A stretch of 64,000 nt of DNA, taken from Bryobacteraceae bacterium (GTDB lineage: Bacteria > Acidobacteriota > Terriglobia > Bryobacterales > Bryobacteraceae). Below the pieces are notes generated by a model. The model had not been told where the DNA came from. It was given only the letters and a program-made list of their open reading frames with translations, and did no database searches. The DNA lies in assembly GCA_026002855.1 (NCBI GenBank), contig BPGD01000001.1, forward strand, positions 992,001-1,056,000, read 5' to 3'. The translations under genes were made by a program, and so were the position numbers. Shown piece by piece: positions 1-64,000 of the stretch. How positions within the stretch are numbered: position 1 is the stretch's first letter; every line of letters begins with the position of its first letter.

Positions 1-519
1 GAAAACATCCAGTCTCGGCTGCGCGGCCTGGTGCTGATGGCGCTGTCGAACAAATGGGGCGCGCTCGTGCTCACTACCGGCAACAAGAGCGAGCTCGCCA
101 TGGGCTACTGCACGCTGTACGGCGACATGGCGGGCGGGCTCGCCGTCATCAGCGACGTGCCGAAAACGATGGTCTACGAGCTGGCCCGCCTCGTGAACCG
201 GCGTCGCCCCGGCACGATCCCCGAGAATGTCTTCATCAAGCCTCCGTCAGCCGAGCTGCGCCCGAACCAGAAAGACTCCGACTCGCTGCCCGAATACGAC
301 ATCCTGGATCCGATCCTGAAGGCCTACATCGAGGAGATGAAGTCGCCCGCCGAGATCGCGGCCGGTCTCGGCCTCCCGATCGAGCTGGTTCGCCGCATCA
401 TCAATACGGTGGACCGCAATGAGTACAAGCGGCAACAGGCGGCGCCGGGACTCAAGGTGACCACCAAGGCGTTCGGCATGGGACGCCGCTACCCGATCGC
501 ACAAAGGTTCTCCGAATGA
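1..519 (+). CDS. nadE: NAD+ synthase, C-terminal part (5' end outside window)
   Basis: Last 172 codons of a cytoplasmic NAD+ synthase, which adenylates nicotinic acid adenine dinucleotide and amidates it in the final step of NAD+ synthesis. The frame is open from base 1, so the start and any N-terminal glutaminase domain lie upstream. The visible block [20 protein letters not shown] followed by ISDVPKT is the conserved core of the synthase domain. The C-terminus ([16 protein letters not shown]) resembles that of the long, glutamine-dependent enzymes, so the full gene is probably the two-domain form (inference). The stop overlaps the start of the next gene (ATGA, 516-519), implying co-transcription and translational coupling. 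Confidence 0.93.
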
Positions 520-3011
520 CACTCTCCAGACGAGTCGCAGCCCTGGCCCTGCTGCTCGCCCCGGCCGGACTGCTCGTATCCTGGCAGGGCGAGCCCGAAC
601 GCGTGGGACCCCTCCCCGGTGGCGGATTCCTGCTCAATTCCGGCTGGCTCCTGCGTCCGGCAGGGCAGCAGATTCCCCTGAGCACGATGCCCATGGCGAG
701 CGCGCTCTCGCCGGACGGGCGCTGGCTGGCCATCCTCCAGGGCGGTTATCTTCCGCCAAAGGTCAGCATCCACGATCCGGCAACGCTCGCCAAGGTTTCC
801 GAGGTCGCCCTGCCGGACGCATGGCTCGGCCTCGCTTTCGCGCCGCAGGGCGGGCTGCTGTATGTGAGCGGCGGCTCGCGCGCTGCCATTTACGAGCTGG
901 CGCTTTCGCCGGAGGGCCGGCTCGAGCGTCGGCGGGAGTTCCCCGTCGTGGACGAAAAAGAGCGCAAGCACACGGATTTCCTCGGCGACATCGCTCTTTC
1001 GCCCGGCGGGCGCCTGCTGTATGCGGCGGCGCTGCACCGCGACCAGATTCTCGTCATCAATCCGCAGACGGGCCGGGTGATCGAGCAGTGGAAGACGGCG
1101 CACCGCCCCTATCGCATCCTGTTCCATCCCGACGGAAAGAGCTTCTTCGTCACCGGCTGGGGCGACGGGTCCCTGCGGCAGCATTATTCGGACACGGGCG
1201 AAGAGATCGCCCGCTACTCGACCGGGCCGCAGCCGATGGACATGGTATGGAGAACAAAACCGGTGCCGGTGGAGCCCGGCGAGGAGCCCCTGCCTTACAC
1301 GGCGCGCCTGTTCGTGGCCGTCTCCGGGTCCAACCTGGTGCAGGTCTTCGGGCTGACGGCCGGAGGACTCCTGCGGCGCGTGGAATCGATCAGCGTCGCG
1401 CTCTACGGCGATTTCCCGGAAATCGCCGGGATGACGCCGAGCGCGCTGGCGCTCTCGCCGGACGAAGAGCGGCTCTATGTGGTCTGCTCGGACGCGAACG
1501 CGGTGGCGCGCGTTGACCTGAGCGGACGGCGCAGCGTGGTGGAGGGCTTCATTCCCGTGGGCTGGTATCCGCTGGCGGCGCGCGTGCTTCCCGCAAACCG
1601 GCTGCTGGTGCTCAACGGCCGCGGCTCGCGGTCTTTCCCCAACCCGCAGGGCCCGAACCCTCTTGTCCGGCGCGCCATCGTCCACGAGGGCAACGTGGCC
1701 GTTCAGTACGTGGCCGCCATTCAGCGGGGCAGCGCCTCACTGCTCGATGAGCCCGCCCCGGAGCGCATGGCGGAGTTCACCGAACAGGTGCTCGCCAACA
1801 GCCCCTGGCAGCGGACCCGCGCGGCGCAGTCTCCGCCCGAAGGCCATCCGCTCGAACGCGGCGGCGAAGACTGTCCCATCCGCCATGTCATCTACGTCGT
1901 CAAGGAGAACCGCACCTATGATCAGATCCTGGGCGACCTGGGCATCGGCAATGGAGACGCGTCGCTGACGCTGTTCGGCGAAGAGGTCACGCCGAACCAT
2001 CACAAACTGGCGCGCGAGTTCGTCCTGCTCGACAACTTCTACGTGAACGCCGACGTCAGCGCCGACGGCCACAACTGGTCCAGCGCCGCCATCGCGCCCG
2101 CTTACGTGCAGCGGATGTGGCCAAACTCCTACGCCGCCCGCCGCCGCCACTATGACTACGAGGGCGGCGAGCGCGCCGCCCTCCCCCCGGCGGGCTACAT
2201 CTGGAGCAACGCAATGCAGGCCGGCCTCAGCTTCCGCAACTACGGATGGTGGGTGACCAACATCACGCCGGCGCCGGCCACGGGCCGCCAGATCGCCGCC
2301 GTGCGCGACCCGTCGCTCGCGCAGCACACCAACATGGACTACCGCGGCTTCGACCTGGACTATCCGGACGTCGAGCGCGTGAAGGTTTTCCTGAAGGACC
2401 TGGCCGAATTCGAGCGCAGGGGCGACATGCCGCGGTTGATGACCGTCCGGCTTGGCAACGATCACACCTCGGGCGTGAGCCCGGGAAAGATCGCCCCCAA
2501 ATCGGCGGTGGCCGACAACGACTATGCGCTCGGGCTGCTGGTGGAGGCTGTCTCAAAGTCGAAGTTCTGGCCGCAGACGGCGATCTTCGTGCTCGAAGAC
2601 GACGCGCAGAACGGCTCGGATCACGTCGACTCGCACCGCGCCCCTGCCTTCATCCTCTCGCCCTACACGCGCGGGCGGGGCATTGACTCGACGATGTACA
2701 ACACCGTCAGCATGCTGCGCACGATGGAGCACATCCTCGGCCTGCGCCCGATGACCATCCACGACGCCACCGCGCGCCCCATGTGGAACGCGTTCCATTC
2801 GAAGCCCGACCCGCGTCCTTACAGCGTGGAGAAGCCGCGCGTTCCTCTCGACGAGCGCAACCCGAAGGCGTCGCCGCTGGCCGCCCGCTCGGCCGCGCTG
2901 GATCTGGGCGAGGCTGACCGCATCGACGATGACGAAATGAACGAAATCCTGTGGCGCGCGCTGCGCGGGGGCGATCCGCCGCCTCCGGTGCGCAGCTACT
3001 GGGGACGATGA
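516..3011 (+). CDS. Secreted beta-propeller protein with C-terminal phosphoesterase domain
   Basis: 831 residues. A hydrophobic N-terminus (about 1-25) looks like a signal peptide. Residues about 50-400 carry repeated blade motifs such as [23 protein letters not shown] and [12 protein letters not shown], typical of YVTN/surface-layer beta-propellers. Residues about 455-770 match the phosphoesterase family (PF04185; phospholipase C and acid phosphatase relatives): [16 protein letters not shown] with K463-D469, and the metal-site block [15 protein letters not shown] starting at E694. The likely location is periplasmic or extracellular; the substrate is unknown. It overlaps nadE by 4 nt and the GH57 gene by 4 nt. 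A second protein of the same architecture is at 19508-22198. The domain assignment is firm, the function is not. Confidence 0.88.
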
Positions 3012-5158
3012 TGCCGCACACCTATCTCGTCTTCGTCTGGCACATGCATCAGCCCTTTTACAAGGACCTGGCCACGGGAGAATACCAGCTTCCGTGGACG
3101 CGGATGCATGCGCTGAAGGACTACTACGGCATGGCGGCGATCCTAGACGAGTTCCCGAAAATCCGCCAGACCTTCAACCTGGTCCCCTCGATGCTCGTCC
3201 AGATCGAGGAATACGCCGAAGGGCGCGCGGCCGACCCTTTCCTTCGGCTGGCGCTCAAGCCCGCCGAGGAGCTGACCCCGCCCGAAACCGAGTTCATCCT
3301 GAAATACTTCTTCCAGGCCAACCCGGGGCGCGTCATCAGCCGCTATCCGCGCTATCAGGAACTGTACGAGATGTGGCGCGCGCAGCACGGCGACCCGGCC
3401 GGGCTGGCTCGCCGCATGGGCCCTGGCGGGCTGCGCGACCTCCAGGTGCTGTCACAACTGGCGTGGTTCGACGAGATCTTCCTCGAAACCGACGCCGAGG
3501 TCCGCGCCCTCGCCGCCAGAGGCCGCGACTACACGCTGGCCGACCAGCAGTTGATGGGACGCAAGCAGCAGCAGATCTGCGCCCTGGTGATTCCGACCTA
3601 CCGGCGGCTGGCCGCCTCCGGACGGATCGAGCTTTCGGTTACGCCCTTCTACCACCCGATCCTGCCGCTGCTGTGCGACTCCAACATCGCCAGCGTGTCG
3701 CAGCCCGGCGCGCCCCTGCCACGCCGTTTCCGTTACCCCGAAGACGCGCGCGTCCAGATGCAGTCCGCGCTGGATTATGCGCGGCAGAAGCTGGGCGTCG
3801 AGCCAGCGGGCATGTGGCCGAGCGAGGGAGGCGTCTCAGACGAGGTCCTGGCGCTCGGCGCCGAACTCGGCGTGAAGTGGATGGCCACCGACAACGGCGT
3901 GCTGGGCGCCACGCTGAACCGGCTGGCCGGCATCAGCGAAACCTGCCGCCCGTACGTCTGGCGCCAGGGCGGCCGCGAAATGCGGCTGATCTTCCGCGAC
4001 CACTTCCTGAGCGATCTGATCGGCTTCGTCTATTCCCGCATGGATCCGGCCGCGGCGGCGCATCACTTCCTTGAGCGCATCCGCGATAACGCCCGCGTGG
4101 TGCACCGCGAGGGGCGCGACGCGCTCATCCCCATCATCCTCGACGGCGAAAACGCCTGGGAATACTACGAGCGCAGCGGACGCCCGTTTCTCAAGACCCT
4201 CTACCAGCTGATCTCGCAGGATCCGCAGATTTCCGCCGTCACCGTGAGCGAGGCGCTCGAAAGGCTGCCCGCGGTGGAGATTCCGCGCATTCATCCGGGC
4301 TCCTGGATCAACGCCAACTTCGAGGTCTGGATCGGCCATGAGGAAGACAACCTCGCCTGGGAGTATCTGCTGGAAGCGCGCGAGACCTACGACCGCGTGA
4401 CGCAGGGCCCTGAAGGCGCCTCGCTGAGCGAGGCGGACCGGCAGCTCGCCTATCAGGAGCTTCTCATTGCCGAGGGCAGCGACTGGTGCTGGTGGTACGG
4501 CCCGCACCATCACAGTGAGAATCGCGCCGAGTTTGACCAGCTTTTCCGCAGCCATCTGGCTCAGGTCTACCGCGCGCTCGGCAGGACGCCGCCGGCGTCG
4601 CTGTCGCGGCCCATCGGGCGGGTTGCGGTGGAGGCCTGGCAGCAGGCGCCCCGCGGATTCATCGAGCCGGCGGTCGACGGCGAAATTTCCAGCTATTTCG
4701 AGTGGCTGGGCGCGGGCGTCTACCGGCCGGACACGCGGCAGGGCGCCATGCATGGCCGTGCGGCGCTGCTCGAAGAGTTGCGCTACGGCAGCGACGGCAG
4801 CCGGCTGTTTGTGCGCGCTGACATGAAGCAGTCGATCGCCGGCGGCCTGGCCGGACTCGAGCTGCGGCTCACGGTCCGCGCCTCGAACGCCGAAACGGAG
4901 TTCCGCTTCGCGCTCACGCGCGAGGGCGCGCATCTGAGTTCCATGACCGGCCGAGGCTCGCGCCATGCGCTGCCGCACGTCTCCTGCGCCTACCTGAGGA
5001 TCTTTGAGTGCGCCGTGGATCTTGAAAGCATTGGCGCCCAGCCTTCGGCGCCGTTGCAGATCCAGGTGTCACTGTGGCGCGATGGGCTGCCGCTGGAGGC
5101 CGCGCCGCCGCACGGCTGGATCGAGTTTGTGCCCGGCGAGCCCGCCGAGTGGGAATGA
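3008..5158 (+). CDS. Glycoside hydrolase family 57 protein
   Basis: 716 residues, starting at the ATG at 3008 that overlaps the upstream stop (ATGA); a second in-frame ATG follows at 3011. GH57 enzymes are retaining alpha-glucan hydrolases, transferases or branching enzymes. Visible landmarks: WHMHQPF at residues 11-17 (conserved region 1), GMWPSEGGVSDE with the probable nucleophile E273, and DGENAWEYYE at 379-388 (probable acid/base region). Residues after about 560 form a C-terminal extension of beta-sandwich character. No signal peptide is seen, so it is probably cytoplasmic and acts on storage glucan such as glycogen (inference). It closely resembles the broad GH57 group annotated alpha-amylase/alpha-mannosidase; exact specificity cannot be read from the sequence. 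Confidence 0.9.
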   Translation: MMPHTYLVFVWHMHQPFYKDLATGEYQLPWTRMHALKDYYGMAAILDEFPKIRQTFNLVPSMLVQIEEYAEGRAADPFLRLALKPAEELTPPETEFILKYFFQANPGRVISRYPRYQELYEMWRAQHGDPAGLARRMGPGGLRDLQVLSQLAWFDEIFLETDAEVRALAARGRDYTLADQQLMGRKQQQICALVIPTYRRLAASGRIELSVTPFYHPILPLLCDSNIASVSQPGAPLPRRFRYPEDARVQMQSALDYARQKLGVEPAGMWPSEGGVSDEVLALGAELGVKWMATDNGVLGATLNRLAGISETCRPYVWRQGGREMRLIFRDHFLSDLIGFVYSRMDPAAAAHHFLERIRDNARVVHREGRDALIPIILDGENAWEYYERSGRPFLKTLYQLISQDPQISAVTVSEALERLPAVEIPRIHPGSWINANFEVWIGHEEDNLAWEYLLEARETYDRVTQGPEGASLSEADRQLAYQELLIAEGSDWCWWYGPHHHSENRAEFDQLFRSHLAQVYRALGRTPPASLSRPIGRVAVEAWQQAPRGFIEPAVDGEISSYFEWLGAGVYRPDTRQGAMHGRAALLEELRYGSDGSRLFVRADMKQSIAGGLAGLELRLTVRASNAETEFRFALTREGAHLSSMTGRGSRHALPHVSCAYLRIFECAVDLESIGAQPSAPLQIQVSLWRDGLPLEAAPPHGWIEFVPGEPAEWE

Positions 5159-5161
5159 GTC

Positions 5162-5857
5162 TTATTTGTTTGGATAGGCCGAGTACTTGTTCAGCAGGCT
5201 GATCAGTTCCTGCGCCGCCCGCGGCACGCCGAGCTTGCCGCGCAGCACTTCCTTTCGGTCCACATTGGAGCCGTAAAGGGCCTCATCCACGTCCCGGTCG
5301 TCGCGCATCGTGGCGCCCTGCAACATGATGCCGCCGAAGACGCCGCGCGAGCGCGACCAGGCGAGGATCTCGGCGCGCATGGTGACGTCCGTCTGCGCGC
5401 TGGTGGAGCGGCCCACCGGGCCCGCGGCGGCGGTGGCATCGGCACCGAGCGTGAACTTGCTGGAAAGCAGCCGCTCCATGCCGCTCTGGTTCATCACCAG
5501 CATCACGATGTCCACTTCCGCCACGCCGATCTGTAGCCCAAAACTGCCGCCCTCAATCCGCACGCCCACCGGCCCGGTCCATCCTTTGCCGTCCGGCATG
5601 CGGCAGGAAGCAAAGCCGCGGCCGTATTTGCCTCCAAAGATGAAGCCCGCCTTCTTGGCGCCCGGGATGATGATGGCGCAACGCGCCCTGGCGAACAGAT
5701 CCTGCGGGATGGCCCTGTCTTCAATCGACATGATCTCCTGCAAGACCGTGGCCGCCGCCCTCAGACGCTCGTCCTCCGCTTTGCCCGCCCACACGGACAG
5801 GCACGAAAACAACAGCACTGCTGACAGTTTCTTCATGAGATTCACCGGTCTCTTCAT
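5162..5857 (-). CDS. SYLF-domain lipid-binding protein (Ysc84 family)
   Basis: 231 residues with an N-terminal signal peptide (cleavage near residue 27, after WAGKA). The remainder is one SYLF domain: ARCAIIIPGAKKAGFIFGGK, then KYGRGFASCR, GWTGPVGVRIEGGSFG and QIGVAEVDIVMLVM, ending with AEILAWSRSRGVFGGIMLQG. SYLF proteins bind phosphoinositides in eukaryotes; bacterial members are exported and of uncertain role. The gene is convergent with the GH57 gene, with only 3 nt between the stops. Start choice: the ATG at 5857 has a weak AGGG ribosome site that lies inside the 3' arm of a hairpin (5862-5901). A second in-frame ATG at 5836 (MKKLS) would give a more typical signal peptide. Confidence 0.9.
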   Translation of the reverse strand: MKRPVNLMKKLSAVLLFSCLSVWAGKAEDERLRAAATVLQEIMSIEDRAIPQDLFARARCAIIIPGAKKAGFIFGGKYGRGFASCRMPDGKGWTGPVGVRIEGGSFGLQIGVAEVDIVMLVMNQSGMERLLSSKFTLGADATAAAGPVGRSTSAQTDVTMRAEILAWSRSRGVFGGIMLQGATMRDDRDVDEALYGSNVDRKEVLRGKLGVPRAAQELISLLNKYSAYPNK

Positions 5858-5861
5858 GGTA

Positions 5862-5901
5862 ACGCCCTGCTCCGCCGCAGTGTGAACGCAGAGCAGGGCG
5901 T
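5862..5901 (-). terminator. Hairpin between TonB receptor and SYLF gene
   Basis: Perfect 11-bp inverted repeat (5862-5872 and 5891-5901) with an 18-nt loop, in the 78-bp gap downstream of the receptor at 5936-9073. There is no T-run, so it is either a Rho-assisted or processing hairpin or a structure controlling the next gene. Its 3' arm on the minus strand ends 4 nt before the SYLF ATG and covers the likely ribosome-binding site. Confidence 0.5.
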
Positions 5902-5935
5902 CTTGATCCGGCGGACAGGCAGGCCCGCCTCAGAA

Positions 5936-8900
5936 TCAGAAGGTGTAGCGCAGGCCCATCACGATGCGGCGGTTGCCGCCATCGGTGTTGCCTTCCAGGC
6001 CCCACGCCGTCGAATTGACGCGCGCTTCGGGAATCCCGTAGTTGCGCGTGTTCGAGGTGTTGTAGAACTCGCAGCGGTATTGCAGCGTGTTCGACTCGCT
6101 GATGCGGATGTTCTTGACCACCGCGAGATCGAGGTTGTTGATGCCGTCGGCGCGCAGGATGTTGCGGCCGGCGTTGCCGATCGGGTTCGCGGCAGTGACA
6201 TTGGAGAACAGCGTGCGTCCGCCCGCTGCCAGAATCTCCCGCAGGGTCATCCGCGACAGATCCAGGTCGGTGGCCACGTTGGGACGGATGGCGTTGCCCA
6301 CCAGCGCATCAATGCCGGAGAGACGGAAGCCGGGATCGATGCCCGCCAGCGGACTGAACGGCGCGCCGGACTGGAAGGTGAGGAAGCCCGATACCTGCCA
6401 GCCGCCGAGGATCCGCCCCACGGCGCCTTTCTGCTCACGGAGGAACGGCAGCTCGTAAACGCCGTTCACCGAGAAGCGGTGCGGCCGGTCATAGGTGGAG
6501 CGGCCGCGGTCGGCGCGCCGGTTGTAGCTGTCCTGCGCCACGGCGACTTCGCCGGAGACCGACGGGTTGAAGATCTCGCTCGCCAGGTCGATAAACGAGC
6601 TCCAGGTGTAGTGCGCCGCCATCGTGAAGTTGTTCGACAGGCGCTTTTCGAGGCTGGTCTGGAGCGAGTGATAGATCGAGTTGGCCGCGTTGGCCCGCAG
6701 TCGGCGGACGCCCTGATCGGCGTAGAGCCGCTGACGGCCCTGCGACCCCGGGATCGTCGGGTTGCCGTCAATCGTCTGAAACAGGGCCGTGCCCTTGGTG
6801 GCGATGTATCCTGCCGTGGCCACCCAGTCCCTGGCGATCTGCCGCTGGAACTGGAAGGAGAACTGCTCGGCCAGCGGCGCCCGGAAGTCGCTCGCCACAA
6901 TCGTGCGCGGTACCTGGAGCGGGTCCGGCGGCGGCGGAATCACGCCCTGGAAGCCGAGCGCGTAAACGTACTGGTAGCTGTTCGGCGTGCGCGCCGGCAG
7001 GTTGTTGACCTGCGTGAAGGGGAAGGCGCTGAAGATGTTCAGGTAGATGTTGTTGAAGATCAGATCGTAGGTGCGCGAATAGCCGCCGCGCACCACGGTT
7101 GTGTCCGTGAGACGGTAGTTGAAGCCGAACCGTGGCGCCCAGTTGTTCCTGTCCCGCGGCGGCACCGGCGTGAACAGGAACCGGGGATCATTGTTGTTGG
7201 CCGCCACGACGCGCCTGTTGATGCCGGCCAGCCATTGCGCCGGGTTGCCTGGGGTCTCATAGCGGAGGCCGTAGGTCAGCGTCAGACGGTTGTTCACGCG
7301 CCACTCGTCCTGGACATAGAAGAAGTAGTCGTAGTAACGGTAGGCCTGCCAGCGGGGCACGCCCGGCAGAAAGGTGTTGATGGACGCCGTCTGCGCGATG
7401 TCGTCGACGAAGTCCTGGAGCGTGTTGTAAGAGAGCCGGCCGCGGATCGTCGGGTTGAAGTCCTGGATCTGGTCCTGGCGGCGGAAGTCGATGCCGAATT
7501 TGAAGGCGTGGCGGCCGCGGAGCCAGGAGAAGTTGTCGGCGAGCTGATAGTTGTTGAGCACCTGCGCCTGGGGCAGGTTCACCGCGAGTCCGAACGCCGT
7601 CCGCGAGGCCGCCGCGTTGAAGCCCGTCATGCCGAGTTCGGAGATCTCGATGTTCGGGATGGTCTCGGCGCGGGGATCCTGAGCGCTGGTCACTGAGGCC
7701 AGGCGCTGGAAGTTCAGCCGCAGTTCGTTGTAAACGGTGGGGCTGAAAGTCGAATTCAGGCCGGCCGCCGCCGCCTGGCGCCGCGCGGGTGTCCGCGACA
7801 GCAGGCCTGGCGGAACGGCCTGGCCGCCCACGCTGATGCGGTCGTCAAACATGTAGCGGCCGAGCAGGGAGTGTTTCTCGCTCAGCTTGTGGTCGACGCG
7901 GCCCATCCACTGCCAGACGTCGCCGAGATTGGCGGCGGCGCCGCTGAGCGTGCCGAGCGGAACGTTGTAGGCCTGCCCGCCCAGCGTAAAGGTGGCGGTG
8001 CGGCCGGTGGGCGTCTGCGCCGGCGGGACGAAGTCGAGCAGCGCCTTGACCTGCGGCCGGTTGCCCGCCACGTTGCGCAGAATCGTCTGGCCTTCCGCGG
8101 TCGGCGCCGCGCCAATCGCGGTGCCGCTGGCGAAGCGGCGGTCCGTCCAGCGCAGGATCGAGCCGAAGAAGAACGTGCGGTCCTTGCGGATGGGGCCGCC
8201 CAGCGTGCCGGCGAACTGGTTCTCCACACGCCACGGGGCGCGCGGGAAGTTCCGCTTGTCCAGATTGCTGCGCGCATTCAGCTTGTTGCCGTTGTAGAAC
8301 CAGTAGGCCGAGCCGTGAAACTCGTTCGTGCCGCTCTTGGTGACGATGCTGACCACCGAACCGGCGGCGCGGCCGTATTCGGCGGCAAACTGGTTGGTAA
8401 CGATGCGCATCTCGGCCACCGTGTCCGGGTTGTTGATCTCCTGCACCAGGCCACCGATGCTGGCGTTGTTCGAGTCCTGCCCGTCGATGAGAAAGTTGTT
8501 CGAGCGCGTGCGCATGCCGTTCACGGAGAACGACACGCCCCCGCTCGTGAAGGCGCTGTTGCCCGAGCTCAACTGGCTGACGCCCGGGATCTGGAGGGCC
8601 AGGTTGAGGATGTTGCGATTGGGCGCCATCGGCAGATCCCCGATGCGCCTGACATCGAAGTTCGTGCCGACTTCAGCGTTGGTCGTGTTGACCAGCGCGG
8701 CATCCGCGGTGACGGTGATCACCTCGGTCATGCCCGCCACTTCCAGTTTGATGTTGAGCTCCACGTCCTGCCCCACACGCAGCGTGATGGGGCCCTGGAT
8801 GTAACGGCTGAATCCGCTCCGGGTCACCGAGAGTTCATAGGAACCGGGCGGGAGAAACTGGACGCGGAAGACGCCTTCCGTATTGGTCGTCGTTTCGCGC

Positions 8901-9073
8901 GTATCGTTGGTGGACAGGTTGCGGACGCGAACCGCGGCGCCCGCCACGGCGGCGCCGGACGGATCGCGGACCGTGCCGAGGATATCGGCGAAGGTGGCCT
9001 GCGCGCGCACTGCCGGCATGGACAGCACGGACAGGCAGGCCACAACGGCGGCGGAGATCAGCTTGTTGCGCAT
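5936..9073 (-). CDS. TonB-dependent receptor, Oar-like, with carboxypeptidase-regulatory N-terminal domain
   Basis: 1045 residues from the ATG at 9073, preceded by GAGGGG 10 nt upstream. Signal peptide about 1-24 (ending AVRAQA). Residues about 27-110 form a carboxypeptidase-regulatory (CarboxypepD_reg) fold (ILGTVRDPSGAAVAGAAVRV). A plug domain follows (VNGMRTRSNNFLIDGQDSNN, then GRAAGSVVSIVTKSGTNEFHG), and then a long beta-barrel ending in the aromatic ...RYTF typical of outer-membrane proteins. Such receptors import large ligands (glycans, peptides, metal chelates) using TonB energy; this family is strongly expanded in Acidobacteriota. No TonB, ExbB or substrate-processing gene lies nearby, so the ligand is unknown. 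A homologous receptor is at 43996-47515. Confidence 0.93.
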   Translation of the reverse strand: MRNKLISAAVVACLSVLSMPAVRAQATFADILGTVRDPSGAAVAGAAVRVRNLSTNDTRETTTNTEGVFRVQFLPPGSYELSVTRSGFSRYIQGPITLRVGQDVELNIKLEVAGMTEVITVTADAALVNTTNAEVGTNFDVRRIGDLPMAPNRNILNLALQIPGVSQLSSGNSAFTSGGVSFSVNGMRTRSNNFLIDGQDSNNASIGGLVQEINNPDTVAEMRIVTNQFAAEYGRAAGSVVSIVTKSGTNEFHGSAYWFYNGNKLNARSNLDKRNFPRAPWRVENQFAGTLGGPIRKDRTFFFGSILRWTDRRFASGTAIGAAPTAEGQTILRNVAGNRPQVKALLDFVPPAQTPTGRTATFTLGGQAYNVPLGTLSGAAANLGDVWQWMGRVDHKLSEKHSLLGRYMFDDRISVGGQAVPPGLLSRTPARRQAAAAGLNSTFSPTVYNELRLNFQRLASVTSAQDPRAETIPNIEISELGMTGFNAAASRTAFGLAVNLPQAQVLNNYQLADNFSWLRGRHAFKFGIDFRRQDQIQDFNPTIRGRLSYNTLQDFVDDIAQTASINTFLPGVPRWQAYRYYDYFFYVQDEWRVNNRLTLTYGLRYETPGNPAQWLAGINRRVVAANNNDPRFLFTPVPPRDRNNWAPRFGFNYRLTDTTVVRGGYSRTYDLIFNNIYLNIFSAFPFTQVNNLPARTPNSYQYVYALGFQGVIPPPPDPLQVPRTIVASDFRAPLAEQFSFQFQRQIARDWVATAGYIATKGTALFQTIDGNPTIPGSQGRQRLYADQGVRRLRANAANSIYHSLQTSLEKRLSNNFTMAAHYTWSSFIDLASEIFNPSVSGEVAVAQDSYNRRADRGRSTYDRPHRFSVNGVYELPFLREQKGAVGRILGGWQVSGFLTFQSGAPFSPLAGIDPGFRLSGIDALVGNAIRPNVATDLDLSRMTLREILAAGGRTLFSNVTAANPIGNAGRNILRADGINNLDLAVVKNIRISESNTLQYRCEFYNTSNTRNYGIPEARVNSTAWGLEGNTDGGNRRIVMGLRYTF

Positions 9074-9135
9074 GGAAAACAACCCCTCTGGCGCAGCTGG
9101 GCTGCGCGAGAATTTTGCCTTAGTCTAGCACAGGA

Positions 9136-9155
9136 GGGCGTCTGTGGCGACGCCC
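9136..9155 (-). terminator. Hairpin downstream of hemY/hemG
   Basis: Perfect 7-bp stem (GGGCGTC and GACGCCC) with a 6-nt loop, 14 nt after the stop of the haem gene on the minus strand. It has no T-run. It probably marks the end of the apbE-hemE-hemY transcript and precedes the TonB-receptor leader. Confidence 0.4.
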
Positions 9156-9168
9156 GTTGGGATAACGG

Positions 9169-10566
9169 TCAGCTCCGCCGGCCGCCGGCGCTCGATGGCG
9201 CCAGCAAAGCGCGCGCCGCAGCGCGTCCGGTGCGGATGCAGTCCGGCACGCCGATGCCTTCGTACGCGTTGCCTGCCAGCTCGAGCCCTGGCTGTGCGCG
9301 CAGCCGCGCGCGGATCTCGTCGACTCTGTGCGCGTGGCCCACACCGTACTGCGCCATCGCCCGCCGCCAGCGCCGCAGGCGCGTGAAACGCGGGTCGGCG
9401 TCCCACCCCAGAAGCTCTTTCAGCTCGGCGCGGACCTGCCGGATCAGATCGGCATCGTTTTGTTCCAGCACCGTCTCGCCGCCCGCGCCGCCCAGAAAGC
9501 AGCGCAGCACGGCATGCGTCTCCGGCACGCGATAAGGAAACTTCGCGCCCACAAACGTGCAGGCCACCAGCGCCCGGCGCTCGCGCGCGGGCACCAGAAA
9601 CCCGAAGCCGGGCGGGATGCACCCGCAGTCTTCCCGCCGGTAACCAAGGGCAAGCGTCACCGAGGAGGTGTACTCGATCCCTTCGAGCAGTTCCGCCAGA
9701 CGGGCATCCAGCCCGCGCACCAGCGCGCCCGCCGCCCAGGCCGGGCAGGCCAGGATGACGCCGGGGGCCTGGATCTCCCCGCCATCGAGCACCACCCGGT
9801 AGCCGCCCTCGCAGGCCTCGACGGCGAGGGCCCGGGCGTGCACGATGCGGGCCCGCGGACGGATACGTTTTTCGAGCTCCTCCGTCAGTTGAGCCAGGCC
9901 GTTTTTCAGGGTGCGGAACAGAGGCGCGGTCTGGCCGCCGCGCGCCCGCGCGGCGCGGCGCGCCGCGAGCACGCCGCGCGTCAGGCTCCCGTATCTCCGT
10001 TCGAGTTCCGCAAAGCGCGTCAGCACGCTCTCCACGCTCAGCCGGTCCGGGCTGCCGCCATAGACGCCCGCCAGCAGCGGCTCGGCCAGATAGTCAACCG
10101 CCTCCTGGCCGTAGTGGTCAGCGATGAACTCCGCCACGCTGCGATCCCGGGCGGCGGGCCGCGGCCGGCGGAAATATTCGAGCCCCATCCGCAGTTTCGT
10201 GCCCCAGCCCAGGAGCGGTGAAAGCGCCAGGGGCAGCACGCGCGTCGGCACCATCATCATGAGGCCGTCGGGCAGCGGTACCAGCCGTCCGCTGCGAACC
10301 ACATAGGTGACGCGTTGCTCGTCGAGCGAGGAGATCAGCTCGTTGCCCAGACCGAGTTCACGGATCAGCTCCTCGGCGGCCGGTTTGGCCGCGAGGAAAC
10401 TGTCCGGCCCCCCTTCCAGCACGCACCCTTCGACAACTTCCGTCTGGATGACTCCTCCAAGGCGGGGTTCTGCCTCCACGAGCACAATTTCCGCCCCCGC
10501 CTTCGTGAGCTCGTAGGCCGCGGCCAGGCCGGTGATGCCGCCGCCGATAATGGCCGTTGCCGCCAC
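9169..10566 (-). CDS. hemY: Protoporphyrinogen/coproporphyrinogen oxidase (HemY type)
   Basis: 465 residues with a GTG start at 10566, one base after the hemE stop. FAD enzyme that oxidises protoporphyrinogen IX (or coproporphyrinogen III in the coproporphyrin pathway) by six electrons. Evidence: N-terminal dinucleotide fold AIIGGGITGLAAAYEL, the family block GGPDSFLAAKP, then EPLLAGVYGGSPDRLSVES, and the C-terminal flavin motif ELAGNAYEGIGVPDCIRTGR. Length and motifs fit the oxygen-dependent HemY/PPOX family (also named hemG in some genomes). Probably soluble or membrane-associated. It follows apbE and hemE in one operon with 4-nt and 1-nt junctions. Which porphyrinogen it uses cannot be decided here, because no hemQ or hemH is in the window. 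Confidence 0.95.
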   Translation of the reverse strand: MAATAIIGGGITGLAAAYELTKAGAEIVLVEAEPRLGGVIQTEVVEGCVLEGGPDSFLAAKPAAEELIRELGLGNELISSLDEQRVTYVVRSGRLVPLPDGLMMMVPTRVLPLALSPLLGWGTKLRMGLEYFRRPRPAARDRSVAEFIADHYGQEAVDYLAEPLLAGVYGGSPDRLSVESVLTRFAELERRYGSLTRGVLAARRAARARGGQTAPLFRTLKNGLAQLTEELEKRIRPRARIVHARALAVEACEGGYRVVLDGGEIQAPGVILACPAWAAGALVRGLDARLAELLEGIEYTSSVTLALGYRREDCGCIPPGFGFLVPARERRALVACTFVGAKFPYRVPETHAVLRCFLGGAGGETVLEQNDADLIRQVRAELKELLGWDADPRFTRLRRWRRAMAQYGVGHAHRVDEIRARLRAQPGLELAGNAYEGIGVPDCIRTGRAAARALLAPSSAGGRRS

Positions 10567-10567
10567 C

Positions 10568-11590
10568 TTACGGACGGAACTCCCTGACGATCTGGACCAC
10601 CGCCTTCACGTTCTCCACCGGCGTCTCCGGCAGAATGCCGTGGCCGAGGTTGAAGATGTGGCCCGGCCTCGTGCCGGTGCGCTTGAGGATCTCGATGACC
10701 TTCGCCTTCAGCTCCGGCAGCGGGGCGAACAGCGCCGCCGGATCGAGGTTGCCCTGAATGGCGGCGCGGTAGTTGATGTCCATCCACGCCTGGTCGATGT
10801 TGAGCCGCCAGTCGACGCCCATCACGTCGCCGCCGGCGGCGTGGAGTTCCTTGAAATACCCTGCGCAGCCGGTGCCGAAGTGGATCACCGGAACGCCGGT
10901 GGAGCGGATGCGCTCGATGAGCGCGCGCGAGTAAGGCTGCACGTAGCGGACATAGTCGTCCGAGCCGAGCGCGCCCACCCAGGAGTCGAACACCTGAATG
11001 GCTTTCGCGCCCGCGGCCACCTGGAGGACGGCGTATGGCGCGAGCACGTCGACCAGCTTGCCCATGAGCCGCCGCCACAGCGTCTCGTCGCGGTACATCA
11101 GCGTCTTCGTCGTCAGGAAGTGCCGCGACGGACCGCCCTCGATCATGTAGCTCGCCATGGTGAATGGCGCGCCCACAAAACCGATGACGGGCACCTTGCC
11201 GCCAAGAGCGGCGTTGACCAGCCTGATCGCCTCGCCGACGTAGCCGAGCTCGTCCGTGTTTGAAGTCGAGAGCACGTCAACGTCATGCGATGTACGCACC
11301 GGATTCTCGATCACCGGCCCTTCGCCGGCCACGAACTTCAGGTGCAGCCCCATCGGCTCGAGCGGGAGCAACAGGTCGGCGAAGATGATGGCCGCGTCCA
11401 CGTCGAGGATCTCGACCGGTTGCAGCGTCACCTGCGCGGCCAGGTCCGGACGTTTGCACATCTCAAGGATGGAGTGGCGGGCTCGAATGGCCCGGTACTC
11501 CTTCAGATATCGGCCTGCCTGCCGCATGAACCAGACGGGCCGGCAATCGGTCGGCCGGCGCCGGCAGGCATCAAGGAAACGGCTGCTCAT
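10568..11590 (-). CDS. hemE: Uroporphyrinogen decarboxylase
   Basis: 340 residues. Cytoplasmic enzyme removing four carboxyl groups from uroporphyrinogen III to give coproporphyrinogen III. The signature RPVWFMRQAGRYLKEYR stands near the N-terminus, followed by FADLLLPLEPMG, IGFVGAPFTMASYMIEG and, near the C-terminus, FNLGHGILPETP. I chose the ATG at 11590 because it overlaps the apbE stop (ATGA, 11587-11590) and gives the usual N-terminus; a start at 11605 would add five residues. It sits between apbE and hemY, so two successive haem-pathway enzymes are co-expressed. Confidence 0.96.
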   Translation of the reverse strand: MSSRFLDACRRRPTDCRPVWFMRQAGRYLKEYRAIRARHSILEMCKRPDLAAQVTLQPVEILDVDAAIIFADLLLPLEPMGLHLKFVAGEGPVIENPVRTSHDVDVLSTSNTDELGYVGEAIRLVNAALGGKVPVIGFVGAPFTMASYMIEGGPSRHFLTTKTLMYRDETLWRRLMGKLVDVLAPYAVLQVAAGAKAIQVFDSWVGALGSDDYVRYVQPYSRALIERIRSTGVPVIHFGTGCAGYFKELHAAGGDVMGVDWRLNIDQAWMDINYRAAIQGNLDPAALFAPLPELKAKVIEILKRTGTRPGHIFNLGHGILPETPVENVKAVVQIVREFRP

Positions 11591-12600
11591 GGGAGGTACA
11601 CGCATGCGTTCTCCGATCTGTCTTCACACAGAAAGACCTGGAACTGTTTCGGCTTGTGGCGGGCGGTCCATTCGCGCCCGAGGACGAAGTACGGTTTGGT
11701 CCACGCCTCGCTGTCCAGCGTCTTCGGCGCCAGCACCGACACGCTGAGCATCCCCTGGACGGGGTAACCGGTGCGGGGATCCATGATGTGGCTGTACGTC
11801 CTGCCCCCGGCGACGAAGAAGCGCTCGCTCGTGCCCGAGGTGGACATGGAGAAATCCCTGAGATAGAACTCCGCGGCCGTGCGCGAGGGCTGCCGGGGGT
11901 CAGGAATCGTCACCTTCCAGCCCCGCGGCTCCGAAGGAGGCGCCCCGATGCCGTAGATACTCGACCGGCCGGCCGAGATCAGCGCGCTCGCTACGCCCCG
12001 CGCACGCAGAATGGCGGCCATCCGGTCAACGGCGTACCCTTTGCCGATGCCGCCAGGGTCGATCTCGACCGGCGCAGTGAATCGCACCGTGCGCGCCTGG
12101 GGATCCAGTTGAATGTGACGCCAGCCGATACGGGTCAGCGCGGCCCGAATCTCGGCGCGGTGCGGCACGCGCCCCTCGCCTTTGTAGAAGCCCCACAGCT
12201 TCATGAGCGGGCCCACGGTGATGTCAAAGGCGCCTTCGCTCAGGCGGCTGTATTCGACGCACCGGGCCAGCAGATCGAACAGCTCCCGGCTCACCTCCAC
12301 CGGACGGCGTGGCGCTTCCCGGTTCACCAGGCTCCATTCGGAGTCGGGGCGGTAGTTCGAAAGCAGGTGATCCAGCCGCCGGACTTCCTCATAGGTCTCC
12401 TCGATGGCCGCGTCCACGGCGAAACGGTCCTGCCCATAGGCGACCACGGTGTAGGTGGTACCCATGGCATCAAAAGATCGCTCCAGCCGCACGAGCGGGC
12501 TCTCGGGCGGCGTCGACGCCGACAGCGAAACAGCGAGTGCGCAGGCAACAAGCCCGGCCGCGGTGAGACGGACAACTCTTTGTATTGTCGAGAGATGCAC
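11587..12600 (-). CDS. apbE: FAD:protein FMN transferase (ApbE family)
   Basis: 337 residues, GTG start at 12600. Attaches FMN covalently to a Thr/Ser of exported flavoproteins such as Rnf/Nqr subunits or extracytoplasmic reductases, using FAD and Mg2+. An N-terminal hydrophobic segment (about 10-28) marks export to the periplasm. Family motifs: DAMGTTYTV, LDHLLSNYRPDSEWSLVN, GAFDITVGPLMKLWGF, DPGGIGKGYAVD and YSHIMDPRTGYPV, with the later block LDSEAWTKPYFVLG. First gene of the operon apbE-hemE-hemY, overlapping hemE by 4 nt. No flavinylated target protein (DGxTSAT type) is recognisable in the window. Confidence 0.94.
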   Translation of the reverse strand: MHLSTIQRVVRLTAAGLVACALAVSLSASTPPESPLVRLERSFDAMGTTYTVVAYGQDRFAVDAAIEETYEEVRRLDHLLSNYRPDSEWSLVNREAPRRPVEVSRELFDLLARCVEYSRLSEGAFDITVGPLMKLWGFYKGEGRVPHRAEIRAALTRIGWRHIQLDPQARTVRFTAPVEIDPGGIGKGYAVDRMAAILRARGVASALISAGRSSIYGIGAPPSEPRGWKVTIPDPRQPSRTAAEFYLRDFSMSTSGTSERFFVAGGRTYSHIMDPRTGYPVQGMLSVSVLAPKTLDSEAWTKPYFVLGREWTARHKPKQFQVFLCEDRSENACVYLP

Positions 12601-13013
12601 TGGACATGCCGGCGCCGCGCCTCGCGTCTGCGCCTGATTTTAGCCTACAACCCGCAGCCGCGCCGGATCAATGAAAGTTCGCAATTTCTTTCTGCGAAGC
12701 CGGCAGGGAGCGTCGCCTGGTCCGGAGATTTCGACAGTTGTCGCAGGTGGCGGGCGGGCGGCCCGTTGGAGTCAAATGCAGCAGGGATGCGTTGTCGGGC
12801 TCGGCCAACCGCCCATTCCGCGCTTCTGAGCCGCGAGTGAAGCGCCGCGCGATGCTGGCAAACCGAGCGGCCACGGCAGCTTGCGGCCTTCAGCCGTGTG
12901 AGCAACCGCTGGTTCGGCCCGACCTGGCGGGCGAGATCCATTCATGGCTCGCAAGCCGCGAATCCATCAGCGCGAATCCGGAGCATCACCCTGGCCCAGT
13001 CGAAGCAGCCACG
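12601..13013. other. 413-bp stretch without a recognisable gene
   Basis: Lies between the start of apbE (minus) and the end of rbfA (minus). Several short frames are open on both strands, but their translations are Arg/Pro/Ala-rich, lack a ribosome site and look like GC-driven noise. There is no tRNA-like or convincing terminator structure. A possible apbE promoter element TAAAAT is read on the minus strand near 12639-12644, without a matching -35. In many bacteria truB follows rbfA; it is absent here. Confidence 0.5.
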
Positions 13014-13376
13014 TCAGGCTGACCCCTTCGGACGGCCGCGCCGGATGCGCCGCCGCAGCCGGCTGAGCGCCTCGCCGCCGGGCAGTTCTGCCGCGGGCCG
13101 AAAGCGGAGCTCCGGCATCCGGAACAGCTCCAGTCTTTGCATCAGGTTGCGGCGGAGGTAGTGGCGCGCCGCCTGGAGTCCTTCCAGCGCCTGCTCCTGC
13201 TGCTCGTCCGTCCCCGAGACGACGACCAGTACTTCGGCACGGCGCATGTCCGGGCTGACGATGACCTCGGTGACCTCGACGCCTTCCACGCGAGGGTCGT
13301 CCAGCTCAAAACGGATCAGCTCGCTGAGCTCTTCCCGCATGGTCTCCGCCACGCGGCGGCTGCGCAGTTCGTCCAT
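13014..13376 (-). CDS. rbfA: Ribosome-binding factor A
   Basis: 120 residues. Small KH-fold protein that binds the free 30S subunit and assists 16S rRNA 5'-end maturation. Start at the ATG at 13376 (MDELRSRR), because GGAG at the end of the preceding gene provides the ribosome site; the open frame further upstream is out of family. Motifs: RVAETMREELSELI, then DPRVEGVEVTEVIVSPDMRR and AARHYLRRNLMQRL, ending in the PELRF segment usual for RbfA. Last gene of the rimP-nusA-infB-DUF503-rbfA operon, 4 nt after DUF503. The C-terminus is basic (RRRIRRGRPK). Confidence 0.94.
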   Translation of the reverse strand: MDELRSRRVAETMREELSELIRFELDDPRVEGVEVTEVIVSPDMRRAEVLVVVSGTDEQQEQALEGLQAARHYLRRNLMQRLELFRMPELRFRPAAELPGGEALSRLRRRIRRGRPKGSA

Positions 13377-13380
13377 GCTG

Positions 13381-13668
13381 CTACTCCAGCCAGTCCACCG
13401 TCGCCGACAGCAGCGCCGGGCCGAGGAAATCGGCGGCCACGCGTTCGGCGGCATCGAGCACTTTGGCGGCGTTTTCGCGGGAAGCGGAGATGGTGACAGC
13501 GGCGATCACGGAGCGGTTGAGCAGGTTCTGGTCGTCGATCTCCGCCACCGCCAGGTTGAACCCGTTGCGCAGCCGGTCCTTCAGACCGCGCACCCAGTGG
13601 CGCTTCTCCTTGAGCGAATGAGCCTCCACCAGCTCGAGTTCGAGCGTGAGCACGCCAATGGCTGCCAT
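13381..13668 (-). CDS. DUF503 (YlxP-like) protein
   Basis: 95 residues, the usual size of the family. The sequence begins AAIGVLTLELELVEAHSLKE, followed by KEKRHWVRGLKDRLRNGFN and VAEIDDQNLLNRSVIAAVT, a clear match to DUF503/YlxP, a small ferredoxin-like-fold protein encoded between infB and rbfA in many bacteria. YlxP-like proteins are thought to help ribosome assembly; the role here is inferred from that conserved position. It begins 18 nt after infB and ends 4 nt before rbfA. Confidence 0.92.
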   Translation of the reverse strand: MAAIGVLTLELELVEAHSLKEKRHWVRGLKDRLRNGFNLAVAEIDDQNLLNRSVIAAVTISASRENAAKVLDAAERVAADFLGPALLSATVDWLE

Positions 13669-13686
13669 GATGCGCCCCCTGCGGCG

Positions 13687-16600
13687 TCAGACGCCGAGCT
13701 CGGGCGCCACCTTCTCCTTGACGAAGGCTTCGATGATGTCGCCCGGCTTGATGTCCTGGAATCCGGCCAGGGCCATGCCGCACTCCTGTCCCTGCCGGAC
13801 CTCGCTGGCGTCGTTTTTGAAGCGCTTCAGCGACTCGATCCGGCCGGTGTAGACGACCACATTGTCCCGCAGCAGGCGCACCTCGGCGTCGCGCGGGACG
13901 ACGCCCTCGACGACAACGCAGCCCGCCACCGTGCCCACCTTGGCGATGCGGAAGATCTCCTTGACCTCGGCACGCCCCTTGAACACTTCGCGGTAGACAG
14001 GCTCGAGCATGCCGACCATGGCTTTCTTGATCTCGTCGGTCAGCTCGTAGATGATCGTGTGCAGGCGGATGTCCACCTTTTCCTGCTCGGCGCGCTCCTG
14101 CGCCTTGCGGTCCGGGCGGACGTTGAAGCCGATGATGATGGCGTTGGAGGCATCGGCCAGGTCTACGTCGGACTCGGTGATGGCGCCCACGCCGGCCGAG
14201 ATGACGCGGATCTGCACCTTCTCGGTGGACAGCTTCTGAAGCGTCTCGGCCAGCACTTCCGCGGTGCCGCCGACGTCGGCCTTGAGGATGATGTTGAGCT
14301 CCTTGACTTCGCCCTCGCGCAACTGCGTGTGGAGCTGCTCCAGCGAGACGCGCGTCTTGGCCTGCGACGCCTCGCGGGCCTTCTGTTCCCGGTATTCGGC
14401 GATCTGGCGGGCCTTGGCGACGTCGGTCACCACCTGAAGCGTGTCGCCGACCTCGGGCAGGGCCTCGAGGCCGACGATTTCGACCGGCATCGAGGGTCCG
14501 GCTTCCTTCACCGGCCGGCCGCGGTCGTCAAACAGCGCGCGAACCTTGCCAAAGACGGCGCCGCAGAGGAAGTGATCGCCCACACGGAGCGTGCCATTGC
14601 GGACGATCACCGTGGCGACCGGCCCGCGGCCCTTGTCCAGCTTGGCTTCAAGCACAGTGGCCACCGCCGGGCGGTCCGGGTTGGCCTTGAGGTCCTGCAT
14701 CTCGGCCACCAGCAGGATCATTTCCAGCAGGAGGTCGATGTTCGTCTTCTGTTTCGCGCTCACCGGGACGAAGATGGTGTCGCCGCCCCATTCTTCGGGC
14801 ATCAGGCCGAGATCGGTGAGCTGCTGCTTGACGCGCTCGGGCTGGGCCTCGGGCTTGTCGATCTTGTTCACCGCGACGATGATGGGCACGCCGGCGGCGC
14901 GGGCGTGGTCGATGGCCTCTTTGGTCTGCGGCATGACGCCGTCATCGGCGGCCACGACGAGCACAACGATGTCAGTGACCTTTGCGCCGCGGGCGCGCAT
15001 GCGGGTGAATGCCTCGTGGCCGGGCGTGTCGATGAAGACAATCCTGCGGCCGTCGAGCTCCACCTGATAAGCGCCAATGTGCTGCGTGATGCCGCCCGCT
15101 TCTTTGTCGGCCACGTTGGTCTGGCGGATGGCGTCGAGCAGCGAGGTCTTGCCATGGTCGACGTGGCCCATGACGGTGACCACGGGCGGGCGCGGCTTGA
15201 GGTCGGCTTCGACCTCCGCCAGCTCCACCTCCTGCACGGCCTCCTCCTCGTAACTCATGCGCGTCGGCCGCGCGCCGAAGTCGCGGCAGAGGTCCTCGGC
15301 GAGCTTTGTCTCCAGCGGCTGGTTGATGGTGGCGAAGATGCCCTTTTCGACGAGCCGTTTGATGACGATGCTCGCCTTGACGCCGAGCTTCTCGCTCAGC
15401 TCCTTGACGGTGATGCCTTCCGAAATCGGGATCTCCTTGTCGACCACCGGGAGCGTCATCGGCTCCTGTTTGCGGCCGAACGGCTTGAGGATGCCCTCTT
15501 TTTCGAGCTCGCGCTCGCGCTGCGTGGGCCGCTTCTTCCCGGCCTCGCGCCGCACCTCGGTGGCCGGAGGCGGCTCGAGCACAGGCGTGGTGGAGTGAGG
15601 TCCGCGGGCCCGCACCGGCCGTGCTCCCGGAGCAGGCTGGCCGGGGCGGCCCGGCCCGCCGGCAGGCCGGCGGGCCCCCGGGTAGATCGGCTGGCCCGGC
15701 ACCGGCATGCCGGGCCTCGGGGCGGCAGGCTGCCCTGGCATGGCCTTCGTGGGCGTCGTCTGGGTCTTGCGAAGCTTCTCGATCAGGTCAGGCCGCGGGG
15801 GAACCACGGGCCGCGCCACCGGCTGCCCAGCTAGCGGCCGCGGCGCTGTCTGAGCGCCGGGCGCCGCCTGGGCGCCCGCTCCTGACGGGGCGGCCGCCGT
15901 GGGGGCGGCGGGGCGCGTCGGCACCTGCGTGACCGGAGGTTTCGGGATCCCCGGCGCGACGATGGGCGGCCTCGGGATCTCGCCGCCCGGCAGCGGCTGC
16001 CGTGGCCCGGAAAGGATCTGGCCCGGCCGAACCGCCGGAGGCCGCGGGATGGCAGGGGCCGCCTTGCCCGGGGTTGGCGCGCCGGACGCCGCCGACGGGG
16101 CCGGCCTCGCCGGTTCGGCAACCTTCCGATCCACTGGCGCTGCCGGGACGGCCGGAACCCCCTTTTCCGGCGCGGGTCGGGGAGCGCCAGGCCTGGCCGG
16201 AGCTACCACAGGTGGGGCGGGCTTTTCGGTAGGCTCGGCCGGCCGTCGCGCCACGGTGGGCGGCGCCGCCACCGGGGGCTTGGGAATTGCAGGTGCAGCC
16301 GACCGGGGCTCGGCGGCGGTCGTCGGCGGCGCAGCCGCTCTGGGAGGTACGGGAATCGGAGGCACGTGAGGGGTAGGCGGCGGAGCCGGCCGCGCAGGGC
16401 CGCCCGCGACTGGTGGAACAGGAATTTTCGGAACTGCAATGGCAGGCGCGCTGCCTGGCGGCAGGATCGTGCCGGGCTTCGGAGCGCCAGCCGACGCGGG
16501 CCTCGCTGCGGGGGGATGCGCTTCTTCGACGGGTGGTTCGGCCACAGGCGAGGCCGCTTGGGATGGCGCTTCGGCCTCAGCCGGAGAGGCTGCCTCCGGG

Positions 16601-16806
16601 GGAGGCGGGGCCGTCTCGGCCGCAGGCGGCGGGGCCGGCTCCGGCTCGCCGCGGAAGTGGGCGCGGATGCGATTGGCCAGCTCGTCTTCGATCGAGCTCG
16701 AATGCGTCTTCTTCTCTGTCACCCCGAAGCGGGGCAGGAGGTCGATGATGACGCCGGGCTTCACCTCCAGCTCGCGAGCCAGCTCATTGATGCGAATCTT
16801 GCTCAT
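13687..16806 (-). CDS. infB: Translation initiation factor IF-2
   Basis: 1039 residues, ATG start at 16806. GTPase that places initiator fMet-tRNA on the 30S subunit and promotes 50S joining. Layout: an N-terminal IF2-N helix domain (about 1-50, [20 protein letters not shown]), a very long low-complexity Pro/Ala linker (about 55-420), a second IF2-N module (about 455-510, [19 protein letters not shown]), then the G domain with G1 GHVDHGKT at 547-554, DTPGHEAF (G3) and NKID (G4), and domains II, III and IV to the C-terminus. Third gene of the rimP operon, 63 nt after nusA. Unusual length comes entirely from the Pro-rich linker. Confidence 0.98.
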
Positions 16807-16869
16807 ACGTGGGACGCCGCCCCGCCGCGCAGGACTGGCCCTTCAACTCCTTCTCCGCACTCCCTTCGG

Positions 16870-18375
16870 TCACTGTCCGGCTGATGGTTGCTCTGCTAGA
16901 CCCGTGGATTTCATCGTATCAGATTCATCAGCCGAAATTTCGTCCTCCTGGCCGGACTCGGGCACCGGCGAAGCCGCCTGCGGCTCCGGCTCCGCGGCGG
17001 CCTCCCCGGCCGCAGGCTGCGCCTCTCCAGCCGGCGCCGGGACCTCCGTTTCCGGGGCAGTTCCGGCAGGCGGTTCCGCCGCTGCGGCCGCGGCCTCCGG
17101 CTGCGCGCCCCCTTCCAGGTGCTGATAATATGCGTTCACGGAAATTCCGATTTCCGAGAGAAATTCTTCCGTAATTCCCTCGATTTCCAGCAGCTCTTCC
17201 GGCGTCATCGAGCCCAGTTTTTCCACCGAGCCCACGCCGCCGGCCAGCAGTTTTTCGAGCGCCGCCTCGGAAAGCCCGTAGTCGAGCAGCACGCTCACCG
17301 GCGTCCCCATCGCCATGGCGGCCATGCTGGCCTCCACTTCGCGGCGCTTCTCTTCTTCCGTCTTGATGTCAATGCGCCAGCCCATCAGCTTCGCCGCCAG
17401 CCGCACGTTCTGCCCCTTCTTGCCGATGGCGAGCGAAAGCTGCGAATCGTCCACGATGACTTCCATGTATTTTTCGACCGGATCCAGCACGGACACGCGG
17501 CTGATTCTGGCCGGGCTGAGCGCGTGGGTGGCGAAGACCACCGGATCGTCGCTGTATTCGATAATGTCGATTTTTTCGCCGCGGAGCTCGCGGATGATAG
17601 ACTGCACTCGCATGCCTTTCATGCCGACGCAGGCGCCGACGCAGTCGACATCGCGGTCGCGGCTCACCACGGCGATCTTGGTCCGCTCGCCGGCCTCGCG
17701 CGCGCAGGCACGGATGACCACGGTGCCGTCGTAAATCTCCGGCACTTCCTGTTCAAACAGACGCATCACCAGCTCGGGCGCGGCGCGCGAGACGATGACG
17801 CCGGCGTTCTTGCCCGTTTTTTCCACGCTCTTGATGACGCAGCGGATGCGCTCGCCCACGCTGAAGCTCTCCAGCCGGCTCTGTTCCTTCTTCGGAAGCC
17901 GCGCCTCGGCCTTGCCGATCTCGACGATAATGTCCGGGCCTTCCATCCGCTTCACCGTGCAGTTAACCAGCTCGCCGATGCGGCCGGAGAACTCGGCGCA
18001 GATGTTGTCGCGCTCGGCCTCGCGCACCTTCTGGAGGATCACCTGCCGCGCCGTCTGTGCAGAGATGCGCCCCAGCGCTTCGGTCGGCTTCGGCACGCGC
18101 ACGGTGGCGCCGACGGCGGCTTCCGGGTCCAGCTTCCGCGCCTCGGCCAGGGAGATCTCTTTGGCCGGGTCCGTGACGTTTTCCACTACGGTTTTCACCG
18201 CGTAGATCGAGAAATTCCCGGTGCGTTCGTCGAAGTCCGCTTCCAGTTCCTCGCCGCCGCGGAACTGCTTCCGTGCGGCCACGAGCATGGCGTCCTTCAC
18301 CGCATCGAGCACGATCTGCGGATCGATGCCCTTCTCCTTGCTCAGGATCTCAATCGACTCTTTGATGGATGCCAA
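16870..18375 (-). CDS. nusA: Transcription termination/antitermination factor NusA
   Basis: 501 residues. RNA-polymerase-binding factor for pausing, termination and antitermination. The start is TTG at 18375, with GAGAGGAG 8 nt upstream; it yields the standard N-terminus ASIKESIEILSKEKGID. Domains: N-terminal polymerase-binding domain (1-130), S1 domain (about 135-200, RIGELVNCTVKRMEGPDIIV), KH1 and KH2 (about 210-350, VGACVGMKGMRVQSIIREL and LAIGKKGQNVRLAAKLMGW), a helix-hairpin-helix repeat (about 380-430, LLAGGVGSVEKLGSMTPEEL) and an acidic Ala/Pro/Glu-rich tail (about 435-501). Only one C-terminal HhH repeat is obvious. Second gene of the operon, 45 nt after rimP. Confidence 0.97.
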   Translation of the reverse strand: MASIKESIEILSKEKGIDPQIVLDAVKDAMLVAARKQFRGGEELEADFDERTGNFSIYAVKTVVENVTDPAKEISLAEARKLDPEAAVGATVRVPKPTEALGRISAQTARQVILQKVREAERDNICAEFSGRIGELVNCTVKRMEGPDIIVEIGKAEARLPKKEQSRLESFSVGERIRCVIKSVEKTGKNAGVIVSRAAPELVMRLFEQEVPEIYDGTVVIRACAREAGERTKIAVVSRDRDVDCVGACVGMKGMRVQSIIRELRGEKIDIIEYSDDPVVFATHALSPARISRVSVLDPVEKYMEVIVDDSQLSLAIGKKGQNVRLAAKLMGWRIDIKTEEEKRREVEASMAAMAMGTPVSVLLDYGLSEAALEKLLAGGVGSVEKLGSMTPEELLEIEGITEEFLSEIGISVNAYYQHLEGGAQPEAAAAAAEPPAGTAPETEVPAPAGEAQPAAGEAAAEPEPQAASPVPESGQEDEISADESDTMKSTGLAEQPSAGQ

Positions 18376-18420
18376 GCGACTTGCTCCTCTCGCTGCGCAT
18401 TCGCGGGCGAACCGGCCGGT

Positions 18421-18897
18421 TCACCACTCGAATTTCAGATTTGCCTTTTCGATGATTTCCATCCGGACGCGGATGGTCCTGCCTGCACCGGCCTCCAGCA
18501 CCACGCAGCCCTCATCCAGTCCCCGAAGGACGCCCTCCCAGCGGCGCTGTCCTTCCACCGGTTCGCTGAGCTGGAGGCGCACTTTCTGGCCCCGGCAATG
18601 GTCAAAATGTTCCGGCCTGCTCAGCCGGCGCTCGACGCCAGGCGAGCTCACTTCCAGATGGTAGCTCTCGCCGGGAACCACGTCCTCGGCGTCGAGCACC
18701 GCGCCCACCTGCTGCGAGATCAGCTCGCAGTCGGCCAGCGTGACGCCGCCTTCCTTGTCGATATAGATCCGCAGCACGCGGTTGCGTCCGCTGCCGGCCA
18801 GCTCGACGTCCCACACGGAGAGCCCTTCGCGCCGGGCGGCGCGTTCGGCGATTTCCGTGACCCGCTGGATCACCCTGTCTCGTGTGGCCGATGGCAT
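18421..18897 (-). CDS. rimP: Ribosome maturation factor RimP
   Basis: 158 residues, ATG at 18897 (MPSATRDRVIQRV); the upstream open frame is not family-like and overlaps the leader hairpins. RimP assists late 30S assembly. Motifs: LSVWDVELAGSGRNRVLRIYIDKEGGVTLADC, read here in two parts (VLRIYIDKEGGVTLADCE and ISQQVGAVLDAEDVVPG), then SYHLEVSSPGVERRLSRPEH, the hallmark of the family. First gene of the rimP-nusA-infB operon. Its roughly 110-nt leader contains an intrinsic-terminator structure (18974-18996) and a U6-loop hairpin (18921-18938), suggesting attenuation. Confidence 0.95.
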   Translation of the reverse strand: MPSATRDRVIQRVTEIAERAARREGLSVWDVELAGSGRNRVLRIYIDKEGGVTLADCELISQQVGAVLDAEDVVPGESYHLEVSSPGVERRLSRPEHFDHCRGQKVRLQLSEPVEGQRRWEGVLRGLDEGCVVLEAGAGRTIRVRMEIIEKANLKFEW

Positions 18898-18920
18898 CGT
18901 TGGCTGATTCCGCCCCGCCA

Positions 18921-18938
18921 CAGCGGAAAAAACCGCTG
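18921..18938 (-). other. U6-loop hairpin in rimP leader
   Basis: On the minus strand, a perfect 6-bp stem CAGCGG/CCGCTG closes a loop of six T (U in RNA), 23-41 nt before the rimP ATG. The same design (GC stem, hexa-U loop) occurs before the APC permease at 25303-25318. Function unknown. Confidence 0.45.
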
Positions 18939-18973
18939 CGCGGAGCCCGAAATTCCCGGTTGCCGACCCTAAC

Positions 18974-18996
18974 AAAAAAGTGGGCTTACGCCCACT
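18974..18996 (-). terminator. Intrinsic terminator, probable attenuator of the rimP-nusA-infB operon
   Basis: Read on the minus strand: AGTGGGC, loop GTAA, GCCCACT, then six T at 18979-18974. A 7-bp GC-rich stem with a tetraloop and directly following T-run is a textbook Rho-independent terminator. It lies about 80 nt before the rimP ATG and immediately downstream of a TATACT -10-like element (19021-19016). It can therefore act in the operon leader, or stop minus-strand read-through coming from the phosphoesterase gene at 19508-22198, or both. Confidence 0.75.
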
Positions 18997-19015
18997 CGCA
19001 GGGTTCGACAATTTC

Positions 19016-19021
19016 AGTATA
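19016..19021 (-). promoter_or_regulatory. Possible -10 element for the rimP operon
   Basis: TATACT on the minus strand, five of six matches to TATAAT. Predicted initiation near 19009 would put the terminator hairpin within about 15 nt of the 5' end. No good -35 hexamer is found 16-18 nt upstream, so support is weak. Confidence 0.3.
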
Positions 19022-19034
19022 CACCACCGGCCCC

Positions 19035-19063
19035 TTGAACTCCTGACGCAACCGCCCAACAAT
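19035..19063 (+). promoter_or_regulatory. Possible sigma70 promoter of the SH3-like gene
   Basis: TTGAAC (19035-19040), 17-bp spacer, AACAAT (19058-19063); initiation would fall near 19070, 33 nt before the ATG at 19103, with AGGAGG at 19091-19096. The -10 is imperfect (four of six). Confidence 0.35.
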
Positions 19064-19102
19064 AGGGGCGGAAGTTGCGGCAAGTCCGAAAGGAGGCGCC
19101 CG

Positions 19103-19504
19103 ATGAGAAAACTCGCCTATGCCGCCGTGATCATTGGCAGCTTCGCCATCCTGTTCGCCGTGGGCCAGGCGTGGCGCCTGAAGCCGGAAACGAAAACCAG
19201 CCGGATCCTGCACAAGGGCGACTATGCCCTGCTCGTCACGCCGGCCGGCCAGGAGGTCTGGCTGGCCGTGAAACCCGACGACTGCTACCCCATCCAGAAG
19301 GCCGTCGTGGAAAACAACCAGGCGTTCCTGAAGGCCTGCGCCGATAACCAGACCGCCTTCCCGGTGCCGGCGGGAACGCGCGTCAGGGTGTTGGCCGAGA
19401 AGGTGAGCCGGCGCCAGGTGCAGATCCTCGAAGGGCCGCTGGAAGGCCGCACCGGCTGGGTGGAACACGAGTTCCTCTCGCCGGACCCCCGGCCGAAGCT
19501 GTGA
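19103..19504 (+). CDS. Small membrane-anchored or exported protein with SH3-like domain (hypothetical)
   Basis: 133 residues. Start fixed by AGGAGG at 19091-19096, 6 nt before the ATG at 19103. One N-terminal hydrophobic helix (about 3-22) acts as signal peptide or anchor. The rest has short beta-strand blocks with LHKGDYALLVTPAGQEVWL, PVPAGTRVRVLAEKVSRRQV and a closing LEGPLEGRTGWVEHEFLSP, the last being the RTGWV pattern of SH3b-like folds. Two or three Cys occur in the middle (around DDCYP and LKACADN). No enzymatic motif is seen. It is transcribed divergently from rimP and convergently with the phosphoesterase at 19508, whose stop is 3 nt away. Function unknown; cell-envelope role is a guess from topology. 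Confidence 0.7.
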   Translation: MRKLAYAAVIIGSFAILFAVGQAWRLKPETKTSRILHKGDYALLVTPAGQEVWLAVKPDDCYPIQKAVVENNQAFLKACADNQTAFPVPAGTRVRVLAEKVSRRQVQILEGPLEGRTGWVEHEFLSPDPRPKL

Positions 19505-19507
19505 GGC

Positions 19508-22198
19508 TCAGCGCCTGCGGTGCTGTTCGCGCAGCACGGCGGGATCGTCCATCCGCGGAGGCGGCTCGGGATCGGCCGGGTCTTTCGCCCTGGCCGGGTC
19601 GAAGATCTCCGGCTCGGGCGTGATGGCATCGAACGGCGCAAAATCGGGAATGCTCGAAAAACAGTCGCCCAGGTCGGCAGCGGTGGCGTCAAACAGGTTT
19701 AGCGGCGGCAGCCCGAGAATGCGGAAAATCGTCTTCAGCAGCGCCGGAAAACTGGCGTTCGTCGCGGAAGCGTAATTTTTCCGTGCAAACGGACTGACGA
19801 CCATCAGCAGCGTGCGGTGGCTGTCGATGTGATCGACGCCGCCCTGCGCATCGTCCTCGGTGATGAATACGGCCATGGTGCGCCACCATCTGGTCTTCGA
19901 AAGGTACTCGAGGATCCGCCCCAGCGCATAGTCGTTGTCCGCCATGAAGGACGCCCGGAACGGGTAGCCGTCGCCGGGCCGGGGCCGCGCCAGGTGATCA
20001 TTGGGCAGATGAATGTAGATGAAGCGCGGCAGTTCCCTGCCGGGCCTGACGTAGAGCTCCTCGATTTCGCGGATGAAAGCATCGGCGCGGTACTGGTCCG
20101 GAATGTTGGTGTTGTACTGCGGATACTGGCGCGAAGTGTTCTCCCACAGCGGCCGCGGCATCGGCACATTGGTGAGGAACCGCGCCCCGGTCGGCATCAG
20201 CCCGGCCTCCTCGACCACGCCCGCCAGCTCGAAGCCCTCGCCGAAGTTGCGGAACGGGATCCCGTGCCGTTCCAGGTGGTGCCACAGTGCGCCCGCCTCG
20301 AGCTGTTCCTCGGGGTGAAGGCTTGAGTTGCTCTGGGCAAACTGAAGCCTGCCGGGCGCGGTGGTGGGAAAACGGAAGTCCTTCTGCCCGCCGTAGGAGG
20401 CCATCAGCGACGATTCCGTCCAGGCGTTCGGATATGAGCCCACCAGCCAGTGATGGCCATCGACGCTCACCTCGCTGTCGGCATAAAAGTTGTCGCTGAA
20501 AGCGAAGCGCTCCACCAGCGCATGGTGGTTGGGCGTGATGTTGTAAAACTGCTTTTCGAGCCGCGTCCGCAGCGAGTCCTGGTCGATCTCCACCCAGCCG
20601 CGGCGGCCGAAGCGCGCCAGCTCCGGCGCGGCGCGCAGCTCGCGCACGGCGTCGCGCGTGACATCGCCGAGCACTTCGTCGTAGGTGCGGTTTTCCTTGA
20701 CGATCAGCACCACGTGGCGCAGCTCGAGCGGCAGCGGCCGCGGCGTCTCGGCCACGGGCAGGAACCCGTTGTTGGCCATCACCGCCTGGGTATGAAAAGA
20801 GATCGCCCGGCTGAGCGGCGCATCATAGACGCTGAGCAGCCCCTGGCGCAGCTCGCCCTGAAAGCTTCGTTCGAGCGGCGCCGTCTTCGTCGCGTTCGGC
20901 CCCGTCCCAAGCCCCTTGGCGCTGGCCACGAAGTAGCGGCCGCGGTCCACGGCCACCGCCGCCGGCCACCACCCGGCGGGCAGATGACCGGTGAGACGGT
21001 TGGTGGCCAGATCAATCACGCCCACCGCATTGATGCCCGCCTCGGCCACCAGCAGGCGGCCGTTCGGCAGGTCGAGCGCCAGCCCCACCGGCAGCACGCC
21101 GCGGTAACTCTCGAGCCGCGGGATGCGCAGCTCGATGGTCGCCTTCTCGATCAACGTCACCGCGTCGATCACCGTCACCGTGTCCTGATGCGCGTTGCTG
21201 ACATAGATCGACCCGGCCGTGGCGACAACGCCGGACGGGCTCGCTCCGCCCAGGCTCTCCGGCCCGAACGGCCTGCCTGTGCGCACGAACCGCACCACGC
21301 GTGGCTGGGAAGGCCTGGCCACGTCGATCACACAAAGCGAGTTCGACTCCTCCACGTTCGGGTCGCCGAGGCCGGGCACAAAAACCTCCTCGCCTCCCCC
21401 GGTCAGGCGGCGCGCGCCCGTCTCCGCTTCCTTCGAAGGGAAACCGAAGGCCGGAAACGGAAGCCCCGTTCGCCGCGCATCCTCGGCGCTGGCGCCCGGC
21501 ACGGGCCGGTACTCGAACATTCCGATGTTGGTGACATAGAGCCGCTGGCCGTCAGGCGAGAGCGCCGCCTTGAACGGGAGCCGGCCAGTGCGGACGCTGG
21601 CGATCATCCGCCCGGAGCGCGCGTCGAAGACGGCCACGCGGAAATTGGCCTGGTCGACGACATAAAGAATGCGGCGTCTGGCATCGTAAGCCAGATCCCC
21701 GGAGTAGCTGTCCCGCCACGGGCCCTGGTTGAGATCCAGCACGCGCCGCACCTGCCCGCCCGGCAGGCTGATCTCACGAACGCGGCCGGAGTTGCCCTCG
21801 GAGGCAAACAGGCGGCGGTCGTCGGCGAAGGCAAGGCCCATGAAGACGCTGCGCCAGTCGTCTTCGTCCCGCGCGGCCTTCTCCTCGCGGGTCCTGGCGC
21901 GCAGCTCCCGCGCGCGCCAGGGCTCGGAGCTCATGTCGAGCACGGTGAGAGAGAAGCGGTTCGGCCCGCCGTTGGCGGTTACCGCCAGCCGGCCGTCCGG
22001 GCTCACGGCGAGCCCGAAGGCGCCCGGTCCGGTGTTGAACTGGCGTCCCAGCGGTGTCAGGATGCGGCCGCCGGGGAGGATGGTCTCCGCTCCCGGGCGC
22101 CGCGCGGCCGGGCGCGTGCCCGCGGGCGGAAGAAAGTCGGCCGCCTGCGCGGTGGCGACCAGCAGGACGGGCCACAAAGCCCGCTGAAACGTGCTCAC
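19508..22198 (-). CDS. Secreted beta-propeller protein with C-terminal phosphoesterase domain (second copy)
   Basis: 896 residues from the GTG at 22198, which gives a clean signal peptide (FQRALWPVLLVATAQA, cleavage after AQA). An ATG at 22273 would add 25 residues without export character and overlap the divergent gene. Residues about 60-480 are YVTN-type propeller blades (GLAVSPDGRLAVTANGG, AALSPDGQRLYVTNIG, NGRLLVAEAGINAVGVID). Residues about 520-830 form the phosphoesterase domain: [37 protein letters not shown], and the metal-site block ITEDDAQGGVDHIDSHR. The architecture and motifs equal those of 516-3011, though the two are clearly diverged. Substrate unknown; extracytoplasmic location inferred from the signal peptide. 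Confidence 0.87.
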   Translation of the reverse strand: MSTFQRALWPVLLVATAQAADFLPPAGTRPAARRPGAETILPGGRILTPLGRQFNTGPGAFGLAVSPDGRLAVTANGGPNRFSLTVLDMSSEPWRARELRARTREEKAARDEDDWRSVFMGLAFADDRRLFASEGNSGRVREISLPGGQVRRVLDLNQGPWRDSYSGDLAYDARRRILYVVDQANFRVAVFDARSGRMIASVRTGRLPFKAALSPDGQRLYVTNIGMFEYRPVPGASAEDARRTGLPFPAFGFPSKEAETGARRLTGGGEEVFVPGLGDPNVEESNSLCVIDVARPSQPRVVRFVRTGRPFGPESLGGASPSGVVATAGSIYVSNAHQDTVTVIDAVTLIEKATIELRIPRLESYRGVLPVGLALDLPNGRLLVAEAGINAVGVIDLATNRLTGHLPAGWWPAAVAVDRGRYFVASAKGLGTGPNATKTAPLERSFQGELRQGLLSVYDAPLSRAISFHTQAVMANNGFLPVAETPRPLPLELRHVVLIVKENRTYDEVLGDVTRDAVRELRAAPELARFGRRGWVEIDQDSLRTRLEKQFYNITPNHHALVERFAFSDNFYADSEVSVDGHHWLVGSYPNAWTESSLMASYGGQKDFRFPTTAPGRLQFAQSNSSLHPEEQLEAGALWHHLERHGIPFRNFGEGFELAGVVEEAGLMPTGARFLTNVPMPRPLWENTSRQYPQYNTNIPDQYRADAFIREIEELYVRPGRELPRFIYIHLPNDHLARPRPGDGYPFRASFMADNDYALGRILEYLSKTRWWRTMAVFITEDDAQGGVDHIDSHRTLLMVVSPFARKNYASATNASFPALLKTIFRILGLPPLNLFDATAADLGDCFSSIPDFAPFDAITPEPEIFDPARAKDPADPEPPPRMDDPAVLREQHRRR

Positions 22199-22229
22199 TT
22201 CTGATAGCCTGTCAAAGCGGATTCCCCCG

Positions 22230-23009
22230 ATGCAACGAAGGCAGTTTCTCGCAATCCCTGGAGTGGTTTTCATGGACTCGATGGCACAGACACCCGAGGC
22301 GCCCCGCGGGGCGCGTTACTTTGTCCTCCAGCAGTACTTTCTCCGCAACGGCGGCCAGCCTGGACGCCTGCACGCCTTTCTCGAAAAGGGCCTGCTGGCC
22401 GCGTGCCGCCGCCTGAAGGCGCCGCCGCCCGCGCTCGTGCTGGAAGCGCTGGTGGCGCCCCACATGCCGCAGGTGGCCTGCCTGACGGCTTACGCGAGTC
22501 TCGACCAGTGGCTGGAGACCCGCGCGCGCCTGGCCGCCGACGAAGGCTTCCGCGCCGCTCTTGCCGCGCTCGAGCAGGACGCCGAGCCCCCGTATGAGGA
22601 CTACAGCGAGGTCCTGCTGGAGGCAGCGCCTTATACGCCGCCCCTGCCCGAAAGCCTTCCGGCCGCGCCGCAGCCGCGCATCTTTGAGCTGCGCCTCTAC
22701 CACAGCCCGACCGAGCGCCAGCTTCGGGCGCTGCACGAGCGTTTCGCCGGACCCGAGATCCCGATCTTCCACCGCGTGGGCATCCATCCGATCCTTTATG
22801 GATCCACGCTGGCCGGCCCGCACAAGCCCAACCTCGTCTACCTGACGCCGTTTGATTCGCTCGCCGCGCGCGAAAAGGCCTGGAACGCATTCTCGGCGGA
22901 CCCCGAGTGGGCGAAGGTCCGCGCTGAATCCATCGCCCGTCACGGACAGATCTCGAGCGTCATCCAGATCTCGCTCTATCGCGCCGCATCCTATTCGCCG
23001 CTGCGCTGA
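22230..23009 (+). CDS. Exported NIPSNAP-family protein
   Basis: 259 residues, ATG at 22230. The N-terminus QRRQFLAIPGVVF looks like a Tat-type signal. Two ferredoxin-like alpha/beta repeats of the NIPSNAP family follow: the first about 27-140 (RYFVLQQYFLRNGGQPGRLH), the second about 150-255 (FELRLYHSPTERQLRALHER, FHRVGIHPILYGSTLAGP and LVYLTPFDSLAAREKAWNAF). NIPSNAP proteins are widespread small binding or possibly enzymatic proteins with no settled bacterial function. The gene is divergent from the phosphoesterase, with starts only 31 nt apart, so promoters must overlap or lie inside genes. The stop is 4 nt from the convergent APC permease. Confidence 0.85.
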   Translation: MQRRQFLAIPGVVFMDSMAQTPEAPRGARYFVLQQYFLRNGGQPGRLHAFLEKGLLAACRRLKAPPPALVLEALVAPHMPQVACLTAYASLDQWLETRARLAADEGFRAALAALEQDAEPPYEDYSEVLLEAAPYTPPLPESLPAAPQPRIFELRLYHSPTERQLRALHERFAGPEIPIFHRVGIHPILYGSTLAGPHKPNLVYLTPFDSLAAREKAWNAFSADPEWAKVRAESIARHGQISSVIQISLYRAASYSPLR

Positions 23010-23013
23010 GCAG

Positions 23014-25293
23014 CTAACGGGCTTCCGACGCCGGCGGCTGGATCTCCACTGCGGGGCTGGCCGCCTCGCCGGCGGCCACCTGGCGGCGGATCTCCTCAAT
23101 GACTTCCTGGCGGCGCTCGGCGTTGTCGAGGTTTTTCTCCAGATACCGCAGCGCCGCGCCAACCACATCGCGGTGATGCAGGGATGCGGTGAAACCTTCC
23201 TGCGTCGTCAGCCGCAGCCAGAGCTCATGGAGCCGGTCGATGTCCTCCGGCCACAGGCGCGGCGGGTGCGGACCCAGGTTGACAAACGTCGAGGGGCGGT
23301 CCGGCGCGATGATTTCGAGTGAAAACGGATGGCGCGGCTCGGGCAACTGCTCCCAGGCAAGCCCGATGCGCCGGGCCAGCTCTTCGCTGGGCATGGCGCG
23401 CGAAACGCCCGTCACCAGCCGCGACGCCTTGAGTTTCTGCGCCGTGTGGACCATCGCCATGAAGGGATCGGTGGCCGGAACCACCAGCAGCTCCACCGGC
23501 TTGCCTTCTTTCTCCGCCAGCGCCACAACACGGGTGAACAGCTCGCGCTCGTAGTCGGTGAACAGTTGATCCTGGGCCAGCTCGTGCTCGCCGGCGCCCG
23601 CATCCACCGGGCGGACCGTCATCACGACAATGTCCTGGCGGCGGATGTTCGTCTTGCGCAGCACCGTCTTCAGGTGGTCCATGCGGTTGTAGTCGCGCAC
23701 CGCCACCAGCACGCAGCCCGGCCGCGCATGCACACGCTGCGGGTCGACGTCCGGCTCGTGGTCGAGGTTGAACTCTTCCATCGCCTGTGCGCCGCCCGTC
23801 TGCCGTGCGTTCACGCGTTCCGACAGGCTGAAGACGATGAACAGCACCGCCGTCAGGCTCAGGCCGTAGATCGTCGCGATCTGCTTGGTGAGCAGGTTGG
23901 TGACGGCCACCAGCAGCAGCGCCGCCGTCGTTACGCCCAGCCCGAACGGGATCTCCACGCCGCCGATGTGGAAGTTGAGCGGGAAACGGTACTCCTGGTC
24001 CTTCCGCTGGAAGCGCAGCGCCAGCACCCCCAGCCCTTTCAGCGCGAAGCTCCACACCACGCCGAAGGCGTAGGCCTCGCCGAGCAGGTAGACGTCGCCG
24101 CGGGACGCGAGAATCGTCAGGATCTGCGCAGCGGTGATGATGCCAATGATGCGGTAGGTGGTGCCGAAGCGCGAGTGCGGCCGGCGGAACCAGTTCGTCA
24201 GGACGCCGTCCTCGGCCACGCGGTTCAGGACGCCGTTGGCCCCGATGATCGAGGTGTTCACGGCGCCGGAAAGAATCAGCGCGCCGACAATGACGACGAA
24301 GATGTGGAAGCCAAGCCGCAGGATCTCCGGACCGGCCAGATAGGCCGTGAGCCCGCCGATCAGGTTGTCGAAATATCTGGGCCGGACGTCATCCGGAATC
24401 AGCATCACCGAGGCGAAGGTGACCCCGCCGGTGGCCACCAGCGCGTAAATGCAGACGAGATTGGCGGCGCGGATCAGGTTCTTCATCTTCGGCGCCGCAA
24501 TCTCGCGGTAGACCTGGGCCAGCGTCTCGAACCCGCTCATGGCGAGCAGCGTGTGCCCGAAGCCGATTACCAGCGCCGCCGGCCACAGCGTGGGCCAGAA
24601 GGTGCCTTCCAGCCACCCCAGCGAGTGCGACTCGAAGCGGATGTTGTCGAGCGTCGGCAGCGGCGGCAGCGAATGCCTGCCCTTCAACAGCATCGTCAGC
24701 GGCGCCCAGATGAGCAGCACGCCCACCATCACGGTGGTGATCTGCATGATGCGCAGCGCCTTGCCCGAGCTCTCGTGGATGCCCTTGACGTTCTGCCGCC
24801 AGAAGTACAGCGTGACGGCGACGCCAAACGTCACCGCAAAGGCCGCCGGCGGCAGCCGGAAGCTGGAGTTGAGGTGAGCCGACAGCTCGTTGATCAGGCC
24901 CGCGAGATAATGACCGGCGGAAACCGATGAGATCGGTCCGGTGAGCACATAGTCCACCACGAGCGCCGAGACGGAGAATTTCGCCGTCGTCGGGCCGATG
25001 GCGTCGCGCACCACGACGTAAACGCCTCCGCGGACGAACATGCCGCAGCTTTCCAGATAAATCGAGCGGATGGCGAAGCCGAACAGCAGCACCGCCAACA
25101 CAAACCATGGCGCGCTCTTGCCAAGGGCGTGTTCGGCGATGCCGCCGACGTAGAACATCGTCGAGGCCAGATCGCTGAGCACGATCGCCGCGCCGCGCCA
25201 AAACGAGATGAATGAAAGCGCGACCGTCGTTGCGACGACGATCTTCGGAAGGCTCTTTTGAAGCTGCTGGGAAGGACTTCCAGGATCCGACAT
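23014..25293 (-). CDS. APC-superfamily permease with C-terminal UspA-like domain
   Basis: 759 residues. Residues about 15-490 contain about 12 hydrophobic segments of the amino acid-polyamine-organocation (APC) superfamily, including LSFISFWRGAAIVLSDLAST and GFGHTLLAMSGFETLAQVYR. Residues about 520-690 form a soluble alpha/beta domain like universal stress proteins (GCVLVAVRDYNRMDHLKTVL, KASRLVTGVSRAMPSEELA). Residues about 700-759 are helical and charged. It is probably an inner-membrane amino-acid or related cation:substrate transporter; the substrate is unknown. No ribosome site precedes the ATG at 25293, and a U6-loop hairpin sits 10-25 nt upstream, hinting at control of translation initiation. 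Divergent from cca. Confidence 0.88.
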   Translation of the reverse strand: MSDPGSPSQQLQKSLPKIVVATTVALSFISFWRGAAIVLSDLASTMFYVGGIAEHALGKSAPWFVLAVLLFGFAIRSIYLESCGMFVRGGVYVVVRDAIGPTTAKFSVSALVVDYVLTGPISSVSAGHYLAGLINELSAHLNSSFRLPPAAFAVTFGVAVTLYFWRQNVKGIHESSGKALRIMQITTVMVGVLLIWAPLTMLLKGRHSLPPLPTLDNIRFESHSLGWLEGTFWPTLWPAALVIGFGHTLLAMSGFETLAQVYREIAAPKMKNLIRAANLVCIYALVATGGVTFASVMLIPDDVRPRYFDNLIGGLTAYLAGPEILRLGFHIFVVIVGALILSGAVNTSIIGANGVLNRVAEDGVLTNWFRRPHSRFGTTYRIIGIITAAQILTILASRGDVYLLGEAYAFGVVWSFALKGLGVLALRFQRKDQEYRFPLNFHIGGVEIPFGLGVTTAALLLVAVTNLLTKQIATIYGLSLTAVLFIVFSLSERVNARQTGGAQAMEEFNLDHEPDVDPQRVHARPGCVLVAVRDYNRMDHLKTVLRKTNIRRQDIVVMTVRPVDAGAGEHELAQDQLFTDYERELFTRVVALAEKEGKPVELLVVPATDPFMAMVHTAQKLKASRLVTGVSRAMPSEELARRIGLAWEQLPEPRHPFSLEIIAPDRPSTFVNLGPHPPRLWPEDIDRLHELWLRLTTQEGFTASLHHRDVVGAALRYLEKNLDNAERRQEVIEEIRRQVAAGEAASPAVEIQPPASEAR

Positions 25294-25302
25294 AAAAGCG
25301 GT

Positions 25303-25318
25303 GCCGGAAAAAACCGGC
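25303..25318 (-). other. U6-loop hairpin before the APC permease
   Basis: On the minus strand, a 5-bp stem GCCGG/CCGGC encloses six T, ending 10 nt before the ATG at 25293. On the plus strand it is an A6-loop hairpin upstream of cca. Same design as 18921-18938. It occupies the place where a Shine-Dalgarno element is expected. Confidence 0.45.
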
Positions 25319-25344
25319 CGCGTTTCCTATCTTACGATCAAAGC

Positions 25345-26670
25345 ATGAGCGAAGACCGCGGCGCGCAGCTCGCGCGCGAGGTCGCGGCCGCGCTGCGCGC
25401 CGCCGGCCACGAGGCCTGGCTGGTGGGCGGCTGCGTCCGCGACCGGCTGCTCGGCCGGCCCGTCCATGACCGCGATCTGACCACCGATGCCACACCAGCC
25501 GAGCTCCGCCGCCTGTTTCCCGACGCACTCGAAGTCGGCGCCCACTTCGGCGTCGTGCTCGTCCGGCGCGGCGGCGCCGAGGTGCAGGTGGCCACCTACC
25601 GCAGCGAGGGCGGCTACCGCGACGGCCGCCACCCGGAGCAGGTCCGCTTCGAAAAGGACGTCCGCGCTGATCTGGGCCGCCGCGACTTCACCATCAACGC
25701 CCTGCTCGAAGACCCGTTCACCGGGGAGGTCGTCGACCACGTTGGCGGGCTCGCCGACCTCCGTGCCCGCCTGATCCGCGCCATCGGCGGTCCGCACGAA
25801 CGCTTCGCTGAGGATCATCTGCGCATGCTGCGCGCCGTGCGCTTCGCCGCCGAGCTCGGATTCGAAATCGAGCCGCGCACCTTCGCCGCCATCCGCGAAC
25901 TTGCGCCCGCCATCCTGCGCATCTCGGCCGAGCGGATCCGCGACGAACTGACGCGGATCCTCACCGGCGCCGCGCCGCGCCGCGGTTTCGAGCTGCTCGA
26001 CCAGACCGGGCTGCTCGAACCCATCCTGCCCGAGGTGGCGCGCATGAAGGGCGTCGAGCAGCCGCCGGACTACCACCCTGAGGGCGACGTCTGGACGCAC
26101 ACGCTGGCCATGTTGGGCCTGCTGCGCAACGCGCCGCTCGACCTCGCCTGGGGCTGCCTGCTGCATGACGTGGGCAAGCCCGTCACGCAGACATTCGAAG
26201 ACCGCATCCGTTTCACCGGGCACGAAAAGGCCGGCGCCGGGATGGCCCGCCAGATCCTTGCGCGACTGCGCTACCCGAAGGACCTCGTCGAACGGGTCGC
26301 CTGGCTGGTGGCCCAGCACATGCGTTTCAAGGACGCGATGCGCATGACCGAAGCCACCTTCCGCCGCTTTGTGCGCCAGCCCGGCTTCGACACGCTGCTC
26401 GAACTGTACCGCATCGACCTCGCCTCCAGCGGGCGTCCTCTGGAGATCTACGAGCAGGTCCGCCAGCGTCTGGCCGCGCTGCCGCCCGAAGCGCTGCATC
26501 CGCCGCCACTCGTGCGCGGGCGCGACCTGATCGCCATGGGCTACGAGCCGGGACCGGCGTTTTCCCGTGCGTTGAAGGCGCTCGAGGAAGAACAGCTTGC
26601 CGGCCGCGTCAGGACTCGGGAAGAAGCGGAGCAGTTCGTCAGGCGAGTCTTGGAATCACAAACCACCTGA
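25345..26670 (+). CDS. cca: CCA tRNA nucleotidyltransferase / poly(A) polymerase family with HD domain
   Basis: 441 residues; the ATG at 25345 (MSEDRGAQLAREV) gives the family N-terminus. Nucleotidyltransferase head: AWLVGGCVRDRLLGRPVHDR with G28-G29 and the catalytic carboxylates D42 and D44 in HDRDLTT. Then RRDFTINALLEDP, DLRARLIRAIGGPHERFAED and the neck RMLRAVRFAAELGF. The C-terminal half has an HD phosphohydrolase domain (DVWTHTLAMLGLL and CLLHDVGKP). It adds CCA to tRNA 3' ends, or only part of it where a split CC-/A-adding system exists; the sequence alone cannot tell. No Shine-Dalgarno is evident. The last 32 nt overlap the convergent sixA gene. Confidence 0.93.
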   Translation: MSEDRGAQLAREVAAALRAAGHEAWLVGGCVRDRLLGRPVHDRDLTTDATPAELRRLFPDALEVGAHFGVVLVRRGGAEVQVATYRSEGGYRDGRHPEQVRFEKDVRADLGRRDFTINALLEDPFTGEVVDHVGGLADLRARLIRAIGGPHERFAEDHLRMLRAVRFAAELGFEIEPRTFAAIRELAPAILRISAERIRDELTRILTGAAPRRGFELLDQTGLLEPILPEVARMKGVEQPPDYHPEGDVWTHTLAMLGLLRNAPLDLAWGCLLHDVGKPVTQTFEDRIRFTGHEKAGAGMARQILARLRYPKDLVERVAWLVAQHMRFKDAMRMTEATFRRFVRQPGFDTLLELYRIDLASSGRPLEIYEQVRQRLAALPPEALHPPPLVRGRDLIAMGYEPGPAFSRALKALEEEQLAGRVRTREEAEQFVRRVLESQTT

Positions 26671-27118
26671 GCGTGCCGCGCGGCCGCAGACCGGCGCCTT
26701 CGGCATCGACCCGCATCACCGCGCCTTTCTTGAAGTCCACCGCGAGGCCGGGCGCGCCGAGCAGGTAGCCGGCGAGCTCGCTGCACAGCGGCTCGTGAGA
26801 AGAGCAGAGCACGGAGGGCTGGTTCGAGTACAGCCGGATCTCCTCCCAGGCCTCCTGCGGCGTCGAGCCGGGGGAAAGCGCCCGCGCCGGCACGATCATT
26901 GCGTCCGGGGCAAGCACGTCGCGTGCAATCTCCGCCGACTGGCGCGCACGCAGATAGGGGCTTGTGAGGATCAACGCGGGGCGCACGCCGGCCCGGGCGA
27001 GCCGCCGCAGCAGCGCGCGCAGCTTCTGTTTGCCCTCGCGCGTCAGGGCGCGGTCGGCATCGGCCTGGCCCGGGCGAGCATCTTCGGCGATGCCGTGACG
27101 CAGCAGCAGGATCTCCAC
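26639..27118 (-). CDS. sixA: Phosphohistidine phosphatase SixA family
   Basis: 159 residues from GTG at 27118, chosen because GGAGG lies 5 nt upstream and the product then starts VEILLLRHG like E. coli SixA. Histidine-phosphatase superfamily: catalytic RHG at residues 7-9, then DRALTREGKQKLRALL, LILTSPYLRARQSAEIARDV with the second Arg, and a late SSHEP motif carrying the second catalytic His. In E. coli SixA dephosphorylates phosphohistidine on phosphocarrier proteins; the target here is unknown. The 3' end overlaps the convergent cca gene by 32 nt, so the C-termini of both proteins are encoded by the same DNA. Confidence 0.88.
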   Translation of the reverse strand: MEILLLRHGIAEDARPGQADADRALTREGKQKLRALLRRLARAGVRPALILTSPYLRARQSAEIARDVLAPDAMIVPARALSPGSTPQEAWEEIRLYSNQPSVLCSSHEPLCSELAGYLLGAPGLAVDFKKGAVMRVDAEGAGLRPRGTLRWFVIPRLA

Positions 27119-27138
27119 GCGAGCCTCCGTACCGTATT

Positions 27139-28362
27139 GTGGCATACTGCCCCGAGGTGATCTTGTTGAGCGAAAGAGGGTTCTGGGAGGACGGCGCGCG
27201 ATGGTGCGCGCTCGGAGCAGCCGCGGCCGCGGCCGTCTCCATTGCCGCTTCGCAGATCCTGCTCGCTGCGGCGCTGGCCTGCCTGCTGCTGGCCCGAGCG
27301 CGCTGGTCCGCGCCCCACGGCTGGCCGCTGCTCCTCTTTTTCTTTCTCTGGACTCTGGCCGCAGTGACGCTCAGCGATGCGCCCGCCGCGGGCCTGCCGC
27401 AGGTGAAGAAGTTCTACGCCTGGCTCACTCTGTTTGCCGTTCTTTCGGCGGTCCGACATGTGGAAGACGCCCGCTGGCTCGCCTGGGGCTGGCTGGCGGG
27501 CGGCGCGCTTTCAGCCCTGTGGGGTTGCGGTCAGTTTGCGGTGAAATATCTGGCCGCGCAACACGCGGGCGCGGATTTTTATGCCTCGTATGTGGCCGCG
27601 CGCATCACCGGCTTCAACAGCCACTGGATGACGTTCAGCGGACAGATGATGATCGCGCTGATGGCCGGTCTGGCGCTGACGCTGTGGGCCTGCCGCGAGC
27701 CGCGGCGCCGGCGCGCGGCGTGGCTCTGCCTGGCGGTGATGGCCGTGGCGCTGGTGCTTGCCATGACGCGCGGCGTCTGGATCGGCGCCTTCGCCGGCGG
27801 ACTCTATCTCTTATGGCAGTGGCGCCGATGGGCGGCTGCGGCGCTGCCCGCCGCCGCAGCCGCCGTGGTGCTGCTGGGCCCGGCGGCGGTGCGGGAGCGC
27901 GCCCTTTCCGTCGTGCGTCCCCGCGGGATCATGGATTCAAACCTGCATCGCATCTATACGTGGCGCACGGGTGTCGAGATGATCCGGCGGCATCCCTGGT
28001 TTGGCCTCGGTCCGGAGCGCATCGGCGCGCACTTCCGCGAGCATGTTCCCGCCGATCTACCGCCCGACCCTCCGCCCGGCTATTATGCCCACCTGCACAA
28101 CATCTACCTGCAATGGGCGGCCGAGCGCGGCGTGCCCGCGGCGCTGGCGGCGGTTCTGTTTTTTCTCTGGCATCTCGCCTCCGCCTGGCGCAGGGCGCGG
28201 AGCCAGGCCGCCCTGGCATGGGTCCATCACGGCACAGTGGCCGTGCTGATTGCCGTTCTCGTCACCGGGTTTTTCGAATACAACCTCGGCGACAGCGAAG
28301 TGCTGGCGATGACGCTCGGCTGGATGGCCCTGTCAGACCGGCTCGGGCGGCTGGCGGCGTGA
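27139..28362 (+). CDS. O-antigen ligase-like (Wzy_C) polytopic membrane protein
   Basis: About 407 residues. Around ten transmembrane segments. The large periplasmic loop is at about 250-330, containing LHRIYTWRTGVEMIRRHPWF, GLGPERIGAHF and YAHLHNIYLQWAAERGVPAA, the conserved loop of the O-antigen ligase/polymerase superfamily with its functional His. It may join lipid-linked polysaccharide to lipid A or polymerise repeat units; no glycosyltransferase cluster is adjacent. Start uncertain: GTG at 27139 is given, but GTG at 27157 or TTG at 27163/27166 (with GAGGTGA just upstream) are possible. The 3' end overlaps the convergent pseudouridine synthase by 30 nt. Confidence 0.86.
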   Translation: MAYCPEVILLSERGFWEDGARWCALGAAAAAAVSIAASQILLAAALACLLLARARWSAPHGWPLLLFFFLWTLAAVTLSDAPAAGLPQVKKFYAWLTLFAVLSAVRHVEDARWLAWGWLAGGALSALWGCGQFAVKYLAAQHAGADFYASYVAARITGFNSHWMTFSGQMMIALMAGLALTLWACREPRRRRAAWLCLAVMAVALVLAMTRGVWIGAFAGGLYLLWQWRRWAAAALPAAAAAVVLLGPAAVRERALSVVRPRGIMDSNLHRIYTWRTGVEMIRRHPWFGLGPERIGAHFREHVPADLPPDPPPGYYAHLHNIYLQWAAERGVPAALAAVLFFLWHLASAWRRARSQAALAWVHHGTVAVLIAVLVTGFFEYNLGDSEVLAMTLGWMALSDRLGRLAA

Positions 28363-29157
28363 AGCTTCCCTGGCGGCTCGCCGGGCGCCGCGCCTGGCGC
28401 ACTGGATGAGGGCCTGCACTTCCGCCGGCTCCAGCTCGCGCCATCGGCCGATTTCGAGCCTCCCGATCCGCACCGGCCCGATGGCCGTTCGCACCAGCTT
28501 CAGCACCTTGCTGCCCACCGCCTCCACCATGCGGCGAACCTGCCGGTTGCGTCCCTCCGTGATCGTGATCTCGAAAAACGTCCGGCCGCCGCTGTCGCGC
28601 AGCCGGATGACCTCGGCAGGCCGCGTGCGACCGTCCTTCAGCTCCACGCCTTGGCGCAGCGCCGCCAGTTGCCCGTCGGAGAGCACCGTGGACGCCTTCA
28701 CCAGATACGTCTTGGGCACGTGGTACTGCGGGTTGGTGATCAGCTCGGCAAACTCGCTGTCGTTGGTCATCAACAGGAGCCCGGAGGTGTCCAGGTCCAG
28801 CCGGCCCACGGGAAAGATCCATTGGCGGGTCTTGCCAAGCAGGTCGTACACGGTGGGGCGGCCCTGCGGGTCGCGCCACGTCGTCAGATAGCCCTTCGGC
28901 TTGTACAGCAGCAGGTATTTTTTGCGGCCCTCGAACAGCGGCTTGCCGTCCACGGTGATCCGGTCATGGTGGAGGTCGACCCAGACCTCTGGATCGGTCT
29001 GCGCGCGGCCGTTGACGCGAACACGTCCCGCGCGGATCCAGGCAGCCGCTTCGGTGCGCGAGCAGAAGCCAAGTCTGGAAAGCGCCCGGTCGAGCGTCTT
29101 CAGCACCCGTTTTTCCGGCGCTGGCCTGGGCGCGGAAACTTTCTTGCGGGGCTTCAA
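28333..29157 (-). CDS. Pseudouridine synthase, RsuA/RluB/RluE family
   Basis: 274 residues. An S4 RNA-binding domain (about 18-75: LDRALSRLGFCSRTEAAAWI, AGRVRVNG) is followed by the catalytic domain with FPVGRLDLDTSGLLLMTNDS, in which the Asp of GRLD is the nucleophile, then KTYLVKAS and EGRNRQVRRMVEAVG. It isomerises a uridine in rRNA, most likely 23S (RluB-like) or 16S (RsuA-like); the target cannot be read. The start is TTG at 29157 inside a TTGA overlap with the upstream epimerase gene; a GTG at 29106 is an alternative. The C-terminal tail is Arg-rich. Third gene of the operon histidine phosphatase-epimerase-pseudouridine synthase; its end overlaps the O-antigen ligase gene by 30 nt. Confidence 0.93.
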   Translation of the reverse strand: MKPRKKVSAPRPAPEKRVLKTLDRALSRLGFCSRTEAAAWIRAGRVRVNGRAQTDPEVWVDLHHDRITVDGKPLFEGRKKYLLLYKPKGYLTTWRDPQGRPTVYDLLGKTRQWIFPVGRLDLDTSGLLLMTNDSEFAELITNPQYHVPKTYLVKASTVLSDGQLAALRQGVELKDGRTRPAEVIRLRDSGGRTFFEITITEGRNRQVRRMVEAVGSKVLKLVRTAIGPVRIGRLEIGRWRELEPAEVQALIQCARRGARRAAREASRRQPPEPV

Positions 29158-30014
29158 GCTTCGGATTGTAGCGCGCCCGGCTGCCCGTTGCCTTCGGCGG
29201 CGAGACAGGCGGGGATCCCGACGCGGTAGGAGGGGTAGCGCAGCGTGAGTCCGTGCGCGCGGAAGACCGCGCGGCCATCGACGCGCCGGTTGGCGCGCAG
29301 CGTGCGGTGCAACTGCGCCGGCGGCGCCGAGACGGGCATCGGACAGCCCAGCAGATCGCAGACAAAGGCGGCGATGTCGCGCTGCCTTGCCGGCTCTTCA
29401 TCGGCCACCGGCCACGCGCCGCCGATCCGGCTCTCCAGAGCCGCCTCGATCAGCGCCGCGAGGTCGTCCACATGAATTCGCGATATCCACGCCGAGCCGT
29501 CGCCTGCCAGGCGGAAGCGCCCGGCGGGAATCGAAACGTGGACACCACGACCCGGCCCGTAAATGGCCGCGGGACGCAGAACGATGGACGGACACGGCGC
29601 CGCAAGCACCATCTGTTCGGCGGCGAGCCGCAGGCGCGCCTCCTCGGTTTGCGGTGCGGGGGCGGTGGTCTCATCCACCCAGCGCTGGCCGCCGTACACG
29701 GCGGTCGTGGAAAGATACACGATGCGCCGCGCCCGCGCGCCGATGGTCTCCAGCAGTTCTCGCGTCACGTCGCGAGGGCCTTCCAGCACCGGCACGGAGT
29801 GAAGAACGAGCAGCTCTTCCGGCAGCCCCCGTTGCAGGCTCGTCAGCGATTCCTGCTCGCGAAAGTCGGCCCGGATCTGTCGAATGCGCGGGTCATCGCT
29901 CAGGTGGCGGAAACTGCGCCCGGCTGCGATGACGTCCGTGCCACGGGCGGCGAGCCGCCGCGCCACGCGGCTGGCCGTGTACCCGCAGCCGAGAATCAGC
30001 ACCGGCAGGCTCAT
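29154..30014 (-). CDS. NAD(P)-dependent epimerase/dehydratase (extended SDR, YeeZ-like)
   Basis: 286 residues. Rossmann fold with VLILGCGYTASRVARRLAAR at the N-terminus (GxGYxG-like, matching the atypical SDR5/YeeZ type), RADFRE at the acidic tip, YLSTTAVYGGQ with the Ser-Thr-Tyr active-site region (no clean YxxxK follows, as in atypical SDRs), and VLRPAAIYGPGRG. Substrate unknown. Operon middle gene: it overlaps the histidine phosphatase by 4 nt (ATGA) and the pseudouridine synthase by 4 nt (TTGA). Confidence 0.86.
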   Translation of the reverse strand: MSLPVLILGCGYTASRVARRLAARGTDVIAAGRSFRHLSDDPRIRQIRADFREQESLTSLQRGLPEELLVLHSVPVLEGPRDVTRELLETIGARARRIVYLSTTAVYGGQRWVDETTAPAPQTEEARLRLAAEQMVLAAPCPSIVLRPAAIYGPGRGVHVSIPAGRFRLAGDGSAWISRIHVDDLAALIEAALESRIGGAWPVADEEPARQRDIAAFVCDLLGCPMPVSAPPAQLHRTLRANRRVDGRAVFRAHGLTLRYPSYRVGIPACLAAEGNGQPGALQSEA

Positions 30015-30754
30015 CGGAAGGTGCGCAGCCGCGGCTCGTCGAGGTGCGGCACGGCGTTGAAGCAGGCCAGGGCAGGCACTCCGTCGCGCACGTCGAGAAT
30101 CGTGAAGTTCGCATTCAGCGCCGCGCCGGCCATGCGCATGATGGGCAGGGGGGCGCGGCTGCCAAACAGGAACGCTACCGCGATGGCGGCCGGCGTGGCC
30201 GAGGTGAACACCGCGGTGGAGCGGGCCTCGCCGCGAGCAGCGTCACGCAGCGCCTCCTCTACCCGGCTGATGAATGCATCCCAGCTTTCGCCCTCGAAAG
30301 GGTAGCGCTGTTCGATCCACGCGCGGACCACCTGCGTGTCCGCGGGCGTCCACTGGCGGTGGATGGCGCCGTCGCCGGAGCGCATGCGGGCGAGCATCTC
30401 CTCATGGCGGGCGCGGAACTCCTCGTCATGGGCGGCGATTTGCGGCGCGATGCCCGCATAGACCTCGTCGAGATCGAACTCGCTCCAGCGGGCATCGATT
30501 TCGCATTCCGGCGTGGCGGCGCCGGCTTCCAGGAACGCCTCGCGGACCACGGCGGCCGTCTCCTGCTGCCGCCGGAGCCCCCCGGCGACCCAGCGGTCGA
30601 AACGGATTCCCTCGCGCAGGAAAAACTGCCCCAGCCGCCGCGCCTGCTCCCGCCCGAGAGGTGAGAGGCGATCATAGTCGTCGCGCGTGCCGGCCTGGCC
30701 GTGGCGGATGAGGAAAATCGTGCGGGTGGACACCGGAAACCCTGATTTTCCCAT
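30011..30754 (-). CDS. Histidine phosphatase family protein
   Basis: 247 residues from the ATG at 30754 (MGKSGFPV), with GAGG 8 nt upstream; GTG at 30733 (VSTRTIFLIRHGQ) is possible, and an ATG at 30826 would add 24 unlikely residues. Phosphoglycerate-mutase-like fold: TIFLIRHGQAG with the catalytic His, DRLSPLGREQARRLGQFF, the charge-rich ARWSEFDLDEVYAG region, and TAVFTSATPAAIAVAF where the second catalytic His is normally located (here SATPAA, so that His is not evident). Loss of the second His would make catalysis doubtful. First gene of a three-gene operon. Confidence 0.82.
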   Translation of the reverse strand: MGKSGFPVSTRTIFLIRHGQAGTRDDYDRLSPLGREQARRLGQFFLREGIRFDRWVAGGLRRQQETAAVVREAFLEAGAATPECEIDARWSEFDLDEVYAGIAPQIAAHDEEFRARHEEMLARMRSGDGAIHRQWTPADTQVVRAWIEQRYPFEGESWDAFISRVEEALRDAARGEARSTAVFTSATPAAIAVAFLFGSRAPLPIMRMAGAALNANFTILDVRDGVPALACFNAVPHLDEPRLRTFR

Positions 30755-30849
30755 ACGCACCGCCTCACGCACCGGGGAGACGGCGGCGCTGCCTCGTGCT
30801 GATTGCTTGCAGCGGAGACAAAACACGCAGCCACAATCGCTGTCCGGGC

Positions 30850-31494
30850 TCAGCGTGGATCAGGTCGCGCCGGAAGGCCGCCTTCGGCCGTTGCTCCACT
30901 TCGGCCCGGCAGGCGGGCGAGCATCAGCACCGCAAAGATCACCCCGTACAGGGCCGGTTCGCGGATGTCGGACTTCACCAGCCACCAGAAATGCGCCACG
31001 CCGGCCGCCGCGGCAACATACACGAGACGGTGCAGGCGCTGCCAGCGCCGGCCGCCCAGCCGTACGATCCAGCCGCGCGTCGAGGTGACGGCAAGCGGAA
31101 CCATGAGGGCGAAGGAGACCATGCCCGCGGTGATGAACCGCCGCTTCAGAATGTCCCGGCCCATGGCGGCCCAGTCAAAAAACTGGTCCAGCCAGACATA
31201 GGTGGTCAGGTGCAACGTGCCGTAGAAAAACGCCATCAGACCAAGCGTGCGCCGGAAGCGGCCGAGGCCGGGCGCTCCCAGCATCCGCCGCAGCGGTGTC
31301 ACCGCCAGAGTGGCCAGCAGAAGCCGCAGCGTCCAGAGTCCCGTCTGGTGGGTGATTTTCTCAACGGGATTCGGCCCAAGGCGGCCCTGAAACAAGCCAT
31401 AAATCAACGCAAGAAAGGGCAAAAAAAGAACAATGACCAGTAGTGCCTGCGCACAGAAATCTCGTGAAAACCGGGTTTCCTGTCTGCGGCCCAT
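30850..31494 (-). CDS. msrQ: MsrQ, haem-binding membrane subunit of the MsrPQ methionine-sulfoxide reductase
   Basis: 214 residues, ATG at 31494 overlapping the msrP stop by one base (TGATG). Six hydrophobic segments of the ferric-reductase-like transmembrane family: ALLVIVLFLPFLALIYGLFQ, KITHQTGLWTLRLLLATLAV, GLMAFFYGTLHLTTYVWLDQ, and RLHRLVYVAAAAGVAHFWW with the haem-ligand His residues. MsrQ takes electrons from the quinone pool or a flavin reductase and passes them to MsrP in the periplasm. The C-terminus ends in a proline/glycine-rich tail. Coupled to msrP as in E. coli yedYZ. Confidence 0.94.
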   Translation of the reverse strand: MGRRQETRFSRDFCAQALLVIVLFLPFLALIYGLFQGRLGPNPVEKITHQTGLWTLRLLLATLAVTPLRRMLGAPGLGRFRRTLGLMAFFYGTLHLTTYVWLDQFFDWAAMGRDILKRRFITAGMVSFALMVPLAVTSTRGWIVRLGGRRWQRLHRLVYVAAAAGVAHFWWLVKSDIREPALYGVIFAVLMLARLPGRSGATAEGGLPARPDPR

Positions 31495-32414
31495 CAATAG
31501 TATTTCCGCAGGTCCATCCCGGCGTACAGATGCGCCACCTCGTTGCCGTACCCGTTGAAAAGAAGCGTGTCCCGCTTGAACAGCTCGCCGATGCGACGCT
31601 CCTTTGCCTGACTCCAGCGGGGATGATCCACCAGGGGATTCACGTTCGAATAAAAACCATATTCCCGGGAGTTCGCCATATTCCATGTGGTGGGCGGCTG
31701 GTTTTTTACGAGCCGGATCCGGACGATCGACTTGATTCCCTTGAAGCCGTATTTCCACGGGACGATCAGCCGCAGCGGCGCCCCGTTCTGGTTCGGCAGG
31801 ATCTCCCCGTAGAGTCCGACGACAAGCAGCGTCAGCGGGTGCATCGCCTCGTCCAGCCGCAACCCTTCCACGTAGGGGAACGGGATGCCCGCCCAGGACG
31901 CCAGCGGCATCTGGCGTGGATCGTAGAAGCTTTCAAAAGCCACGAAGCGGGCGTTCGAGGTCGGCTCGGCCTGCTTTAGCAGCTCCGCCAGGGGAAAACC
32001 GATCCACGGCACCACCATCGACCAGCCTTCCACGCAACGGTGGCGGTAAATGCGCTCTTCGAGCGGCGCCAGCCGCAGCACCTGGTCGATGTCATAGGTT
32101 CGCGGCTTATGGACTTCCCCATCCACCCGCACGGTCCACGGCCGGGTGCGGAGGCTCGAGGCGTGCCGCGCCGGGTCTTCCTTGCCGGTGCCAAACTCGT
32201 AAAAGTTGTTGTAGCCGGTGACGGCCTCATACGGCGTCAGCTTCTCGCCCTGGCCGTAGCCGGTCTTGCGGACATTTTCGAGCCGTTGCGCCGCCGCGGC
32301 CGCCGGGGGCGGGGCCAGCAGGCAAGCCAGCACGCGTCGGCGGCTCAGGTACACGGATTTTGGGGTCACCATCGACCACGGCAGTGAGTATCGATGCCTG
32401 GGCAACAGGGTCAT
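31494..32414 (-). CDS. msrP: MsrP, periplasmic molybdopterin methionine-sulfoxide reductase
   Basis: 306 residues. Tat signal with [10 protein letters not shown] at residues 24-33, then an Ala-rich h-region. Oxidoreductase molybdopterin-binding domain: [40 protein letters not shown] with the probable molybdenum-ligand C127, [20 protein letters not shown] and [20 protein letters not shown], all as in E. coli YedY/MsrP. Repairs oxidised methionine in periplasmic proteins. I keep the ATG at 32414 because GAGG precedes it by 6 nt and E. coli MsrP also has about 20 residues before its RR motif; an ATG at 32372 is the alternative. Confidence 0.94.
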
Positions 32415-32474
32415 GGCCGTCCTCTGTCTGTTCGATGCGCGCCGGCGGCGGCGCGGCGCGGGGACTGGCCGGAA

Positions 32475-33620
32475 TCAGCCCCGGAAGCGGAACCGGGCCT
32501 TCTCCACCGGTACGCCTGCCACCTCGATCCGCCGCAGGTCCCGCGTCCCGACGCCGAGCTGTTCCGCCAGTTCGAGGAAGCTGTCGCAGCGCTCAAACGG
32601 CGGCTCGCCGCGCACGGCCATCGGATCGAACCCCATGCAGGCGGTGGCCACCGCGTCGGTGCAGACGGGATTCAGCCCTGCAATCAGCAGCCCCGGATGC
32701 ACCGGGCGGACGCCGTGGATCCAGGGCCCTTCGCCGCCCGCCATGGTGTCGATGCCGTCAATCACCGTCAGATGCACGGGCAGCGCCGCCGCCAGGTCAG
32801 CCACGATGCGCGGCATGCGCCATCTGTCATCCCGGGGCGTGCCTTCTTCGCGCGGCTGCGGTGCGCTGCGGGAAGGCGGCCGCCGCCCGAAGTGCATCAC
32901 CATCACGCGCCCGCTCCGGGCGGCGGCCTCGTCCGGCTCGTCCCGGCCGGCGTAGTCGCCATAAATGGTCAACGGCGTGGCGCCAAACATGTTTTTCATC
33001 CCCAGCGTCACGCCGCAGGTGGCATGCTCCTTCAGTTTGGCGACACTCACCACGACGTCGCAGTCGGCATAAGCGTGATTGAGGTCGAAGCCCGGAAACA
33101 GATGCCCTCCGCGCGGGGTCGTGAACCGCGCATAACGCCTCCCGCTGCCGAGCGTGTTCGTATTTTCGAACAGAACCTGCGGCGCCGCCGCGGCCCACGG
33201 CGCCGGGTCCCACCCCGCAGCCAGCAGGAACTCCTCCATCGGCTCATCCGAGGAAAAGCACCCTTCCGCCACCTGGATCCGCCTCGCCCCGGCGTCGCCC
33301 AGCAGCCGGATCAGCGAGCCGATCACGGCCGGGTGCGTGTACTGCGCCTTTTCCGCCGGAACCGTGCCCATGCGCATCGCCGGCGAGCCGGTGAGGTTGA
33401 TCTTCATCGTGACCGTCTTGCCGCGCACCAGCCGCCCGGCGCCGCCCAACTGGTCCAGCAGCCGGCGCAGCGCCTCATGCGACTCGGCCCCGTAGGCGTC
33501 GCACCTCGCGATGGCCACGCGCGCCGAAGGCGCCTCCGCGGCGCCGGCGGGCATGGCCGACGCCGCGCCCGCGGCAAGAAAGGTCCGCCGCGTTGGCAAC
33601 TCCCTCGCAGTCTCAGTCAT
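32475..33620 (-). CDS. Tat-exported DUF362 domain protein
   Basis: 381 residues. N-terminus TETARELPTRRTFLAAGAAS is a Tat signal (RRTFLAAG). The body matches DUF362: KTVTMKINLTGSPA, THPAVIGSLIRLLGDAGARR, GFDLNHAYADCDVVVSVAKL, KEHATCGVTLGMKNMFG and LLIAGLNPVCTDAVATACMG. DUF362 proteins occur with or without an attached ferredoxin domain; this one has none, and only scattered Cys. Function is not established. The gene overlaps the following unknown gene's end by 8 nt (33613-33620) and lies upstream of msrPQ by 60 nt, so it may be in one transcript with them. Confidence 0.88.
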   Translation of the reverse strand: MTETARELPTRRTFLAAGAASAMPAGAAEAPSARVAIARCDAYGAESHEALRRLLDQLGGAGRLVRGKTVTMKINLTGSPAMRMGTVPAEKAQYTHPAVIGSLIRLLGDAGARRIQVAEGCFSSDEPMEEFLLAAGWDPAPWAAAAPQVLFENTNTLGSGRRYARFTTPRGGHLFPGFDLNHAYADCDVVVSVAKLKEHATCGVTLGMKNMFGATPLTIYGDYAGRDEPDEAAARSGRVMVMHFGRRPPSRSAPQPREEGTPRDDRWRMPRIVADLAAALPVHLTVIDGIDTMAGGEGPWIHGVRPVHPGLLIAGLNPVCTDAVATACMGFDPMAVRGEPPFERCDSFLELAEQLGVGTRDLRRIEVAGVPVEKARFRFRG

Positions 33621-34887
33621 CCCATTTCCCCTCCAACATCACGGCACAATAATGCTCAAACGGCTCGAGCGGGATCTCCCAGCCTCCCGCTTCCCGCCTC
33701 ACGGCCGCCGCCTGCCGCGGCCGTTCCGGCGATTCGATCCAGGCAGCCTGCACGGGCCGCCAGACCTGTACAACCACACGATGGGCCACGCCCCGGCGAC
33801 TGTAGTTGATCAGATGCACAAGAAGCTCCCGCCGATCCGGACTCGCCGCCGGCCAGGCGAGGATCGAACCCGGGTTGAACAGCCGCACGACGTCGTTGCG
33901 CCGGCTCATCAGCAGGTGCGCGTCCTGGGCCAGCAGGTATGGATCGTCCCACCCGCTGCGGCTGAGCGCGACGCGCCCACGGCCCAGCATGCGGACGTCA
34001 AAGCGCGGGTGTGGTTGCCCAGCATCGGCCAGCCCCCGCCACGCGCTGGCCGCCTCTGGCAGGCAGAGCAGCAGCCCGCCATTCGAGACGAACTGTCGAA
34101 ACCGTTCGAGCAGCGCCTCCCCTGGCAGCTCCTGATCAACGTACACGGCGGCTGCCATTCCGTCCAACGCCCCGGCGGCAGTCTCCGGCAGCGACGCCCG
34201 CCAGGGCAGATTGCGCCTCGCCGCCAGGTTCAGCAGCTCGGCAGCGGCCTCGGCGTCCGGGCCGGCAAAGCGGCTGATGACGAGCAGGCGCGCGGCCGTG
34301 CGCCAGACGGTCTGATCCGCGCGACCCGCCCACCAGGCAGCATCCCTGGACAACCGCCGCCACCACTGCAGGGCCGCCTCATTGTCCCGGGCGATGCCCG
34401 CTGCCACCTCGGCCGGCAGCCACAACGGCCGCCGCGCCCCGTGGGCCCACGCCTCTGACTGTGTCAGCAGCAACAGCCCGAGGTCAGCGCGCCCGGCCTC
34501 TTCCGGCGGATCCGACCGAATCCATACCTCGGCCTGCGGCGCCAGATCGCGCGCCAGGCGAATGCGCCATCCATTGGCATCCAGCCATGGCAGGCCCGTG
34601 GGGCCCGCCTCGGTGGCATCCCCAGCCGCCCCACCAACGCCAGGCCAGACGGCATCGCCGATCAGAATGCGCTCGCCCGGACTGCGCCAGTCGATTTCCC
34701 CAAGCCGCTGCCAGCGGGGCTGACGAAGCACCGGGAAACGCTGCCGCAGCGCGGCCTCCAGCTCCGGAGATGCGGAGCCGGGAAGCAGGATGCAATTCCA
34801 GGGCATGCCCTCCAGCAGCCGCGACAGACGGGCGTCCTGCCAGACGTCCGGCCATTCCAGCGGGACGAGGAGTGTGCGCGTCTGCAT
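33613..34887 (-). CDS. Hypothetical protein, 424 aa, coupled to the DUF362 gene
   Basis: 424 residues, ATG at 34887. I do not recognise the family with certainty. No signal peptide or membrane segment. The first part has an alpha/beta character (NCILLPGSASPELEAALRQR, GERILIGDAVWPG). The middle contains LLVISRFAGPDAEAAAELLN and VYVDQELPGEALLERFRQFV followed by SNGGLLLCLP, which recalls the glutamine-amidotransferase-like trimerisation domain of beta-galactosidases. The C-terminus has a beta-sandwich feel (LLVHLINYSRRGVAHRVVVQ, WEIPLEPFEHYCAVML), as in glycosidase accessory domains. So a catalytically inactive glycosidase-like protein is possible but unproved. It overlaps the DUF362 gene by 8 nt, implying joint function. 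Confidence 0.72.
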   Translation of the reverse strand: MQTRTLLVPLEWPDVWQDARLSRLLEGMPWNCILLPGSASPELEAALRQRFPVLRQPRWQRLGEIDWRSPGERILIGDAVWPGVGGAAGDATEAGPTGLPWLDANGWRIRLARDLAPQAEVWIRSDPPEEAGRADLGLLLLTQSEAWAHGARRPLWLPAEVAAGIARDNEAALQWWRRLSRDAAWWAGRADQTVWRTAARLLVISRFAGPDAEAAAELLNLAARRNLPWRASLPETAAGALDGMAAAVYVDQELPGEALLERFRQFVSNGGLLLCLPEAASAWRGLADAGQPHPRFDVRMLGRGRVALSRSGWDDPYLLAQDAHLLMSRRNDVVRLFNPGSILAWPAASPDRRELLVHLINYSRRGVAHRVVVQVWRPVQAAWIESPERPRQAAAVRREAGGWEIPLEPFEHYCAVMLEGKWDD

Positions 34888-34918
34888 GGGGATCTCCCAT
34901 CGTACCCGCGCCCCGGGG

Positions 34919-35947
34919 CTACTTCCTGCTGAAGCCCGGCGCTATCGACAGCGCCAGGTAATTGACCACCTGCGCCTCGTTGCGGCAGGCATCGAGATAG
35001 GCGTTGCGCAGCAACTGTTCCTTGCGCGTGCGCAGCGTCTCGCGGATGTTCTGCTGCACGCGCGGATCGTTCAGCTCGCGCTGTCCGGCCGGCTCGCGGG
35101 CAATCAGCTTCAGGATCTGCCAGCCGCCCTGTGTCCGCAGCGGCGGCGAGATCTGCCCCGGCACCAGCGACATGATCACGCGGCGCGTTTCGGGGTCGGC
35201 CTGCTGGAGCGCCGATTCGGGAATGAAGCCCATGTCGCCGCCGTTGGGCGCGCTCTGCGGATCCTCGCTGAAGGCCTGCGCCACCTTGGCGAAGTCCTCG
35301 CCCTGCTTCAGCCGGACTTCAATCATCTGGATCTTTTTCCGTGCCTGGTCTTCGTTCTGCGCCTTCGACCCCGAAAGGTTCCTCACGTTGGGCGAGGGGC
35401 CGGACGTCACCACAATCCGCGCGATATGGTAGTTTGTTTCCGGGAAGCGGAACATCGCCTGGTTGGCGTTGTAGAAATCGGCCACGTCCTTGTCCGTAAT
35501 GACGATCTGATTGCCGATTTCCTTGTTCAGCAGCTTCTCGATGGACAGCGAACGCCGGATCTGGCTCTTCAGCTCCTCAAGCGTCATGCCCTGCGCATCG
35601 AGCTGCTTCTGGAATTCCTCCTGCGTATAGGGAGCCTTGATCTCGTTCAGGCGCGCTTCCACATCCTCGTCGCGGGCCAGCAGGCCGAGCTTTTCGGCGC
35701 GCTGGAGGAGGATCTCTTCGTCGATCATCGCCCGCAGGAGCTCCAGCTTCTGGAACAGGACCTGGTCCTGCGTGGCGCCTTCCTGCTGCTGGGGGAACTG
35801 CCGCTTGTATTGCCTGTCCAGATCGGCGTAGGTGATGGCGCGTCCATTCACCGTCGCGGCAACGTTGGGCGGGACGCTTTTCTTGCAACCTGACAGGGCG
35901 GCCAACGCTGCCGCGGCCAGCAACAGGACGGTGGTTCTCGCCTTCAT
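34919..35947 (-). CDS. Peptidyl-prolyl isomerase lipoprotein (SurA/PrsA-like)
   Basis: 342 residues. Lipoprotein signal: LAALSGC with the lipid-modified Cys at residue 21. A SurA-N-like helical region (about 28-170: VNGRAITYADLDRQYKRQFP, LLRAMIDEEILLQRAEKLGL) is followed by a parvulin-type rotamase domain (about 175-300: YHIARIVVT, FAKVAQAFSEDPQSAPNGGD, MGFIPESAL, QGGWQILKLIAREPAGQREL). It should fold or chaperone outer-membrane or secreted proteins in the periplasm, which suits a genome with many large TonB receptors. Monocistronic by spacing: 31 nt after the unknown gene's start, and 160 nt from fabD. Confidence 0.92.
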   Translation of the reverse strand: MKARTTVLLLAAAALAALSGCKKSVPPNVAATVNGRAITYADLDRQYKRQFPQQQEGATQDQVLFQKLELLRAMIDEEILLQRAEKLGLLARDEDVEARLNEIKAPYTQEEFQKQLDAQGMTLEELKSQIRRSLSIEKLLNKEIGNQIVITDKDVADFYNANQAMFRFPETNYHIARIVVTSGPSPNVRNLSGSKAQNEDQARKKIQMIEVRLKQGEDFAKVAQAFSEDPQSAPNGGDMGFIPESALQQADPETRRVIMSLVPGQISPPLRTQGGWQILKLIAREPAGQRELNDPRVQQNIRETLRTRKEQLLRNAYLDACRNEAQVVNYLALSIAPGFSRK

Positions 35948-36001
35948 GGGTTCGCCCTATTCTACCCAACGGGCGCGAGCGCCAATGGGACAGCGCGGCG
36001 T

Positions 36002-36034
36002 CCGCCCCGGCCGCAGGTCCTGCCGCCGGGGCGG
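36002..36034. terminator. Strong hairpin downstream of fabD
   Basis: 10-bp perfect arms (36002-36011 and 36025-36034) with a 13-nt loop whose GCAGG and CCTGC parts can pair too, giving an almost continuous palindrome. It lies between the fabD stop (36108) and the PPIase start (35947), both minus. No T-run. A smaller CCCGG/CCGGG hairpin is at 36047-36059. Confidence 0.45.
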
Positions 36035-36107
36035 CGCCCCCTGCCGCCCGGAATCCGGGCCTGGCTGTGCGGGCAACCCTGCCAGGATCCGGGCGAAACC
36101 TGAAATC

Positions 36108-37040
36108 TCATGCAAGGAGTTCGCGGACCTTGTCAAGGTCGGCGGGTTCGCCGAACTTCGCCGTGCGGATGTCCGGCACAATCTGCTTCATCAGGCCGCA
36201 CAGCACCGCTCCGGCGCCGACCTCGATGGCGCGCCGCACGCCCAGTGCGGCGAGCGCCCTCATCGAATCTGTCCAGCGGACCGCGCCAGACACCTGGCGA
36301 TGGAGCCCGTCGCGGGCCTCGGCGCCCGTGGTCACGACCCGGGCATCGACATTGTTGACCAGAGGCACGGCCAGGTCGGCAAAGGCGGTCGCGTCCAGAT
36401 CCGTTTTCAGGCGCTGCTGGGCCGGCAGCATCAGCGGGCAATGGAACGGCGCGCTCACCGGCAGCGGCACCACGCGCCGGGCGCCGGCCGCCTTCAGCAT
36501 TTCCGAGGCGCGGGCCACCGCACCGGCATGGCCCGCAATCACCACTTGTTCGGGCGAGTTGAAATTCGCCGCCGTCACCACTTCTCCCTGAGCGGCCTCA
36601 GCCAGGATCTGTTCGAGCCGGTCCATCGGCGGCCTGAGCACCGCGGCCATCGCGCCCACGCCGGGCGGCACCGCCTCCTGCATGTAGCGGCCACGGTTGC
36701 GCACCAGCCGCACGGCATCGCGGAACGCCAGCGAGCCGGCGGCCACAAGCGCCGAATATTCGCCGAGGCTGTGGCCCGCCACGAACGACGGGCGGAAGCC
36801 TTCCTGCTCCAGCACACGCAGGGCCGCAATCGAAACCGCGAGCAGCGCCGGCTGCGTGTTCTCCGTCAGCCGGAGCTCCTCTTCCGGCCCCTGAAAACAC
36901 AGCCGCGAGATCGGGTAACCCAGCGCGTCGTCGGCTTCTTCAAACACCCGCCGCGCCACGGGCCATGTCTCGGCGAGCGCCTTGCCCATGCCCACGGCCT
37001 GCGAGCCCTGGCCGGGAAAAAGAAAGGCGATATCGGACAT
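36108..37040 (-). CDS. fabD: Malonyl-CoA:ACP transacylase
   Basis: 310 residues, ATG at 37040 (MSDIAFLFPGQGSQAVGMG). Loads malonyl groups on acyl carrier protein for type II fatty-acid synthesis. Catalytic Ser91 in GHSLGEYSALV and catalytic His200 in SAPFHCPL are both present; QEAVPPGVGAMAAVL and ANFNSPEQVVIAG are family blocks. It stands alone: no fabH, fabG, acpP or fabF neighbours, unlike the common cluster. Divergent from the RND pump with a 111-nt gap. Confidence 0.96.
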   Translation of the reverse strand: MSDIAFLFPGQGSQAVGMGKALAETWPVARRVFEEADDALGYPISRLCFQGPEEELRLTENTQPALLAVSIAALRVLEQEGFRPSFVAGHSLGEYSALVAAGSLAFRDAVRLVRNRGRYMQEAVPPGVGAMAAVLRPPMDRLEQILAEAAQGEVVTAANFNSPEQVVIAGHAGAVARASEMLKAAGARRVVPLPVSAPFHCPLMLPAQQRLKTDLDATAFADLAVPLVNNVDARVVTTGAEARDGLHRQVSGAVRWTDSMRALAALGVRRAIEVGAGAVLCGLMKQIVPDIRTAKFGEPADLDKVRELLA

Positions 37041-37151
37041 AGAAAGCCTTATTTTCGCACAGCGCAAGCTGCGGCCGCCGTGAAGGCTCCCGCCTGCAAG
37101 TAACTTCCGCCCCGGCGCAGGGCATCATTGAAGGTAAGGAGCCCTGCATCC

Positions 37152-40100
37152 GTGCGTCTCACCGAGATCTGTGTCCAGCGGCCTGTCTTCGCCTTCATGC
37201 TGATTCTCTTCCTGGCGGTGATGGGCCTGTTCAGCTTCTTCGACCTTGGCGTCGACCTCTTCCCGCGCACCGACCCGGCCACCGTTTTCATCAACACGCG
37301 CCTGCCGGGCGCCAGTCCGGAGGAGATGGTCTCGCAGGTGGTCATGCCGCTCGAAGAGGCCGTTTCGGCCATCAGCGGCATCGACGAACTGCGCGCAATG
37401 GTCACCGAGGGCTCCTGCAACCTCATCGTGACCTTTGTGCTGGACAAGGACATCTCGGAGGCGGTGGAGGAGGTCCGCGAGAAAGCCGCCGGCGCCGTCC
37501 GCCGGATGCCGCCGAACGTGCTTCCGCCGGTGGTCCGCAAGGCCGACCCAGATTCGGACCCGGTGGTGACGATGGCCCTCAGCGGCGACGTCAGCGTCCG
37601 CGAGCTGACCGAAGTCGCCGACAAGATCGTCCGCCGCGGACTGGAGACCGTCGATGGCGTCGCCGCCGTCAACATCAGCGGCGGGCGCAAGCGCCAGATC
37701 AACATCATGCTCGACCTCAACAAGCTCAACGGTTACAACCTCACCGCCCAGGACGTGGAGCGCGCCGTCCGTTCAGAGAACGTCGAAGCGCCCGGCGGCC
37801 GCATCATCCGCGGCCCCCAGGAGATGGGCGTGCGCACCCTGGGCCGTGTCGAGCAGGTCGAGCAGTTCAACAACATCATCATCAAGAACGTCAACGGCGT
37901 GCCTATCCGCGTACGTGACGTGGGCTACGCCGAGGACGGCATGGCCGAGCGCCGCTCCTTTGCCTACTATCAGGGCAAGCCCGCGGTCCTGCTCGACGTC
38001 CAGCGCCAGACCGGCACGAACACGGTCCGGGTGGTCGACAGCGTCGTGGCCAAGGTCGACGACATCAACCGCCAGTTGCCCCCGGGGCTGAAGCTTTCCG
38101 TCATCAAGGAGACGGCTACCTACATCAAGAACTCGGTTCACAGTCTCGAAGAGCACCTCGTGCTCGGCTCGCTGCTGGCCTCGCTGATCATCTGGTTCTT
38201 CATTCGGGACTTCCGCACGGTGCTGATCAGCTCGGTGGCGATCCCGACGTCGATCATCACGACGTTCTCGATCATGCGGTATCTCGACTACACGCTGAAC
38301 TCGATGACGCTGCTGGCGCTCACCCTCGCCGTCGGCATCGTCATCGACGACGCCATCATCGTGCTCGAAAACATTTACCGCTACCTGGAGAACTTCCCGG
38401 GCATCGATCCGAAGCGCGCCGCCATCGACGCGACGAAGGAGATCTCGCTGGCCGTGCTCGCCACCACGCTTTCACTGGTGATCATCTTCGTTCCCATCGC
38501 CTTCGTCAGCGGCTACGCCAAGCGCTACCTGAACCAGTTCGGCTGGACGATGTCGTTCTCGATCCTCGTTTCGATGCTCGTGGCCTTCACGCTGACGCCC
38601 ACGCTCAGCGCCCGCGTGCTCAAGCTCAAGCGGAAGAAGCACGGCGAAGAGCCGCACGGCCACCGCGAGCAGCCCTGGGAGCGGTTCTACCTGCGCATCC
38701 TGCGCTGGTCGCTCGACCACCGCCTCGCCATTGTCCTGCTGTGCATCGTGACCTTTGGCTCCACCTTCATCCTCGGCCGCTTCATCGGCCGGGACTGGAT
38801 GCCGCAGGAGGACCAGAGCGAGCTGGGCATCTCGATGGAGATGCCCGAAGGCTCTTCCCTGGAAGCGACGGAAAAAGTGGCGCTTGAGATCGCCTCGCGT
38901 GTTCAGAAAGTGCCCGGCGTGGTCACGGTGGTGCCAGCCAGCGCCGGCTTCATCGACCGGGTGACCATGGCCCGCATGACCGTGCTGCTGGTTCCGCCCA
39001 ACCAGCGCGGGCCCCTCAACGAAACCGCCCAGCAGATCCGCGCCATTCTGCGCGACTACTCCTACGCGCGGCCCGCAGTGACCTTCCCCAACGTGCTGGG
39101 CGGCCGCGACACCTTCGCGCCGATCCGCGCCTCGCTGATGGGGCCGGACTTCGACCAGCTTGTCCCGCTGTCGCGCGAACTGCTGGAACGGCTGCTCAAA
39201 CAGCCCGAGCTGGCCGACATGCGCGCCAACCTGAACTTCAGCAACCCGGAGCTCCAGGTGGTCATCGACCGCCAGCTCGCCAGCGATCTCGGCGTGCGGG
39301 TCAGCGACGTGGCCAGCGCCGTGCGCCTGCTGATGTCCGGCGAGGACGAAATCACCACATACAAGGAGCTTGGCGAGCAGTACCCGGTCACCATGCGGCT
39401 CATGCCCGGCCAGCGCGACGACCCCGAAGTGCTCAGCCGCCTGCTGGTTCCCTCGGCCAAGCTGGGCCTGATCCGGCTGGACTCGATCGCGCGGCTCGAG
39501 CGCGGCGTCGGTCCGTCGCGCATCGACCGCGTCGGCCGCCAGTACGCCGTCTCCTTCTACGGCAACCCCGCCCCCGGCTATACGCTGGCCGAAGCCGCCG
39601 CGGCCGTCAACCGCGTGGTCAACGAGATGGATCTCCCGGTGGGCGTGCGCCTGGCCTTCTCCGGTCAGGTCAAGATCCTCGAAGAGACCACCGCCAACAT
39701 GGTGCTGGCCATCAGCCTGGCGTCCATCTTCATGTACATGGTGCTGGCGGCGCAGTTTGAAAGCCTCGTCCACCCGTTCATCATCCTTCTCACCCTGCCG
39801 CTGTCAGTGCCGTTTGCGCTCCTCAGCCTGATCGTCACCGGACGGTCCCTGAACCTGTTCAGCGCCCTGGGCATCCTGCTGCTGCTGGGCATCGTGAAGA
39901 AAAACGGCATCCTCCAGGTGGACTACATGAACCGCCTGCTTGCCATGGGCAAGCCCCTCCGCGAAGCCATCCTCGAGGCCAACCGCGTCCGGCTGCGGCC
40001 CATCCTGATGACGACCTTTTCCATCGTGGCCGGCCTGATCCCGACGGCGCTCGCCATCGGTACCGGCGCGGCCACCCGCTCCGCCATCGCCGTCACCATC

Positions 40101-40235
40101 ATCGGCGGCCAGCTCCTCTGCCTGCTGCTGACCCTGCTGGTCGTCCCGGTGGCGTACTCCTATGTCGAGGACGTGAAGGCCTGGCTGGCCCGCCGCCGCG
40201 CCGCCGTGGCCGAGCTGCCGGCCGCGGGGGATTGA
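37152..40235 (+). CDS. RND-family efflux permease (AcrB/HAE-1-like)
   Basis: 1027 residues from the GTG at 37152, with AAGGAG 10 nt upstream; a TTG at 37128 is less likely. Twelve transmembrane segments with two large periplasmic loops in the RND pattern. N-terminus RPVFAFMLILFLAVMGLFSF; porter loop DLFPRTDPATVFINTRLPGA; TM4 region LALTLAVGIVIDDAIIVLEN carrying the proton-relay Asp pair; later LNLFSALGILLLLGIVKKNG and RLRPILMTTFSIVAGLIP. It is a proton-driven inner-membrane pump component for drugs, lipids or metabolites. No membrane-fusion protein or TolC-like channel gene is adjacent, so it must recruit partners encoded elsewhere. Confidence 0.94.
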   Translation: MRLTEICVQRPVFAFMLILFLAVMGLFSFFDLGVDLFPRTDPATVFINTRLPGASPEEMVSQVVMPLEEAVSAISGIDELRAMVTEGSCNLIVTFVLDKDISEAVEEVREKAAGAVRRMPPNVLPPVVRKADPDSDPVVTMALSGDVSVRELTEVADKIVRRGLETVDGVAAVNISGGRKRQINIMLDLNKLNGYNLTAQDVERAVRSENVEAPGGRIIRGPQEMGVRTLGRVEQVEQFNNIIIKNVNGVPIRVRDVGYAEDGMAERRSFAYYQGKPAVLLDVQRQTGTNTVRVVDSVVAKVDDINRQLPPGLKLSVIKETATYIKNSVHSLEEHLVLGSLLASLIIWFFIRDFRTVLISSVAIPTSIITTFSIMRYLDYTLNSMTLLALTLAVGIVIDDAIIVLENIYRYLENFPGIDPKRAAIDATKEISLAVLATTLSLVIIFVPIAFVSGYAKRYLNQFGWTMSFSILVSMLVAFTLTPTLSARVLKLKRKKHGEEPHGHREQPWERFYLRILRWSLDHRLAIVLLCIVTFGSTFILGRFIGRDWMPQEDQSELGISMEMPEGSSLEATEKVALEIASRVQKVPGVVTVVPASAGFIDRVTMARMTVLLVPPNQRGPLNETAQQIRAILRDYSYARPAVTFPNVLGGRDTFAPIRASLMGPDFDQLVPLSRELLERLLKQPELADMRANLNFSNPELQVVIDRQLASDLGVRVSDVASAVRLLMSGEDEITTYKELGEQYPVTMRLMPGQRDDPEVLSRLLVPSAKLGLIRLDSIARLERGVGPSRIDRVGRQYAVSFYGNPAPGYTLAEAAAAVNRVVNEMDLPVGVRLAFSGQVKILEETTANMVLAISLASIFMYMVLAAQFESLVHPFIILLTLPLSVPFALLSLIVTGRSLNLFSALGILLLLGIVKKNGILQVDYMNRLLAMGKPLREAILEANRVRLRPILMTTFSIVAGLIPTALAIGTGAATRSAIAVTIIGGQLLCLLLTLLVVPVAYSYVEDVKAWLARRRAAVAELPAAGD

Positions 40236-40268
40236 TCTTTGCCGGCGCTCATGCTCAACTGGAAACAG

Positions 40269-40475
40269 ATGGCGAAGAAGACGAAACCGCGCTCCACCCG
40301 CCAGGCCCGGCCGAAGGCCGAAGCGCCAGCGCGCCCGGAACGCAGGCGGAACGCGTGCGTCGTCTGCGGCGCGGAAGTGGCGCCCTTTTCGTCGGAGAAC
40401 CTCTGCTGGGTGTGCCGCCGCCTGAAGATCAGCGCCTGGCGCGAGATCGACTCCCAGGCGATGATGCAGGAATAG
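40269..40475 (+). CDS. Small protein with two CxxC motifs (zinc-ribbon-like)
   Basis: 68 residues from the ATG at 40269 (MAKKTKPRS); an ATG at 40251 would add six residues, and neither has a strong ribosome site. A very basic first half (RQARPKAEAPARPERRRNA) is followed by CVVCGAEVAPFSSENLCWVC, i.e. two CxxC pairs 17 residues apart, as in a zinc ribbon, and a short acidic tail. Likely a nucleic-acid- or ribosome-associated small protein, but this is inference from charge and motif only. It begins 33 nt after the RND gene on the same strand. Confidence 0.6.
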   Translation: MAKKTKPRSTRQARPKAEAPARPERRRNACVVCGAEVAPFSSENLCWVCRRLKISAWREIDSQAMMQE

Positions 40476-40540
40476 GCCGCCTTCACGCCGCCTTCCATCC
40501 GGCCGGCCGGATTCTGCGAAAATGAGCCCTGGGAAAGGAC

Positions 40541-40558
40541 GCGCCGCTGGCGCGGCGC
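40541..40558 (+). other. GC-rich hairpin upstream of the FAH gene
   Basis: Perfect 7-bp stem GCGCCGC/GCGGCGC with loop TGGC, ending 13 nt before the ATG at 40572. No ribosome site is seen between hairpin and start. It could be a terminator remnant of the small gene before it or a structure near the ribosome entry site. Confidence 0.35.
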
Positions 40559-40571
40559 GCCGGCCTGATCC

Positions 40572-41426
40572 ATGAAGCTTGCCACGTTCATGACGTCCGC
40601 CGGTGCGGCGCTGCCCGGCCTGGTCCGCGACGGCCGGATCGTCAGCCTCCAGCCCGCCGGTTTCAGCTCGGTTCTGGAGATCATTGCTTCCGCCCCGGCC
40701 TCGCTCGACCGGATCCGCCGTTTTCTGGACTCGTGCCCGGACGCCGGCCTGCCGCTCGACTCCGTCACCCTGCTGGCGCCTCTGCCCCGGCCGCCCAAGA
40801 TCCTGTGCGCCGGGCTGAATTACCGGGACCATGCGGCCGAGGCGAAGATGGAGATCCCCGCGGTGCCCACCATTTTCAGCAAATTTCACAACACGATCAT
40901 CGGACCGGGGGCGACTATTTTTCTGCCAAAAAATTCAAAAAAACCTGATTATGAGGCGGAATTCGCTTTTATTATCGGTTGTGGAGGCCGCCATATTCGC
41001 GCCGAAAACTGGCGCTCCCATGTCTTCGGATACATGTGCTTCAATGACGTCAGCGCCCGGGATTTCCAGCTTGCCACCTCCCAGTGGCTGATGGGCAAGA
41101 CCTTCGACGGTTTCGCCCCGACGGGGCCGTGGATCACCAGCGCCGACGAAATCCCCGATCCCCACGCGCTCGATATCGAACTTTTCCTGAACGGCGAGCG
41201 GATGCAGGCGTCCAATACGCGGGAAATGATCTTCAAAATTCCGGACCTCATTGAATTCATTTCCAGCGTGCTGACGCTCGAGCCAGGCGACATCGTCGCC
41301 ACCGGCACGCCCGCGGGCGTCGGCTTTTCGAAAAAGCCCCCGCGGTGGCTCCGGCCGGGCGACGAGGTCGTGGTCCGCATTGAAGGACTGGGCGAACTTC
41401 GCAACCCGGTGGCGGCTGAACCGTGA
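40572..41426 (+). CDS. Fumarylacetoacetate hydrolase family protein
   Basis: 284 residues. Cytoplasmic metal-dependent hydrolase/decarboxylase/isomerase family acting on beta-diketones and related acids in aromatic or sugar-acid catabolism. The short N-terminal region (about 1-75) is followed by the FAH fold: ILCAGLNYRDHAAEAKMEIP, PDYEAEFAFIIGCGGRHI with the metal-binding Glu pair, GYMCFNDVSARDFQLATSQW, KTFDGFAPTGPWI and LEPGDIVATGTPAGVGF. Exact reaction not determinable. Codons in 40915-40985 are strikingly A/T-rich compared with the rest. It is coupled to the aminotransferase (TGATG). Confidence 0.91.
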   Translation: MKLATFMTSAGAALPGLVRDGRIVSLQPAGFSSVLEIIASAPASLDRIRRFLDSCPDAGLPLDSVTLLAPLPRPPKILCAGLNYRDHAAEAKMEIPAVPTIFSKFHNTIIGPGATIFLPKNSKKPDYEAEFAFIIGCGGRHIRAENWRSHVFGYMCFNDVSARDFQLATSQWLMGKTFDGFAPTGPWITSADEIPDPHALDIELFLNGERMQASNTREMIFKIPDLIEFISSVLTLEPGDIVATGTPAGVGFSKKPPRWLRPGDEVVVRIEGLGELRNPVAAEP

Positions 41427-42598
41427 TGCGCTTTTCCCGCCGCACGCCCGCCTCGTTTCAGCCCAATCTGCTGGCCGCCCGCGTTGCGGCGCTCCGCCGC
41501 GCCGGCGCGCCGCTCGTCGACCTCACCCTGTCCAACCCCACTGCGGCGCGGCTCAGGTACCCCGAAGAAAGTCTGCTTGAGGCGCTGCGCGACCCGCGCG
41601 TTGTCCGCTACGAGCCGGACCCCAAAGGCGCCCGCGAAACGCGCGAGGCCATCGCCGAATGGCACACGCGCCACGGGGCGCGGCTCGACCCCGATCACCT
41701 CGTCCTCTCTTCCAGCACCAGCGAGGCCTACTCGTGGCTGTTCCGCCTGCTGTGCGACCCCGGCGACGCGGTGATGACTCCGCGCCCATCTTACCCGCTG
41801 TTCGAATGCCTGGCCGAGCTGGACGCCGTGCGCGCCGTCGCCTATCCGCTCATCGAAGAATGGGGCTGGCGGCTCGATCTGGCCGTGCTTGAGGCCCGGC
41901 TTGACGCCCAGACCCGGGCCATCGTCTTCGTTAACCCGAACAATCCCACCGGCACATATCTGCACCCGGAAGACTGGTTGCGGCTCCAGGAGTTCGCCGC
42001 CCTGCGCGGCCTGGCCGTGATTGTCGACGAGGTGTTCTTCGATTACGCCTGGACCACCGCCACCCGCGTCACCTCTCTCGCCGGGCCCCACCTCGCGCTC
42101 ACCTTCACCCTCAGCGGCCTGTCCAAGACGGCGGGCCTGCCCCAGATGAAACTCGGCTGGATCCACGTTGCCGGCCCGGAAGAGCTGCGACGCGAGGCGC
42201 TGGAGAGGCTGGAATGGATCGCCGACGCCTATCTGCCCGCCTCGGCCCCGGTGCAACTGGCCACGCCGCGCTGGCTCGAGCTTGCGCCGCGCATCCAGCA
42301 GAAGATTTTGAATCGCGTCCTGTTGAATCGGGACGCGCTCGTCGCCGGGCTGGGGCAGGACTCGGCCTGGCGCGTCCTGCCTGCCGCCGGCGGCTGGACG
42401 GCCATTGTGGAAGCGCCGCGCATCCATTCTGCCGAGCAGTGGGCGATGCGCTTCCTGACGGAAGCGTCCGTCGTCGTGCAGCCCGGTTATTTCTACGACT
42501 TCGAACGCGAAGCGCTGCTCGCCGTCAGCCTCCTGCCGCCCCCGGAAGAGTTCGCCGAGGCCGTGTCGCGGCTTCAGTGGATATTCAGACATGTTTGA
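41426..42598 (+). CDS. PLP-dependent aminotransferase, class I/II
   Basis: 390 residues, ATG at 41426 overlapping the FAH stop by one base; a GTG at 41423 would add one residue. Fold-type I: LVDLTLSNPTAARLRYPEES, HLVLSSSTSEAYSWLFRLLC (cofactor phosphate region), IVFVNPNNPTGTYLHPEDW with the conserved Asn, VIVDEVFFDYA with the Asp contacting the pyridine nitrogen, and FTLSGLSKTAGLPQMKLGWI with the Schiff-base Lys. Substrate unknown; the close coupling with an FAH hydrolase suggests a shared catabolic route (inference). Ends 45 nt before adk. Confidence 0.93.
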   Translation: MRFSRRTPASFQPNLLAARVAALRRAGAPLVDLTLSNPTAARLRYPEESLLEALRDPRVVRYEPDPKGARETREAIAEWHTRHGARLDPDHLVLSSSTSEAYSWLFRLLCDPGDAVMTPRPSYPLFECLAELDAVRAVAYPLIEEWGWRLDLAVLEARLDAQTRAIVFVNPNNPTGTYLHPEDWLRLQEFAALRGLAVIVDEVFFDYAWTTATRVTSLAGPHLALTFTLSGLSKTAGLPQMKLGWIHVAGPEELRREALERLEWIADAYLPASAPVQLATPRWLELAPRIQQKILNRVLLNRDALVAGLGQDSAWRVLPAAGGWTAIVEAPRIHSAEQWAMRFLTEASVVVQPGYFYDFEREALLAVSLLPPPEEFAEAVSRLQWIFRHV

Positions 42599-42643
42599 CT
42601 GGAATTGCCGCCGGCCGGTAGACTCGTCCGCAGGAGCTGATTC

Positions 42644-43324
42644 ATGCCGACACCGACGTCACGCCCCGCCTCCATCGCCACCCGCGCCTTTCTTCTCGTC
42701 GGCCCGCCCGGCTGCGGCAAAGGCACGCAGGCCGAACGGCTGTCGAAGCACTTCGGGATTCCCGCCATATCCACGGGGGAAATGATCCGCAGCGAAGTGC
42801 GCGCCGGCACCGAGCTGGGCAGGATCGCCGCGGGCGTCATGATGACCGGCGGGCTGCTCAGCGATGAGCTCGTCAATCAGATCGTCCGCGCGCGCCTCAG
42901 CCGCCCCGACTGCCGCAACGGGTTCCTGCTCGACGGCTACCCGCGCACCATCCCCCAGGCAGAATACCTGGCCGGACTGATGGCCGGGCTCGGCATGTCG
43001 CAGCCGCTGATCCTGCACATCGACGTGGCTGACACGCTCCTCATCGAGCGCACCTGCAACCGGCGTTTCTGCCCCCAGTGCGGCGCCATCTACAACCTCA
43101 TCACGCATCCTCCTGCAAGGCCTGGCCTGTGCGACTCCTGCGGCACCCAGCTCCATCAGCGGGACGACGACTGCGAAGACACCGTCCGCAACCGCCTGGC
43201 CGCCTATCAGCTCAGCACCGCGCCGCTGATCCAGCACTATGCCGCCAACGGCAACTATGTGCGCATCGACGGCTCGGGCTCGCCCGAAGACGTCTTTCAG
43301 GCAATTCTCGCTGCGTTGGGGTGA
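42644..43324 (+). CDS. adk: Adenylate kinase with zinc-type LID
   Basis: 226 residues. Catalyses ATP + AMP = 2 ADP. P-loop GPPGCGKGT at 20-28, AMP-binding ISTGEMIRSEV and NGFLLDGYPRTIPQAEYL, LID with FCPQCG and CDSCG forming a Cys4 zinc site, and DCEDTVRNRLAAYQ (DDxxxxxxxR-like block). The first 13 residues are an extra N-terminal extension. AGGAG lies 7 nt before the ATG at 42644. A very stable hairpin follows the stop. Confidence 0.96.
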   Translation: MPTPTSRPASIATRAFLLVGPPGCGKGTQAERLSKHFGIPAISTGEMIRSEVRAGTELGRIAAGVMMTGGLLSDELVNQIVRARLSRPDCRNGFLLDGYPRTIPQAEYLAGLMAGLGMSQPLILHIDVADTLLIERTCNRRFCPQCGAIYNLITHPPARPGLCDSCGTQLHQRDDDCEDTVRNRLAAYQLSTAPLIQHYAANGNYVRIDGSGSPEDVFQAILAALG

Positions 43325-43332
43325 TCCCCCCG

Positions 43333-43359
43333 TTTGCGGGGGCGGCGCCCCCCCGCAAA
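43333..43359 (+). terminator. Strong hairpin after adk
   Basis: 10-bp perfect arms TTTGCGGGGG (43333-43342) and CCCCCGCAAA (43350-43359) with a 7-nt loop, 8 nt after the adk stop. No T-run follows, so termination may need Rho or the element may stabilise the 3' end. Confidence 0.55.
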
Positions 43360-43380
43360 GGACCCGCCTGCATCCCGCAA

Positions 43381-43526
43381 CGGGTGTCTGGGCCTGAACG
43401 GGCCTCTCCGGGCATAAAGGAAGAGTCCACAGGCGGCCGGAGACGGCCGCCGGCAGGTTCTGGGAAGCCCGGCACGACGCCGGGCAGCAACCCCGGAACC
43501 GGCAGTGCCATGAGGAGGTCCGATCC
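43381..43526 (+). promoter_or_regulatory. Highly structured leader before the 97-aa gene (class unknown)
   Basis: Nested perfect stems: GGCGGCC/GGCCGCC at 43432-43451 with loop GGAGAC; GCCCGGC/GCCGGGC at 43467-43485 with loop ACGAC; the latter enclosed by GGTTC (43456-43460) with GAACC (43496-43500) and GGG (43462-43464) with CCC (43491-43493). It ends 10 nt before a strong AGGAGG. Short stretches (CCCGCAAC at 43374-43381, GGGAA, GGAGAC) recall cobalamin riboswitch boxes, but the order is wrong and other conserved boxes are missing. Structured RNA is inferred from pairing only. Confidence 0.4.
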
Positions 43527-43820
43527 ATGCCTGCTGGCCGCCCGAAAGCCAACCGCCAACTGGCCCACTGCCGCGAGGCAGGCCTGAGCTGCCGGGAATG
43601 TGTCCATCAGGCAGCGGCCAGCCTGGTGCAGATCAGCGCGGACCTTGACAGCGGTCTGGCGCGGCAGATCTTCTTCCTCATTTATCCCGAACAGGCATGC
43701 GCCTCCATGGCGACCGAGTTCGTCCAGTCCATCCACCGCCAGGCGGACGGACGGCTGGCGGCGGCGGGCCTGCCGCCCGCTGCCGTCCCGGCATCCCGGT
43801 GGCAGGCCGCGGTGGCCTGA
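43527..43820 (+). CDS. Hypothetical 97-aa protein with clustered Cys
   Basis: 97 residues, ATG at 43527, supported by GAGGAGG 8 nt upstream, the best ribosome site in the neighbourhood. N-terminal basic segment (PAGRPKANRQLAHC), then CREAGLSCRECVHQ giving three Cys within a CxxxxxxCxxC pattern (C15, C22, C25), then a helical stretch LVQISADLDSGLARQIFFLI and a Pro/Ala-rich tail. No family recognised. A metal or haem site is possible but unproved. Stands alone, after a structured leader and before the TonB-receptor promoter. Confidence 0.6.
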   Translation: MPAGRPKANRQLAHCREAGLSCRECVHQAAASLVQISADLDSGLARQIFFLIYPEQACASMATEFVQSIHRQADGRLAAAGLPPAAVPASRWQAAVA

Positions 43821-43897
43821 AATCCTTCGTCTCCCTTTCACCGGCTGGATCGTTTCAAACCCCTGCGGCTCAGTGTGTAAAGGGATTCAGATTTTTC

Positions 43898-43926
43898 TTG
43901 AATTCCAGTCGTCTCGGTAATATAAT
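43898..43926 (+). promoter_or_regulatory. Sigma70-type promoter of the TonB receptor
   Basis: TTGAAT (43898-43903), exactly 17 bp, perfect TATAAT (43921-43926). Initiation near 43933 would give a leader of about 63 nt with AAAGGGG at 43978-43984 before the ATG at 43996. Best vegetative promoter in the window. Confidence 0.75.
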
Positions 43927-43995
43927 CCTGCTAACCGTCACCTCGCTCCTCCGGGAGCTGGCGGCGACCGAACGACTGAAAGGGGTATACAGCGA

Positions 43996-46900
43996 ATGAG
44001 AACGCATTGGATGGCGCTGCGCCGCATCGCCGGGGCAGCGATCCTGCTGACGCTTGTTGCGGGTCTCTCGTTCGCCCAGCAGATCTCCGGATCCATCACT
44101 GGCGTGGTCAAGGACACGCAGGATGCGGTGATTACGGGCGCGCGGGTGACCCTCATCGATCAGGCAACCGGCGGCACCCGTTCCACCACAAGTGGCAACG
44201 ATGGCGCCTTCGTGTTCACGCCGGTACTTCCCGGCACGTACACAATCACTGTCGAGGCGCCGGGCTTCAAGAAATACGAACAGAAGGACGTCAAGGTGTT
44301 CGCCAGCGACCGCGTCACGCTCGGGGATCTGATTCTCAGTGTCGGCGCGCTCACGGAAACCATCACAAGTGGAAGCCAGCGCCGTGCAGGTGAGCACCCA
44401 AGGCGCCGAGAAGGCGGGCATCCTCACCTCGCGCCAGGTGCTGGACCTCGCCATGACCGGCCGCAACTTCCTGGACCTGGCCCGGACCATCCCGGGTGTT
44501 GTCTACACCGGCGGTCTGGGCGGGATCTGGGCGAACGGCAACCGCGGCAACCAGAACAACCTTCTGCTGGACGGCGTGACCAACGTCGATACCGGCTCCA
44601 ACGGCGGCGTCCTCGCCACCACCAACATCGACATGATCGCCGAAATGAAGGTGATCACCAACGCCCAGCCGGCCGAGTTCGGCCGTTCTTCCGGCGCGCA
44701 GATTCAGGTGGTCACCAAGTCCGGCACGCAGCAGTTCCACGGTACCGGCTACATCTTCCACCGCCATGAGGGCCTGAATGCCAACACATGGCGCAACAAC
44801 ATCGAGGGCCGGCCCCGCCAGCTCTATCGCTACAACTTCGCCGGCTGGAACCTGGGCGGCCCGGTCTACATCCCGGGCAAGTTTAACCAGGACAAGAACA
44901 AGCTGTTCTTCTTCGTGGGCATGGAATGGCAGAACCAGCTTGTCCCGAACGCGCTTCGCAGCGTGACCGTGCCCACCGAGCTCGAGCGCAAGGGCGACTT
45001 CTCCCAGTCCCGCGAGGGCGGCGGCAGCCCGGTGGTCGTCAAGGATCCGCTCGCTGGCGGAGCCCAGTTCCCGGGCAACGTCATTCCGGCCTCGCGGCAG
45101 GACCCGGACGGCATCAAGATCCTGAACTGGTATCCGATGCCCAATGCCGCCGGGCGCGACCCGAGCTTCAACTACCAGACCCAGGTCTCCGACACCTACC
45201 CGCGCCGTGAATACGTCTACCGCGGCGATTACAACATCAACGACAAGTGGCGCGTCTACAGCCGTTACATCAAGACCTACAGCCAGACGAACAAGAACTA
45301 CGGCCAGTGGAACGCCGACTACAACATCCCGTTCGCCCCGATGAACTTCGGCGATCCGGGCTGGAGCTTCATTACCAACGTCACCACGGTGATCAACCCG
45401 ACGCTGACCAACGAGTTCATTTTCGGGTCGTCCAAGAACAGGCTCAACATCGATCCCGTCGACGACACCTTCTCGCGCGCCAAGCTCGGGCTCCGTTACC
45501 AGATGCCCTTCCCTGACGCCGACAAGCTCGGCCTCGTGCAGAACTGGCGCTGGGGCGGCGTACCCAACTCGCCCTTCACCGGCTTCAACGGGACGCCCTT
45601 CCGCAACTTCAACCACACCTACGACATCACCAACAACATCGCCAAGGTCATGGGCGCGCACACGCTCAAGTTTGGCATCTACCTCCACAAGAGCCTGAAG
45701 GACCAGACCGCCTTTACCAGCGTGAACGGCAACATCTGGTTCGACCGCGACGCCTCCAACCCGTTCGACACCAACTGGGCCTGGACCAACGGACTCACCG
45801 GCACCTACCAGCGCCTGCAACAGTCCAACATCGTCCGCAACGGGCAGTACCGCTACTGGAACGTTGAATGGTTCGGCCAGGACTCCTGGCGCGTCACGAG
45901 GAAGCTCACCATCGACTATGGCATGCGCTTCTACTGGATCCAGCCGCAGTACGACAAGGCGCTCCAGACTTCCTCCTTCAACCCCGCCCTGTACAACCCG
46001 GCCAATGCCGCCCGACTTTGGCAGCCCTACCGCGACCCAAACACCGGCGCCGTGCTCGCCATCAATCCCGTCACCGGCCAGACCGGTCCCCGGGCGCTCA
46101 CCGGAGCCATCGTCAATGCAGGGGGCGGCTTTGTCGACGGCCTTTACGCCAACGGCATGGGCCGCGCCGGCCGCGACGGTTACCCGAAGGGCCTGATCAA
46201 CGGCCAGGGGGTCCTGTTCGCTCCGCGTATCGGCATCGCCTACCAGTTCATGCAGAAGACCGTGCTCCGCATGGGTGGCGGCATCTTCTATGACCGCTTC
46301 CAGGGCAACCCGGTCTTCGACATGCTCCCCAACCCGCCATCGACCAACAGCCCGCAGTTCTATTACGGCCAGCTCGCCTCCATTCCCCCGGCCAGCGCAG
46401 GCATCTATTTCCCCGCCAACGTCAACGGCTTTGACAAGAACGGCGAGATCCCGACCACCTACAACTGGAACGTCTCCATCCAGCGCGAGCTACCCTTCAA
46501 CGTGCTGTTTGATGTCGGATACGTGGCTTCCGTGTCGAATCACATCATCTATCGCCGCAACTTCAACGCGGTGCCCTATGGGTCGGCCTGGCTCCCGGAG
46601 AACCAGGATCCGCTCAACCCGAATCCGCAGTTCGACGGCTCGACCACGAAAAACGTTCTGTTCTACAGGCCGTTCCAGGGCTATGCCAACACAAACATCA
46701 TCGCCTTCGGCGCCAACTCGAACTACCACTCGCTTCAGATGAGCGCCAACCGCCGCTTCGGACGCGACCTGACCTTCGGCGTCGCCTATACCTGGTCGCG
46801 GGCCCTCGGGACCACCACCGACGACTACACCACCAACCATCCGTTCAACATGCGGGCGGCCGACTACGGGCCGCTCTTCTACCACCGCACCCACAACCTG

Positions 46901-47515
46901 GTGTTCAACTATGTCTACAATCTGCCGAAGTTCGCCAAAGGCGACTCGCTCGGAGCAAAGTTCCTCGGCCACGTCGTCAACAACTGGCAGATCTCCGGCA
47001 TCACCACCATGCAGACGGGCCAGCCGGACAATCTCAGCTTCTCGATTGACGGCGTGGGCAACCTGAACGAGCGCTACACCGGCTCGGTCGACGTAAGCCC
47101 GCGTCCGGTGATCACCGGCAAGTTCAACTACACCAAGGGCGACTACGCCTGGATCGATGCAAACGCCGCTGGTTTCAGGCTGCCTCCGCTGAAGGGCAGC
47201 CAGGGCTTCGACAGCGGCCCGCGCGTCGTCTACCGCCCCGGCGACCACAACTGGGACATCTCCGTCTTCAAGAACTTCCCCTACTGGAAGAACGACGAGA
47301 GCAAATACATCCAGCTCCGCGTGGAGATGTTCAACGCCTGGAACCACACGCGCTTCAGCGACTTCAACCGCTCGATGGTCTTCAGCCGCGACGGCACGCG
47401 CATCATCAACCTGCCGAACGCACTCGGCGGCAACGGCGGCCGCTTCGGCTTCGGCGCGCTGACCGCCACGCGCGACCCGCGCATCATTCAGCTCGCGGCC
47501 AAGTGGTACTTCTGA
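43996..47515 (+). pseudogene. TonB-dependent receptor, Oar-like, interrupted by a one-base frameshift
   Basis: Two overlapping frames together encode one receptor of about 1172 residues. Frame 1 from the ATG at 43996 gives a signal peptide (AILLTLVAGLSFAQ), a carboxypeptidase-regulatory domain (ISGSITGVVKDTQDAVITGA) and LSVGALTETIT. At about 44368 one extra base moves the continuation VEASAVQVSTQGAEKAG into the next frame, which then stays open to 47515 with the plug (NRGNQNNLLLDGVTNVDTGS) and a full barrel ending AAKWYF. Without the shift the product would stop at 44769 and have no barrel. Because the remaining 1000 or so codons are intact, the lesion is either very recent, a sequencing/assembly error, or a real recoding site. 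Promoter at 43898-43926. Confidence 0.85.
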
Positions 47516-47548
47516 GCCACGCGGCCGGCGCGATATCCTGAAACCGGA

Positions 47549-48667
47549 ATGCTGGGATTCGCGCTGCTGGCAATGACACTGGCCGTCCCCCAGCCGGACC
47601 TGCTGGGGGACGGCCAGCTTGCTCTTGCACGTGGCGATTTCGACCGCGCCGAAGCGCTATTCCGCGAACATGTCCGCCGCTTCCCCGGCTCGGCCGAAGG
47701 CTGGTCGAACCTCGCCGCCGTGCAGGCCCGCCGCGGACGTTACGACGAAGCCGTCCCCCTCTATGAACGCGCCCTCAGGGCCAACCCGAAACTCGTCCAG
47801 GTTCATTTCAACCTCGCGGTAGCCCTCGGCCAGTTGAAGCGTTATCCCGAAGCGGCGGCGCATTTCCGTGCTTTCCTGAAAAGCTTCCCCGGCGACGCAC
47901 GGGCGCGCCAGCTTCTCGGGCTATGCCTGATGGAGTCCGGCGACCTGCGCGCAGCTCTGGCAGAACTGGAAAAGTCCTACCATCTGAACCCGAAGGACGG
48001 CAGCATTCTCTACGCGCTCGCCTACGCCCATGCACGCGGCGGCGACGAAGACAAGGCCGCTGCCTACCTGGCAAAAACCGAATCCAACCCGGTGCAGGCG
48101 AAACTCATCGAAGGGCTCCTGCTGTACCGCCGCGGCATGTGGGCCGAAGCCAAAGAGGCCTTCCGCGAGGTGGTCTCCAGGCGACCCGACTTCCAGCCCG
48201 CAGTGGCCGCGCTCGGACGGCTTGAGCTGCTCGAAAGAAATGACGCTGCCGCCATTCCACTGCTCGAACGGGCCGTCGAATTGAACCCTCATGATGCGGA
48301 ATCCGCCTATCAGCTCGGCGTCCTCTATGACCGCAATGGAGATTCTGAAAAGGGAAAGAAGATGCTCGAACGCGCCATCCGCCTGCGGGCCAATTACGGC
48401 GATCCGCACTACCAGCTCGGCCGCATCTATCAGCGCGAGGGCGATCTCGAGCGCGCTTTGCAGGAGCTCGAGATCGCAAAGAAGATCCTGCCGGACCAGG
48501 AGGCGGTCCGCTTCGCACTGGGCCGCCTGTATCAGACGCTGGGGCGCACGGCCGAGGCCCGCGCCGAGTTTGAGGAGGTCCGCCGGCTCAAGGCGCGGGT
48601 GGTGGAGCGCGACCGGCTGCGGGTGGAGTCGGACGCGCTCATGCAACAGGAGCCGGAATCCCGGTGA
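47549..48667 (+). CDS. TPR-repeat protein, exported
   Basis: 372 residues. A short hydrophobic N-terminus (LGFALLAMTLAVP) is likely a signal peptide. About nine tetratricopeptide repeats run from residue 18 to 350, e.g. GQLALARGDFDRAEALFREH, AAVQARRGRYDEAVPLYERA, GVLYDRNGDSEKGKKMLERA and GRIYQREGDLERALQELEIA. TPR arrays are protein-interaction scaffolds; no catalytic part. It starts 33 nt after the receptor and overlaps the CRTAC1-like gene by one base (TGATG), so these two are translationally coupled and probably form a complex. Confidence 0.88.
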   Translation: MLGFALLAMTLAVPQPDLLGDGQLALARGDFDRAEALFREHVRRFPGSAEGWSNLAAVQARRGRYDEAVPLYERALRANPKLVQVHFNLAVALGQLKRYPEAAAHFRAFLKSFPGDARARQLLGLCLMESGDLRAALAELEKSYHLNPKDGSILYALAYAHARGGDEDKAAAYLAKTESNPVQAKLIEGLLLYRRGMWAEAKEAFREVVSRRPDFQPAVAALGRLELLERNDAAAIPLLERAVELNPHDAESAYQLGVLYDRNGDSEKGKKMLERAIRLRANYGDPHYQLGRIYQREGDLERALQELEIAKKILPDQEAVRFALGRLYQTLGRTAEARAEFEEVRRLKARVVERDRLRVESDALMQQEPESR

Positions 48668-50406
48668 TGAGAGCCCTGACAGTGCTCGCCGTGGCTTCCT
48701 GCCTGGCCTTCGGGCAGGGCATCGCCAGCCGCGGCGTCAAGCCGCAGGCCAAGCCGCGCGCCTCCGGTCTTCCCTGGCACGCAAAATTCACAAACATCGC
48801 CCGCGAGGCCGGCCTCAACCAGATCCTGCACTACGGGGGCACGGAAAAGTCCGATTATGTCCTGGAGACGTCCTCCGGAGGAGTGGCCATTTTCGACTAT
48901 GACAACGACGGCCTGCCCGACATTTTCCTCGTTGTCGGATCGAAAATCACCAATCCGCCTCCGGACGCCGTCAGCCGCCTGTACCGTAACCTCGGCGGCC
49001 TGAAATTTGAAGACGTCACGAAAAAGGCGGGCCTCTGGCGGGAGCCCGGCTGGGCGCAGGGCGTCGCCATCGGCGACTACAACAACGACGGCTGCATCGA
49101 CCTGTTCGTCACGTACTGGGGCGACAACGCCCTCTACCGCAACAACTGCGACGGCACGTTTACCGACGTCGCCGAACAGGCTGGCCTGCTTCCCCGGCCG
49201 CGGCCCAGGGTGCCGCGCTGGGGATCGGGCGCCACGTTCGTCGACATCGACCGCGACGGATTCCTCGATCTCTACGTTTCGAATTACATCGATTTTGATC
49301 TCGAAAACACGCCCAAACCGGGTGAAAATCCCAACTGCAACTGGAAAGGCGTTCCCGTCTCCTGCGGACCGCGCGGACTGAAAACCGCCCGCCACTGGCT
49401 GTATCACAACCGCGGCGACGGCACCTTTGAAGATATCAGCGGGAAAGCCGGCATTGCGAAATTTGATAAGAGTTTCGGCATGACCGCCACGGCCTTCGAC
49501 ATTGATGAAGACGGCTGGCAGGACATTTACAATGCGTGCGACTCCACCCCCAGCCTGCTGTTTCGCAACAACGGCAACCTGACCTTCACCGAGGAGGGAA
49601 TCGAACGCGGCATCGCCCTCAACGACGACGGCATGGAGCAGGCCGGCATGGGGCTCGGCATCGGCGACGTCAATCTCGACGGGCGCCTCGACATCTTCAA
49701 AACGCATTTCGCCGACGATACCCATGTGCTCTATGTCAATGACGGCAGGGGCATGTTCCACGACATCACCCTGAAGGCCGGCATCGGCGTCGAGACCCGC
49801 CGCGTCGGCTGGGGCACGGGCATCTACGACTTTGATCACGACGGCCTGCCGGACATCTTCATCGGCACCGGCTGCGTCTATCCCGAAACCGAGGCCGCCC
49901 TGCCGGCTTACCCTTACAGGACCCGCCCGATGCTATTCCGCAACCTCGGCGACGCCCGCTTCGAGTGGCTCGAGGAAGAAGCCGGCCCCGCCATGCTGGA
50001 AAAACACTCCGTGCGCGGCGCCGCTTTCGGCGATCTCGACAATGACGGCGACATCGACATCGTGCTCTGGAACCGGAACGAAATGCCCTCCCTGCTGCGC
50101 AATGATCTTTCCGCCGAGGGCCGCTACTGGGTCCAGCTCCGGCTGGTAGGGACAAAATCAAACCGCGCCGCCATTGGCGCCCGCGTCGTGCTCGAATACG
50201 GCGGAAAAAAGCAGGCTAAAGCCGTGCTGTCCCAGGCCAGTTTTTATTCCGCCAACGACCTGCGCCTCCACTTCGGCCTCGGCAACGCCCGTCAGGCCCG
50301 GGCCACCGTGTTCTGGCCAAGCGGGCTCGTCGAAATCTTCAATCTCGACACCATCAACACGTTTCACACTCTGAAGGAAGGCGCCGGATTGCCGCCAACG
50401 CCATGA
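48667..50406 (+). CDS. Exported CRTAC1-like FG-GAP/VCBS propeller with ASPIC/UnbV domain
   Basis: 579 residues from ATG at 48667 (an adjacent GTG at 48664 adds one residue). Signal peptide about 1-19. Seven FG-GAP/VCBS calcium-binding blades follow: DYDNDGLPDIFLVV, DYNNDGCIDLFVTY, DIDRDGFLDLYVSN, DIDEDGWQDIYNAC, DVNLDGRLDIFKTH, DFDHDGLPDIFIGT, DLDNDGDIDIVLWN. The C-terminal 65 residues are an ASPIC/UnbV domain (ARVVLEYGGKKQAKAV, HFGLGNARQARATVFWPSGL). This family is abundant in Acidobacteriota and Planctomycetota, frequently beside TPR proteins; biochemical role not established. Likely extracytoplasmic and calcium-stabilised. Confidence 0.92.
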   Translation: MRALTVLAVASCLAFGQGIASRGVKPQAKPRASGLPWHAKFTNIAREAGLNQILHYGGTEKSDYVLETSSGGVAIFDYDNDGLPDIFLVVGSKITNPPPDAVSRLYRNLGGLKFEDVTKKAGLWREPGWAQGVAIGDYNNDGCIDLFVTYWGDNALYRNNCDGTFTDVAEQAGLLPRPRPRVPRWGSGATFVDIDRDGFLDLYVSNYIDFDLENTPKPGENPNCNWKGVPVSCGPRGLKTARHWLYHNRGDGTFEDISGKAGIAKFDKSFGMTATAFDIDEDGWQDIYNACDSTPSLLFRNNGNLTFTEEGIERGIALNDDGMEQAGMGLGIGDVNLDGRLDIFKTHFADDTHVLYVNDGRGMFHDITLKAGIGVETRRVGWGTGIYDFDHDGLPDIFIGTGCVYPETEAALPAYPYRTRPMLFRNLGDARFEWLEEEAGPAMLEKHSVRGAAFGDLDNDGDIDIVLWNRNEMPSLLRNDLSAEGRYWVQLRLVGTKSNRAAIGARVVLEYGGKKQAKAVLSQASFYSANDLRLHFGLGNARQARATVFWPSGLVEIFNLDTINTFHTLKEGAGLPPTP

Positions 50407-50465
50407 CCCCGGAACGGCCGGGCGCGGCTTGGGCCGTCCAATCCATACTCAGACGTACAGAAGCG

Positions 50466-50494
50466 TTGAATCCGTGTTTCGAGTGAGTTATGAT
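50466..50494 (+). promoter_or_regulatory. Sigma70-type promoter of the radical-SAM gene
   Basis: TTGAAT (50466-50471), 17-bp spacer, TATGAT (50489-50494). The -35 and spacing are identical to the promoter at 43898. Initiation near 50501 leaves about 50 nt of leader before the TTG start at 50551. Confidence 0.65.
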
Positions 50495-50550
50495 TCTGCA
50501 CGGGGCGTTTGCTCGCGACGCCAGACTCAGGTTGCTCCAGGAGGTTCCCG

Positions 50551-52212
50551 TTGCAGCATTCCCGTGGAAAGCTCATCGTTCTGGCAGCCAGCACCTCCGA
50601 ATCGACGGAGTATCAGCGCAGCACCTGGCGGCAGATGCTCCTTGCAACGCTGCCGGACAAGTACGCCCGCTTCATGGGGACAGACTGGTCTACCGCGGTG
50701 GAGGTCAACCCGGATGGCACGGCAAAATACGTCCCCCACGGGCTGCGTGTCATTGAAGCCCTGCTGGTGCGGCATTTCGGCGAGGAAAACATCGTTGTCT
50801 GCTATCCGGATCAGCTCCCCCTTTTTGTCGGCGAAGAAACGCGCGTCATCGGCATTCATGCGCATAATCCCCTGGGCATTACCTTTGCCACCGATGTTTA
50901 CGCCGGCTTTTATGGCCGCGATTGCGAGCCAATCAATGCGGCGGAATTCCGCCGGCTGATCGAGCATCCGGTAATCGATCAACACCGGCGCCATCTGAAG
51001 TTGATCGTCGGTGGCCCCGGCGCCTGGCAGATCGCGCACAAGGGCCTCCAGGCCCGGTGGAAGATCGACACGCTCGTCGATGGCGAGGCCGAGGAGATCG
51101 CCGTCGATCTGTTTGAGCGCGCCGTCCGGGGCGAGGAGCTGCCCGCGCGGGTCGAGTGCAAATCGCCGAAGCTCGAATCCATTCCCGCCGGCATCAACCG
51201 CTCCACCTTTGGCGTCGTCGAAATCACGCGCGGCTGCGGCCGCGGCTGCCAGTTCTGCTCAGTCGCCCTGCGCGCCGGCAAAAGCATTCCCCTCGACCAC
51301 ATCCTCGAGAACGTCCGCCGCGCGGTGGCCCAGGGCGCCGATACGATCACGCTCTGCACCGAGGATCTCTTCCTGTACGAGCAGGGAAAACGTTTCACCA
51401 CCAACCTTCCGGCACTGAAACGGCTCTTTGAAAGCGTGGCGGCCGTGCCCGGCGTCAGGCACATCATGATGACGCACGGAACCATTGCTCCGGTGGTCGT
51501 GCAGCCAGAAATCGTCGAAGAGCTCCACCTCGCCGTGGACAAGAGCGTGAACCAGCACCCGGCCTCCACGCACCCCGAGCACCGCTACGCGATGATGTTC
51601 GTCGGCCTGGAGACGGGCTCGGTGCGGCTGTTTAAACAGTTCATGAAAGGCAAGAGCTACCCGTTCCGCCCCGAGCAATGGCCCGATGTGGTGCTCAAGG
51701 GCATGGAGATCATGAACCGCGCCAACTGGTTCCCGATGTGCACTTTCATCATCGGGCTCCCGGGCGAGACGCGCGAGGACACAAAGCAGTCGCTTGACCT
51801 GCTCTACGCCCTCAAAGACGCCAAATGGTGCGTCATTCCCACGCTCTTCGTGCCGCTGGAGGACACGAGGCTCGCCACCAGGGACGGCGCAAAAATCGCC
51901 AATCTGACGGATCTCCAATGGGAATTCTTCTTTACCTGCTGGCGCTATAACATCGATTTCTTCCGCCGTCAGCGAAGTGTGCAGTGGAAATTCAATCTGG
52001 GAATTCCCATCTATTACTACCTCCTCGGCCGGAAACTCTTCGGACCGGCGATGAAATGGCCACTTTTCCGGCTGGCCCATTTCCCGGAATGGATCCTGCG
52101 GCGGAAGCTTTACCTCGATTTCTCCAACGGCGCAAAGCCCGTGTACACGACTCCGGCCGAGGTGCCTATTCCGGAGGAGCGCCGCCGCCCCGAACTGCCG
52201 GTGCTCTCCTGA
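50551..52212 (+). CDS. Radical-SAM enzyme with N-terminal cobalamin-binding-like domain
   Basis: 553 residues. The start is TTG at 50551, fixed by AGGAGG at 50539-50544, 6 nt upstream; no ATG fits. Residues about 1-190 resemble the B12-binding alpha/beta domain of COG1032-type enzymes (KLIVLAAS, GIHAHNPLGITFATDVY, KLIVGGPGAWQI), though the DxHxxG His motif is not evident. The radical-SAM core begins with RGCGRGCQFCSVAL, Cys229, Cys233 and Cys236 binding the 4Fe-4S cluster, followed by DTITLCTEDLFLYEQGKRF, MFVGLETGSVRLFKQFMKG and MCTFIIGLPGETREDTKQSL. A hydrophobic C-terminal segment (YYYLLGRKLFGPAMKWPLFR) may touch the membrane. Substrate unknown; its own promoter suggests separate regulation from the preceding cluster. 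Confidence 0.9.
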   Translation: MQHSRGKLIVLAASTSESTEYQRSTWRQMLLATLPDKYARFMGTDWSTAVEVNPDGTAKYVPHGLRVIEALLVRHFGEENIVVCYPDQLPLFVGEETRVIGIHAHNPLGITFATDVYAGFYGRDCEPINAAEFRRLIEHPVIDQHRRHLKLIVGGPGAWQIAHKGLQARWKIDTLVDGEAEEIAVDLFERAVRGEELPARVECKSPKLESIPAGINRSTFGVVEITRGCGRGCQFCSVALRAGKSIPLDHILENVRRAVAQGADTITLCTEDLFLYEQGKRFTTNLPALKRLFESVAAVPGVRHIMMTHGTIAPVVVQPEIVEELHLAVDKSVNQHPASTHPEHRYAMMFVGLETGSVRLFKQFMKGKSYPFRPEQWPDVVLKGMEIMNRANWFPMCTFIIGLPGETREDTKQSLDLLYALKDAKWCVIPTLFVPLEDTRLATRDGAKIANLTDLQWEFFFTCWRYNIDFFRRQRSVQWKFNLGIPIYYYLLGRKLFGPAMKWPLFRLAHFPEWILRRKLYLDFSNGAKPVYTTPAEVPIPEERRRPELPVLS

Positions 52213-52227
52213 GCAGGGTTGCGGCCA

Positions 52228-52407
52228 TCAACAGCACCGCGGCCGCTGGTACTTCATCCGCAGCCGCTCTTCGCTGAATCGCCGCCACTCGTCTCCGCTG
52301 GCGGCGCGCCCGTGGACGCGCAGGTGGCGCTCATAGGCGCGTTCATCGGCCAGCTCGCGCAGAATCTCCTCCAGCGTGTACCACAACGCCCGCAACGCTC
52401 GCCTCAT
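52228..52407 (-). CDS. YbdD/YjiX-family small protein
   Basis: 59 residues, too short for many gene callers. Its ATG at 52407 overlaps the cstA stop (ATGA, 52404-52407) and it ends at 52228, 15 nt from the convergent radical-SAM stop. Translated: [19 protein letters not shown] at the start, [14 protein letters not shown] in the middle, [18 protein letters not shown] and a terminal RCC. The YERHL segment and the terminal basic-Cys-Cys end are the hallmarks of the YbdD/YjiX family, commonly encoded directly after CstA/BtsT-type transporters. Probably an accessory of the CstA transporter. Confidence 0.85.
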
Positions 52408-54449
52408 CCCAGCTCCTCCGCTTCCAGTTGCGAAGGCACGAACGGCGCCTCGAAGCTGCGCGCCTCGCGCGTGCCGCGCAACAGGCCGGCCCAGATGCGG
52501 ATGGAATCGGCCAGGATCGCCGCCACCAGCACCAGAAAGATCCCGCAGACCACCGCGTCCAGGCGGTTGTTGAAGATGAGCTGCCTGGTCTGCGCCGTCT
52601 GCGGTCCCGCCTCAAGCAGTCGCGCCTGGGCGAGGAACCCGACGCGCGGCGCGTCACTGAAGATCTTCTGCCAGGCGCCACTGAAGGTCACCGTCACCAG
52701 CCAGGCGAGCGGCATGGTGGTGATCCACATGTACCTCGCCCCGTGCATCTTGATCAGGATCGTTGTCGCCACGCACAGCGCCACCGCTGCCAGAAGCTGG
52801 TTGGCGATGCCAAACAGCGGCCACAGCGAGTTGATGCCGCCCAGCGGGTCCAGCACGCCCTGCACCAGGAAATAGCCCCAGGCGGCCACGATCAGCGCGC
52901 TCGTCAGGAGCACCGAGGGCATCCAGCTTGTCCTTCCGAGCGGCTTCCAGACATGGCCGAGGAAGTCCTGCAGCATGAAGCGGCCCACGCGCGTGCCCGC
53001 GTCGATCACCGTGAGGATGAACAGCGCCTCAAACATGATGGCAAAGTGGTACCAGAAGCGCAGCACGGCCTCGCTGCCGGCGATGCGCGAGAAGATGTGC
53101 GCCATGCCCAGCGCCAGCGACGGCGCGCCGCCGGTTCGGAAAAACAATGTCTCCTCGCCGACATGCCGCGCCAGCGTTTTCATCTGCTCGGCCGTCACCG
53201 GATAACCCCAGCCCGTGATCGTCGCCGTCGCCGCCTCGGGCGTGGCCCCGACGATGCCCGCGGGCGAGTTCACCGCAAAAAAGACTCCCGGCTCCAGCGC
53301 GCAGGCCGCCACCAGCGCCATCACCGCGACGAAACTCTCCAGCAGCATCGCCCCATAGCCCACCGGCCGGATGTGGCTTTCCCTGGCGATCAGTTTTGGC
53401 GTGGTGCCCGAGCTGATCAGCGCATGGAAACCACTGATGGCGCCGCAGGCGATCGTGATGAAGCAGAACGGAAAGATCCTGCCCGCGAAAATGGGCCCGG
53501 TACCGTCGGTAAACTGCGTGAGGGCGGGCATCTGCAAATCCGGCCGCACCGCCAGCACGCCCAGCCCCAGCAGCAGCACCACGCCGAGCTTCACGAAGGT
53601 GCTCAGATAGTCCCGCGGCGCCAGCAGCAGCCAGACCGGCAGCGCCGAAGCAGCGTAGCCGTAAAGGATCAGCGCCACCGCCAGCGCCAGCCCGCTCAAC
53701 GTGAACCACGGCCCCAGCACGGCGTGGTGCGCCACCCACTCGCCGGCGAAGATCGATGCGACCACCAGCAGAAACCCGATGACGGACACCTCCAGCACGC
53801 GGCCCGGCCGCCAGTAGCGCAGATACAGGCCCATGAAGACGGCAATCGGCATCGTCGCCGCAATCGTGAACGTGCCCCACGGGCTGCCCTTGAGGGCATT
53901 GACAACCACCAGCCCGATCACCGCCAGCAGGATGATCATGATCAGCAGCACGGTCAACAGCGCAATGCCGCCGCCGATGCGGCCGATCTCCTCGCGCGCC
54001 ATCTGCCCGAGCGACTTGCCATCGCGCCGCACGCTGGCAAACAGCACGACGAAGTCCTGCACCGCACCGCCGAGCACGACGCCCACGATGATCCACAGGG
54101 CGCCGGGCAGATAGCCGAACTGCGCCGCCAGCGTCGGCCCCACCAGCGGCCCGGGACCGGCGATGGCGGCGAAGTGGTGGCCGAAAACGATCCATTTGTT
54201 GGTCGGCTCAAAATCGTGGCCGTTGCGCAGCCGCTCGGCAGCGGTGGCCCGCCGGTCGTCGAGCGCCATCACCTTCGCGGCGATGAAAGCGGCATAAAAC
54301 CGGTACGCGGCCAGGTAGGTGCACACGGCCGCCGTCACGAGCCAGGCGCTGTTGATCGGTTCTCCGCGCCGCAGCGCCACCCCGGCCAGCGCCAGGGCGC
54401 CGACGCACGCCACGGCCATCCAGAGAAGCGTCCGAACGATTTTCCCCAT
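52404..54449 (-). CDS. cstA: Carbon-starvation protein A (pyruvate/peptide transporter)
   Basis: 681 residues from the ATG at 54449 ([14 protein letters not shown]); a longer frame from 54536 is unlikely. About 16-18 transmembrane helices. Family blocks: [79 protein letters not shown], and [20 protein letters not shown]. CstA members import pyruvate or peptides during carbon limitation. No Shine-Dalgarno; a TAGAAT box 7 nt before the ATG suggests leaderless transcription. Followed by a 4-nt-overlapping ybdD-type gene. Confidence 0.95.
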
Positions 54450-54562
54450 TGACAAGATTCTACAGGCCGGTACGCCTGTCCCGGCGTCCCCGTGCCCGTT
54501 TTCGCTTCGTTTCGCATTCCTGCCGCGAGCCGGCAAAACCGTATGCTGGAATCAGAGTCTTG

Positions 54563-55720
54563 ATGCGGATTTCTGCTCTGGCTGTTCTGATGATCGCCAT
54601 CCTCGCGAGCTCGGCCTGCCGGAACGGGCCGCTCGGGCAGCCGCCGCGCGCGCTGTCGAATCCGTCGGAGGCCGACGACGCGGCCCGCTTTCTCGCCGGA
54701 GTGCCCGGCCGCGGCACGAGTCCATTCAAGCCGCTGGAAGGGGACGCGGCCTGGAAAGAGCATGCGCGCCGGCTGGATGAGATGTTTCGCGATGACCGCG
54801 AACACCGCCTCGACGCCATGAAGGAGTTTGCCCGCACCGAGCTCAGCCGCCCGGAAGATCTCGGCTGCCCGGTATTCTACCCGTTCAGCGGAGCGGACGC
54901 CCTCTCCGTGCTTACCTTTTTCCCTGGCCGGAAAACGTACGTGATGGCGGCGCTCGAGCCGCCCGGCCGCGTCCCTCGCCCGGAGGATTTCCCGCCGGAG
55001 GAACTCGAAGCCCGTCTGCTGCCGCTGGCCAACACGCTGGCCTCGCTTCTCAGGAAGAGCTTCTTTGTGACCCGGGAGATGGACCGGCAGTTGCGAGGCC
55101 AGATCACCGATGGCGTTGCCCAGCCACTGCTGATCCAGCTTGCCCGCAGCGGCTACACGATAACCGGCTACGACTACATCCAGCTTGATGCCCACGGCCG
55201 CCCCGTGCACCGGACGCCGGACGTCCGGCGTGCGGAATTCGGCCACAACCGCGGGCTGCGGCTCGATCTCACGGATCCGGAACAAGGCCGTCCGGTGACC
55301 CTTTATTACATCTCCCTGAACCTCGACGATGCGCACATGCGCGGCAACGACGCCTTCGTGAAGTTCGTCTCCTCGTTCGCCGCCCCGTGCACGATGCTGA
55401 AGGCCACGTCCTACATGCTGCACGACAGCCGCTTTTCGCGCATCCGGTCGCTCATCCTGAGCCGCTCGGCGCTGATCCTCCAGGACGACTCGGGCGTCCC
55501 GTGGCGGTATCTGGCCGGTGCGGAGTGGGACGTGCAGCTTTACGGCGACTACGAAAAGCCCTACGGGAAGTCCTTCCAGTTCCGCGCGCAGCCGGATCTA
55601 CGCGCCGCCTATGACGACCCCGCGCGGCGTGTCAGGCCGCTGAAGTTTCGCATCGGCTACGGCGCCGGGCGGGTGAAATCGAACCTCCAGGTGGCGCGGC
55701 GCGCGCACTCGGCCCGCTAG
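54563..55720 (+). CDS. Hypothetical lipoprotein, 385 aa
   Basis: 385 residues, ATG at 54563. Lipoprotein signal ending LASSAC with Cys at residue 19, so it is anchored in the envelope. Mature part: GTSPFKPLEGDAAWKEHARR, DLGCPVFYPFSGADALSVLT, FFPGRKTYVMAALEPPGRVP, TLYYISLNLDDAHMRGNDAF and SYMLHDSRFSRIRSLILSRS. I do not know a named family; the pattern resembles conserved exported proteins of unknown function in Solibacter-like genomes (not verified). The gene is divergent from cstA and convergent with the DUF4097 gene, whose stop is 1 nt away. Confidence 0.78.
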   Translation: MRISALAVLMIAILASSACRNGPLGQPPRALSNPSEADDAARFLAGVPGRGTSPFKPLEGDAAWKEHARRLDEMFRDDREHRLDAMKEFARTELSRPEDLGCPVFYPFSGADALSVLTFFPGRKTYVMAALEPPGRVPRPEDFPPEELEARLLPLANTLASLLRKSFFVTREMDRQLRGQITDGVAQPLLIQLARSGYTITGYDYIQLDAHGRPVHRTPDVRRAEFGHNRGLRLDLTDPEQGRPVTLYYISLNLDDAHMRGNDAFVKFVSSFAAPCTMLKATSYMLHDSRFSRIRSLILSRSALILQDDSGVPWRYLAGAEWDVQLYGDYEKPYGKSFQFRAQPDLRAAYDDPARRVRPLKFRIGYGAGRVKSNLQVARRAHSAR

Positions 55721-55721
55721 C

Positions 55722-56654
55722 TCACCGCCGCACGAGCCGGATGTTGCCGTTGGAGGTGCTCAGATCCATCTCCTCGCCGCCCGCGCCGAGCCGCCCCTCC
55801 AGACGGTGTTTGCCCCATTCGCGGGCGGCGACTTCAAAGTCGCTGGTGATGCGGCCGTTGCTCGTGACGGCGCGGATCCGCGCGTTCACCCCATCCGGCA
55901 GCGCGAGGGTGATGGAGGCGTTGGAGGTGACCACGCGGAGCGGGTTCTGGGCCCACCGGTCGAACTTCAACGTAATCGAACCGTTCGAGCTGCGGAAGGA
56001 GAGTGGCGCGCCCTGGGCCGGTTCCCGGATCTCGGCGTCGATGGCCCCGTTGGTCGTCTCCACGTCGGCCTTGCCCCGCAGCGCACTCACGCGGATCCGG
56101 CCGTTGCTCGAGCGCGCGAAGAAGGAGCCGCTCACGCGATCCAGCTCCACGGCCCCGTTGGAGGTCCGCAAGGTCCAGTCGCCCGCCACGTCCCAGGCGC
56201 GGATCCCGCCGTTTGAGGTGGTCGCCTTGCCGCTGCCCTCCAGCGACTCGAGCGTGACGGCGCCGTTCGAGGTGCGCGCCTCCTCAACGATGACGCGCCG
56301 CGGCAGGCGCACCGTCAGGCTGGCACCGCAGTTGCAGTTTGTCTCCGGCCGCCGCACGCGGACGCGGAGCGAACCCGCATCCGCCACCACGTCCACGTCC
56401 ATCTGATGGACGATCTCCTCCCGGGAGGCGTACTTCACCGCCTCGATGGATGCCTCTTCGCGGTCCCACCCAAAGAGCTCGATCTTGCCGTTGAATGTTT
56501 CCAGCGAGACCCGGGCGCCGGCCGGCAGTTTCTCGGTGGCTGAAAACGGCTCCCGGTAGCGCTGGGACTGGCCCCATTCTGACGGATCGACCCAATCACA
56601 CCCGCCCAGCACGGCCAGGGCGGCCGCAGCGGCCGCAGCAGTCAGCATGCGCAT
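55722..56654 (-). CDS. DUF4097 repeat lipoprotein
   Basis: 310 residues, ATG at 56654 preceded by GAGGAG. Signal with lipobox VLGGC, Cys near residue 19. Mature part is a right-handed beta-solenoid-like DUF4097 protein with at least nine tandem repeats centred on TSNG or a variant: TSNGAV, TSNGGI, TSNGAV, SSNGRI, TTNGAI, SSNGSI, TSNASI, TSNGRI and TSNGNI, spaced about 18-24 residues. An earlier FNGKI extends the set. A CNCG pair lies before the repeats. Envelope location; such proteins are seen as adhesive or structural, sometimes near anti-sigma systems, but none is here. Divergent from pyc with a 69-nt gap. Confidence 0.9.
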   Translation of the reverse strand: MRMLTAAAAAAALAVLGGCDWVDPSEWGQSQRYREPFSATEKLPAGARVSLETFNGKIELFGWDREEASIEAVKYASREEIVHQMDVDVVADAGSLRVRVRRPETNCNCGASLTVRLPRRVIVEEARTSNGAVTLESLEGSGKATTSNGGIRAWDVAGDWTLRTSNGAVELDRVSGSFFARSSNGRIRVSALRGKADVETTNGAIDAEIREPAQGAPLSFRSSNGSITLKFDRWAQNPLRVVTSNASITLALPDGVNARIRAVTSNGRITSDFEVAAREWGKHRLEGRLGAGGEEMDLSTSNGNIRLVRR

Positions 56655-56723
56655 GGAGCTCTCCTCACAGAACCTATTACGGACGGGGAAGGCCGAAAGT
56701 TCCTGCATGCTAGCCTAACTCAT

Positions 56724-59700
56724 ATGAGGAAGTTGATGGCCCTGAACCGGGGCGAGATCGCGATCCGCATCTTCCGCGCCGCCAACGAACTGGGCCTGAA
56801 GACCGTGGCCATTTACAGCCAGGAGGACCGGCTCAGCCTGCACCGGTTCAAGGCGGACGAAGCGTATTTGGTGGGGCAGGGGCTCGGCCCGGTGCAGGCG
56901 TATCTGGACATTGACGGCATTGTGGCGCTGGCGCGGGAGAAGGGCGTGGACGCCATTCACCCCGGATATGGTTTTCTCAGCGAAAATCCACGGCTGGCGC
57001 GAGCCTGCCAGGAGGCGGGCATCACCTTTGTCGGCCCCAGCCCGGAGCTGCTCGAACAACTGGGCGACAAAACGGCGGCCAGGCGGCTGGCACGCCGCGC
57101 CGGCGTGCCGACGCTGGACGGCAGCGATCATCCGGTGCGCACCGTGGCGCAGGCGCGCAAGGCCGCCGAAGCCACCGGCTACCCGCTGATCCTCAAGGCC
57201 GCCCACGGCGGCGGCGGCCGCGGGATGCGCATCGTCCACCGCAGCGAGGATCTGGAGGCGCGCTTCCACGAGGCCAGCCACGAGGCGCAGGCCGCTTTTG
57301 GCAGCGGCGAGCTGCTGGTGGAGCGCTACATCCGGCACGCCAAGCATGTTGAGGTCCAGGTGCTCGGCGACACGCAAGGCAATCTGGTGCACCTGTGGGA
57401 GCGGGACTGCTCGGTTCAGCGCCGTCATCAGAAGATCGTCGAGGTGGCGCCCGCCTTCAGTCTTGAGCTCGATCTCCGCCGGGCGCTGTGCGAGGCGGCG
57501 CTTCGGCTGTGCCGCGCGGCTGGATATTACTCGGCCGGGACGGTGGAGTTTCTCGTCGACACCGAAACGGGCGAGTGGTTCTTCATCGAAGTCAACCCGC
57601 GCATCCAGGTCGAGCACACGGTCACCGAAGTCGTCACCGGCATTGACATCGTGCGCGCCCAGATCCAGGTGGCGCAGGGGCTCCGGCTGCACGGCCCGGA
57701 GATGGCCATCCCGCCCCAGGAAGAGATCCGCGTCTTCGGAGCGGCGCTTCAATGCCGCATTACGACGGAAGACCCCGCGAAGAACTTCGTGCCCGACTAC
57801 GGCCGCATCACCACCTACCGATCACCGGCAGGCTTCGGCATCCGCCTGGACGGCGCCTCCGCCTATGGCGGCGCGGTGATCACGCCTTACTACGACTCAT
57901 TGCTTGTCAAGATCACCGCCTGGGGCAACGATTTCCGCATTGCCTGCCAGCGGATGGACCGCGCGTTGCGCGAATTCCGCATCCGCGGCGTGAAAACCAA
58001 CATTCCCTTCCTCGAAAATGTCGTCAATCATCCGGTCTTTCAGGAAGGAAAAGCGACGACGACATTTCTTGACAATCACCCGGAATTGTTCCGCTTCCGT
58101 CCGCGGCAGGACCGGGCCACGCGGCTGCTCACCTATCTGGCCGAGGTGGCGGTGAACGGCAATCCGGAGATGGCGCGCCGCCGGCCGCCGGAGGCCGTGC
58201 GCCAGCCTCCGGTGCCGCCGCACAACCCGGCGCCGCCCCCGCCGGGCACGCGGCAGCTGCTCGAGCAGCTCGGCCCCGAGGGCTTCGCGCAGTGGGTGCT
58301 GAAGCAGAAGCGGCTGCTGTTGACGGACACGACCATGCGCGACGCGCACCAGTCGCTGGTGGCCACGCGCCTGCGCACCTATGACATGCTGGCCATCGCC
58401 AACTTCTACGCGCACTCGCTCAGCGGGCTGTTTTCGCTCGAAATGTGGGGCGGGGCGACGTTCGACGTCGCCATGCGCTTCCTGCTCGAAGACCCGTGGG
58501 TGCGCCTCCAGAAGCTGAGACGGGAGATTCCGAACATCTGCTTCCAGATGCTGCTGCGCGCCTCCAACGCCGTCGGCTACACCGCCTATCCTGACAACGC
58601 CGTGCGCCGTTTCGTGGAGGTGGCCGCGCAGGAGGGCATCGACATCTTCCGCATCTTCGACTCGCTGAACTGGCTGCCGAACATGAAGGTCGCCATGGAG
58701 GCGGTGCGCCGCACCAACGCCGTCTGCGAGGCGGCCATCTGCTACACCGGCGACATTCTGGACCCGAAGCGCGACAAATATCCGCTCCAGTATTACGTGC
58801 GCCTGGCGAAAGAGCTCGAGAAAATGGGCGCGCACATGCTGGCCATCAAGGACATGGCCGGGCTGGTGAAGCCCTACGCCGCCTACCGGCTGGTGAAGGC
58901 GCTCAAGGACGAAATTTCGATTCCCATCCACTTCCATACGCACGACACGTCGGGCGTCAACGCGGCCTCCATCCTGAAGGCCGCCGAGGCGGGCGTCGAC
59001 ATTGCCGACGCGGCCATTTCGTCGATGAGCGGCTCGACGTCGCAGCCGAACCTCAACTCGATCGTCGCCGCGCTCCAGCACGATCCGAAGCGCGCCACCG
59101 GACTCGACTTCGAGGCCCTCAACACCTGCTCGGACTACTGGGAGACGGTGCGGGCCAACTACGCGCCCTTCGACACGGCGCCGCGCTCGGGCACGGCCGA
59201 CGTTTACATCCACGAGATGCCGGGCGGACAGTACACGAACCTGCGCGAGCAGGCCGAAAGCCTCGGCTTGGGCCACCGGTGGCCGGAGATCGCGCGGATG
59301 TATGCCGAGGTCAACCGCGCCTTTGGCGACATCGTCAAGGTGACGCCGTCGTCGAAGGTGGTGGGCGACATGGCGCTGTTCCTCATCCAGCACGGCATGA
59401 CGGTGAGCGAGTTTGAAAACCTCGGGCCCAACCACTCGCTGAACATCCCGAACTCGGTGGTGGAGATGTTCGAGGGCGCGCTCGGCGAGCCCGAGGGCGG
59501 CTGGCCGCCGAAGATCGCCTCGGTGATCCTGAAGGGCCGCAAGCCGCGCCGCGGGCGTCCCGGCGCGAAGCTGCCACCGGTGGACTGGGAGGAGACGCGC
59601 GCGCAGATCGAGAAGAAGACCGGACACAGCCCCTCAGAGACCGACCTGCTCAGCTATGTGATGTACCCGGACGTCTACGTGAAGTTCGACCGGGCGCGCG

Positions 59701-60173
59701 CGGCCTACGGCGACCTGACGGTGCTGCCCTCGCCGGCCTTCTTTTACGGACTCAGGCCGGGCGAGGAGATCACCGTCGACATCGAGCCCGGCAAGACGCT
59801 GATCATCAAGTACACGGCCACCGGCGATCCGCACCCCGACGGCACCCGCACCGTCTTTTTCGAGCTGAACGGGCAGCCGCGCGAGATCACCGTGCGCGAC
59901 CGCTCCATCAGGGCGGAGGCGCGAGCGCAGCCGAAGGCCGACCCCGCAAAGGAAGGCCACGTGGGGGCGCCAATCCCCGGCGCGGTCACTTCGATCGCCG
60001 TCGAGCTGAACCAGATGGTGAAACAGGGCGACAAACTGCTGGTGCTTGAAGCGATGAAGATGCAGACCACCGTCTACGCGCCCATCAGCGGCAAGGTGAC
60101 CGAACGCCATGTCACCGTCGGACAGACGGTGGAACCGAAGGACCTACTGCTGGTGATCACGCCGGTCTCCTGA
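56724..60173 (+). CDS. pyc: Pyruvate carboxylase (single-chain)
   Basis: 1149 residues. ATP-dependent carboxylation of pyruvate to oxaloacetate, anaplerotic. Order: biotin carboxylase (about 1-450; LMALNRGEIAIRIFRAANEL, AAHGGGGRGMRIV near 157-168, WFFIEVNPRIQVEHTVTE), carboxyltransferase (about 525-1000; LTDTTMRDAHQSLVATRLRT near 531-550, FRIFDSLNWLPNMKVAMEAV, HFHTHDTSGVNAASILKAAE with metal-ligand His), and biotin carrier (about 1075-1149; LEAMKMQTTV with biotinyl-Lys 1112). Complete. The ATG at 56724 has no Shine-Dalgarno; a TGCTAGCCT extended -10-like box ends 7 nt upstream, suggesting a leaderless message. Confidence 0.97.
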   Translation: MRKLMALNRGEIAIRIFRAANELGLKTVAIYSQEDRLSLHRFKADEAYLVGQGLGPVQAYLDIDGIVALAREKGVDAIHPGYGFLSENPRLARACQEAGITFVGPSPELLEQLGDKTAARRLARRAGVPTLDGSDHPVRTVAQARKAAEATGYPLILKAAHGGGGRGMRIVHRSEDLEARFHEASHEAQAAFGSGELLVERYIRHAKHVEVQVLGDTQGNLVHLWERDCSVQRRHQKIVEVAPAFSLELDLRRALCEAALRLCRAAGYYSAGTVEFLVDTETGEWFFIEVNPRIQVEHTVTEVVTGIDIVRAQIQVAQGLRLHGPEMAIPPQEEIRVFGAALQCRITTEDPAKNFVPDYGRITTYRSPAGFGIRLDGASAYGGAVITPYYDSLLVKITAWGNDFRIACQRMDRALREFRIRGVKTNIPFLENVVNHPVFQEGKATTTFLDNHPELFRFRPRQDRATRLLTYLAEVAVNGNPEMARRRPPEAVRQPPVPPHNPAPPPPGTRQLLEQLGPEGFAQWVLKQKRLLLTDTTMRDAHQSLVATRLRTYDMLAIANFYAHSLSGLFSLEMWGGATFDVAMRFLLEDPWVRLQKLRREIPNICFQMLLRASNAVGYTAYPDNAVRRFVEVAAQEGIDIFRIFDSLNWLPNMKVAMEAVRRTNAVCEAAICYTGDILDPKRDKYPLQYYVRLAKELEKMGAHMLAIKDMAGLVKPYAAYRLVKALKDEISIPIHFHTHDTSGVNAASILKAAEAGVDIADAAISSMSGSTSQPNLNSIVAALQHDPKRATGLDFEALNTCSDYWETVRANYAPFDTAPRSGTADVYIHEMPGGQYTNLREQAESLGLGHRWPEIARMYAEVNRAFGDIVKVTPSSKVVGDMALFLIQHGMTVSEFENLGPNHSLNIPNSVVEMFEGALGEPEGGWPPKIASVILKGRKPRRGRPGAKLPPVDWEETRAQIEKKTGHSPSETDLLSYVMYPDVYVKFDRARAAYGDLTVLPSPAFFYGLRPGEEITVDIEPGKTLIIKYTATGDPHPDGTRTVFFELNGQPREITVRDRSIRAEARAQPKADPAKEGHVGAPIPGAVTSIAVELNQMVKQGDKLLVLEAMKMQTTVYAPISGKVTERHVTVGQTVEPKDLLLVITPVS

Positions 60174-60198
60174 CCGGCGCCATCAGCGCTGCGGAGAT

Positions 60199-60219
60199 GG
60201 CTGCGCCAGCGCCGCAGCC
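60199..60219 (+). terminator. Hairpin after pyc
   Basis: 7-bp stem GGCTGCG/CGCAGCC with a 7-nt loop, 25 nt after the pyc stop. No T-run. An alternative pairing uses GCTGCGG and CCGCAGC around it. Confidence 0.4.
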
Positions 60220-60284
60220 GGGGCGCGCAATTCCGCTCATGCGCTCCTCCGGGGCTCCGATAAGGGGTTCGAGGAGAGCGTTGC

Positions 60285-60689
60285 ATGGCATTTGTCGACT
60301 GGAAACCCGAATACAGCGTGGGGCACATGGAAATCGACCAGCAGCACCAGAAGCTGGTCGCCATCATCAACCAGCTTTACGATGCGATGAAGGCGGGCGG
60401 CCGGCCCGAGGAGCTGATGCGGATCATGGACGAGCTGGTCAGCTACACGCGCTATCACTTCGCCCACGAGGAGAAGCTGATGGAAAAGGCCGGCTACACG
60501 GATCTGGCGGCGCACCGGCGCGTGCACCGGGCGATGGTGGAGCAGGTGGAGAAGCTCCGCCGGGAGGCGGGTTCAAGCCGGGCGGGCTTTTCCATCAAGC
60601 TGATGGGCTTCCTGAAGAACTGGCTCACGGACCACATCCTGGGCACGGACCGCAAGTATGCGCCGGTGCTGAAGTCGGCCGGCGTCTGA
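60285..60689 (+). CDS. Bacteriohemerythrin
   Basis: 134 residues, four-helix bundle binding O2 or scavenging it with a diiron site. All seven ligands are in the canonical places: His21, His58, Glu62, His77, His81, His117 and Asp122. Start at 60285 with GAGGAGAG upstream. Cytoplasmic, no signal. It lies 111 nt after pyc. The function is likely oxygen sensing, storage or delivery; no chemotaxis gene is nearby. Confidence 0.95.
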   Translation: MAFVDWKPEYSVGHMEIDQQHQKLVAIINQLYDAMKAGGRPEELMRIMDELVSYTRYHFAHEEKLMEKAGYTDLAAHRRVHRAMVEQVEKLRREAGSSRAGFSIKLMGFLKNWLTDHILGTDRKYAPVLKSAGV

Positions 60690-60729
60690 GGCAGTGGCGC
60701 GGCGGCGCGGGCAGTGGTAGACAGGAGTC

Positions 60730-61251
60730 ATGTTGCGACTCCTGTCTTTCTGGATTCTTCTGCCTCTGCTGGCGCCGGCGCAGTCTCAGCCGGGGCTCGA
60801 CCCGGGGATGAAAACGATCGTCCAGGTGGCGATCGTCACGCGCGACATTGAAACGTCCGCCAAACGCTGGGCGGCCGTGCTCGGCCTGCCGGCGCCCTCG
60901 ATCACAACGACGCGGCCGGGCGAGGAAGTCAAGGTCGTCTACAAGGGCAAGCCATCGACCGGGCGAGCCAAACTGGCCTTCTTCCGCCTGGGCCAGGTGG
61001 TGCTGGAGCTGATTGAGCCGGTGGGCGGGGACACCTCCTGGCGGCAGTTCCTCGACGAACACGGCGAGGGCGTGCAGCACCTGGGCTTCCAGGTGGAACA
61101 GCTCGACCAGGCGATTGCGCGCGCGGCGCAGATGGGCATGCCGGTTCTCCACCGCGGCCGCTACGACCGCGACAACGGAGACTATGTTTACATCGACAGC
61201 GAAAAGCTGCTCGGCGTCACCCTCGAGTTCCTGCACTCGGATAAAAAATAG
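60730..61251 (+). CDS. Exported VOC-superfamily (glyoxalase-like) protein
   Basis: 173 residues. Signal peptide about 1-18 (LLSFWILLPLLAPAQS). One glyoxalase/bleomycin-resistance (VOC) domain: VQVAIVTRDIETSAKRWAAV, FRLGQVVLELIEPVGGDTSW, GEGVQHLGFQVEQLDQAIAR and GDYVYIDSEKLLGVTLEFL, most like methylmalonyl-CoA epimerase-type members. Export makes a CoA substrate unlikely. AGGAG is only 2 nt before the ATG at 60730, so a TTG at 60733 may be the true start. Convergent with the hydrolase gene. Confidence 0.87.
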   Translation: MLRLLSFWILLPLLAPAQSQPGLDPGMKTIVQVAIVTRDIETSAKRWAAVLGLPAPSITTTRPGEEVKVVYKGKPSTGRAKLAFFRLGQVVLELIEPVGGDTSWRQFLDEHGEGVQHLGFQVEQLDQAIARAAQMGMPVLHRGRYDRDNGDYVYIDSEKLLGVTLEFLHSDKK

Positions 61252-61278
61252 CCGGGCGGCGCGCCGCCGCGAACCGCC

Positions 61279-62418
61279 TCAGTAGGAATACGGGTGCAGG
61301 ACCATGGTCAAAAACGCGATGAGCACCTCGCCTTCGTTGAAGGCGCAGTGGCCGAAGCGCAGCACCGGGTAGCGCACCAGCAGATACGACCTGCCCGCCT
61401 GGGAGACCTTCTGTGCATACAGCGACTCCTGCCACGCCGGCACCACCGGATCCCAGGCCGTGTGCAGCGTGACGAGCGGGCGCGACAGTTTGCCGGTGGT
61501 CTGATACTTGGCCAGCTCGTTCAGCGCCGCCGGGGCCGCGGAGAACCGGGCCACACGCAGGTTGAGCAGAAAGTCGTTCAGCGAACCGGAATACCAGCGC
61601 CGGCTATTGTCAAACGGATTGCCGCCGAGCGTGGCCAGTGCGTCATTGGTTGCGAACACGTTGTACCAGAGCGCTGATAGAACTGCCTCGCCGGCATTGG
61701 CCGGATTCAGGCCGATGGGAATTTTGCCCGTCGAGACAAGCTGCGCTGTTTTGAGCGGGCTCGCCTGGAGCGCAGCGGCGATGGCCGGAACGTAGGTACT
61801 GTCCCAGCCGGTCATCAGGCTTTCGGGGATGGTGATGTTGCCAGGCGTCCAGGCACTGCCGAGCACGTTCGGAAAGAAATAGTCAAACAGCACCCGAACG
61901 TCACCGAAATAATCGATCTGCTTCCGGAAGTCGCCGATGGGGCCGCAGGCGGCCAGCCCGCCGTTCAGCCTGTCCGGATTCGCCTCCAGCGCCTTGGCCG
62001 CGACCAGGCCACCTTCAGAGACGCCGGTGACGAAGACCCGCGCGGGCGTCTGATGGAACGTGTCCTGGAAGATGCCGATCAACGCCATCGTGTCGGCGAC
62101 GCCCTGGAGCACGGCCAGCCCGTTCTTGGAAAAGCTGGACGCCGCAAAGCCGAAGCCGTATTGCGTGATCAGATCCGGCAGGGATGGGCCGCCGGGCAGC
62201 GTCAGGTGCGCCTTCCAGGCGTCCGGCCCGGCGCCCACAGGCACATACCCGTGGGCGAACAGCACGAGTCCGCCGTTCCAGCCGCTCGTGGGCATGCAGA
62301 CGAGGTAGCGGGCGCCGTTGGACGCCGTTCCCTCCTTGCAGTTCGGGGCCGCCGCGGCCGAAGATGCCAGGGCCATGGCGAATGCAAGAATCGCGAAACA
62401 GACCCAAAGCTTGCGCAT
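61279..62418 (-). CDS. Secreted alpha/beta-hydrolase-like protein
   Basis: 379 residues, ATG at 62418 with AAGGAGGA 4 nt upstream. Signal peptide about 1-23 (AMALASSAAAA). Alpha/beta-hydrolase features: GGLVLFAHGYVPVGAG (HG oxyanion region), FVTGVSEGGLVAAKALEANP with GxSxG nucleophile Ser, ACGPIGDF, and a late TAWDPVVP Asp candidate and FGHCAFNEGE with the catalytic His. Two Cys near the N-terminus (NCKEG, LVCM) may form a disulfide. Substrate unknown; esterase or peptidase-like activity is plausible. Confidence 0.83.
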   Translation of the reverse strand: MRKLWVCFAILAFAMALASSAAAAPNCKEGTASNGARYLVCMPTSGWNGGLVLFAHGYVPVGAGPDAWKAHLTLPGGPSLPDLITQYGFGFAASSFSKNGLAVLQGVADTMALIGIFQDTFHQTPARVFVTGVSEGGLVAAKALEANPDRLNGGLAACGPIGDFRKQIDYFGDVRVLFDYFFPNVLGSAWTPGNITIPESLMTGWDSTYVPAIAAALQASPLKTAQLVSTGKIPIGLNPANAGEAVLSALWYNVFATNDALATLGGNPFDNSRRWYSGSLNDFLLNLRVARFSAAPAALNELAKYQTTGKLSRPLVTLHTAWDPVVPAWQESLYAQKVSQAGRSYLLVRYPVLRFGHCAFNEGEVLIAFLTMVLHPYSY

Positions 62419-62536
62419 GATTCCTCCTTGGCGGGACGTGTCCCTCTGAAACGCCCGCGCCCAAGTGTAGGGCAGCCTGCGGAGAAATGGAAGGCGACCG
62501 CCGTAACAGTACGGCTGGAACTTCGCGGGAGGCGGC

Positions 62537-63694
62537 TCAGGTTCTGTAGCTGGCGTTGATGTCGATGTAGCCGTGCGTCAGGTCGCACGTCCAGAAGGTG
62601 GCCTTGCCGCTGCCATCGCCGCGGATCACGAACAGGATTTCCACCTCGCTGCGGTCGAGCGCGTGCTGAAGCGCGGCCTCGTCGAACGGCGCCGCCAGTC
62701 CGTTGCGGCAGACGCGCACTCCCTGGAGGAAGATGTCGACGCGCGCCGGGTCGAAGTCGACGCCGGAATAGCCGGCCGCGGCGAGGATGCGGCCCCAGTT
62801 CGGGTCGCTGCCGGCGATGGCCGTCTTGACAAGGGGCGAGTTGGCGATGGCGCGGGCGATGCCGGTGGCGGTGCGTTCGCTGGCAGCGCCCTCCACGCGG
62901 ATCTCAATGAACTTCTTCGCCCCCTCGCCGTCCCGCGCGATCTGGCGTGCCAGCGACTGGCACACTTCGTCAAGCGCGGCCTGAAAGGCCTCGCGGCCGG
63001 GGCGCTTCCCGCTGGCCCCGTTGGCCATCACCAGCAGCATGTCGTTGGTGGACATGTCGCCGTCGACGCTCAGCCGGTTGTAGCTGCGCTCGACGGCCGC
63101 CTTGAGATGCGCGCGGAGCTGGCGCGCCGGCACCTCGGCATCGGTCATCACGAAGCCCAGCGTCGTGGCCATGTTCGGGTGGATCATGCCGGAGCCTTTT
63201 GTCATGCCGGCGATGCGCACGCCGCCGGTTTCGGCGAAGGCGACCTTGCGTACAAGGTCCGTGGTGAGGATCGCGTCGGCGGCGTCGAGGAAGCGGTCCG
63301 GGCTGAGTCCGGCCACAAGCGCGGGCAGGGCGTTGAGGATCCGCGCCGGATCGAGTTCGACGCCGATGACGCCCGTCGAGGCCGGCAGGACTTCGGCCGG
63401 ATGGCAGCCGAGCCGGCGCGCGGCGGCTTTCGTCGTCTGAAGGGCGACGCGCTCGCCGGTGCGCGTAGCGCAGTTGGCGTTGCCGGCATTGACGAGCACG
63501 GCGCGCGCCAGGCCGCCGGTCTCCTCCAGGTAGCGCCGCGCCACCACCACGGGCGCTGCCTGCACGCGGTTGGTGGTGAAAACGGCCGCCGCCCGGGCGG
63601 GCGCGTCGGAGACGATCAGCGCAAGATCGTCTTTTTCCACTTTCCGAATTCCGGCATAAACCGAGGAATAACGGTATCCTGCGGGCAAATTCAC
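62537..63694 (-). CDS. argJ: Bifunctional ornithine acetyltransferase / N-acetylglutamate synthase
   Basis: 385 residues, GTG start at 63694 (VNLPAGYRYSSVYAGIRK), overlapping the fmt stop (GTGA) with GGGAG upstream; longer frames are not family-like. Cyclic arginine pathway enzyme transferring acetyl from N-acetylornithine to glutamate. The autoproteolysis site is MAT|T-like: KGSGMIHPNMATTLGFVM with nucleophile Thr177. Other blocks: VLVNAGNANCATRTGERVAL, PASTGVIGVELD and GSDPNWGRILAAAGYSGVDF. The segment after Thr177 would be the beta chain. No other arg genes in the window. Confidence 0.95.
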   Translation of the reverse strand: MNLPAGYRYSSVYAGIRKVEKDDLALIVSDAPARAAAVFTTNRVQAAPVVVARRYLEETGGLARAVLVNAGNANCATRTGERVALQTTKAAARRLGCHPAEVLPASTGVIGVELDPARILNALPALVAGLSPDRFLDAADAILTTDLVRKVAFAETGGVRIAGMTKGSGMIHPNMATTLGFVMTDAEVPARQLRAHLKAAVERSYNRLSVDGDMSTNDMLLVMANGASGKRPGREAFQAALDEVCQSLARQIARDGEGAKKFIEIRVEGAASERTATGIARAIANSPLVKTAIAGSDPNWGRILAAAGYSGVDFDPARVDIFLQGVRVCRNGLAAPFDEAALQHALDRSEVEILFVIRGDGSGKATFWTCDLTHGYIDINASYRT

Positions 63695-64000
63695 GGCTGA
63701 TTTTCTCCCAGAATGTCGCGTTCCGTAATCCGGTGGCCGTTGAGAAATGCGGCCGCGTCCATGCGTTTTTTCCCTTCCGGCTGGAGCTCGAGGACTTCGA
63801 GCACGGTCCCTTCGCCGCAGGCGATCAAGAGGCGGCGGCCGTAGGAAAACATCTTGCCGGGGACGGCCGGCGATTCGGTCTCGGCGGGGCGGCAACGCCA
63901 CAGATACAGGCGCTGGCCGCGCCACCACGTCCAGGCGCCGGGCCACGGCTGAAAACCACGCGCGCGGTTGGCGATCTTTGCGGCCGGCCAGCGGAAGTCG
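63691..64000 (-). CDS. fmt: Methionyl-tRNA formyltransferase, C-terminal part (5' end outside window)
   Basis: Last 102 codons plus stop. Fmt formylates initiator Met-tRNA with 10-formyl-THF. The visible region starts in the linker and covers the C-terminal OB-like domain: AAKIANRARGFQPWPGAWT, then GKMFSYGRRLLIACGEG and LQPEGKKRMDAAAFLNG, all standard for the tRNA-binding C-terminal domain. Stop TGA at 63693-63691, overlapping argJ's GTG. Catalytic N-terminal domain is beyond the edge. Confidence 0.93.
   Translation of the reverse strand, partial: DFRWPAAKIANRARGFQPWPGAWTWWRGQRLYLWRCRPAETESPAVPGKMFSYGRRLLIACGEGTVLEVLELQPEGKKRMDAAAFLNGHRITERDILGENQP

Follow-up and report, generated by a model that had tools for sequence, protein, structure and literature searches.

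In the Bryobacteraceae genome analysed here, the gene for an Oar-type TonB-dependent outer-membrane receptor is split by a one-base frameshift within its putative TonB box, and a genuine, recent loss-of-function mutation is on balance favoured over a residual assembly error. The window is a stretch of 64,000 nucleotides (positions 992001-1056000 of a single 4.44 Mb contig; genome completeness 100), and the bacterium is a member of Bryobacteraceae as judged by its relatives. The window's own genome (G000) was compared with three same-genus genomes carrying a receptor orthologue at 85–88% DNA identity (G001, G002, and G004) and with more distant homologues at 58 loci in public genomes, some of them duplicate records. 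The two halves of the split receptor were searched separately throughout (Pfam, tblastn), and comprise the following features.

43996 to 44367, forward strand: 5′ part in frame 1, encoding a signal peptide and a CarboxypepD_reg domain (PF13620) (reading frame, Pfam)
44356 to 44377, forward strand: TonB-box-like motif E-T-I-T/V-E-A, the slash marking the frameshift inside it (homologue motif; spacing match to M. xanthus Oar E118-I122)
44366 to 44369, forward strand: site of the one-base surplus (tblastn gap, alignment phase, four-way alignment)
44369 to 47515, forward strand: 3′ part in frame 2, 1048 codons with no internal stop, encoding the plug (PF07715) and the complete barrel domain (PF25183) (reading frame, Pfam)

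Frame 1 opens with the ATG at 43996 and reads through LTETIT up to 44367, past which it leaves homology and reaches a stop at 44769, for a product of 257 amino acids, while VEASAVQVST begins at 44369 in frame 2 and the stop codon lies at 47513-47515. The original prediction, of one surplus base around 44368 splitting an Oar-like receptor that has no other lesion and stays open for about 1050 codons in frame 2, was borne out: the halves are one base out of register, no second lesion was found in 3.5 kb, and a four-way alignment gives exactly one extra base, placeable anywhere in 44366-44369, with private changes beside it. Pfam detected CarboxypepD_reg in residues 33-109 of the 5′ part (E 5.7e-21), after a signal peptide at its start that was read by eye, and in the 3′ part the plug (PF07715, E 2e-6) and the OMP_b-brl_4 barrel (PF25183, positions 1-838 of the 838 in the profile, E 3.8e-167). 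Judged by this domain content, the product is a TonB-dependent outer-membrane receptor of the Oar subclass, with a putative role in transport or in secretion of the PopC type. The order of signal peptide, CarboxypepD_reg N-terminal extension, plug with TonB box, and outer-membrane barrel is that of Myxococcus xanthus Oar (PMC6434023), from which the window's copy differs in being frameshifted and in having a barrel that matches PF25183. A sequence search for a solved structure chain matching the barrel found none.

The position of the break within the receptor was not part of the original prediction. The V just after it is invariant in 67/67 distinct homologous sequences, most of which have E, S/T, V/I, and T ahead of it, giving the motif E-[ST]-[VI]-T-V between extension and plug. 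The spacing of E121 and V125 in the window equals that of E118 and I122 in M. xanthus Oar, in which the CarboxypepD_reg extension leads into a plug containing a TonB box, and where the variants E118R and I122P significantly reduce secretion support (PMC6434023). Motif and spacing together suggest that E-T-I-T/V-E-A is equivalent to the Oar TonB box and is split here.

Alignment to close relatives, which had been proposed as a check, placed the surplus base in the window only. By tblastn, the window has a gap of +1 at the join of the two halves. The gap is 0 in G001, G002, and G004, where the codon for the residue aligned with T124 directly precedes the V of VEAS, and likewise 0 in nearly all of approximately 65 further homologues. 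All but one of the other non-zero gaps among homologues are in-frame multiples of three; the exception, in the distant homologue L054, is a separate apparent −1 close to the join. These comparisons bear on the suggestion that the receptor makes two products by a programmed +1 ribosomal frameshift. Both frames are indeed open and well conserved, but none of the same-genus orthologues has the shift, so that there is no conserved shift site, and ATC-ACA-AGT-GGA contains no slippery or stop-assisted +1 signal, in keeping with the original description of the site as not a known strong slippery sequence. A programmed shift is therefore rejected as exceedingly improbable. A literature search on frameshifted acidobacterial Oar receptors returned nothing relevant.

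Phase variation often affects surface receptors, and the original prediction had paired it with recent inactivation as one option. The intact relatives support the recent inactivation, whereas the repeat-based variation fails, since the break sequence CACAAGTGG offers only AA and no long homopolymer; no homopolymer tract or short tandem repeat on which slipped-strand change could act was found at the break. The break 9-mer does recur upstream, and might there permit templated changes.

44187 to 44195, forward strand: CACAAGTGG, possible template on weak evidence; apart from the break itself (44364-44372), the 9-mer occurs nowhere else in the window

The two copies, separated by 177 bases, both fall within the receptor gene; 0.31 occurrences were expected in all, and CACAAGTGG is absent from both places in the same-genus relatives compared. 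However, a second copy on the same strand within 400 nt is found for about 2% of 9-mers of comparable divergence, a rate that takes no account of the several overlapping windows, and a template switch is therefore suggestive at most. A switch from 44187-44195 was set aside as an origin of the surplus base, since neither place carries ACAAGTGG in the relatives and a nearby copy arises by chance for about 2% of 9-mers. A reversible on/off switch of the receptor, with the off state assembled from a mixed population, is thus a very unlikely reading: it has the frequent phase variability of surface receptors and the upstream repeat in its favour, and against it the missing simple-sequence tract and a repeat that is absent in relatives and of a kind found by chance.

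To the 3′ part, the G000 branch contributed 88 synonymous and 25 nonsynonymous private changes (pN/pS 0.084), the lowest ratio of the four genomes (G004, 0.095; G002, 0.150; G001, 0.155), and in the 5′ part its ratio of 0.195 was again the lowest. Such constraint implies that the lesion, if real, is very recent; by these substitution patterns the gene was fully constrained until very recently, or still is. As in recent single-lesion bacterial pseudogenes, the frame is disrupted once in a gene that is otherwise intact and whole in congeners. Relaxed constraint, expected only of a break that is not very recent, was not seen at a pN/pS of 0.084, and the lesion, unlike those of such pseudogenes, is known from the assembly alone. 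The low ratio thus indicates either a very recent break or a gene unbroken in the cell, and it counts against a real mutation in that it is also expected if the base is a sequencing error and the living organism has an unbroken gene. Sequencing error, already among the options of the original prediction, remains viable and holds a substantial though lesser share of our confidence; strong purifying selection up to the present and the lack of a second lesion in 3.5 kb both fit it, as does the preservation of the regulatory region and neighbouring genes.

43898 to 43926, forward strand: sigma-70-like promoter TTGAAT-17-TATAAT (10/12 consensus match; shuffles 0.1)
43980 to 43985, forward strand: Shine-Dalgarno-like AAGGGG; the block around it is conserved across the four congeners compared
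47549 to 48667, forward strand: TPR protein, intact, adjoining the receptor
48664 to 50406, forward strand: FG-GAP/UnbV_ASPIC protein, intact

Both promoter hexamers are conserved in G001, the nearest congener, and are weaker in G004 and G002. The TPR and FG-GAP/UnbV_ASPIC genes adjoin the receptor in many relatives, down to approximately 52% receptor identity, which suggests that the receptor and these two genes (47549-50406 downstream) form a functional unit.

One residual indel per approximately 150 kb is plausible for a finished assembly, a further point against a real mutation. The surroundings were surveyed along contig C30 of G001, chosen because large-scale synteny of G004 is poor; it is collinear with 963-1104 kb of G000, and the total alignment is 156 kb. 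Alignment phase analysis was used in place of an ORF-based survey, in which antisense shadow ORFs abounded; searching ab initio for switches of frame in codon usage yielded more than 600 matches, mostly operon junctions, and was discarded. Indels with codon-periodic flanks and a length that is not a multiple of three number 43, and nearly all of them come in pairs that leave no net shift. The phase changes at four, and the three besides the receptor's look from sequence context like gene boundaries. Relative to G001, no gene in the 156 kb other than the receptor thus carries an uncompensated frameshift, and the assembly is not generally indel-ridden. A second survey covered 95 wobble-verified genes (138 kb) with over-extended starts and shadow frames removed, and left two genuine disruptions, the receptor frameshift and a TAG at 968760, the small flagged ORFs having been hand-checked in part. 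Apparent extra stops at 992420 and 1059868 fall outside genes, within over-extended starts where identity drops. A site that is not a long homopolymer, the lack of any further uncompensated intragenic indel in 156 kb, and the concentration of other point disruptions of this genome in the receptor's own family all speak against error. The clean surroundings and this concentration tip the balance toward a real mutation.

The sister receptors' fresh nonsense codons were likewise absent from the original prediction. Roughly forty loci in G000 carry this barrel profile, and three further full-length Oar-like receptors are each interrupted by a single in-frame stop.

G000 C1:968760-968762 (L223:2761-2763): TAG where G001 has CAG, in a full-length gene
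G000 C1, about 661960: TGA where congeners have TGG
G000 C1, about 1886546: TGA where congeners have TGG in 3/4 and GCG in one
L224:1960-1962 and L225:3546-3548: the same two TGA stops, in the coordinates of those stretches

Orthologues of the stop-bearing receptors are open in congeners, and identity to the nearest orthologue changes little across the stop (before/after, 0.84/0.81, 0.90/0.82, and 0.89/0.91), with the alignment spanning both sides. In the collinear stretch 2/5 receptors are disrupted versus 0/~90 other genes (Fisher p 0.002), a post hoc comparison of few events in which receptor genes are the longer. Internal stops, counted without frameshifts, occur in 3/30 high-scoring receptors in G000 versus 1/~150 among the matches listed for the same profile in four congeners (p 0.015), again post hoc, with few events and receptor gene length unweighted. 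Controls in the same genome had none (0 in 12 RND pumps, 0 in 19 MacB domains). It is possible, if doubtful, that recent point mutations in parallel are ridding the lineage of Oar-type receptors (a frameshift in one gene and nonsense codons in three, all otherwise full-length), an outcome that selection by receptor-using phages or bacteriocins, or by culture conditions, would produce. One frameshifted receptor alone is ordinary, and several fresh lesions clustered in a single receptor family would matter slightly more; parallel loss, if true, would point to which of the dozens of Oar-type receptors in these bacteria are dispensable or under attack.

Under a genuine mutation, the first gene of a conserved receptor-TPR-UnbV/FG-GAP cluster would have suffered a very recent one-base frameshift inside its TonB box in this strain. 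Translation from 43996 would yield an exported fragment of approximately 257 amino acids, CarboxypepD_reg plus a nonsense tail; the plug and barrel would either not be produced or be translated from internal starts and so lack a signal peptide, probably leaving no working receptor at the outer membrane. Such loss may be tolerated, perhaps even favoured, because the genome has some forty Oar-type receptors, at least three others of which carry fresh nonsense codons.

Incomplete remnants of Oar-type receptors were also observed near 1450, 1646, and 4290 kb of G000.

L216:1154-2860: Oar-receptor remnant
L217:2770-3816: Oar-receptor remnant
L218:2521-3582: Oar-receptor remnant

The L217 remnant has 85% identity to part of an intact receptor at 1264 kb of G000, and another receptor lies nearby.
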